DNA from: Bacillota bacterium | GTDB lineage: Bacteria; Bacillota; Clostridia; Caldicoprobacterales; Xylanivirgaceae | Length of the DNA: 35,688 nucleotides | Direction of reading: 5' to 3' | Assembly: GCA_023621995.1 (NCBI GenBank) | Contig: JAMOAB010000041.1 | Coordinates: 1-35,688 of the forward strand | Part shown: positions 1 to 35,688 of the stretch, piece after piece | Layout: the number at the start of each line of letters is the position of its first letter | Numbering within the stretch: the first letter of the stretch is position 1 | Made by a program: the position numbers and the translations under genes | Notes under the pieces: generated by a model | Seen by the model: only the letters and a program-made list of their open reading frames with translations | The model's database searches: none | What the model was told of the DNA's origin: nothing

Positions 1-108
1 AAGAGGATCGTTTATACATATATGCCGAGATGGAGAATTGAGGAATACTTTCGGTTTAAGAAACAGAGTTTTGGTTTTGAAAATTTAGCACACAAAAAAA
101 GACCTTGA
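1..108 (+). pseudogene. IS4-family transposase, C-terminal fragment
   Basis: The frame open from the left edge gives 35 residues ending at TGA 106-108. It contains YMPRWRIEEYFRFKK, which fits the IS4 signature Y-x2-R-x3-E-x6-K (Y7, R10, E14, K21 of the visible part); E14 would be the catalytic glutamate of the DDE triad. Related transposases continue after FEN with an RVR-type helix and tens more residues, but here the reading runs into a hairpin after FENL and stops. This is seen directly. That the element is truncated and inactive is inferred, since the N-terminal part lies outside the window. Confidence 0.7.
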
Positions 109-130
109 AAATTAGGTCTTTTTCGTGTGC
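88..130. terminator. bidirectional hairpin terminator after transposase remnant
   Basis: Arms 88-105 and 114-130 pair over about 17 bp (GCACAC-A-rich-AGACCT against AGGTCT-T-rich-GTGTGC) with an 8-nt loop. A-rich and T-rich runs inside the arms make it look like an intrinsic terminator readable from both strands. It overlaps the end of the transposase fragment, so it may be what joined or bounded the insertion. Confidence 0.55.
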
Positions 131-280
131 ACAAATAAGCCTAAAGGAGTAGAAAAATATTGTAGTCACATTTTTTAGTAATATTCTTTTATTTTGTTAA
201 CCTTTTTGCATTTTGCAGAAACTCAAGTTTCACCGACTATTAACATAGATAGCCCATTAAAAGTATGTATTGCAAATAAA

Positions 281-313
281 AACAGGCCCATATCCACTGG
301 ATATGGGCCTGTT
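281..313 (-). terminator. intrinsic terminator of the thiamine operon
   Basis: A perfect 15-bp stem (281-295 with 299-313) with a 3-nt loop, GC-rich in the middle. On the minus strand it is followed directly by a T-run (TTTTTATTTGC). It sits 15 bp past the HAD phosphatase stop and should end the thiC-thiD-thiM-thiE-HAD transcript. Confidence 0.85.
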
Positions 314-328
314 ATGTAATAACTTACA

Positions 329-1015
329 TTACATAAGTTCATAAAAGTCCATTATATATAGATCGGCATGTTTTTTTATGTCATCCATCTGATGTCTGGA
401 ATATTCATCATATACTCCAACAACTTTCATACCTGCTTTTTTTGCGCTCATCACTGCCACATATATGTCCTCAAATACTGCACATTCATGGGGGAAAAGA
501 TCTAACTCTTGGGATGTCTTTATATATATATCAGGAAAGCTCTTGTCCTTTTTTATTTCATCTGATGTGGAGATAACATCAAAATAGTGATATATTCTAT
601 TTCGCTTTAGCACTGCCTCTGTATGCTTTCTACTAGAACTAGTGGCAAGTCCTATTTTAACGTCGGTGTTCTTTAAGGTTTCAAGATATTCCTTCACACC
701 TGGCTTTAGCTCTATTTTATTTGCATAGTGATAGTGGGCCATCTCATCCCATTCTTCCATTATCTCATCTACTTCTTCCTCTAAACCGAATCGTTCTTTA
801 AAATATACTGCTACCTCATGGAAGGACATATGCTTAATTTCATCACTTAAATCCTTTGGCATTTCAATTCCCCTCTTTGATAAAAACTCTATATCTATAT
901 CCTCCCATATTCCCATAGAGTCTATAAGAGTTCCATCCATGTCAAATATGGCACCTTTTATTCCTTTAATTTCAATCACCCCATAGTCTTTATTGTAGGG
1001 AGTTAAACCTCGCAA
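329..1015 (-). CDS. HAD-superfamily hydrolase (subfamily IA phosphatase) at end of thi operon
   Basis: 228 residues with the HAD motifs in order: motif I FDMDGTLIDS near residue 24 (nucleophile and acid/base Asp), motif II TSSS near residue 126, a motif III lysine in the KKDKSFPD region, and motif IV FEDIYVAV near residue 180. The helical cap between motifs I and II is the beta-phosphoglucomutase type. The frame opens with TTG at 1015, 26 nt inside thiE; AAGGA lies six bases upstream, and a GTG at 979 is an alternative without a good Shine-Dalgarno. As last gene of a TPP-regulated operon it plausibly removes phosphate from a thiamine-pathway intermediate (thiamine phosphate or HMP phosphate). 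That substrate is inferred from position only; the motifs support just a phosphatase or phosphomutase. Confidence 0.8.
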   Translation of the reverse strand: MRGLTPYNKDYGVIEIKGIKGAIFDMDGTLIDSMGIWEDIDIEFLSKRGIEMPKDLSDEIKHMSFHEVAVYFKERFGLEEEVDEIMEEWDEMAHYHYANKIELKPGVKEYLETLKNTDVKIGLATSSSRKHTEAVLKRNRIYHYFDVISTSDEIKKDKSFPDIYIKTSQELDLFPHECAVFEDIYVAVMSAKKAGMKVVGVYDEYSRHQMDDIKKHADLYIMDFYELM

Positions 1016-1631
1016 GTAGATCCTTAGCAGCTCCCCTTATATCTTCCTTACCTATTATAGCAGATACTACTGCAATACCGTCTATATTTGTGTCCTTGAG
1101 TCTATCTACTGTCTTCTCATTTACTCCCCCTATTGCAACAGTTGCTATATTAACTTCTTGTGTGATCCTCTTTAATTCATCTATGGCCACATAGACTGGA
1201 TTAGCTTTAGTGCTAGTCTCAAACATAGCTCCCACTCCAAGGTAATCTGCACCATCTTTCTCTGCCTTTAGTGCTTCATCCAAATTTCTAGCCGAAACTC
1301 CAAGTATCTTATCTGGACCTAAAAGTTCCCTGGCCTGTTTAGCAGGCAGGTCTTCCTGGCCTATATGAAGTCCTGCAGCATCCACCGCCAAAGCTATGTC
1401 CAATCTATCGTCTATTATAAGGGGGACACCATATTTATCTGTAACCTCTTTTACCCTGCACGCTATATTATAATACTCTAATGTAGATACCTTCTTCTCC
1501 CGAAGCTGCACCAGTGTAACTCCTCCCATGATGGCCTCCTCCACTGCTTCTGTAAGAGTGTTACCTTCTTGCATAAGTTCCCTATCGGTTACCAAGTAAA
1601 GGGTATAATCCACATCTTTTTTACATCTCAT
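990..1631 (-). CDS. thiE: thiamine-phosphate synthase
   Basis: 213 residues, normal length for ThiE, a cytosolic TIM barrel that joins HMP-PP and hydroxyethylthiazole phosphate into thiamine phosphate. Visible signatures: LVQLREKK near residue 40, the Mg/pyrophosphate-binding IIDDRLDIA and GLHIGQEDLP stretch, GVSARNLDEA, GVGAMFETSTK (phosphate-binding T-x-TK loop), VAIGGV, and a C-terminal GIAVVSAI. The ATG at 1631 overlaps the thiM stop by 11 nt and has AGGAGGGG seven bases upstream, inside thiM, so the two are translationally coupled. It is the fourth gene of the TPP-riboswitch operon. Confidence 0.95.
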   Translation of the reverse strand: MRCKKDVDYTLYLVTDRELMQEGNTLTEAVEEAIMGGVTLVQLREKKVSTLEYYNIACRVKEVTDKYGVPLIIDDRLDIALAVDAAGLHIGQEDLPAKQARELLGPDKILGVSARNLDEALKAEKDGADYLGVGAMFETSTKANPVYVAIDELKRITQEVNIATVAIGGVNEKTVDRLKDTNIDGIAVVSAIIGKEDIRGAAKDLLARFNSLQ

Positions 1632-2457
1632 ATACTTTCCCCTCCTTAGCTAGGTCTCCTCCCGTCAGCATGAATACCATATCTAATAGCTTAGCTCTGA
1701 AACTACCACTTCCTATATTGCCTTGCCTTAGACTTCCATATGCCCTCTCCCCTGCTATGCCCATTGACATAATGCCAGCTGTGGTAGCGTTTAAGTAGTC
1801 ATCTGTAACCCCACAAAAACTTCCTATGAGAGAAGTACACATACATCCAGTACCTGTTATTGTAGACAACATCTCATGTCCGTTGCATACATAAAATCCC
1901 TTATCTCCATCTGTTATGACATCTACAGCTCCTGTTATGGCAATGGTACAATTGAGTTTACTGGAGAGATCCCTTGCCATCTTTCCCACCTTTTCCACGT
2001 TCTCCAAACCTGCCATATCCTCTAAAGATGCATCTACACCTTTTGTTGTTCCACCTAAGCCTGCAATAGTCTTTATCTCGGATATATTGCCAGAGAGAAC
2101 TGATATCTCTACCTCATCTATTATTTTGCTAGCAATTTCTGTTCTATAAGTTGTGGCCCCTACTCCAACAGGGTCAAATATCACAGGAATACCAAGCTCG
2201 TTGGCCTTCTTGCCTGCCACGAGCATGGATTTTACCGTCCTCTCATTTAAAGTACCTAGATTAAGGACCAATGCATTTGCAATGGATACCATATCTTCTA
2301 CCTCGTGTATCTCATCGGCCATCACAGGAGAGGCACCGATTGCCAACACTATATTGGCACAGTCATTTACAGTCACATAATTTGTAATATGATGTACAAG
2401 TGGTCTCTTTTCCCTTACTCCATACAATAGATTTGATAATTCCTGTTTTATACTCAT
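1621..2457 (-). CDS. thiM: hydroxyethylthiazole kinase
   Basis: 278 residues. ThiM phosphorylates salvaged 4-methyl-5-(2-hydroxyethyl)thiazole. Seen: RPLVHHITNYVTVNDCAN near the start, ALVLNLGTL, PVIFDPVGVGAT, SGNISEI and the ATP-site motif ITGTGCMCTS with the conserved Cys. A frame opening at GTG 2475 is longer, but its first codons contain AAGGAG, the Shine-Dalgarno for ATG 2457 nine bases downstream, so ATG 2457 is chosen. It starts 20 bp after thiD. Its presence, without thiG/thiS/thiF/thiH in the window, suggests thiazole salvage supplies the second half of the vitamin. Confidence 0.95.
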   Translation of the reverse strand: MSIKQELSNLLYGVREKRPLVHHITNYVTVNDCANIVLAIGASPVMADEIHEVEDMVSIANALVLNLGTLNERTVKSMLVAGKKANELGIPVIFDPVGVGATTYRTEIASKIIDEVEISVLSGNISEIKTIAGLGGTTKGVDASLEDMAGLENVEKVGKMARDLSSKLNCTIAITGAVDVITDGDKGFYVCNGHEMLSTITGTGCMCTSLIGSFCGVTDDYLNATTAGIMSMGIAGERAYGSLRQGNIGSGSFRAKLLDMVFMLTGGDLAKEGKVYEM

Positions 2458-2477
2458 ATTCTCTATCTCCTTCACTA

Positions 2478-3278
2478 CTAAAACATTCCTGCATTCTTGT
2501 ATAATCTATAAAAATGATTTGTAGGACCTGCTCCTTTGCCTATCTCAAGCGAGTGGGCTATTACATCATCTATATAATCCTTTGCCTCAGATACCGCCCC
2601 TTTTATATCCATACCCAGCGCTAGGTTAGACGCTATTGCCGACGAAAGTGTACAGCCTGTCCCATGGGTGTTCTTGGTCTGTATTTTAGGTGATCTATAG
2701 TGGATAAATTCATCTCCATCAAATAGGACATCTATGGCATCCCCTTCTAAGTGTCCTCCTGTTATCAATACATTTTTAGCACCCATCCCAAATATGGACT
2801 TGGCAGCTTCCTCCATATGGCCAACATCCTCTATTGTCTTACCTGTGATCTTCTCTGCTTCTGGAATATTAGGAGTCACTACAGTAGCTATGGGCAGTAA
2901 TTCTCTAATCAGTGTCTCTACAGACTCTGGATTTAATAGATCATATCCACTCTTTGATACCATTACAGTATCTAAAACTATAAACTTAGGCTTATAAATT
3001 CTTAGTCTATTGGCAATTGTTAGAATACTCTCTGCCTGTGATACCATACCTATCTTTACTACATCCACATTAATATCCTTAAATATGGCATCTATCTGTT
3101 TCTCTATAATATCTGAATCTATATCCTGTACTGCAATTACTTCCTGCGTATTTTGGGCCGTCACCGCCACTATGACACTCATACCAAATAGTCCATGGGC
3201 AGAAAAGGTCTTTAAGTCGGCCTGAATTCCTGCCCCACCACTGCTATCAGACCCTGCAATTGTAAGTGCCGTTTTCAT
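2478..3278 (-). CDS. thiD: hydroxymethylpyrimidine / phosphomethylpyrimidine kinase
   Basis: 266 residues, ribokinase-like fold. ThiD carries out the two phosphorylations HMP to HMP-P to HMP-PP. Visible: N-terminal [20 protein letters not shown], the substrate loop [31 protein letters not shown] and the anion-hole motif [13 protein letters not shown] near residue 210. The ATG overlaps the thiC stop in an ATGA, so translation is coupled to ThiC, which supplies its substrate. No ThiE fusion is present; thiE is separate two genes downstream. Confidence 0.95.
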
Positions 3279-4576
3279 AGTACATCCACCTCCTTACCTT
3301 CCATAGCTCTGTTCATATTCCTAACCGCACACATCTTTCCACACATTGTACATGAATCGGAAAGCTCCGGCATAGAACTCTCCCTATATTCTCTAGCCTT
3401 TTTAGTATCTATGGCAAGCTCAAACATCTTCTCCCAATCTAGCTTCTGCCTTGCCCTGCTCATCTCATCGTCCCAATCTTGGGCACCTACTATTCCCTTG
3501 GCAATATCACCTGCATGGGCTGCAATCTTAGTGGCTATAATCCCCTCCTTCATATCGTCTATGTCTGGAAGCCTCAGATGCTCTGCCGGTGTCACATAGC
3601 AAAGGAAGTCTGCACCACTGGCAGAGGCTACAGCCCCGCCTATAGCACTAGTTATATGGTCATAACCCGGTGCTATATCTGTCACAATAGGGCCAAGTAC
3701 ATAAAAGGGTGCTCCACTGCAAAGTTTTTTCTCAAGGAGGACATTTGCAGGTATCTCATTTAATGGCATATGTCCTGGTCCTTCTATCATCACCTGTACT
3801 TTTTTATCCCATGCCCTTCTAGTAAGTTCACCTAAAACTATGAGCTCTTCTATCTGGCTTGCATCAGTTGCATCCTTTATACTGCCCGGCCTACATGCAT
3901 CTCCAAGACTTATGGTCACGTCATATTCTGCACATATATCTAATATCTCATCAAAATATTCATAGAAGGGATTCTCTCTATTATTGGCCTCCATCCATGC
4001 ATATACAAGTGATCCTCCCCTAGACACTATATTGGTCAGCCTCTTATTATTTTTAAAAGTATTTACAGTCTGTCTATTAAGTCCACAATGAATTGTAATA
4101 AAATCTACTCCATCTTCAGCATGTACCTCTATGACCTCTAAAAACTGCCTAGGTGTAATGTCTTTAAGTTCCCTGTCATGAAATCCCATAGCATCGTATA
4201 CAGGTACTGTACCCACCATGGCCTTAGACATAGCTATGAGTCTTCTTCTAAACTCCTGCGTCTTTCCAAATGAACTCAAGTCCATTATTGCCTCTGCTTT
4301 CATCTCAATGGCCTTTTCTACCTTCTCAAGCTCCATATCTATATCATTACAATCCCTTGACACACCTAAATTTACATTTATCTTAGTCCTCAGCCCCTCT
4401 CCTATTCCCTCTGGATCTAAACTCTTATGATTTTTGTTGGCAGGTATTATTATCTTTCCCTCTGCCATCTTTTCCATGAGTTTATGAATGTCCATGTTCT
4501 CCTTCTTTGCAACTACTTCCATCTCTTTGGTCACAATACCCTTTTGAGCTGCATCCATCTGAGTTGTATACTTCAT
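3275..4576 (-). CDS. thiC: phosphomethylpyrimidine synthase (radical SAM), short form
   Basis: 433 residues from ATG 4576, which has AGAGGAG about ten bases upstream; the longer open frame to 4639 has no Shine-Dalgarno and enters the leader. ThiC rearranges aminoimidazole ribotide into HMP-P using a 4Fe-4S cluster and SAM. Seen: [15 protein letters not shown] at the start, the [10 protein letters not shown] region, [57 protein letters not shown] and a C-terminal cluster motif CTMCGKMC. The length matches the short bacterial/archaeal form, without the long N-terminal domain of the E. coli type. The cysteine spacing reads CX2CX3C rather than the CX2CX4C quoted for longer ThiC. First gene of the operon, directly under TPP control. 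Confidence 0.95.
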
Positions 4577-4708
4577 AAATTCTATACTCCTCTCTAAGAT
4601 AAAGACTTTAATTGATATGCTAATTTGATAACTGATCAAGCCTACAGAATCTAGACTTGACTAACATTGACTACTTAGGCAAGCATATGTTGACATGTAT
4701 AAATAAAA

Positions 4709-4730
4709 ATGCTTACCCGAAGGTAAGCAT
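4709..4730 (-). terminator. riboswitch-controlled intrinsic terminator with UUCG loop
   Basis: On the minus strand ATGCTTACC-TTCG-GGTAAGCAT forms a 9-bp stem closed by a UUCG tetraloop, followed by TTTTATTTATA. It lies between the TPP aptamer and thiC, the expected expression platform for turning the operon off when TPP is bound. Confidence 0.85.
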
Positions 4731-4763
4731 ATATTCAAAGATATGTCAATCTAAAATATTTGC
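4727..4763 (-). promoter_or_regulatory. predicted antiterminator pairing of the TPP switch
   Basis: GCAAATATT (minus strand, 4763-4755) closes the aptamer P1 helix. It can instead pair, 8 of 9 bases, with AATATATGC (4735-4727), whose last four bases form the 5' arm of the UUCG terminator. The two structures exclude each other: with TPP, P1 forms and the terminator folds; without TPP, the antiterminator forms. The complementarity is seen; the switching is inferred from the known mechanism of this class. Confidence 0.55.
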
Positions 4764-4845
4764 TCCCTACGGTAGTCTTAACTACATCAGGTTCCAAGGG
4801 TTAGGTTTTACCTTCTCAGCCAAATGGCACCCCTGCAAAATACAT
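4757..4845 (-). promoter_or_regulatory. TPP (THI-box) riboswitch aptamer
   Basis: The minus strand carries the core landmarks in order: GGGGTGCC, GGCTGAGAAGG (the CUGAGA motif), ACCCTTGGAACCTGATG, a small hairpin GTAG-TTAAGA-CTAC, then CGTAGGGAGC. These match the conserved TPP aptamer, with J3-2, the GAACCUGAU strand and the GUAGGGA closing strand all present. TTTTGC and GCAAAT form P1. It precedes thiC, so it controls the whole operon. Confidence 0.95.
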
Positions 4846-4870
4846 ATATATTAACTTGTCTACGTATATA

Positions 4871-4899
4871 ATTATAAACCATATTCATAAATTTTGCAA
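4871..4899 (-). promoter_or_regulatory. sigma-A promoter of the thiamine operon
   Basis: Minus strand: -35 TTGCAA (4899-4894), a 17-bp spacer, -10 TATAAT (4876-4871). Transcription would start near 4864, about 20-25 nt ahead of the TPP aptamer. The -35 lies only 15 bp past the stop of the GNAT gene transcribed in the same direction. Confidence 0.75.
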
Positions 4900-4913
4900 A
4901 AACTAATCAAAGT

Positions 4914-5450
4914 TCATGTCATCTTTTTATATTCATCACGCAATATACCCATTACATATTCATCATGGTACTTTCCGTCCCTATAAAGTTCCTGCCTCAA
5001 TACTCCTTCGACTGTAAATCCACATTTTTTATAGCTCTTTATAGCCCGCTCATTGAAAGCATATACATGGAGCTTTATCTTGTTTATATTCATCTGTTCA
5101 AATATAAATTTCATAAGAACCTTCATTGCATCAGTGCCATAACCCTTGCCCCAATAGTCTTTATCCCCTATAAATATACCAACAGTTGCTACTTTGTTCT
5201 TCCAATCTAGCCTATTTATACCGCAGCCCCCTATGTATTTCTCGTCTTCTAGGGTTTCAATTGCGAAGTTATATGTGTCATGAAAGGCTGAAATATTTTG
5301 AAACCACTTATACTCATCTTCTAAAGTCAGAGGATAAGGGACACCTGGCATTAACAGTTTCTTAACCTCTGCATCGTTTATATAGGATAGGGCAAGTTCT
5401 ATATCCTCTTCCCTATATTCCCTCAGTCTAATCTTTTTTCCCGTATACAC
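4914..5450 (-). CDS. GNAT acetyltransferase, RimJ/RimL type
   Basis: 178 residues starting at GTG 5450, which has GAGGTGAT six bases upstream. A longer frame reaches 5564 but would need an ATG upstream of the predicted transcription start. The protein has the RimL-like layout: IRLREYREEDIELAL at the start, GGCGINRLDWKNKVATVGIFI (strands beta3-beta4), the acetyl-CoA pyrophosphate loop YWGKGYGTDAM near residue 112, and the family ending NERAIKSYKKCGF-VEGVLRQ-YRDGKYHDEYVMGIL. Such enzymes acetylate protein N-termini, ribosomal proteins or small amines; the substrate cannot be deduced. It is monocistronic, ending just before the thi promoter. Confidence 0.85.
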   Translation of the reverse strand: MYTGKKIRLREYREEDIELALSYINDAEVKKLLMPGVPYPLTLEDEYKWFQNISAFHDTYNFAIETLEDEKYIGGCGINRLDWKNKVATVGIFIGDKDYWGKGYGTDAMKVLMKFIFEQMNINKIKLHVYAFNERAIKSYKKCGFTVEGVLRQELYRDGKYHDEYVMGILRDEYKKMT

Positions 5451-5519
5451 TAATATCACCTCACAGAATATTAAGAATTGCATTAACATGTGTTTAAATG
5501 GCAATTGTCTATTTTTAGT

Positions 5520-5525
5520 ATTATA
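5520..5525 (-). promoter_or_regulatory. extended -10 promoter for the RimJ/RimL-type GNAT gene
   Basis: Minus strand TGGTATAAT gives a consensus -10 (5525-5520) with a TGn extension. No good -35 is seen 17 bp upstream (TAGTTT), as is common for extended -10 promoters. Start near 5513 leaves a leader of about 60 nt before GTG 5450. Confidence 0.5.
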
Positions 5526-5562
5526 CCATAGGGATGGTATATAAACTATAAGATAGTATCTC

Positions 5563-5593
5563 AAATTCCCATATTTCCCTAGTACGGGAATTT
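5563..5593. repeat. inverted repeat in the divergent intergenic region
   Basis: AAATTCCC (5563-5570) and GGGAATTT (5586-5593) form a perfect 8-bp inverted repeat spaced by 15 bp. It lies between the minus-strand extended -10 promoter and the plus-strand -10 elements (TATAAT at 5613 and 5626). It could be an operator shared by the two divergent acetyltransferase genes; no regulator gene is adjacent. Confidence 0.35.
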
Positions 5594-5668
5594 GCCCATA
5601 AATTTAAAGAAGTATAATATGGTATTATAATATAGAAAAACAATACATGGTAGAAAGGAATGATATAT

Positions 5669-6178
5669 TTGGACAAAGTAATTGATACTAAAATAGAAGA
5701 TTTTAAGCTAAGGTTTGCCAATAAAAATGATGTTCCACTTATATTGTCGTTTATAAAAGAACTGGCAGCCTATGAAAAAATGGAAGATGAAGTTGTTGCC
5801 TCTGAGGATATATTGATGCAATCTCTATTTAAACGCAAGGCAGCCGAGACTATAATTGGTGAATATAAGGGGGAACCAGTTGGTTTTGTAGTATTTTTTC
5901 ACAACTTTTCCACATTCTTAGGTAAACCAGGGCTATATATAGAAGACATATATGTAAAACCTGAAATGAGGGGAAAAGGATTTGGCAAAACCATGTTCCT
6001 ATTTATGGCAAAGCTAGCTGTAGAGAGAGATTGTGGTCGAATGGATTGGTCTTGTCTTGACTGGAATGAACCTTCCATAGACTTTTATAAGAGCATGGGA
6101 GCTGTAGCCATGGACGAATGGACCATATATAGGATACATGGTGACACACTAAAGGATTTAAGTAACCAATTTAAATAG
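5669..6178 (+). CDS. GNAT acetyltransferase, spermidine/diamine acetyltransferase-like
   Basis: 169 residues from TTG 5669, nine bases after GAAAGGA. An ATG at 5660 almost touches that Shine-Dalgarno and is unlikely. The order is LRFANKNDVPLILSFIKELAAYEK, GFVVFFHNFSTFLGKPGLYIEDIYV, the acetyl-CoA loop MRGKGFGKTMF near residue 101, then RMDWSCLDWNEPSIDFYKSMGA and MDEWTIYRI. This pattern (GLYIEDIYV and DWNEPSIDFYKSMGA) is characteristic of the SSAT-like branch that acetylates polyamines or related amines. Substrate assignment is by family resemblance. TATAAT boxes at 5613 and 5626 are candidate -10 elements. Confidence 0.85.
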   Translation: MDKVIDTKIEDFKLRFANKNDVPLILSFIKELAAYEKMEDEVVASEDILMQSLFKRKAAETIIGEYKGEPVGFVVFFHNFSTFLGKPGLYIEDIYVKPEMRGKGFGKTMFLFMAKLAVERDCGRMDWSCLDWNEPSIDFYKSMGAVAMDEWTIYRIHGDTLKDLSNQFK

Positions 6179-6271
6179 TTAATTTTTTATATTAAATCTT
6201 ATCAATTCTCCTTATTTTTATAGCCACTCTAATATATAATATAGAAGAGTATATATATGTGGGAGGACTAT

Positions 6272-6760
6272 ATGAGATTTTTAGTTAAACAGAAAGTCTT
6301 TACATTGGGAGATAACTTTACTATAAAGGACGATGCTGGAATCGACCGTTTTATAGTCAGAGGACAAATTTTCACCTTGGGAAATAAACTTAGAATATAT
6401 GATATGGCAGGTCAAGAACTCATATTTATAGAACAAAAGTTATTCCGTTTTTTGCCTGAATATACCATATATTATCTGGGCAGTCCCATGGCTACCGTAA
6501 AAAAGGAGTTTACCTTCTTTAAACCAAAATTTGAAATCTACAGTGATCGATATAACTATAGTATTGTGGGAAATTTCTGGGCAATGGATTTTACAATAAG
6601 AGAAGATGGCAGGGATATTGCATATATCTCAAAAAGATGGATATCCTGGGGAGATACCTACGCAGTAGATATATTAGAAGATGAAAACCAAGCTTTCATA
6701 CTAGCTTTAGTTATTGTACTCGATCAAGTACTACATGACAATAATCATAATAATAGTTGA
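6272..6760 (+). CDS. LURP-one-related (YxjI-like) beta-barrel protein
   Basis: 162 residues from ATG 6272, five bases after GGGAGG; an in-frame ATG at 6257 lies upstream of that site and is rejected. The sequence is a run of short strands with the tubby-like LURP-one pattern: MRFLVKQKVFTLGDNFTIKDDAG, VRGQIFTLGNKLRIYDMAGQEL, IEQKLFRFLPEYTIY, VKKEFTFFKPKFEI, then VGNFWAMDFTI. A C-terminal hydrophobic helix QAFILALVIVLDQV follows. No signal peptide or classical membrane helix is seen, so it is probably cytosolic. The biochemical role of bacterial members is unknown. It stands alone, with a hairpin over its stop codon. Confidence 0.75.
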   Translation: MRFLVKQKVFTLGDNFTIKDDAGIDRFIVRGQIFTLGNKLRIYDMAGQELIFIEQKLFRFLPEYTIYYLGSPMATVKKEFTFFKPKFEIYSDRYNYSIVGNFWAMDFTIREDGRDIAYISKRWISWGDTYAVDILEDENQAFILALVIVLDQVLHDNNHNNS

Positions 6761-6788
6761 TGGGAGAAAAGTCTATATTTCTCCCATC
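6759..6788 (+). terminator. hairpin at end of the LURP-one gene
   Basis: A perfect 11-bp stem, GATGGGAGAAA (6759-6769) with TTTCTCCCATC (6778-6788), and an 8-nt loop. It begins within the stop codon of the LURP-one gene. A T-tract after the stem is lacking, so termination strength is doubtful. The remaining 231 bp to 7019 hold no recognisable gene. Confidence 0.5.
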
Positions 6789-7019
6789 TCACAATCACAT
6801 CTAACCATTCAAAAGATTATCTACATTGTTTAGAATATTTCTACAGCTCTACCCAATAGCCATGGAAGGACAGGCATTTAAACCCATACAATATTATCTA
6901 TTTTTTTGGCAAAAATTAATAATCATACATCTAAAAACACAAATTGTCTAGCGTTTAGGATAAATTTCTGCCCTTAATGGAATTATAGTATAGAGGAAAC
7001 GGAAAAAGGAGGTTCTTTT

Positions 7020-7700
7020 ATGCTAAACGTCTTTGTACGCTCACTAGTACTATATATAGTAGTGGTTATAGTCATGCGTATCATGGGTAAAAGGCAAATA
7101 GGCCAACTTCAGCCCTTTGAGCTTGTAATTGCCATAATGATAGCAGAGCTTGCAGCCATTCCCATGCAAGATGTAGGTATTCCACTGATAAATGGAATTG
7201 TGCCCATGCTAGCCCTCCTCTTTGCCCAGCTCGTCATATCATATGCTTCACTTAAAAGTGAAAGGATAAGGGAGTTTGTATGTGGCTCACCCAGTATTGT
7301 AATCGAAAACGGCAAGATAAACGAGAAGGAATTAAAACGTCTTAGATATAATTTAAATGACCTACTAGAACAACTAAGAAGTAAGGATGTACCCAATGTC
7401 TCAGACGTGGAGTTTGCCATACTAGAAACAGGGGGACAGTTAAATGTCATACCCAAGTCTCAAAAAAGGCCGGTAACGCCTGAAGATCTGCAAATTTCCA
7501 CTGAATATGAAGCTATCCCTATAACACTTATAATGGATGGTCACATCCAACATAAAAATCTCATAAAGGCAAAGCTGGATATCTCTTGGCTAAATAGCCA
7601 ATTACGAATACAAAATCTAGAGGCTAGAGATGTATTTTTTGCCTATATAGATAGTCTTGGAAATCTCTATATCCAACCTAAGGAGGGAAGACAACTATGA
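7020..7700 (+). CDS. DUF421 membrane protein (YetF/YrbG type)
   Basis: 226 residues with AAAGGAGG seven bases before ATG 7020. Three N-terminal hydrophobic helices (about residues 4-20, 33-50, 56-75) contain the family hallmark MRIMGKRQIGQLQPFELVIAIMIAELAAIPMQD. They are followed by a soluble region with SPSIVIENGKINEKELKRLRYNLNDLLEQLR and VEFAILETGGQLNVIPK. DUF421 proteins are common in spore formers, and some relatives (YetF, 2Duf) are in the spore inner membrane and affect germination or resistance. The gene overlaps the DUF4363 partner by 4 bp (ATGA), an arrangement frequently seen for this pair. Function here is unknown. Confidence 0.85.
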   Translation: MLNVFVRSLVLYIVVVIVMRIMGKRQIGQLQPFELVIAIMIAELAAIPMQDVGIPLINGIVPMLALLFAQLVISYASLKSERIREFVCGSPSIVIENGKINEKELKRLRYNLNDLLEQLRSKDVPNVSDVEFAILETGGQLNVIPKSQKRPVTPEDLQISTEYEAIPITLIMDGHIQHKNLIKAKLDISWLNSQLRIQNLEARDVFFAYIDSLGNLYIQPKEGRQL

Positions 7701-8077
7701 AAGTTATCATATACATCTCCATCGTAATTATAGCTTTTTTTGCCTTTGCTGCATGGACACAAAGTATCCTAACCCATACTGCCCAAGACATTGCTAAGCA
7801 CCTAGATATCATAGAAGAATTCGTGTCTAGGGATGATTGGCAAATGGCTTCTAGGGAAATGATAGTCGTTCAAGATAAATGGAATAAAATAAAAAAAAGA
7901 TGGCAAATGCTCATAGATCACCAAGAAATAGATAATATCGAGTCTACATTAGTACGTGTACAATCTTGGGTAGATCTTCAAGGCAAAGATGATTGCCTTA
8001 CAGAACTTGCCACCTTAAAACTGTTTTTCCTCCACATACCTGAGAGGGAAGCACTTCGCATTACAAATATCCTCTAA
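7697..8077 (+). CDS. DUF4363 protein, partner of DUF421
   Basis: 126 residues. One N-terminal hydrophobic helix (about residues 3-23) acts as signal anchor or uncleaved signal. It is followed by a helical soluble region with a Trp-rich spaced pattern: [25 protein letters not shown], then the helix [28 protein letters not shown]. This matches DUF4363, found coupled to DUF421. The soluble part is predicted outside the membrane facing the DUF421 protein. Its stop codon shares bases with the convergent uvrA stop (8074-8077), so there is no room for a terminator between the genes. Confidence 0.8.
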
Positions 8078-10908
8078 AAGCCCCTATCTAGTATCTTCTT
8101 TAAAAACTGTCCAGTATAGCTCTCCCCAACGTTGGCAATCTCCTCAGGAGTACCAGCTGCAACTAGGGTACCTCCTTCTTCTCCCCCCTCTGGTCCTAAA
8201 TCTATTATATAGTCAGCTGTCTTTATGACGTCTAAGTTGTGCTCAATTACTATTACAGTATTTCCACCATCAGTAAGTCTTTGAAGTATATTTATGAGCT
8301 TATGGACATCAGCACTATGGAGTCCTGTAGTAGGCTCGTCCAATATATAGAGTGTCTTACCAGTACTTCGCCTGCTAAGCTCCGTTGCAAGCTTGACCCT
8401 CTGCGCCTCTCCCCCCGATAGTGTCGTAGAGGATTGGCCAAGTTTTATATAGCCCAGCCCTACATCCTTGAGGGTCTTGAGCTTCCTAGATACTTTGGGA
8501 ATGTTCTTAAAAAACTCATATGCCTCGTCTACTGTCATATCAAGTACATCGGCAATCGTCTTCCCCTTATATCGTATCTCAAGTGTCTCCCTATTATAAC
8601 GCTTGCCCTTACATACTTCACACGGAACATATACATCAGGTAGAAAGTGCATCTCAATCTGTATTATGCCATCACCTCGGCATGCCTCACATCTGCCACC
8701 TTTTACGTTGAAACTAAACCTACCTTTTTTATAGCCCCGCATCTTAGCTTCACCAGTCATGGCGAATAGCTCCCTTATCCCGTCAAATACACCAGTATAG
8801 GTAGCCGGATTAGAACGGGGCGTTCGACCGATAGGAGATTGGTCTATATTCACTACTTTATCTAGATTTTCTTTCCCTAATATCTTATCAAAATGACCTG
8901 GTTTTATAGTTGCCCTATTTAAATCCCTAGCCAATGTCTTATATAGTATCTCATTTACCAATGTACTCTTACCAGAGCCAGATACACCAGTAACACATGT
9001 CATTACACCAAGGGGAATACGCACGTTTAAATCTTTTAGGTTATTCTCACGGGCACCTACTACCTCAAGCCATTTTCCATTGGATTCCTTTCTCTCCTTA
9101 GGTATTTCTATACGCTTTCTACCACTTAAATAGGCACCTGTTATAGAATTTTGATTTTTCATTATATCATCTGCTGGACCAGTTGCAATAATCTTACCTC
9201 CGCCTGCACCGGCACCTGGCCCTATATCTATTATATAATCAGCAGCAAACATAGTATCCTCATCGTGTTCTACTACTATAAGAGTATTACCAAGGTCCCT
9301 CAAGTTTTTAAGTGTATTTATAAGTCTGGCATTATCTCTCTGATGCAGCCCTATACTTGGCTCATCTAGTATATACAATACACCTACAAGTCCCGAACCT
9401 ATCTGGGTAGCTAACCTTATACGCTGTGCCTCACCCCCTGATAAGGTACCAGCTGATCGGGAGAGGGTTAAATAATCTAGCCCCACATCCTGCAGAAATT
9501 GTAGTCTTGCCCTAAGCTCTTTCAATACCTGGTCTGCTATCATATTTTCCTTCTCTGTCAGTTGTAGGTCCCTGAAAAAACGTAGGGCTTCTTTTATTGT
9601 CATATTAGTTACTTCATGTATGTTTTTACCTCCTACTGTAACTCCTAGAACCTCTGGCTTCAAGCGGGCACCATCGCACTTGGGACAAGGTTTATCACTC
9701 ATAAGCTCCTCTATTTCATCTTGTCCGTACTTAGATTGGTTTCCCATATATCTACGCTGTAGATTTGGTATAATGCCCTCGAAAGGCGCCATGTATGTCT
9801 TAGATCTATATGCATTTTTATAATATATCTTAAGCTTTCTACTTCCCGTACCATATAGTATTATGTCTACTATTTCTTCATCTAAATCCCCAATGGGGGT
9901 ATCTATATCAAAGCCATACTCCTTCCCAAGTGCGCTAAAATATGCATAAGCTATGCTATCCTCGCTTGCAGCACTCCAACCAGGGGCATTTATAGCTCCT
10001 TCCGTAAGGGCAAGGGCTCGATTGGGAATTACAAGATCTGGGTCTATCTCCATTAGCATCCCAAGACCATTACACTCCTCACATGCACCAAATGGACTAT
10101 TAAACGAAAACATTCGAGGAGTAAGTTCCTCTATGCTTACATTACAATAGGGACAAGCATAGTTTTGACTAAATATAAGCTCCTCTCCATCTAATACATC
10201 CACTATTAAAAGTCCCCCACTCAACTCCATGACCGTCTCTATGGAGTCAGTAAGGCGCTTTTCTATACCATCCCTTATTATAAGCCTATCTACAACTACT
10301 TCGATATTGTGTTTTTTATTCTTATGAAGCCCTATATCTTCTGTAAGCTCTACAACTTCTCCATCTATCCTTACCCTTACATATCCCTGTTTGCCTATAT
10401 TCTCAAGGAGTCGTCTATGCTCACCCTTTCTTCCCCTCACCACAGGGGCCAGTAGCTGTATTCTAGTCCGCTCCTTAAGCGTCATTATACTATCCACTAT
10501 CTGATCTATGGTCTGCTGCTCTATGACCCTTCCACATTTGGGACAGTGGGGAATACCAATACGTGCATAGAGTAGCCTGAGATAGTCGTATATCTCAGTA
10601 ACAGTTCCTACAGTGGATCTAGGATTACGGCTGGTAGTCTTTTGGTCTATAGATATGGCTGGCGATAGACCTTCTATATAGTCCACATCTGGCTTCTCCA
10701 TCAGACCTAAAAACTGCCTTGCATATGAAGACAGAGATTCTACATATCGTCTCTGCCCCTCTGCATATAATGTATCAAAGGCAAGAGATGACTTACCTGA
10801 GCCACTCAACCCTGTTACCACCACAAATTTATTTCTAGGTATTTTAACATCAATATTTTGTAGATTATGTTCTCTAGCACCTTTTATATAGATAAAGTCT
10901 CTATTCAT
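8074..10908 (-). CDS. uvrA: excinuclease ABC subunit A
   Basis: 944 residues, normal for UvrA, the ATP-driven damage sensor that loads UvrB on DNA. Two ABC modules are visible: Walker [15 protein letters not shown] near residue 34 and [13 protein letters not shown] near residue 640, and signatures [12 protein letters not shown] near 490 and [12 protein letters not shown] near 830. Zinc-binding cysteine sets appear at CPYCNV...CEECNG and CEACRG...CEVCKG. ATG 10908 overlaps the uvrB stop by 8 nt, so the two subunits are co-translated. It converges with the DUF4363 gene with overlapping stop codons. Confidence 0.97.
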
Positions 10909-12889
10909 GTGTAACCTCTCCTGTTAACTCCTCTCTAAGTTTGAATAGTTCATCTCTAAGTTTAGCAGCCTTCTCGAATTCAAGGGCTATAGCCGCCTTT
11001 TGCATCTCATCTTCCAATTGAGCCATGTATGCTTTCTTATCCTCTATATCCACAATCTCTCTTACAGTTTCATATCTTTCCCCTTCCTCTGCTACCACTG
11101 TAGCCTCTATTACATCATGTATACCCTTTACTATAGTCTTAGGGGTAATGCCATGTTTCTTGTTATATGCCATCTGTATATCCCGTCTCCTATTGGTCTC
11201 ATCTATTGCCCTTCTCATAGAATCGGTTATTATATCGGCATACATTATTACCATACCCCTAGCATTCCTTGCCGCCCTACCAATAGTCTGGATAAGTGAG
11301 GTCTCTGACCGTAAAAATCCCTCCTTATCTGCATCGAGTATTACTACAAGGGACACTTCAGGAAGATCTAAGCCTTCCCTGAGAAGATTTATTCCTACAA
11401 GTACATCAAATACACCCATTCGAAGATCACGTATTATCTCCATACGCTCTATAGTGTCTATATCGGAATGAAGATATCGAACCTTAATATTGAGCTCCTT
11501 AAGATAGTCTGTCAAACTCTCTGCCATCTTCTTTGTGAGAGTGGTTATAAGTACCCTCTCATTCCTATTTACGCGCTTGTCTATCTCTCCTATCAGGTCA
11601 TCTATCTGGCCCTCCACTGGTCGAACTACCACTTTAGGATCTACAAGTCCAGTAGGTCTTATTACCTGCTCTACTACCCTGGCTGATCTTTCAAGCTCGT
11701 ATTGGGCAGGAGTGGCACTTACGCATATCATCTGGTGTATCTTGCCTTCGAACTCTTCAAATGTAAGGGGTCTATTGTCATAGGCTGCAGGCAATCTAAA
11801 CCCATATTCTACTAGACTGTCCTTTCGCGACCTATCCCCTGCATACATAGCCCTCACCTGGGGAAAGGTCACATGAGATTCATCTACAATCAGTAAAAAA
11901 TCATCAGGGAAATAGTCTAAAAGTGTATATGGTGGTTCTCCCGGTGCCCTACCATCTAGATACCTTGAATAGTTTTCAATACCTGTACAATAACCTATCT
12001 CCCTCATCATCTCTATGTCATAGTTTGTTCTCTGCATGAGTCTTTGAGCCTCAAGTAGTTTATCTTGAGCCTTAAGTTCTTCTATCCTCTCTTCAAGATC
12101 TATTTCTATCTTTTTAATTGCCCTCTCAAGCCTCTCCTTAGATGAGGCATAGTGGGACGCCGGAAATATGGCAACATGATTTCTAAGGCCAAGTATCTCA
12201 CCTGTCAATACATCTATCTCTGCAATTCTATCTATCTCATCACCAAAGAATTCTATACGTATTGCCTGTTCCGAAGATGAAGCAGGAAAAACTTCAACTA
12301 CATCTCCTCTAACTCTGAAAGTACCCCTTACAAAGTTTATATCATTTCGCTCATACTGTATATCTACAAGCTCTTTTAGCACTTCATCCCTGTCTTTTAT
12401 CATACCAGGCCTCAAGGAAACTGTTAGCTCCCTATATTCATGGGGATTACCTAGCCCATATATGCAAGACACACTGGATACTATTATGACATCTTGCCTC
12501 TCAAAGAGGGCAGATGTGGCCGAGTGTCTTAATTTATCTATCTCGTCGTTTATAGAGGCATCCTTTTCTATATACGTGTCGGTGGAGGGGACATACGCTT
12601 CTGGCTGATAATAGTCATAATAGCTGACAAAGTATTCCACTGCATTATCAGGGAAGAACTCCCTAAATTCACTACATAGCTGGGCCGCCAGAGTCTTATT
12701 ATGGGCCAAAACTAAAGTGGGCTTTTGAACCCGTTCTATTACATTCGCCATAGTAAAAGTCTTGCCAGAACCTGTGACTCCAAGAAGGGTCTGACACCTT
12801 TCACCCTTTTCTATACCATCTACCAATGCATCTATTGCCTGTGGTTGATCACCACGTGGCTTAAAGTCCGATTTTATCCTAAACTCCAT
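10901..12889 (-). CDS. uvrB: excinuclease ABC subunit B
   Basis: 662 residues, standard length. UvrB verifies the lesion by inserting a beta-hairpin into DNA and recruits UvrC. Seen: Walker [14 protein letters not shown] near residue 39, the beta-hairpin [29 protein letters not shown] (helicase motif II), SATPAQ, the helicase C half with [15 protein letters not shown] and QTIGRAARN, and a C-terminal UVR helix pair [28 protein letters not shown] 12889 follows GGAGGG by seven bases. uvrC is not in the window. No LexA box was recognised upstream. Confidence 0.97.
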
Positions 12890-12985
12890 TATAACTCCCT
12901 CCGAAATACAACTCTCCTTATCTGCATAGTTTTTCCTATCTAAAATATATATAGAATATAGACAATAGAAAGGTGGTATCTACTC
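12890..12985. other. divergent promoter region between uvrB and the LysM gene
   Basis: This 96-bp AT-rich stretch must carry promoters for both directions. Strong ribosome binding sites flank it (GGAGGG for uvrB, AAAGGTGG for the LysM gene). TAGAAT at 12952 could be a plus-strand -10 and TTGTCT with TAGATA a minus-strand pair, but none is convincing. No B. subtilis-type SOS box (GAAC-N4-GTTC) was found. Confidence 0.35.
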
Positions 12986-13591
12986 ATGTTTAAATATATA
13001 GTACAACCTGGTGATACCCTTCATTTTATCGCCCTAAAATTTAATATAACCGTAAAAGAACTCCTATACACAAATAAATTGGCAGACCCTAATCGAATCT
13101 ACCCTGGACAGTCACTCATAATACCTGTTCATTCCAACACATATCAAAATGGTTTTTCTGATATCCACATAGACTGTGTAGAGGGCCCTAACTATACGAC
13201 TAGATTAATACCTCCTGGTATACTCATAATACTATCCGTAGATAAGTATAACTATTCTGCTGATGATATAATAGCATTTACACTTTTTAAGATCAATCTA
13301 ACGACTAGACCACTTATATTTACCTATAGTACAAGTCAACGATATGATTTTGCGATAAAAGACTCCTCAAGAGAGCTCATATGGCAATGGTCAGATAGTA
13401 AGGTATTTGCCCAGGTGCTGGGCAGCATATGTCTACCTCCCTATAAGAGCCTCTCCTATACAGAATACATAAGATTGCCACGCCTTTCAAGTCATCATTT
13501 TAAACAGTTTTGGGCAATAGGGTGGAATACCTCATTCCAAACCCATATGGTCAAGATACAACTACCCTTTACAGTACAAGGGCAGAGTTAA
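12986..13591 (+). CDS. LysM domain plus BsuPI-type domain protein
   Basis: 201 residues. Residues 1-49 are one LysM repeat: KYIVQPGDTLHFIALKFN, ELLYTNKLADPNRIYPGQSLIIP. After a linker, residues about 78-190 resemble the BsuPI intracellular proteinase-inhibitor fold, with TYSTSQRYDFAIKDSSRELIWQWSD near residue 112 as the clearest landmark, then FAQVLGS and YTEYIRLP. The LysM starts at residue 3, so there is no signal peptide. The protein either stays inside or is placed on a spore or cell surface without Sec export, as for LysM spore-coat morphogens. ATG 12986 follows AAAGGTGG. Inhibitor activity is not established. Confidence 0.8.
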   Translation: MFKYIVQPGDTLHFIALKFNITVKELLYTNKLADPNRIYPGQSLIIPVHSNTYQNGFSDIHIDCVEGPNYTTRLIPPGILIILSVDKYNYSADDIIAFTLFKINLTTRPLIFTYSTSQRYDFAIKDSSRELIWQWSDSKVFAQVLGSICLPPYKSLSYTEYIRLPRLSSHHFKQFWAIGWNTSFQTHMVKIQLPFTVQGQS

Positions 13592-13603
13592 AAACCCTGC
13601 CCT
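13579..13603 (+). terminator. terminator of the LysM-BsuPI gene
   Basis: AGGGCAG (13579-13585) pairs with CTGCCCT (13597-13603) around an 11-nt loop containing the stop codon, followed by CCTTTTT. It also lies just past the end of the convergent MinJ-like gene. Confidence 0.65.
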
Positions 13604-13609
13604 CCTTTT

Positions 13610-14842
13610 TCATCTCCCGTCAACCTCTGTATTCTGTTTTTGTCTGAGGCTATTCCACCACCTTATAAGCAAGCCCTTTTGTTCATCTAGTAAAAAATAT
13701 TTACCTGTCTGCCTAGGGACAAACATGACGCCAAGATCAGATATACCTTCTTGAAAATCATGTCCCTCAAGTATTATTATCTTATCTCCCCGCTTAACAT
13801 CTAACCAAACAAAGCTAGGGCTCTCGCCTAACATCTCGTCTATACCCTTAATACTGTTTACGCTCTTTCCATTTATATTAAGGAGTATATCCCCTTGCTT
13901 AAGGCCCATAGCATGGCCTAAGCTTTGGGGAAACACTTCAAGCACCCTTACACCTTTCCAAGGTACACTAAATAGTGGCTCCCCCTTCTGTTCTGTCTTA
14001 CCTAGTATTATAATGAATTCGTGAAGTAAGGGTGCGCTTATGGCCGCCAAATACTTCACCCAATATACTCTCGATGATACGACTGATAATGTGAGTACAA
14101 CTATGCTATATAATGCCAACATAAGACCTGATCTCTTAGCTCTATCCCTTGGCGTCTGTGTAATTGCCATATCTGCATATCCTAATATTGCGACTATGGG
14201 TAAAATCGCAAGCATTCCACCTGCTCCCTGTGGCTGAAATATAGGCCACCATGATGGCATACTCACCCCGCTGCCAGACAATTGAGCAGTAGCATCAGGT
14301 ATTATAAGCACTACCAATGGAATTGGCCACATCTTTTGCATTATATAGGCTCCCACAGGATTAAATCTACTGTGTTCCACATATACAGGCAAGCTAGCCT
14401 TATATCCATCAAAATATATGAGGATGCTTTCTATAAGGTGGAGTATACCTACAAGGGCTATTAAAGCAGATACATCTATATCTGGCCATCCAGTTATTAA
14501 GCTTATGAGGGATATTATGCCTGCTGCATATGAAAAGCATAGATACCTCTGATTAAATAACATGAGGAATATGGCTATAGGCCATATTATTAGTATAGCC
14601 CTATAGTCTATAGTTACACCTAATATAACTATTATAAAACTTGCAAGTAATCCAGATATCATTCCATATAAAATCTGATCTAACAGCTGATCAGAGAGGG
14701 TATATCTAGAAAAACCCAACCATGCCTCTTCAAGCTGTGCACCCCTCTTTATACTCCAATAGACAATTAACACCAAAAACATAAAGAATATACTGGTAAA
14801 AGACTGCAAAAATGTTGACATTAATAGCTTTACAAAAAGCAA
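13610..14842 (-). CDS. multi-pass membrane protein with C-terminal PDZ domain (MinJ-like)
   Basis: 410 residues from TTG 14842, eight bases after GGGAGGG. The N-terminal 290 residues are hydrophobic with about eight predicted membrane helices. Residues about 300-375 form a PDZ domain: PWKGVRVLEVFPQSLGHAMGL, QGDILLNINGKSVNSIKGIDEML. This topology and its place directly after ctpB near ftsEX and uvrBA match MinJ (YvjD) of Bacillus, which links DivIVA to MinD at division sites. The similarity is of layout and synteny; sequence identity cannot be judged here. A role in placing division or envelope enzymes is inferred. Confidence 0.7.
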   Translation of the reverse strand: MLFVKLLMSTFLQSFTSIFFMFLVLIVYWSIKRGAQLEEAWLGFSRYTLSDQLLDQILYGMISGLLASFIIVILGVTIDYRAILIIWPIAIFLMLFNQRYLCFSYAAGIISLISLITGWPDIDVSALIALVGILHLIESILIYFDGYKASLPVYVEHSRFNPVGAYIMQKMWPIPLVVLIIPDATAQLSGSGVSMPSWWPIFQPQGAGGMLAILPIVAILGYADMAITQTPRDRAKRSGLMLALYSIVVLTLSVVSSRVYWVKYLAAISAPLLHEFIIILGKTEQKGEPLFSVPWKGVRVLEVFPQSLGHAMGLKQGDILLNINGKSVNSIKGIDEMLGESPSFVWLDVKRGDKIIILEGHDFQEGISDLGVMFVPRQTGKYFLLDEQKGLLIRWWNSLRQKQNTEVDGR

Positions 14843-14868
14843 TATATAGCCCTCCCAACCATTCCTGA

Positions 14869-16101
14869 CTATTTGGCCATCCTATTCTTGAGTTCGTCTA
14901 TACCTTTCAAAAGTGGTGCGTCCAATTCCATGGGCAAATCGTCATTTGGATTTTCCTTTAAGTAATTTATAGCTTCCTCAGTCATATCTACCTCTATATC
15001 GGGCACTACACCTTTCTTGTGTATATCCCTTCCCTTAGGAGTAAAATATTTAGAATTTGTAAATTTTAGTGCTGAACCATCTTGAAAAGGTTTTAAAGTT
15101 TGTACAACACCCTTTCCATACGTAGTCTTTCCTATTATAGTACCCACACCATAATCCTGTATAGCTCCACTCAATACCTCCGATGCACTAGCACTATTTT
15201 CGTCTACCAATACTACAAGGGGAAGATTTAAATGACTGGACTTTGATTTATAATCTTGCCTATTACCTAGCCTATCTTCCCTATAGGTTATAAGACCCTC
15301 TGGCAGAAGCATATCAGCAATATTGACACATGAATCCAGTAGCCCTCCTGGATTGCCTCTAAGGTCTAGTATAAGACCTTCCATACCTTGTTTCTTGAGA
15401 TCATCTATGGCTGCTGCAAAGTTTTGATCAGATTTTTCGTCAAATTGGTATAGCCATATATAGCCAATATTGTCATCTATCATCCTATATTCTAAATCTG
15501 GTATCTCTATCACAGCACGTTTTAAGGTATATTCCTTTTTCTGTCCATCTCTTAAAATTGTCACTCTAACCTCTGTACCTGGTTTGCCCCTCATCATGGC
15601 TACTGCCTTATCCATGCTACTACCATCTACGTCGGTATCGTCTACCTTGACTATCTTATCACCTGCTATTATACCCGACTCAAATGCAGGACTTCCTTCA
15701 AAAGTCTTTATTATGGTTATCTGATTATCTGTCTCATCGATTGTAACCCACATTCCAACACCGGCATAGCTTCCCTGAGTTCGTTCCATAAAATCTTTAT
15801 ACTCATCGGGGGTAAAGTAATAAGTATATGGATCGCCTATAGAAGCTACCATACCCTTTATGGCTCCCGTCATCATCTCATCTGTCTTAGGTTCTTCAAT
15901 ATAATAGTTCTCTAAAGTCTGTCTTACATCGTCTAGTTTATTGTACTCTTTAAGTCTTGTAAACTTATCCCTCGTTATTATATTATCTCCCGCTTGTATC
16001 TGTCTGTACGTGGTTATCTGTATTGTTATTACTGAAGATAATATGGCGGTTACAACAACTAATATTATTGCACCTATTATCGTCTTTTTCTTGCTTGTCA
16101 T
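14869..16101 (-). CDS. ctpB: C-terminal processing protease, S41 family
   Basis: 410 residues from ATG 16101, ten bases after GGGGAGG. Longer in-frame starts (to 16137) lie at or before the predicted transcription start and are excluded. One N-terminal membrane anchor (KTIIGAIILVVVTAILSSV) is followed by a helical segment, a PDZ domain (YAGVGMWVTI, SPAFESGIIAGDKIVKVDDTDV) and the S41 core. The catalytic Ser lies in ENSASASEVLSGA and the Lys in GKTTYGKGVVQ. CtpB-type proteases work outside the membrane and in Bacillus cleave SpoIVFA during sporulation. Position downstream of ftsEX-hydrolases and ahead of the MinJ-like gene agrees with ctpB. Confidence 0.9.
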   Translation of the reverse strand: MTSKKKTIIGAIILVVVTAILSSVITIQITTYRQIQAGDNIITRDKFTRLKEYNKLDDVRQTLENYYIEEPKTDEMMTGAIKGMVASIGDPYTYYFTPDEYKDFMERTQGSYAGVGMWVTIDETDNQITIIKTFEGSPAFESGIIAGDKIVKVDDTDVDGSSMDKAVAMMRGKPGTEVRVTILRDGQKKEYTLKRAVIEIPDLEYRMIDDNIGYIWLYQFDEKSDQNFAAAIDDLKKQGMEGLILDLRGNPGGLLDSCVNIADMLLPEGLITYREDRLGNRQDYKSKSSHLNLPLVVLVDENSASASEVLSGAIQDYGVGTIIGKTTYGKGVVQTLKPFQDGSALKFTNSKYFTPKGRDIHKKGVVPDIEVDMTEEAINYLKENPNDDLPMELDAPLLKGIDELKNRMAK

Positions 16102-16137
16102 TATAGCAAATCCTCCCCTACTAAATCCTGTCATCAT

Positions 16138-16166
16138 ATTATACCATTTTAAATGGGGGTTTTCAA
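16138..16166 (-). promoter_or_regulatory. sigma-A promoter of ctpB and the MinJ-like gene
   Basis: Minus strand -35 TTGAAA (16166-16161), 17-bp spacer, -10 TATAAT (16143-16138), with a TGG just before the -10. Start near 16131 gives a 30-nt leader and fixes the ctpB start at ATG 16101. Confidence 0.75.
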
Positions 16167-16256
16167 AAGAGTTATATAAAACTTCTCATATAATTTCATA
16201 AAGTCCATTTCCAAAATGTGGGGTATAAAACTTGCCTAAATAACTCCTTAAACTTC

Positions 16257-16299
16257 AAAAGGAGATAGTAGCTAAATAAGTTAGCCACTATCTCCTTTT
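16257..16299 (-). terminator. terminator after the M23 hydrolase gene
   Basis: Arms 16257-16275 and 16281-16299 pair over 19 positions with one A-C mismatch and a 5-nt loop. The stem base is A4/T4. It ends the cdaR-like/ftsE/ftsX/hydrolase transcript, separating it from ctpB. Confidence 0.75.
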
Positions 16300-16311
16300 A
16301 TTTAACTTAGG

Positions 16312-17586
16312 TTACTTAAGATAATTCATAGGATTTACCGGTGAACCATTTTTCCTAACCTCAAAGTGTAGGTGGGAACCTGTAGATACGCCAGTACTCC
16401 CAATCTTCAATACTGCCTGCCCCTGCTTGACGCTTTGACCCGGACTTACAAGTATGGATGAACCATGGGCATATAGTGTGGTTATACCATCACCATGATC
16501 GATTATTACACAATTACCATATCCGCCATAATACTGCGCCAATATTACAGTACCACTGGACGCAGCAACTGCACTACTCCCATATATGCCTGAACCACTT
16601 ATGTCTATACCAGAATGGAATCTCCGTCCACCAAGTACCGGATGAGTTCTATAACCGAAAGGTGATGTTATACTATAATATCCAGGCGCCGGCCATGTCA
16701 TAGTTCCACCAGTATATTGTCCACTATCATCAGACTTACTACCCCTACTGCTATTTTTCTGTCCTTCTTGCTTTAACCGTTCTTGCTTTAACCGTTCTTG
16801 CTTTTTACGTTCCTCTTCTTTTCGCTTCCGCTCTTCTTCTTTTTTCTTTCGTTCCTGTGCTTCTCGTTCGGCAACGAGTTTTTTGATTGTCTCCTCTAGC
16901 TCCTTAGAGTTCCTCTCTAGCTCTTCTAAATCTGCCTCTATCTTTGCTTGCTCCTCCTTGAGCTTAGTTAATAGAACCTCTTTTTCCCTTTGATTCTCTT
17001 CTATAGCTGCTTTTTGAGTGATTATATCTGCCTTTGCCTTTTGTTCTGCTTGTTCCTGCTCTTCAAGGAGCTGTTTTTTTCCCTCTATCTCTTCTTTAAG
17101 GGATTGCATCTCTCCAAGAACTTGTTGATCCAATGACATGATCTCCCGTACCATGACTACCCTATCTAAAAAATCTGTAAAGCTCTTTGCCTCAAACAAG
17201 ACCTCTAGATAGGATGTAGTTGAACACATATACATGGCACATAGACGATCATCCATAAGTTTTTTATGTAACTCAGCCTTCTCAATGGCCTCTCTAAGCT
17301 CTTCCTTGGTAGTCTCTATATTGTCCTGTGTCTCTGCAAGCTTTCTTTCTATCTCTTCCAATTGGGCTTTCTTGGTCTTTAAATCTTCCTCTAATTTAAT
17401 AAGTTGGTTGCTTATATTATTCTGTTCGCCCTTGACCTGCTCTACCTCATTTTGAGCATTCTTTATGTTTTCATTTACACCCTCTAGTTCCCTCTTTTTG
17501 TCATCTATCTGACCTGCAAAGGCAACTGTAGTATAAGACAGTAAGAGAATGACTATCAGAAAACAAGAACTCCATCTTTTTTTCAA
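16312..17586 (-). CDS. coiled-coil murein hydrolase, M23 peptidase domain
   Basis: 424 residues from TTG 17586; the GTG at 17595 is itself part of the GGGGTGAT ribosome binding site. A signal peptide is cleaved after AFA. Residues about 25-235 are a PcsB/CwlO-like coiled coil including ICAMYM-like (LCAMYMCSTTSYLEVLFEAKSFTDFL) hinge sequence. A Lys/Glu/Arg linker then leads to an M23 (LytM) domain from about residue 305: TSPFGYRTHPVLGG, zinc ligands in FHSGIDISG and HLHFEV, and YAHGSSILVSPGQ. All metal-binding residues are present, so it should be an active endopeptidase, unlike EnvC activators. It is the last gene of the ftsEX operon and paralogous to its upstream neighbour. Confidence 0.9.
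   Translation of the reverse strand: MKKRWSSCFLIVILLLSYTTVAFAGQIDDKKRELEGVNENIKNAQNEVEQVKGEQNNISNQLIKLEEDLKTKKAQLEEIERKLAETQDNIETTKEELREAIEKAELHKKLMDDRLCAMYMCSTTSYLEVLFEAKSFTDFLDRVVMVREIMSLDQQVLGEMQSLKEEIEGKKQLLEEQEQAEQKAKADIITQKAAIEENQREKEVLLTKLKEEQAKIEADLEELERNSKELEETIKKLVAEREAQERKKKEEERKRKEEERKKQERLKQERLKQEGQKNSSRGSKSDDSGQYTGGTMTWPAPGYYSITSPFGYRTHPVLGGRRFHSGIDISGSGIYGSSAVAASSGTVILAQYYGGYGNCVIIDHGDGITTLYAHGSSILVSPGQSVKQGQAVLKIGSTGVSTGSHLHFEVRKNGSPVNPMNYLK
16765..16794. repeat. 15-bp tandem repeat in the hydrolase linker
   Basis: Two perfect copies of TTCTTGCTTTAACCG (16765-16779, 16780-16794), followed by a partial third copy. They encode the repeated ERLKQ unit of the charged linker between coiled coil and M23 domain, a site where replication slippage could change linker length. 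Confidence 0.8.
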
Positions 17587-17714
17587 GCAAATCACCCCAT
17601 CACATTATACACATATAAATCTTACCATATTATCTACATATTTAAATACTTCTACTTATATATTACTATTAATTAGCCAATTATCATAGGGGCAAAAAGT
17701 CACAATTTTTATAC

Positions 17715-18947
17715 TTAGTTAAAGATCCTACGTCCCCAACGAAAATGTCTTCTACGATAATCTGAATCTATAGACTCTATTACAACCCTTTTTTTAGAAG
17801 AGCTTGCATGTATAAATTGACCACCGCCTATGTATATACCCGCATGCCCTAGATTACTGTTAGAATTGCTGAAGAATACTAGGTCTCCTGGCTTTAAAGC
17901 ATTCCTACTTGTAATCTTAATTCCTGTTGAACAGTTTGCCTGTGTTGCAGCAGTACGAGGCAAGCTTACGCCTAATTCCCTAAATACATAGCTAGTAAAT
18001 CCAGAACAATCAAAAGCTGATGGACCACTAGCACCATATACATATGGCTTACCTAAATGTCGAGTTGCAACTCCTATGACAGCGCTAGCATTTCCTTTTA
18101 TCGTTGAACCTGAATCGGGCAGTGATGGCTTTGAACCTGGCAATGTCGTTGATCTACTTCCACCTCTACTACTGTTAAGCGCCCGGGCCCTTTCTCTTTC
18201 CCTTTCTCTTCGCTTCTGTTCTTCCCGCTCCGATATAAGCCTCTGTATCTCAGCCTCTAGACCTTTAGAATTTTTCTCTAGCTTATCTAGGTCTGTCTCC
18301 ATCTTCTTTTGTTGTTCTTTGAGCTTAGCAAGTAAGGCTTCCTTTTCCTCTTGCTTCTCTTCAATTGCTTCTTTTTGAGCAACTATCTCCCTCTTTGTAC
18401 CCTCTTCTACTTCTTCCTGGGCTTCCAGAACTTCCTTCCTCTCTTCTATCTCCTCTTTTATAGCTTGCATCTCCTCTAGTACTTCTTGATCTAGAGTCAT
18501 TATCTCCTTTATCATTTCTACCCTATTTAAAAAATCAGTAACACTATTTGCGTCTAGTAAAATTTCTAAATAGGATACATTAGAACTCATATACATAGCA
18601 CATATGCGCTCGTCCATAAGCTCTTTATGGGCATCTGCCTTCCTTATTGCATCCTCTAATTCCTTTTGTGTAAGTTCTATATTCTTCTGAACCTCTTTTA
18701 ATATTTCCTCTATCTCTGTAAGCTGTTTTTTCTTATCGTCAAGATCCGCTTCTATATCTGCAATTTGCTCAATCAGTTCTTGTTGTTCTCCTTTTATCCC
18801 TTCTATATCACTCTTTGTACTCTGTATGTCTTCCTTTACATTCTTTAACTCTTTCTGCTTATCACTTATTGTATCTGCAAATGCAACGGAGCTATAACAA
18901 AAAAGAAGTATAACTATAAGAAGGTAGGAAACCCCCCGTTTTTTCAA
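17715..18947 (-). CDS. coiled-coil murein hydrolase, NlpC/P60 endopeptidase domain
   Basis: 410 residues from TTG 18947; the GTG at 18956 belongs to the GGGGTGAT ribosome binding site. The signal peptide ends AFA. Residues about 25-235 are a coiled coil aligned throughout with the downstream M23 paralogue (ICAMYMSSNVSYLEILLDANSVTDFLNR). After a Ser/Gly/Pro linker, an NlpC/P60 domain occupies about residues 290-410: GKPYVYGASGPSAFDCSGF with the catalytic Cys, LKPGDLVFF, GHAGIYIGGGQFIHA with the catalytic His and the third polar His. This is the CwlO architecture; CwlO is the DL-endopeptidase activated by FtsEX in Bacillus. It lies 40 bp after ftsX. Confidence 0.9.
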   Translation of the reverse strand: MKKRGVSYLLIVILLFCYSSVAFADTISDKQKELKNVKEDIQSTKSDIEGIKGEQQELIEQIADIEADLDDKKKQLTEIEEILKEVQKNIELTQKELEDAIRKADAHKELMDERICAMYMSSNVSYLEILLDANSVTDFLNRVEMIKEIMTLDQEVLEEMQAIKEEIEERKEVLEAQEEVEEGTKREIVAQKEAIEEKQEEKEALLAKLKEQQKKMETDLDKLEKNSKGLEAEIQRLISEREEQKRRERERERARALNSSRGGSRSTTLPGSKPSLPDSGSTIKGNASAVIGVATRHLGKPYVYGASGPSAFDCSGFTSYVFRELGVSLPRTAATQANCSTGIKITSRNALKPGDLVFFSNSNSNLGHAGIYIGGGQFIHASSSKKRVVIESIDSDYRRRHFRWGRRIFN

Positions 18948-18987
18948 GTGAATCACCCCATCTTTTTACACATATAATAATCTTATC

Positions 18988-19899
18988 TCATACCTTTAGA
19001 TGTTTTCTGATTGACATTCCACTTCCGATAACACCTACTGATACGCCTACGAGGATAAACACAAATAATATATTGTATATCACATCTCCAAGTGGCAACA
19101 GTCTAAATATGTTCACAAAGAAGCCCTCTGCAAGATGTTGCCCTGCCAGTTTATTCAACACATATTGGTATAGTGGTGTTATTATGGCAATTGCAATTAG
19201 ACTGCCGGTAATTCCAATTGTAAAACCTTCGATTATAAATGGCCAACGAATATACCAATCAGTGGCCCCTATATATTTCATTATGTTTATTTCCCGTCGC
19301 CTAGAGTATACTGTGAGCCTTACTGTGTTATGGATTATTATGGCCGCAATTATGGCAAGTATTATAACAACTGCTGCCCCCACCAGCCTTACACTATGCA
19401 CCACCTTTCCTATAGATTCTGCTACTTCTTTACTATAGTTTACCTTCATGACCTGAGGTAATAGCTTGGCCTTTGAAGCTATATCCTCTGTATATTCTGG
19501 CTTCTCTATGCCAATTATAAATGAATGGGGCAAAGGATTTTTATCCCCATCATAGCCATCTAGAAGATAAGCTTTATCATCTAACTCTTCTCTCCATTTA
19601 GCAAGGGCAGAAGATTTTGATACAAATTCTACCTCCCTTACCCCGTCCCACTTTTCCATCTTTGACTCAATTGCCTTGATATCAGAGTAGCTTACATCTT
19701 TATCTAAAAATACAGTTACCTCCGATTTGGCTTCTAAATCATCCATTAGATAATTTAAATTTAGCACTATTAACATGACAACACCCAATACACATAGTGC
19801 TGCCGCTATAGCCACTATGGAAGCAACTGACATGGTCTTATTGCCAAAGGCATTTTTAAAGCCTTGCTTAAAGAAAGATTTCCATGTCCTAAGCTTCAT
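18988..19899 (-). CDS. ftsX: cell-division ABC transporter-like permease FtsX
   Basis: 303 residues from ATG 19899, eight bases after AAAGGTGG; an ATG at 19923 would place that site inside the gene. Layout is typical: cytosolic MKLRTWKSFFKQGFKNAFGNKTMSVASI, membrane helix 1 (about 27-50), a large extracytoplasmic loop with LEAKSEVTVFLDKDVSY and PLPHSFIIGIEKPE, then three C-terminal helices after YSKEVAESIGKVVHSVRL, including YSRRREINIMKYIGATDWYIRWPFIIEG. FtsX relays FtsE ATP hydrolysis through the loop to coiled-coil hydrolases. It overlaps ftsE by 11 nt and is followed by two such hydrolases. Confidence 0.95.
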   Translation of the reverse strand: MKLRTWKSFFKQGFKNAFGNKTMSVASIVAIAAALCVLGVVMLIVLNLNYLMDDLEAKSEVTVFLDKDVSYSDIKAIESKMEKWDGVREVEFVSKSSALAKWREELDDKAYLLDGYDGDKNPLPHSFIIGIEKPEYTEDIASKAKLLPQVMKVNYSKEVAESIGKVVHSVRLVGAAVVIILAIIAAIIIHNTVRLTVYSRRREINIMKYIGATDWYIRWPFIIEGFTIGITGSLIAIAIITPLYQYVLNKLAGQHLAEGFFVNIFRLLPLGDVIYNILFVFILVGVSVGVIGSGMSIRKHLKV

Positions 19900-20575
19900 T
19901 GAAATAACCACCTTTTTCCTCATCTCTTACTATAACGCCATTTTTTAAAGTTATTACCCTCTTTTCCATGGAGTCTACTATATCTTTTGCATGTGTGGCC
20001 ATTATAACTGTAGTACCACGTCTATTTGCCATCTCTATTATCTCCATTATCTCTTCCGCTGTGGCTGGATCTAAATTCCCTGATGGCTCATCTGCAATCA
20101 AGATTGAGGGATTGTTTACAAGGGCCCTCGCTAATGCCACTCTTTGCTGTTCACCACCAGAAAGTTCGTTGGGGTAACACTTGGCTTTAGATGATAACCC
20201 TACCATACCAAGGAGCATAGGTACCTTACGGCGAATCTCCTTTCTAGGAGCTTCCACTATCTCCATGGCAAAAGCTACATTATCATATATATTTCTATCA
20301 GATAATAATCTAAAATCCTGAAATACTACTCCAAGCCCCCTACGATAATAGGGAATTTCACTTCGCTTCATATCGGACAGACTCTGGCCACCTACTATTA
20401 TATCACCTGATGTAGGTTCTATCTCTTTCAAAAGTAATTTTATAATAGTAGATTTACCTGCTCCGCTTTCTCCTACAAAAAAGACAAATTCCCCATTCTG
20501 TATGGTAAAACTCGCATTTGATAGGGCTTTAACTCCATTGGAATATACCTTTTCAACATCTCTAAATTCAATCAA
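19889..20575 (-). CDS. ftsE: cell-division ATP-binding protein FtsE
   Basis: 228 residues from TTG 20575, eight bases after AGGAG. The upstream GTG at 20584 touches that site and is rejected. The start overlaps the regulator stop as TTGA, implying coupling. ABC motifs: Walker A GESGAGKSTIIKLL near residue 36, Q-loop VVFQDFRLL, signature LSGGEQQRVALARAL, Walker B ILIADEPSGNLDP, H-loop ATHAKD. FtsE energises FtsX and thereby controls peptidoglycan hydrolases during elongation or division. Confidence 0.95.
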   Translation of the reverse strand: MIEFRDVEKVYSNGVKALSNASFTIQNGEFVFFVGESGAGKSTIIKLLLKEIEPTSGDIIVGGQSLSDMKRSEIPYYRRGLGVVFQDFRLLSDRNIYDNVAFAMEIVEAPRKEIRRKVPMLLGMVGLSSKAKCYPNELSGGEQQRVALARALVNNPSILIADEPSGNLDPATAEEIMEIIEMANRRGTTVIMATHAKDIVDSMEKRVITLKNGVIVRDEEKGGYFNEA

Positions 20576-21660
20576 TTTGAACACTCCTGTACATGTCTAT
20601 CCATCATCATCATTATTTTAAAAGTAACTGCATCGTGAAAATTTCTGAGGTCAAGCCCCATTACCTTTTGTATCTTGTCCAACCTATATACTAATGTATT
20701 TCTGTGAATATAAAGCTGCCTTGAAGTCTCACTTAAGTTCAAGCTGTTTTCAAAAAATTTCTCAATTGTGAGTATCATTTCATCATTAAATACACTTTCC
20801 AACTCATCATAGAATATATCCTCATAAAACTTCTCGTATACTTCAGCAGGTATCTCATATAAAAATCGTTCTAAAAGTAATGCATTATACATATATATTC
20901 TATTATTGGGATCATAAATCCTGCCTACTTCTATAGCTTTTTGCGCTTCATTATAAGAATCTCTAATGCCGAAAATATTTTTTTTAGTTCGTCCTACACC
21001 GATATGTGCCTTTATGGATATCTCGTTTAATATGGTATCTTCCATGGCACCGGCTAATTCAATAAGTTCATCATCATCCAAATCCTCTGATATCATTTTT
21101 GCAAGGAGTATAGTGCGACTATCGACTGCTATCCACATATCCCCTTCATCATTTGAAAATGCATCTGTCAACACATCGAATACACTCTGGACGCTAGTAT
21201 CCATTGTCTGAATTATAAACGCACATCGGGGGGTGTTTATATTTATCTTATATTCTCTACAGTAATCTTCTAGTTCCATCTCATCTATCTGATTATATAG
21301 AAACCTTCTTATCATCTCTTCCTTACTCACTTTTTGATGGGAAGATCTTATACATACATCTAATAGGGAGACTGCTAATATACAATAGTTTCTAATGGTT
21401 TGTGTAGTACCTTCCATACATATATAGTATGGAATTGTCCTATCTACAAAAAAGCGCATGTATGTCCTACCCTCGTGCACAAAACTAGATTTTACATCCC
21501 GTTCTATAACCTTTTTTATAAAGGGAACCATTTCCCCTATCGTTTCTCTTTCACTACTCGCTACAACTGTTCCAGTGATATCTATTATGGATGTCGGAAT
21601 CTGAATGTTTTTTATGACTTTATCTAATACCTTTTGCATTCTCTTCTCGGTCAACAACAT
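20572..21660 (-). CDS. CdaR/PucR-type transcriptional regulator
   Basis: 362 residues from ATG 21660 (AGGTGA just upstream; neighbouring TTG codons 3 and 6 bases on are alternatives). An N-terminal sensor segment (LTEKRMQKVLDKVIKNIQIPTSIIDITGTVVASS) resembles the sugar-diacid recognition domain. The middle (about 135-270) has the degenerate GGDEF-like fold with IGVGRTKKNIFGIRDSYNEAQKAIEVGR. The C-terminus is a PucR-type helix-turn-helix: FFENSLNLSETSRQLYIHRNTLVYRLDKIQKVMGLDLRNF. As first gene of the ftsEX-hydrolase operon it may autoregulate it. The ligand is unknown; diacid sensing is only a family prior. Confidence 0.85.
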   Translation of the reverse strand: MLLTEKRMQKVLDKVIKNIQIPTSIIDITGTVVASSERETIGEMVPFIKKVIERDVKSSFVHEGRTYMRFFVDRTIPYYICMEGTTQTIRNYCILAVSLLDVCIRSSHQKVSKEEMIRRFLYNQIDEMELEDYCREYKININTPRCAFIIQTMDTSVQSVFDVLTDAFSNDEGDMWIAVDSRTILLAKMISEDLDDDELIELAGAMEDTILNEISIKAHIGVGRTKKNIFGIRDSYNEAQKAIEVGRIYDPNNRIYMYNALLLERFLYEIPAEVYEKFYEDIFYDELESVFNDEMILTIEKFFENSLNLSETSRQLYIHRNTLVYRLDKIQKVMGLDLRNFHDAVTFKIMMMMDRHVQECSN

Positions 21661-21698
21661 ACTCACCTGCCATATCTGTTTACACATTCTATATAAAC

Positions 21699-21727
21699 AT
21701 TATACATCATTTTTCCCGTTTGGTGAA
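21699..21727 (-). promoter_or_regulatory. sigma-A promoter of the cdaR-like/ftsEX/hydrolase operon
   Basis: Minus strand -35 TTCACC (21727-21722, 4 of 6 consensus bases), 17-bp spacer, -10 TATAAT (21704-21699). It lies about 40 bp before the regulator start. Confidence 0.6.
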
Positions 21728-21747
21728 TGGTATATAAAAGAAAAAAC

Positions 21748-21797
21748 AAAAAAGCAGAGATCTTATCTTTGTATTAAGATAATAATTCTGCTTTTTT
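21748..21797 (-). terminator. strong terminator after the MsmX-like gene
   Basis: Outer stem A6-GCAGA (21748-21758) with TCTGC-T6 (21787-21797), and an inner stem TTATCTT/AAGATAA. It can act in both directions. It ends the MsmX-like transcript 27 bp past its stop and insulates the ftsEX operon. Confidence 0.85.
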
Positions 21798-21823
21798 GTA
21801 ACAATTCCATATTGTTTAGTTTC

Positions 21824-22939
21824 CTACTTAGTGAGCAATGTCTCTTCAGTATCCTTATCAAAGAAATGAAGTCTGTTAGGATCAAGGGCAATACGAATTG
21901 TATCACCAGATCTTGCAGTGGATCTAGGATCTACTCTAGCAACGACATTTCGTCCTGATATACTGAGATATAAGTAAGTCTCTGAACCCATGAGTTCAAC
22001 AACGTCTACATATGCCTTGACAGTACTATCAGTTGCGCTCTGAAGGAATATCTCTTCATCGTGCATATCTTCAGGTCTAATACCCATTATAACTTCCTTA
22101 CCAATGTAAGACGGATCTTTAAACTGTTTAACCTTACCTTCTGGTATCTTTATCTTATTGTCTTCAAATACAGCGAATACATCGTCGCCCTCTTTGACAA
22201 GGGTAACATCGATAAAGTTCATCTGAGGACTGCCAATAAATCCTGCAACAAATAGGTTTACTGGGTGATCATATAGATTCTGAGGTGTGTCAATCTGTTG
22301 GACAAATCCGTCTTTCATAACGACAATTCTAGTTCCCATTGTCATGGCCTCGGTTTGGTCGTGTGTAACGTATATGAATGTAGTCTGTAGTCTGTTATGA
22401 AGTTTGGTTATCTCCGTTCTCATCTGAACCCTAAGCTTTGCATCTAAGTTAGATAGAGGTTCGTCCATCAAGAACACCTTTGGCTCACGAACTATAGCAC
22501 GCCCGAGAGCAACCCTCTGCCTTTGTCCACCAGATAGAGCCTTTGGCTTTCTGTTTAGTAGATGCTCTATATCTAGAATTCTTGCTGCCTCTTTAACTCT
22601 TCTGTCAATCTCTGCCTTAGGTGTCTTACGTAGTTTAAGCCCGAATGCCATATTGTCATAGACTGTCATATGAGGATATAGGGCATAGTTCTGGAAGACC
22701 ATTGCAATATCTCTATCCTTAGGAGCAACATCATTCATGAGTTTATCACCAATGTATAGTTCTCCCTCTGTTATCTCCTCTAGTCCTGCTACCATTCGAA
22801 GTGTTGTAGATTTTCCGCATCCGGAAGGTCCTACTAATACTATAAACTCTTTATCAGCAATATCAATATTAAAATCACTAACAGCAGTTACTCCGCCTGG
22901 GTAGACTTTGTAGATATTTTTTAAAGTCACACTTGCCAT
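21824..22939 (-). CDS. sugar ABC transporter ATPase, MsmX/UgpC/MalK type
   Basis: 371 residues from ATG 22939 with GGAGGGG six bases upstream; a longer frame to 23053 would start in the promoter. N-terminal ATPase: [20 protein letters not shown], Walker [18 protein letters not shown]-loop [15 protein letters not shown], signature [16 protein letters not shown], Walker [27 protein letters not shown]. The C-terminal part (about 240-371) is the OB/TOBE regulatory domain with [13 protein letters not shown] and [15 protein letters not shown]. No permease or binding-protein gene lies nearby, so it fits the MsmX model of one ATPase serving several sugar importers. Gene name is left open between msmX and ugpC. 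Confidence 0.92.
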
Positions 22940-22961
22940 TAAAACCCCTCCATAATTTTTA

Positions 22962-22983
22962 TTTGCATCCCCCCGGATGCAAA
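22962..22983 (-). promoter_or_regulatory. perfect palindrome in the MsmX-like gene leader
   Basis: TTTGCATCC and GGATGCAAA, perfect 9-bp arms, flank a 4-nt loop of identical bases (GGGG on the mRNA). It lies in the 5' leader, between the -10 and the ribosome binding site. No T-tract follows on the minus strand, so it is not a terminator. It could be a repressor operator or an mRNA-stabilising hairpin. Confidence 0.5.
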
Positions 22984-23008
22984 ATTTTTTACTTCTTAGT
23001 CTATGTAT

Positions 23009-23037
23009 ATTATATATACAGTAGGAAAATATGACTA
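23009..23037 (-). promoter_or_regulatory. candidate sigma-A promoter of the MsmX-like gene
   Basis: Minus strand -35 TAGTCA (23037-23032, 4 of 6), 17-bp spacer, -10 TATAAT (23014-23009). Start near 23002 puts the 22961-22983 palindrome early in the leader. Confidence 0.5.
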
Positions 23038-23157
23038 TAGCCATTATTAACAAAAATATTATAGTTATTTTTGAAAATGTTGCATAAACTCGTCTTATTT
23101 CTGAATTTCATTATACCATATTTTATTACTTTGTCAAAGAAATTTACACAAATATCC

Positions 23158-23186
23158 TTGTATTATTATGCACTGTATTGTATAAT
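23158..23186 (+). promoter_or_regulatory. argC promoter
   Basis: -35 TTGTAT (23158-23163), 17-bp spacer, -10 TATAAT (23181-23186). Both elements are overlapped by ARG boxes. Start near 23193 gives a leader of about 33 nt to ATG 23226. Confidence 0.65.
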
Positions 23187-23192
23187 TATTAG
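23159..23192 (+). promoter_or_regulatory. tandem ARG boxes at argC (ArgR operator)
   Basis: TGTATTATTATGCA (23159-23172) matches the core ARG-box pattern TG-N-AT-WWWW-AT-N-CA at every fixed position. TGTATAATTATTAG (23179-23192) matches all but the last two bases. Their centres are exactly 20 bp apart, about two helical turns, as expected for an ArgR hexamer bound to two boxes. They cover the -35 and -10, implying repression by arginine. Confidence 0.75.
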
Positions 23193-23225
23193 TATATTTA
23201 TTACAATTCCCATGGAGGTCATATT

Positions 23226-24266
23226 ATGATAAACGTTAGTATAATTGGTTCAACTGGATATGCTGGTATTGAGCTTTTACGGCTACTTATGGGCCATCCT
23301 AAAGTACATATCTCCCACTTGGTTTCCCAAAGCCATGCCGGCGAATCTATATCCAATATATATCCTAACTTCAAAGGCGTATATGAAAAAATATGCAGTC
23401 CTTTGGATATTGATACCATAGCCAAAGACAGCGATATAGTGTTTACAAGTCTCCCCCATGGTGCTTCTGACAGTATTGTGCACTTTGTACATGACAAGGG
23501 TGTAAAAATTATAGATTTAAGTGGAGACTATAGGTATGAGAACTTAGACATATATGAAAAATGGTACAATAGGATTCACCAAAACCCTCATCTATTGGAT
23601 ATATCTGTATATGGACTACCTGAACTCTATCGAGAAGATATACAAAAGGCAACTATTGTCGCCAACCCTGGATGTTATAGCACATGTTCTATACTTGGCA
23701 TTGCTCCACTGATTGCCAATAATTTAGTAGAGCCAAATTCTGTAATAATTGACGCAAAATCGGGGACTACCGGCGCCGGCAAGACTCTATCCCAGGGACT
23801 TCACTTCTCCGAATTGGATGAAAATATGCGTGCATATAAAATCGCAACACATAGGCACACATCGGAGATAGAAGAAAAGTTAAGTCTTCTTGCACATGAA
23901 GATATAAAGCTGTCCTTCACCCCCCATCTTATACCTATAAAACGTGGGATTTTATGTACCATATATGCAAATTTAAACAGTGGCTATCCCTTCCATTATA
24001 TATATGATATATATAGGGAGTTCTATGACAACGAACCCTTCATAGAAATATACGATAAAGGGGAGCTTCCCGAGCCTAAATTTGTAAATGGATCTAACGC
24101 CTGTCATATAGGGTTTGCAATAGATAATAGGCTAAACAGAATAGTTATTGTATGTACACTAGATAATCTCATAAAGGGAGCCAGTGGTCAGGCTATACAA
24201 AACATGAATATAATGTTTGGATTAGATGAAACCACAGGAATTAAAACTCCTGCATGGTATCTGTAA
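23226..24266 (+). CDS. argC: N-acetyl-gamma-glutamyl-phosphate reductase
   Basis: 346 residues, normal length. ArgC reduces N-acetylglutamyl phosphate to the semialdehyde with NADPH. Seen: the dinucleotide motif GSTGYAGIELLRLL at the start, SLPHGAS, DLSGDYR, the active-site Cys in ANPGCYSTCS near residue 150, SGTTGAGKTLSQGLHFSE, YKIATHRHTSEIEE and a C-terminal NLIKGASGQAIQNMN. GGAGG precedes ATG 23226 by eight bases. It is the first gene of the arginine region, under ArgR boxes. The usual next gene, argJ, is absent; argB follows after 103 bp. Confidence 0.95.
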   Translation: MINVSIIGSTGYAGIELLRLLMGHPKVHISHLVSQSHAGESISNIYPNFKGVYEKICSPLDIDTIAKDSDIVFTSLPHGASDSIVHFVHDKGVKIIDLSGDYRYENLDIYEKWYNRIHQNPHLLDISVYGLPELYREDIQKATIVANPGCYSTCSILGIAPLIANNLVEPNSVIIDAKSGTTGAGKTLSQGLHFSELDENMRAYKIATHRHTSEIEEKLSLLAHEDIKLSFTPHLIPIKRGILCTIYANLNSGYPFHYIYDIYREFYDNEPFIEIYDKGELPEPKFVNGSNACHIGFAIDNRLNRIVIVCTLDNLIKGASGQAIQNMNIMFGLDETTGIKTPAWYL

Positions 24267-24369
24267 ACTATTAATTAAAAAATAGTGTCTATTGACTGTG
24301 TTGGCTTATCCCAAATCTTTATTTCCATTGAATTTATGCAAAAATTTTGTTCAAGGAGGATCGTAAAGT

Positions 24370-25233
24370 ATGAATGGACATATTCAAAGGGCAAACATAT
24401 TGGTGGAAGCCCTTCCATACATTCAAAAACTCAGTGGCAAAACGGTGGTTGTTAAATATGGTGGCAATGCAATGATAGACAGTGCAATAACTCGGACTAT
24501 CATGCAAGATATAGTGCTACTAAAATATGTAGGGGTAAACCCCATAGTTGTACACGGTGGTGGACCTGAGATAAATAGGGTGTTAAGTAACCTAGACATA
24601 GAGTCAAAATTCCATAATGGACTTAGAATAACTGACAAAGATTCTATAGAGGTAGTAGAGATGGTCCTCACAGGCAAGATAAATAACAATATAGTCGCCG
24701 AACTCAATATGCTAGGTGGAAGTGCTGTGGGACTTTGCGGTAAGGATGCTAAGCTTATAGAGGCAGAAAAAAAAGCTCCCACAGATGGTGTTGATCTGGG
24801 TTACGTAGGCGAGGTAAAAGCTATCAATCACAAAGTGTTAGAACTGTTAAGCCAGGATGAATATATACCTGTCGTTGCACCCATTGGTATAGGACCTGAT
24901 GGTCATACCTACAATATAAATGCCGATACTGTGGCAGGTGAAATTGCCGCAGCCCTTAAGGCAGAGAAACTCATATTTTTAACCGATATAGATGGTATCT
25001 ATAGAGATCCAGACAATCCTGACTCCCTCCTATCGGTAGTAATGGTAGATGAGGTATATAGGCTAATTGACAAGGGAATAATAAGTGGAGGCATGATTCC
25101 AAAGGTGATGGGATGTATAAAGGGAATAGAAAAGGGAGTCAATAGAACCCATATATTGAATGGCACCTTACCCCATCCTATACTATTGGAAATATTTACT
25201 GACACTGGTATTGGCACAATGGTAACTAAGTAA
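24370..25233 (+). CDS. argB: acetylglutamate kinase
   Basis: 287 residues, amino-acid kinase family. ArgB phosphorylates N-acetylglutamate ahead of ArgC. Seen: [10 protein letters not shown] near residue 27, [13 protein letters not shown], the substrate stretch [60 protein letters not shown] and SGGMIPK near the C-terminus. The N-terminal helix [16 protein letters not shown] is present, as in arginine-inhibitable hexameric enzymes, so feedback inhibition is possible. AAGGAGG lies ten bases before ATG 24370. The 103-bp gap after argC shows no further gene, and no convincing promoter. Confidence 0.95.
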
Positions 25234-25318
25234 TGGATATTTTTTATAATATTCATAATTTGTTCACAAATAGTTTATCTTCTATTCGCAAATAATTGCT
25301 ATTATATAAATGGTCAAC

Positions 25319-25342
25319 ACATAGGATGTTAAGTTCCTATGT
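25319..25342 (+). terminator. small hairpin after argB
   Basis: ACATAGGA (25319-25326) pairs with TCCTATGT (25335-25342) around an 8-nt loop. The tail is AT-rich but has no clear T-run, so it is a weak terminator candidate ahead of the stronger hairpin. Confidence 0.4.
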
Positions 25343-25377
25343 ATTCTAAAAAGTTTATCCTCCATAATATATAAATT

Positions 25378-25412
25378 GAGACCGCCTAAGTATATATTAT
25401 ATAGGCGGTCTC
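25378..25412 (+). terminator. terminator of argC-argB
   Basis: A perfect GC-rich 10-bp stem, GAGACCGCCT (25378-25387) with AGGCGGTCTC (25403-25412), and an AT-only inner region. It is followed by GGTGTCTTTATAG, with only a short T-run. Confidence 0.6.
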
Positions 25413-25493
25413 GGTGTCTTTATAGCTTTATTCTACAACATGGACAAATATTTGTAAATGCATATCTATAACGGGTATAAAAAATGCATATCT

Positions 25494-25523
25494 TAATATT
25501 TATAATACTGTATAGCATATTAT
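25494..25523 (+). promoter_or_regulatory. candidate sigma-E promoter of spoVB
   Basis: TAATATT (25494-25500) fits the Bacillus sigma-E -35 pattern KMATATT. After 15 bp, CATATTAT (25516-25523) fits 6 of 8 bases of the -10 CATACAMT. It lies about 100 bp before the spoVB start, in line with mother-cell expression of that gene. Confidence 0.45.
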
Positions 25524-25628
25524 ACCAAGCTATCAGCCTAATATGACACATATAATAAGATAAAACTTACATCCCCTCAGAGATATGCTATAAGTATGTG
25601 TAATATATAAAAATATGGAGGAATTATA

Positions 25629-27161
25629 TTGAAGAGTAAAAAAGACTCCCTTATATATAGCACTTTTATACTAACCTTAGCCAATTTTGTTGTCCGCCTC
25701 ATGGGATTTATATATAAAATAGTAATAAGTAGAATAGTAGGCGGAGAGGCTATGGGACTTGTACAGTTGATACTCCCCTTATACTTTTCATTTATAAGCA
25801 TAGTAGCATCTGGTATACCTATCGCCATATCCTCTACAGTTGCAAGGCATAGAGCACAAAATAATACACAGGCCATAAGAGATACAATAACTGCTTCTCT
25901 AATGGGCATATGTGTACTGTCAAGTATACTATTTTTATTATTTATATTTAACTTAAACTTCTTCTCTAGCAAATTGTTACGCTATGGCAAAACAAAGTTG
26001 CCCCTTCTACTCCTCTCTCCATGTATAGTCATAATTGGGGTTAAATCCATATTTAGAGGATATTTTTATGGGACAAAGAAAGTACATATTCCAGCCCTGT
26101 CTGATATCTTAGAACAGATCATACGAATAGGCCTTGTACTCCTCCTCTTCTATTATGTAGGGCCCGAAGATATAGAGCTATCTGCATGTATAATAGTAAT
26201 AGGCATGACAATCGGTGAACTCATAAGTCTTCTATACCTCCATGTAAAATTCCACAACATCTTAAAAAATAGCAATACAAAAAAAACTCCCCCTTCCAAG
26301 TATAAATCTATAGTATATGAGCTATATAAAATAGCATTTCCTATAACCATGACAAGGGTCATCATGTCTATTGTATCGTCTATAGGCTCTATCATAGTAC
26401 CTCGTCGTCTGGTCCTATGGGGTATGACACCTAATAAAGCGCTAAAATCTTTTGGTGTAATAGGAGGTATGGTAATGCCCCTTCTATTTATACCCTTCAC
26501 AATTATAAATGGCCTTAATACCATTCTAATTCCAAATCTCTCAGAGGATATGGCATCTAAAAAATGGAATAACATACGTGATAAGATATCAAAGGCAATT
26601 GTAATAACCAGTGAATCAGCTTTCTTTTGCACTGGTGTATTAATAGTTTTAGGAAATCATATGGGGTTTCTCTTATTTAGAGAACAAGATGTGGGAAAAT
26701 ATCTTGTTCCCTCTTCCCTATTCCTCATATTTTTATGCCTCCACCAGACCTTAAGTAGTATAATGAATGGACTTTCGATGGAAAATATATCTGCTCGAAA
26801 TAATATAATAGGTGGCATTGTAGAATTGATAGCCATATATGTATTCATACCTAAATTTGGCATATATGGATATATGGGAGGATTTTACTTAGGAAGTGTA
26901 GTGGTTATAATACTACATTATATATCCATCGCCAAAAAAACCCAGATTCAACTTGATACAGTCAAGTGGTTTTTAAAACCTGCCTTCGCCTCTCTATTTA
27001 TGATATCATGCATAAGACTTGTATTTCTAAAACTCTCAGATATGGGAGTTTCATCATATATTTCACTTCTAGTTCCATCTATACTAGGACTATTCATATT
27101 TTTGATAGTATCTCTACTTATTGAAATCATTCCCTATAATTTTATAAAAAATTTCATATAA
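25629..27161 (+). CDS. spoVB: SpoVB/MurJ-type lipid flippase (MOP superfamily)
   Basis: 510 residues from TTG 25629, seven bases after GGAGG. Hydrophobic throughout with about 12-14 membrane helices. The N-terminus LIYSTFILTLANFVVRLMGFIYKIVISRIVGGEAMGL is diagnostic of the SpoVB branch, and LPLYFSFISIVASGIPIAIS and KSIFRGYFYGTKKVHIPALSDILEQIIRI follow. SpoVB-like proteins move lipid-linked peptidoglycan precursors and in Bacillus SpoVB is needed for spore cortex synthesis. A general MurJ/YtgP role is the alternative. It interrupts the arginine genes but has its own upstream terminator and sporulation-type promoter, so it is probably not co-regulated with them. Confidence 0.85.
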   Translation: MKSKKDSLIYSTFILTLANFVVRLMGFIYKIVISRIVGGEAMGLVQLILPLYFSFISIVASGIPIAISSTVARHRAQNNTQAIRDTITASLMGICVLSSILFLLFIFNLNFFSSKLLRYGKTKLPLLLLSPCIVIIGVKSIFRGYFYGTKKVHIPALSDILEQIIRIGLVLLLFYYVGPEDIELSACIIVIGMTIGELISLLYLHVKFHNILKNSNTKKTPPSKYKSIVYELYKIAFPITMTRVIMSIVSSIGSIIVPRRLVLWGMTPNKALKSFGVIGGMVMPLLFIPFTIINGLNTILIPNLSEDMASKKWNNIRDKISKAIVITSESAFFCTGVLIVLGNHMGFLLFREQDVGKYLVPSSLFLIFLCLHQTLSSIMNGLSMENISARNNIIGGIVELIAIYVFIPKFGIYGYMGGFYLGSVVVIILHYISIAKKTQIQLDTVKWFLKPAFASLFMISCIRLVFLKLSDMGVSSYISLLVPSILGLFIFLIVSLLIEIIPYNFIKNFI

Positions 27162-27164
27162 CTC

Positions 27165-27193
27165 TTGCATATTTATTCATCATGTTGTATAAT
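27165..27193 (+). promoter_or_regulatory. argD-carB-argF promoter
   Basis: -35 TTGCAT (27165-27170), 17-bp spacer, -10 TATAAT (27188-27193), starting four bases after the spoVB stop. The ARG boxes overlap both elements, with the same geometry as at argC. Confidence 0.7.
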
Positions 27194-27199
27194 TATTTA
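27166..27199 (+). promoter_or_regulatory. tandem ARG boxes at argD (ArgR operator)
   Basis: TGCATATTTATTCA (27166-27179) is a full match to TG-N-AT-WWWW-AT-N-CA. TGTATAATTATTTA (27186-27199) matches except for one base. Centres are 20 bp apart, identical to the argC operator. The 13 bases TTGTATAATTATT are shared exactly by both promoters (23178-23190 and 27185-27197). Confidence 0.8.
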
Positions 27200-27225
27200 T
27201 AATTTACAATAGGGAGGCTCATATA

Positions 27226-28422
27226 ATGGATTCTAGAGAGAGTATACACTTAGCTGATAGCTATTATATGAACACATTTAGTAGATTTCCTATAGTCTTT
27301 GAATATGGCAAAGGCTGCACCCTCTATGATGCTGAAGACAAGGCTTACACCGATTTTTTAGCTGGCATTGCAGTCAATACACTAGGTTATGACCATCCAG
27401 CACTTACAGGAACCATTGAAGAACAGTGTCATAAACTACTTCACTGCTCAAACCTATTTTATACTAAGTCCCAATCTAAACTTGCCCATATGCTTGTGGA
27501 GCATAGCTGTGCCGACAGAGTATTCTTTGCAAACAGCGGCGCTGAGGCCAACGAAGGGGCTATAAAACTCGCACGCATGTTTTTTTATAAAAAAGGTATG
27601 CATAAATATGAGATAATAACAGCGTGTAATTCTTTCCATGGTAGAACGTTAGCTACCCTTGCAGCTACTGGTCAAAAGAAATATCATATCCCCCTCTCGC
27701 CCCTACCTTCAGGCTTTATAAGTGTGCCATTTAATGATATAGGAGCAATAGAATCTGCCATAACCGATGAGACATGTGCCATTATGATAGAACCTATACA
27801 GGGTGAAGGTGGGATTATAGAGGCAGAAAGGAAATATATAACTGCCCTCCACAGGCTATGTGAAAAACACGATATCCTTCTCATATTCGATGAAATACAG
27901 ACGGGTATTGGGAGGACAGGAAAACTATTTGCATATGAACATTATGGTATAGAACCCCATATACTTACCCTGGCAAAGGGTTTAGGGGGAGGTGTTCCCA
28001 TAGGTGCTGTGCTTGCCAAAAAAGAAGTGGCAGAAGCTTTTGAGCCAGGTGATCACGGAACAACGTTTGGTGGAAATGCCCTGGCATGTAGTGCTGGCAT
28101 CGCCGTTCTCAATACACTCATGGAAGAAAAACTCATAGAAGAGTGTGCCATAAAGGGCGATCACTTTAAAATGAAGCTCAATAGTTTAAAGGATAGCTTC
28201 CCTCACATAGTCAAAGATGTAAGGGGTATGGGTCTTATGCTTGGCGCTCAGCTACATGACGGTATAAAAGGTGGAGACGTAGTCAAAGCGGCTCTAGATA
28301 TGGGCTTTATAATAAATTGTACTGGCGATAATACACTGCGTTTTGTACCTCCCCTAATCATATCAATTGATGAAATAGACAGATTAATATCTGTCTTAGA
28401 GACTATATTTAATGACATTTAA
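27226..28422 (+). CDS. argD: acetylornithine aminotransferase
   Basis: 398 residues, class III PLP aminotransferase that forms N-acetylornithine with glutamate as donor. Seen: FEYGKGCTLYDAEDKAYTDFLAGIAVNTLGYDHP, LFYTKSQSKLA, FFANSGAEANEGAIKLAR, the ITACNSFHGRTLATLAATGQ loop, IEPIQGEGG, LIFDEIQTGIGRTGKLFA, and the PLP-binding Lys in LTLAKGLGGGVPIGA near residue 250. GGGAGG precedes ATG 27226. It leads an apparent operon argD-carB-argF-GNAT with small gaps and an ArgR-type operator. Confidence 0.95.
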   Translation: MDSRESIHLADSYYMNTFSRFPIVFEYGKGCTLYDAEDKAYTDFLAGIAVNTLGYDHPALTGTIEEQCHKLLHCSNLFYTKSQSKLAHMLVEHSCADRVFFANSGAEANEGAIKLARMFFYKKGMHKYEIITACNSFHGRTLATLAATGQKKYHIPLSPLPSGFISVPFNDIGAIESAITDETCAIMIEPIQGEGGIIEAERKYITALHRLCEKHDILLIFDEIQTGIGRTGKLFAYEHYGIEPHILTLAKGLGGGVPIGAVLAKKEVAEAFEPGDHGTTFGGNALACSAGIAVLNTLMEEKLIEECAIKGDHFKMKLNSLKDSFPHIVKDVRGMGLMLGAQLHDGIKGGDVVKAALDMGFIINCTGDNTLRFVPPLIISIDEIDRLISVLETIFNDI

Positions 28423-28439
28423 ACAAAGGAGCAATGGTC

Positions 28440-31400
28440 ATGGCAAAGAGAGAAGATATAAACAAAGTTCTTGTAATCGGTTCGGGTCCAATAATAATAG
28501 GTCAAGCGGCAGAATTTGACTACTCAGGTACCCAAGCTTGCAAAGCCCTTAGGGAAGAGGGGATCTCGATAGTACTTGTAAATAGTAATCCTGCCACAAT
28601 AATGACTGACTCAGACGTGGCAGACAGTATATATATAGAACCCCTTAGAGCTGATATTCTGGCAAGTATAATAGATAGGGAAAGGCCCGATGGAATACTG
28701 GCCACGCTAGGTGGTCAAACTGCCTTAAATATTGCAACAGACCTATATAATAGCAAAATACTAGACACATATGGAGTTGAATTTCTAGGAACCTCTATTG
28801 AATCTATAAAACTGTCTGAAGACAGGGAGATGTTTAAATCCACCATGCAGCGCATAGGACAAAAAGTACCAAACAGCAATATAGCCACAAATCTTAAAGA
28901 GGCTTTTGCATTCATAGACGATGTAGAATTTCCCGTAATAATAAGACCTGCATATACACTCGGCGGTACAGGTGGGGGTATTGCCCACAACCTAAATGAA
29001 TTTACACATATATGTACAAGGGGCATTAAAAACAGTCCCATAGGTCAAATCCTCATAGAGAAAAGTGTTGCAGGTTGGAAGGAGATAGAGCTTGAGATAG
29101 TAAGGGACAATATTGGTAGAGCCCTAGTTGTATGTAGCATGGAGAACTTAGATCCTGTTGGAGTACACACAGGAGATAGTATAGTAGTTGCTCCAACCCA
29201 AACTTTGTCCTCTTCTCAGCTCTCTATGCTAAGGAAGGCTGCCTTTGACATAGCTAATGCCTTAGATATAAGGGGAGGATGTAACGTACAGTTTGCCCTG
29301 AATCCTCAAACAGATGAATATGTGGTAATAGAGGTAAATCCAAGGGTGAGCCGTTCCAGTGCTCTAGCTTCTAAGGCTACAGGTTATCCCATTGCCAGAG
29401 TGGCTAGTAAGATTGCATTGGGTCTAAATCTAGACGATATTAAAGGGGCAGACATAGAACCGACCCTCAACTATGTAATAGTAAAGGTTCCACGGTGGCC
29501 CTTTGACAAGTTTACAGCTGCAGATAGAAACCTAGGCACCCAAATGAAAGCCACTGGAGAGGTCATGGCAATAGGAAACACCTTTGAAGAAGCCCTTTTA
29601 AAGGCCATAGATTCACTGGATATTAAATTTAACTATCATATAGGTATGAATGCAATTGAAAGATGGGACGATAGCCGAATTTTAAAATCCCTAGAAAGAC
29701 CTGATGACGAACGAATATTTGCAATATCCGAAGCACTAAATAGAGGATATTCAATAGAACAACTCCAAACTATCACCAAGATAGATAGGTTCTTCATAGA
29801 AAAACTACATTATATGAATACATTGACTGAAAGATTGAAAACTGCTACCCACCTCTCCCCTTCCCTACTCTTGGAGGCAAAAAAATGTGGTTTTTCCGAC
29901 AGTTATATTGGAGAACTGGTGGGGACAGATACCCATAGTATAGCAACGCTACGTAAAAAACTAAATATAACGCCTTACTATAGGGGAATAGACAGTAAAT
30001 CATCCTACTATTATTCCACATACGATGACACTTACAATATTCCTCCCTCTACAAACCCAAATAAAGTTATAGTATTAGGATCAGGTCCTATTCGAATAGG
30101 TCAAGGTATAGAGTTTGATTATTGTAGCGTCCACTGTATTAAGGCTTTAAGGGAAGAAGGAATGGAAGCGATAATTATAAATAGCAATCCTGAGACGGTG
30201 AGTACAGACTTTGACACGGCAAATACCCTGTACTTTGAACCATTGACCCTAGAATGTGTCCTAGATGTAGTTGAAAGGGAAGATCCTGTAGGAGTTATAG
30301 TTCAATTTGGAGGTCAAACAGCTATAAATCTAGCCACCCCATTAAAACGAGCAGGAATAAATATATTAGGCACTGACGAAAGGGATATCGATAGGGCGGA
30401 AGATAGAGAACTCTTTCTTAAGCTGCTCAATAAGTTAGATATACCAACTCCTAAGGGAGGATGTGCAAGATCTTCAAAAGAGGCTTTAAATATTGCCAGC
30501 TCTATTGGCTATCCAGTCATTGTAAGACCATCATATGTCCTAGGTGGGAGGGCAATGGAGATAGTATACAGTAATTCTGAACTTCTATCGTATCTATCCA
30601 AGGCAATAGATACATCCTCTTCCCATAGCATATTAATTGACAAATATATAGATGGGAAGGAAGTAGAAATAGATGGCATATGTGATGGATATGACGTGGT
30701 CATCCCTGGCATAATAGAACATATTGAAAAGGCCGGTATACATTCAGGAGATAGTATCGGAGTATATCCACCCCAAACTCTCTCTGAGCATGTAAAGGAC
30801 ACAATACTCAAATATTCCATTGCCATTGCTAGGAGCTTAAATATAAAGGGGTTATTTAATATACAGTTTGTAATCGACGAGGAAGAAAACGTATATGTAA
30901 TCGAAGTTAATCCTCGTGCCAGCCGTACTATACCCTTTATAAGTAAGGCAACAGGCATGCCCATCGTATCCATAGCTACTAAGATAATGCTAGATCAATC
31001 CCTTAAGAGTATGGGATATAAAACTGGCATAATATCTGAATCAAGCTTTGTAGCTGTGAAGGCACCTGTATTCTCCTTTGCTAAACTAAATAGGGTTGAT
31101 CCCTTTTTAAGTCCGGAGATGAAATCCACTGGTGAAGTCATGGGTATAGGCACATCATTAAATGAAGCACTATATAAAGCTCTCGTAGCATCAAACCTTA
31201 TCCTTCCAAAGGATGGGAATATACTCCTATCCATCACTGATAGGGAAAAAAAAGAGGTATGGAGCCTTACAGAAGATCTAATAGATATGGGATACACCAT
31301 ATTTGCCACAGAAGGTACCTATGCCTATTTAAACCCTAGGTTAGACTCAATTACACTATTGCCAAAGGCAAGAGTCCCTGAATTTATAAGGGATGGGAAG

Positions 31401-31622
31401 ATCCATATGGTTATAAATACTCCTACTAATGGACAAAATCCCACAACCTACGGTTTTACCATGAGAAGAACAGCAATAGAATTTAACATTCCATGTATAA
31501 CATGTTTAAATACTGCAATATGGGCTCTAAATGCAATTAAGTCCATAAACAGTAATGAAAATAATGTAATACCCTTATCAGAGACCAATATGGTTAATAT
31601 TGAACTTGAACAAGTATATTGA
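28440..31622 (+). CDS. carB: carbamoyl-phosphate synthase large subunit
   Basis: 1060 residues from ATG 28440, eight bases after AAAGGAG; ATG 28434 is only two bases from it. Two duplicated halves are visible: KVLVIGSGPIIIGQAAEFDYSGTQACKALREEG near residue 10 and KVIVLGSGPIRIGQGIEFDYCSVHCIKALREEG near residue 545, each with an ATP-grasp domain. A C-terminal MGS-like regulatory domain follows from about residue 930. It needs the glutaminase subunit CarA to use glutamine. No carA is present upstream, where it is usually found; argD ends 17 bp before. Position in an ArgR-controlled operon suggests an arginine-dedicated enzyme. Confidence 0.95.
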   Translation: MAKREDINKVLVIGSGPIIIGQAAEFDYSGTQACKALREEGISIVLVNSNPATIMTDSDVADSIYIEPLRADILASIIDRERPDGILATLGGQTALNIATDLYNSKILDTYGVEFLGTSIESIKLSEDREMFKSTMQRIGQKVPNSNIATNLKEAFAFIDDVEFPVIIRPAYTLGGTGGGIAHNLNEFTHICTRGIKNSPIGQILIEKSVAGWKEIELEIVRDNIGRALVVCSMENLDPVGVHTGDSIVVAPTQTLSSSQLSMLRKAAFDIANALDIRGGCNVQFALNPQTDEYVVIEVNPRVSRSSALASKATGYPIARVASKIALGLNLDDIKGADIEPTLNYVIVKVPRWPFDKFTAADRNLGTQMKATGEVMAIGNTFEEALLKAIDSLDIKFNYHIGMNAIERWDDSRILKSLERPDDERIFAISEALNRGYSIEQLQTITKIDRFFIEKLHYMNTLTERLKTATHLSPSLLLEAKKCGFSDSYIGELVGTDTHSIATLRKKLNITPYYRGIDSKSSYYYSTYDDTYNIPPSTNPNKVIVLGSGPIRIGQGIEFDYCSVHCIKALREEGMEAIIINSNPETVSTDFDTANTLYFEPLTLECVLDVVEREDPVGVIVQFGGQTAINLATPLKRAGINILGTDERDIDRAEDRELFLKLLNKLDIPTPKGGCARSSKEALNIASSIGYPVIVRPSYVLGGRAMEIVYSNSELLSYLSKAIDTSSSHSILIDKYIDGKEVEIDGICDGYDVVIPGIIEHIEKAGIHSGDSIGVYPPQTLSEHVKDTILKYSIAIARSLNIKGLFNIQFVIDEEENVYVIEVNPRASRTIPFISKATGMPIVSIATKIMLDQSLKSMGYKTGIISESSFVAVKAPVFSFAKLNRVDPFLSPEMKSTGEVMGIGTSLNEALYKALVASNLILPKDGNILLSITDREKKEVWSLTEDLIDMGYTIFATEGTYAYLNPRLDSITLLPKARVPEFIRDGKIHMVINTPTNGQNPTTYGFTMRRTAIEFNIPCITCLNTAIWALNAIKSINSNENNVIPLSETNMVNIELEQVY

Positions 31623-31641
31623 AACAGAAAGGTAGATATAT

Positions 31642-32613
31642 ATGTTAGATCTTGAAAACTACAAACCTAAAAAATCCTTTAATCAAAATCATCTACTCTG
31701 TCTACAGGATTATTCAAAGGATGAAATATACCAAATACTAAGTCTTGCACTAAAACTTAAAGACATGCAACAGATGAATATGCCCCATCCTTTTTTGAAA
31801 GGCAAGACATTGGCTATGATATTTACAAAGTCATCTACCCGTACTCGGGTTTCCTTCGAAGTAGGCATACATCAATTAGGAGGACATGGACTATTTTTAA
31901 GCAGTGACGATATACAGCTAGGCAGGGGCGAAACCATAGAAGATACTGCCAAGGTCTTGTCTAGATATGTAGATGGAATAATGATTAGGACATATGATCA
32001 GCAAGATGTAGTAGATCTTGCAAGATTTAGCAATATACCAATTATAAATGGCCTTACCGATAGTTATCATCCCTGTCAGATACTTGCCGATCTTCTTACA
32101 ATCTACGAAGCAAAGGGTCGACTCTCTAATTTAAAGCTGGCCTATATTGGTGATGGGAATAATGTTGCAAATTCCCTTATCATAGGGTGTACTAAAGTAG
32201 GCATGGATATAGCCATAGGATGCCCTATAGGATACGAACCAAACGACCAAATAATTGCCATGGGAATAGAAAATAGTAAGTTATCTGACTGTCGCATCAC
32301 AGTGACCAATTCACCTATAGAGGCAATAAAATATGCCGATATAGTGTACACCGATGTATGGGCAAGTATGGGGCAAGAGGAAGAGGAGGATGTAAGGGAT
32401 AAGGCTTTTTCTTCATACCAGGTAAATGAAGAACTCTTCTCCCTTGCAAAACCTGATGCAATATTTCTCCACTGTCTGCCAGCCTACAGAGGCAAAGAAG
32501 TTACCTCCGAAATAATTGATGGGCCTAGATCTTTTGTGTTTGACGAGGCTGAAAATAGATTGCACGTTCAAAAGGCGGTTATGGTTTTACTCATGCAAGA
32601 AAGGAGTGACTAG
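31642..32613 (+). CDS. argF: ornithine carbamoyltransferase
   Basis: 323 residues. OTCase joins carbamoyl phosphate and ornithine to citrulline. Seen: carbamoyl-phosphate motif KSSTRTRVSFEVG near residue 64, LGRGETIEDTAKVLSRYVDGIMIRTY, the HPCQILADLLTI motif near residue 143, YIGDGNNVANSLI, VYTDVWASMGQE, and the HCLPAYRG loop with the active-site Cys near residue 275. The ornithine-type DVWASMG and HCLP motifs exclude aspartate carbamoyltransferase. AAAGGT lies about nine bases before ATG 31642, 20 bp after carB, the supplier of its substrate. Confidence 0.96.
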   Translation: MLDLENYKPKKSFNQNHLLCLQDYSKDEIYQILSLALKLKDMQQMNMPHPFLKGKTLAMIFTKSSTRTRVSFEVGIHQLGGHGLFLSSDDIQLGRGETIEDTAKVLSRYVDGIMIRTYDQQDVVDLARFSNIPIINGLTDSYHPCQILADLLTIYEAKGRLSNLKLAYIGDGNNVANSLIIGCTKVGMDIAIGCPIGYEPNDQIIAMGIENSKLSDCRITVTNSPIEAIKYADIVYTDVWASMGQEEEEDVRDKAFSSYQVNEELFSLAKPDAIFLHCLPAYRGKEVTSEIIDGPRSFVFDEAENRLHVQKAVMVLLMQERSD

Positions 32614-32615
32614 AT

Positions 32616-33125
32616 ATGGAGTTATTTATAAAGAAAGCAGAAGAACATGAAATATCCCTTATACATGAGATAACCCAAGAAGCTTTTACAAAATATGCTA
32701 AGGACCTAGGTATGCCCAATGTGGTCTCTGCATTAAATGAGACCTACGAAGATATAAAAGCTGATATGACAGAAAATACAATACTAATTGCCTATCTCAA
32801 AGGTGAGGCAGTAGGATCCATACGCTATAAAATGTTGCCTGAAAACATTGTCTATATAACCAGATTTGGAGTTAGGACAAAAGCCCAAAACTGTGGAGTT
32901 GGTAGAGCTTTAATAGAGGCGACTGAAAAACAGGCAATAAAAAAAGGTGCCAATATGCTTACTCTCCATACTGCTTCTAAGATGATGCCTCTAATTAGAT
33001 TCTATTATGGACTCGGATTTTATATACACTCAACTACTACAGATAGAGGATATATAAGGGCGCTTTTGTGTAAAGAATTAACTAACTGTGACGAAGTGAC
33101 AATACCCGTTGTAAACATCAAATAA
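32616..33125 (+). CDS. GNAT acetyltransferase at end of the arginine operon
   Basis: 169 residues; ATG 32616 lies two bases past the argF stop, with AAGGAG nine bases upstream, so it is co-transcribed. GNAT fold: FIKKAEEHEISLIHEITQEAFTKYAKD at the start, TILIAYLKGEAVGSIRYKML, VYITRFGVRTKAQNCGVGRALIEATEKQA with the Q-x2-G-x-G acetyl-CoA loop near residue 96, TLHTASKMMPLIRFYYGLGF near the end. The substrate is not shown by the sequence. Since no argA or argJ is present, a stand-alone N-acetylglutamate synthase is an attractive but unproven role. A general small-molecule acetyltransferase is the alternative. Confidence 0.85.
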   Translation: MELFIKKAEEHEISLIHEITQEAFTKYAKDLGMPNVVSALNETYEDIKADMTENTILIAYLKGEAVGSIRYKMLPENIVYITRFGVRTKAQNCGVGRALIEATEKQAIKKGANMLTLHTASKMMPLIRFYYGLGFYIHSTTTDRGYIRALLCKELTNCDEVTIPVVNIK

Positions 33126-33140
33126 ATCCTTTCCCCATCA

Positions 33141-33182
33141 AATAAAGTTGTTCCCCGCAAACTAAAAGGGAACGACTTTATT
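33141..33182 (+). terminator. terminator of the argD-carB-argF-GNAT operon
   Basis: Arms 33141-33155 and 33168-33182 pair over 15 positions with one G-U, GC-rich at the apex (GTTCCC/GGGAAC), a 12-nt loop, and a T-rich end. It lies 15 bp after the GNAT stop. Confidence 0.85.
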
Positions 33183-33462
33183 TTACTGTTTTATTGCAAA
33201 TCAAATTCAGGGTCAGTAGTATCAAATTGAAAACCAAAAACCATTTAAGTTGTCCCCTAAAGTAAATAAAGTTCTTCCGTAATTTTGTCCTTTTAGAGAA
33301 AAGATTTAAACACATAATATCTGATATAGTTACAATCATAATCCCAATCAATATAAGACACACAATACTATAGGATCCCATATTTCCCTATAGCTATCCC
33401 TAATATAGTCATAGAATACCGACAATTATCATTACTATGAAAAATGAAAAATAAATTTGCAT
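33178..33462 (-). pseudogene. degenerate small membrane-protein gene
   Basis: An ATG at 33462 has a good AAGGAG site. It reads 17 hydrophobic residues (MQIYFSFFIVMIIVGIL), then TGA, TAG, TAG and TAG within eight codons. In the same frame, from ATG 33381, an open 67-residue stretch with two hydrophobic helices follows (YSIVCLILIGIMIVTISDIMCL and WFLVFNLILLTLNLI). The shared frame and hydrophobicity suggest one decayed small membrane protein. The 67-residue part alone has a poor ribosome binding site. The family is not recognised. Its end overlaps the arg-operon terminator. Confidence 0.4.
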
Positions 33463-33565
33463 AACTATCTCCTTAACCGATTACTGTAAATAATGTTTGT
33501 TCACATTATTCTACAATACGCAATATAAAAATGATACGTCATATATAAACATCTAGGGATTATTC

Positions 33566-34018
33566 TCATACTCTCAAGAATAAATTGAAATTTGTTAGCC
33601 CCCTATTTTGCCTATTCTTTTCAGTCAGCATTAGACCTTTCCCATATTCTACATAATAGTAATTATCGTTATACCATATAACATTTGTATCATTTACATT
33701 GAATTCAAATTTCGCAATCACTTCGTCATTTGAATAAAAAAAATACTTACTTGTCATACCTATGCCTAAGTCAATTTCCCGAACTTTCTTGCCAATTTTT
33801 GCACTATTAAAAGTATCGATTAATGCTTTGATTTCATCAGGACTTGTAATAGTTTTGCTGTCTGCACCATATTCGGGGTTTCCCATTGCAGTAACGATTC
33901 GAATTTTATCAATGTTCGAAGATACCAGTTGTTCTTTCAATAGTGATTTGTCTGAACAACCGACTAATATTGTCATTAACAATGATATTATCAATATGAA
34001 AATAATATATCTGTTCAC
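33566..34018 (-). CDS. putative lipoprotein
   Basis: 150 residues from GTG 34018, eight bases after AGGAGGG; a longer frame to 34084 would swallow that site. A type II signal peptide is clear: NRY, a hydrophobic core, and lipobox ILVGC with the lipid-attachment Cys at residue 21. The mature part (KIRIVTAMGNPEYGADSKTITSPDEIKALIDTF, then a Tyr-rich YNDNYYYVEYGKG end) is a small alpha/beta domain of unknown function, somewhat like DUF5301-type lipoproteins. It should sit on the outer face of the membrane. It is possibly intact, unlike several neighbours. Confidence 0.65.
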   Translation of the reverse strand: MNRYIIFILIISLLMTILVGCSDKSLLKEQLVSSNIDKIRIVTAMGNPEYGADSKTITSPDEIKALIDTFNSAKIGKKVREIDLGIGMTSKYFFYSNDEVIAKFEFNVNDTNVIWYNDNYYYVEYGKGLMLTEKNRQNRGLTNFNLFLRV

Positions 34019-34031
34019 AGAAAGCGCCCTC

Positions 34032-34151
34032 CTAATATTTTGACTTCTTCTTATATAGACGATAAAAGACTGAAAAAGTTTCAATCATTGTAAAAATACA
34101 CACAATCATCAGTTCAATTTCCTGTAGCAAAAGATCCTTTTTATTCTTCAT
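34032..34151 (-). CDS. possible small single-pass membrane protein
   Basis: 39 codons: charged start MKNKKDLLLQEIELM, hydrophobic IVCIFTMIETFSVF, then basic YRLYKKKSKY. It ends directly before the lipoprotein ribosome binding site, so the two could be coupled. No good Shine-Dalgarno precedes ATG 34151. It may be real or a remnant. Confidence 0.25.
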   Translation of the reverse strand: MKNKKDLLLQEIELMIVCIFTMIETFSVFYRLYKKKSKY

Positions 34152-34269
34152 TTAGGTAGAGTCTGAATTTATACGCCTTTAACAGATTCCCACCCCTATT
34201 TATCATACGATTCAAGCCCTTTAGGCAATTCATCTTCCACTTATATAAGATATGGGATTTCTTGCCAAA

Positions 34270-34297
34270 AACAGGTTAAATTATAGTTTTTCCTGTT
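34270..34297 (-). terminator. weak hairpin after the antiporter remnant
   Basis: AACAGG and CCTGTT, 6 bp, enclose a 16-nt AT-rich loop. On the minus strand it is followed by TTTTTGG. It lies just past the broken antiporter. The surrounding 34152-34312 holds no recognisable gene. Confidence 0.3.
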
Positions 34298-34312
34298 ACC
34301 ATGTTCATCATG

Positions 34313-34780
34313 TCATTTTAGTAATATAGAAAAAGCCAATATTAATAACACCTTTTTTGTATCACGCATATAATACCTATTAAAGATTCTTATCAACAGA
34401 AAACCGATAGTTAGACCAATTATAATACCTAATGTTCCACCTTGAGCAAAGGTAAAATCTAAAAATCTTACTGACGCCAAAGCAATAAATAGTCCTTCTA
34501 TTAAACCCGGTATACAGCTCATCTTCAGTGCAGTGATTCCAACCTTTTTTAGATCCTCTTTATCAATCCTAAACCCTGCTCTTAATAAAATGACTATTAA
34601 AGCAATTCTTCTCAGATCTTCTGATATATTAATCATGTCTCTATGAATCCAATTTAATGCATAGGGTCATAAGATGATTCCTAATATCAGCATTCCTAAC
34701 AATCCTGGCATCTTAATCTTTTCAAAGAGCTTGCTGGAGATCAGCCCCAATAATAAAATAATCGCCAAACTTATAGCCAT
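34313..34780 (-). pseudogene. broken cation:proton antiporter under a fluoride riboswitch
   Basis: ATG 34780 has a strong GGAGGAG site. The frame reads a typical antiporter start (AIILLLGLISSKLFEKIKMP, then GLLGMLILGIIL), then a TGA at 34669-34667 where relatives have Gly. It continues in the same frame with PYALNWI, ISEDLRRIALIVILLRAGF and KMSCIPGLIEG. Near 34428 FAQGGTLG is joined straight to GIIIGLTIGFLLIRIFNRYYMRDTKKVLLILAFSILLK, which in full-length relatives lies much further on, so the middle is deleted. A stop at 34313 removes the rest. About 155 codons remain of an expected roughly 400. Such CPA-family antiporters are known targets of fluoride riboswitches. Confidence 0.8.
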
Positions 34781-34809
34781 TATAATCTCCTCCTAAAATA
34801 TAATAAAAA

Positions 34810-34846
34810 ACTCCTACAGGCATATTTAAAATATTCCTGTAGGAGT
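34810..34846 (-). terminator. terminator of the fluoride riboswitch
   Basis: Minus strand ACTCCTACAGG (34846-34836) pairs perfectly with CCTGTAGGAGT (34820-34810) around an AT-rich region that can extend the stem, then TTTTTTATTA. The 5' arm contains the ACTCCTAC that is also the 3' strand of the fluoride aptamer, so ligand binding should block the terminator. Confidence 0.85.
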
Positions 34847-34890
34847 CATTAGCATTACGCGGTTTTGGTGAACCCCATCACCATTGCATA
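34836..34890 (-). promoter_or_regulatory. fluoride (crcB) riboswitch
   Basis: The minus strand reads GGTGATGGGGTTCACC, AAAACCGC, GTAAT, GCTAATGACTCCTAC. This reproduces the crcB-motif consensus GG-GAUGG-GUUC-CC, AAC-GC, GCURAUG-CUCCUAC almost base for base. The pseudoknot between GGGGTT and GACTCC is possible (with G-U pairs). It overlaps a terminator, as in an ON switch that allows transcription when fluoride is bound. Confidence 0.92.
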
Positions 34891-34914
34891 TATAACCTTG
34901 TATTTTCTGTTCAA

Positions 34915-34943
34915 ATCGTAACACACCACGGCTGCCGTGTCAA
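34915..34943 (-). promoter_or_regulatory. sigma-A promoter of the fluoride riboswitch transcript
   Basis: Minus strand -35 TTGACA (perfect, 34943-34938), 17-bp spacer, -10 TACGAT (34920-34915, 4 of 6). The spacer contains the palindrome CACGG-CAG-CCGTG. It starts 11 bp past the VOC gene stop. Confidence 0.65.
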
Positions 34944-34953
34944 TGAAATCACT

Positions 34954-35301
34954 TTATTGAATTTTTAGTCCATTAGGATCTAATACATAGAAAAATTTAG
35001 TTCCCGGATTTGGTTGGAATGGACCACTATGTATTTGGATACCTTTTTCTTTTACAAAAGCCATTGTCTCGTCTAATGATTCCACGCTAAATCCTAGAGA
35101 TATGTCATTACCAATATTTATGTCCTCATTATTTTCATTGAAGATTAATTCTACTAAGGTATCACCTTCCCCTAAAAATGCAATCTCAGTATCTGATCCC
35201 ACTGCAAATCTTCTAACTACAGGCAGTCTTACTACCTCCTGATAAAACTTTAAAGATTCCTCCATACTCTTAACATTAATTGTTGTATGTGCAAATTTCA
35301 T
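34954..35301 (-). CDS. VOC (glyoxalase-like) family protein
   Basis: 115 residues from ATG 35301, five bases after GAGGGG; an adjacent TTG at 35304 is less likely. The two beta-alpha-beta-beta-beta halves are visible: MKFAHTTINVKSMEESLKFYQEV with the first metal-ligand His, DTLVELIFNE with a Glu, then ISLGFSVESLDETMAFVKEKGIQI and FFYVLDPNGLKIQ. Relatives usually run a few residues beyond IQ, carrying the last strand, so it may be slightly truncated at the C-terminus. Reaction not assignable (lyase, isomerase or resistance protein). Confidence 0.7.
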   Translation of the reverse strand: MKFAHTTINVKSMEESLKFYQEVVRLPVVRRFAVGSDTEIAFLGEGDTLVELIFNENNEDINIGNDISLGFSVESLDETMAFVKEKGIQIHSGPFQPNPGTKFFYVLDPNGLKIQ

Positions 35302-35310
35302 CAATACCCC

Positions 35311-35418
35311 TCATTTCACTTCGAATTCTTCAATTTCTATAATATCTTCTCCATCAAAGCTCATTCACACAATAAAAGGCATAAGGTCTTTGATTCTTAT
35401 AAACTCGTCATAGCCCAA
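35311..35418 (-). pseudogene. short reading frame broken by TGA, downstream of the Ig-like gene
   Basis: TTG 35418 follows GGTGGAGG by eight bases and reads GYDEFIRIKDLMPFIV, then TGA (35367-35365). It continues in frame with MSFDGEDIIEIEEFEVK to a stop at 35311. It may be a small protein coupled to the Ig-like gene and interrupted by a nonsense mutation, or a genuine 17-residue peptide. Family not recognised. Confidence 0.35.
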
Positions 35419-35422
35419 ATTG

Positions 35423-35688
35423 TTATTCCTCCACCTTAAACTCCCCAATAATAAATATGGGGTCGCCATCTGAATGTAATTTCTTTATGATACGATAATT
35501 GCCTGGCTCTAGCTTACCATAATAAGTCTTTATAGTAAATATGTCCTCACGGCTATCTTTTGGAGATAATATACAGCCCATCTCATGCCAAGCAGCATCA
35601 TCTAGTACAGGGATTACATACCATATACCGTCAACTTCCATTTCCAGATGTGGTTCTTCCCCATAGATATATTCCTTAGAAGAATTAT
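35423..35688 (-). CDS. Ig-like domain protein, 5'-partial at window edge
   Basis: The frame is open to the right edge of the window (visible part 87 codons plus stop), so the true start lies outside. The visible part runs SSKEYIYGEEPHLEMEVDGIWYVIPV, AAWHEMGCILSP, DIFTIKTYYGKLEPGNYRIIK, PIFIIGEFKVEE. The YYGKLEPGNYRIIK and EF-V-E ending are typical of the small bacterial immunoglobulin-like domain found in secreted Gram-positive proteins and lipoproteins. An ATG at 35641 lies within the domain and has no Shine-Dalgarno, so it is not the start. Confidence 0.7.
   Translation of the reverse strand, partial: NSSKEYIYGEEPHLEMEVDGIWYVIPVLDDAAWHEMGCILSPKDSREDIFTIKTYYGKLEPGNYRIIKKLHSDGDPIFIIGEFKVEE

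What the first reader, a model, noticed from the sequence alone, without database searches (positions are those of the whole stretch)
34313..34943. Intact fluoride riboswitch controlling a dead antiporter gene
Promoter, crcB-type aptamer, overlapping terminator and ribosome binding site all look intact, yet the gene they serve has an in-frame TGA at codon 38, an internal deletion near 34428 and a premature end. Either the loss is recent, or the leader RNA or short peptide keeps a use. Fluoride riboswitches in front of CPA antiporters are established; the switch outliving its gene is what is seen here.
Basis: partly seen in the sequence, partly recalled or inferred. Interest (0 to 1): 0.72.

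Follow-up and report, generated by a model that had tools for sequence, protein, structure and literature searches.

The report
Fluoride switch before a dead antiporter
A bacterial RNA switch that senses fluoride is still intact in front of a gene for a sodium/proton antiporter that has recently been destroyed; the sequence makes this an ordinary, recently formed pseudogene, not a switch with a new job.

Summary
A full-length fluoride aptamer (RF01734, 58.0 bits, E 9.9e-14) lies at 34891-34833(-). It has a sigma-70-like promoter, a terminator that overlaps the aptamer, and a ribosome-binding site. The gene behind it is a remnant of an NHA2-like Na+/H+ antiporter (PF00999). Three lesions broke it: an in-frame TGA at codon 38, a 228-bp in-frame deletion between short direct repeats that removes the ion-binding Asp-Asp pair, and loss of everything after residue ~231. 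The missing parts are nowhere else in the 3.08-Mb genome.

A codon-model test puts the death of the gene in about the last 5% of its terminal branch (best estimate 0), so an intact leader is expected by age alone. The one odd base in the aptamer, a G.U pair in the pseudoknot, also occurs before an intact antiporter in another genome. In 33 other switches plus 7 orthologous loci the client gene was open, so the dead client is unusual but not mechanistically new. Bordetella pertussis BP3410 (Mn riboswitch before a decayed Mn exporter) is a published precedent.

New facts: a second, older fragment of the same antiporter sits on another contig, and no Fluc/CrcB, CLC or complete PF00999 antiporter was found in this 98.5%-complete genome.

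The parts
34915..34943 (-). sigma-70-like promoter, TTGACA - 17 nt - TACGAT, preceded by TG; its spacer holds a perfect 13-nt palindrome
   Evidence: weak on its own, same place as the promoters of orthologues
34833..34891 (-). fluoride riboswitch aptamer (RF01734), pseudoknot strands 34876-34871 and 34847-34842 (one G.U pair where most have A-U)
   Evidence: cmscan 58.0 bits, E 9.9e-14; alignment with orthologues
34805..34846 (-). intrinsic terminator, arms 34846-34836 and 34820-34810, then a U run; 5' arm shares ACUCC with the pseudoknot, so the two structures exclude each other
   Evidence: fold -20.0 kcal/mol, z -7.4
34787..34794 (-). ribosome-binding site AGGAGGAG
   Evidence: read directly from the sequence
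34667..34780 (-). 37-codon ORF, first part of the antiporter remnant, ended by an in-frame TGA at 34669-34667
34313..34666 (-). rest of the antiporter remnant, same frame, open until 34313; in-frame 228-bp deletion with junction at 34432-34422; all after residue ~231 lost

Best explanation
This is a recently formed pseudogene of a fluoride-induced, NHA2-like Na+/H+ antiporter whose regulatory leader has not yet decayed. Working copies act as a transcriptional ON switch: Mg-fluoride stabilises the aptamer pseudoknot, the terminator cannot form, and the antiporter is made to counter the acid load that comes in with HF. Here the leader should still sense fluoride and let transcription through (inferred, not shown). 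The message can give only a 37-residue single-helix peptide, because translation meets a TGA at codon 38. Even past that stop, the product would lack the ion-binding Asp-Asp pair and the last 40% of the protein. The deletion most likely arose by slippage or recombination between imperfect TTAGGTWTTAT repeats. The leader looks intact because the gene died only recently, not because the RNA has a proven new task.
For: Shown: aptamer and terminator intact. All seven orthologous loci (L018-L024) carry the same switch in front of a full-length antiporter frame. The three lesions are described. The deleted stretch holds D158/D159, which align with the Asp-Asp of NHA2, whose double mutation abolishes transport (PMC8850199). 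Recency: window-branch omega 0.08 against 0.09 elsewhere, omega = 1 worse by 10.6 log units; dead fraction of 0.05 already costs 1.8 log units and 0.10 costs 3.3. The missing residues 123-192 and 232-401 are absent from the whole assembly. TGA is an ordinary stop here (7 of 24 long frames). Na+/H+ antiporters are the second commonest class of fluoride-switch clients (PMC11139923).
Against: The window copy differs from intact relatives at 8 of 67 invariant positions, TGA included, against 2-6 in six of the seven controls (8 of 75 in the most distant), so decay may be slightly older than the codon model says. The -10 box is weaker than in orthologues. The dating rests on about 142 codons, a long branch (about one neutral change per site), a fixed tree with modest support, and my own implementation. 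Transcription and fluoride binding were not measured.
Confidence: 0.87

Rival explanations
1. The switch has been kept for a new task: it now governs the next gene downstream on the same strand (a lipoprotein-like ORF, 33566-34084), or the short terminated leader acts in trans.
For: No convincing terminator between remnant and the downstream ORF: none found by the scan, and the only hairpin there folds no better than shuffles (-5.0 kcal/mol, z 0.0). The ORF is co-directional.
Against: The coding remnant is as little decayed as the leader, so the leader's conservation needs no selection. Another promoter-like site lies at 34307-34280(-), closer to the ORF. The ORF has no Pfam match and no known link with fluoride.
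Confidence: 0.06
2. Sequencing or assembly artefact: the living gene is intact and the contig is wrong.
For: Draft assembly of 175 contigs; the deletion junction lies at a short repeat; no second strain to compare.
Against: Three separate lesions; the repeat is about 11 nt and imperfect, too short to collapse in normal assembly; none of the missing coding sequence occurs elsewhere in a 98.5% complete genome.
Confidence: 0.05
3. The remnant is still useful as a protein: TGA is read through or recoded, or the 107-residue frame is started internally.
For: The frame stays open on both sides of TGA and of the deletion; strong purifying selection on the branch as a whole.
Against: TGA is an ordinary stop in this genome; the TGA stands where intact relatives have a conserved glycine, not selenocysteine or tryptophan; the ion-binding Asp-Asp pair and the C-terminal 40% are gone.
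Confidence: 0.03

Closest known systems
Fluoride (crcB) riboswitch RF01734 in front of CPA-type Na+/H+ antiporters in Clostridia (L018-L024, L061-L063, L065, L066, L070-L074, L077, L084)
   Same: Same aptamer, same overlapping terminator, same gene family in the same frame and distance
   Different: In all of those the antiporter frame is open and full length; here it is broken in three ways
Bordetella pertussis BP3410: Mn-sensing yybP-ykoY riboswitch before a decayed Mn exporter (PMC8546581)
   Same: Working ion-sensing riboswitch in front of an exporter/antiporter gene that no longer makes a working protein
   Different: There a 30-bp duplication inactivates the gene and is lost again under Mn; here a nonsense codon, a deletion and a truncation make reversal very unlikely. 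Ligand and RNA family differ.
Mammalian NHA2 (SLC9B2) and bacterial CPA antiporters
   Same: Closest solved relatives of the intact orthologue by sequence (E 1.9e-46), same Asp-Asp motif
   Different: The window remnant has lost that motif and the C-terminal part

Membership tests
Fluoride riboswitch (RF01734) | covariance-model match above the gathering score | tested here: met
   58.0 bits against 34, all 64 positions
Fluoride riboswitch (RF01734) | pseudoknot between the P1 loop and the strand before the terminator | tested here: met
   GGGGUU/GACUCC pair with two G.U; the same variant stands before an intact antiporter in L066
Fluoride riboswitch (RF01734) | expression platform: terminator sharing sequence with the aptamer | tested here: met
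Fluoride riboswitch (RF01734) | binds fluoride with Mg2+ and relieves termination | not testable with these tools
   needs in-line probing and transcription assays
CPA Na+/H+ antiporter (PF00999), functional gene | uninterrupted frame of about 390-400 codons | tested here: not met
   TGA at codon 38, deletion, truncation
CPA Na+/H+ antiporter (PF00999), functional gene | ion-binding Asp-Asp motif | tested here: not met
   deleted
Pseudogene | sequence homologous to a functional gene, with disabling lesions and no intact copy at the site | tested here: met
   PF00999 52.1 bits over profile positions 3-145 of 375, lesions as above
Pseudogene | relaxed selection since loss | tested here: inconclusive
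   no relaxation detectable on the branch, consistent with a loss too recent to leave a mark

The most novel reading that the evidence does not exclude
A fluoride riboswitch that has outlived its client because it was taken over: the fluoride-gated transcript, or the terminated leader itself, now serves the downstream lipoprotein-like gene or acts in trans in a bacterium that no longer has any recognised fluoride exporter.
Probability: 0.05. Interest if true: 0.55.

Novelty: new member of a known kind. Interest (0 to 1): 0.25.

Why it matters
It is a clean snapshot of the order in which a riboswitch-controlled unit decays: gene first, leader not yet. It warns against inferring fluoride resistance from a riboswitch hit alone. 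More than 85% of surveyed reference strains carry a dedicated fluoride exporter (PMC11139923), so a near-complete 3.1-Mb genome with two dead copies of its fluoride-linked antiporter and no detected Fluc or CLC is a modestly useful case of lost fluoride defence. It does not change the understanding of riboswitches.

Tried and rejected
An empty-site comparison through the neighbouring glyoxalase gene gave nothing: the same-genus genome G001 lacks it, and G002's copies are elsewhere. Degeneration of the aptamer was considered because of the G.U pair in the pseudoknot, and rejected after the same variant was found before an intact antiporter (L066). A +1 frameshift instead of a truncation at the 3' end was considered by eye on the sequences; the alternative frame shows no convincing similarity after two residues. 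Recoding of TGA was rejected. Papers on a fluoride riboswitch before a pseudogene: none found in the held library (the Listeria paper it returned concerns intact crcB genes). No structure prediction was run, since the lesions decide the matter.

Full report
OBSERVATION. The window is contig C167 of a 3,076,023-base draft genome in 175 contigs, 98.47% complete. cmscan of the whole window gives two families: a TPP riboswitch at 4844-4747(-) and a fluoride riboswitch at 34891-34833(-), 58.0 bits, E 9.9e-14, all model positions matched. The genome has no second fluoride riboswitch. Upstream is TTGACA-17-TACGAT (34943-34915). Ten such sites were found in the region against 8.3 expected, so the site alone proves little, but orthologous leaders have TTGACA-17-TATAAT at the corresponding place. 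The terminator (arms 34846-34836 and 34820-34810) folds at -20.0 kcal/mol, within the range of six orthologues (-19.5 to -23.9). Its 5' arm contains the ACUCC that forms the aptamer pseudoknot, the usual mutually exclusive design. AGGAGGAG precedes the ATG at 34780.

THE GENE. The frame from 34780 matches PF00999 at 52.1 bits over profile positions 3-145 of 375. Against the intact orthologue of Clostridium sp. Cult2 (P0001, 401 aa) the remnant covers residues 1-122 and 193-231 only. Lesions: (i) in-frame TGA at codon 38 (34669-34667), where all seven intact relatives have glycine; (ii) a 76-codon, in-frame deletion whose junction (34432-34422) carries one copy of TTAGGTATTAT, while intact relatives have near copies of it at both ends of the deleted stretch, the signature of a deletion between short direct repeats; (iii) homology stops after residue 231 and a TGA follows one codon later. 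The deleted stretch includes D158-D159 of the orthologue. These align with the Asp-Asp of NHA2, the closest solved relative (E 1.9e-46), in which replacing both aspartates abolishes transport (PMC8850199). The product cannot work as an antiporter. None of the missing segments occurs elsewhere in the assembly. TGA ends 7 of 24 long frames of the window, so it is a normal stop.

IS THE LOSS RECENT? I fitted a codon model (own implementation, fixed tree of 9 sequences, 142 codon columns) with branch-specific dN/dS. The window branch has omega 0.08 against 0.09 elsewhere, and fixing it at 1 costs 10.6 log-likelihood units. Splitting that branch into a living part and a dead part (omega 1), the likelihood is highest at a dead fraction of 0 and falls by 1.8 units at 0.05 and 3.3 at 0.10, so about 5% is an approximate upper limit. 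At that limit the dead time is about 0.04 neutral changes per base (my arithmetic from the fitted branch length), or two to three in the 59-base aptamer. An intact leader is therefore what age alone predicts, and it is no evidence for a retained function. A milder warning: at positions invariant in all intact relatives the window copy differs at 8 of 67 (TGA included), against 2-6 in six of the seven leave-one-out controls and 8 of 75 in the most distant one. Caveats: long branch, few codons, tree support 67-94.

A SECOND DEAD COPY. Contig C114 of the same genome carries another piece of the same antiporter (residues about 12-113, 66-68% identical to P0001) without switch, start or C-terminal part. 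In the tree it groups with the window copy (support 74), and its omega is 0.46-0.49, so it died earlier (a dead fraction of 0 is disfavoured by 2.9 units). The genome has no CrcB/Fluc (PF02537) and no CLC (PF00654); its only PF00999 matches are these two fragments. Within the limits of 98.5% completeness no dedicated fluoride exporter is recognisable. CrcB is also absent from the same-genus genome G001 and from G002 and G003 of the same family; G003 has its own fluoride switch with a full-length antiporter of another subgroup, 48% identical. Another genome of the class (G047) has only a C-terminal fragment of the same antiporter, without a switch, so loss of this gene has happened more than once.

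HOW UNUSUAL IS IT? I read the gene behind 33 other fluoride switches: the 29 others among the 30 best of 343 genomes of the class, plus four from nearer relatives. All 33 have an open client: 20 antiporters by tblastn, and by eye on the frames five CLC-like proteins, six CrcB and two others. One antiporter frame (L078) runs to the edge of the piece held. The seven orthologous loci are also open over the antiporter. The window is the only broken one, though best-scoring switches are a biased sample. One of the 33 (L066) has the same GGGGUU pseudoknot strand as the window before an intact antiporter, so that base is not a sign of decay.

MECHANISM. Inferred from the family: fluoride with Mg2+ stabilises the pseudoknot, the terminator does not form, and transcription continues. 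In working relatives this makes an Na+/H+ antiporter; such antiporters are the second commonest class of fluoride-switch genes and are thought to restore pH when HF enters (PMC11139923). Here the same event would give an mRNA coding for only a 37-residue hydrophobic peptide. A take-over of the switch by the co-directional lipoprotein-like ORF at 33566-34084 cannot be excluded, as there is no convincing terminator in between, but nothing supports it.

KNOWN OR NEW. A riboswitch ahead of a decayed client is known: in Bordetella pertussis an Mn-sensing yybP-ykoY riboswitch controls BP3410, a non-functional Mn exporter (PMC8546581). I found no report for the fluoride riboswitch in the held library, which lacks most subscription papers. 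I file this as a new example of a known situation, with low to moderate interest.

Noticed in passing
G000 contig C114:1984-2289 (L017:1486-1791; contig is L058): Second, older fragment of the same antiporter, without riboswitch, start codon or C-terminal part, directly behind a PadR-type regulator and a second small gene.
   Followed up: partly
L025:1501-2241 (G047 contig C4): C-terminal-only fragment (residues 151-397) of the same antiporter with no fluoride switch found in that genome; like the C114 fragment it lies near a maltose-acetyltransferase-like gene, which hints at a shared ancestral locus.
   Followed up: partly
34927-34939: Perfect 13-nt palindrome CACGGC-A-GCCGTG in the -35/-10 spacer of the riboswitch promoter, absent from orthologous leaders and with no other exact copy in the window; a possible operator or chance.
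   Followed up: partly
33566-34084 (-): Lipoprotein-like ORF downstream of the remnant, no Pfam match, co-directional and with no convincing terminator in between.
   Followed up: partly
4747-4844 (-): Ordinary TPP riboswitch in front of thiC (3275-4639, -).
   Followed up: no
L014 / G006:C1:554642-554755 (-): Partial CrcB match (profile positions 63-100 only) just upstream of a second fluoride-switch-like hit (33 bits) that precedes a MutS-like frame; possible further decayed or shortened exporter.
   Followed up: no
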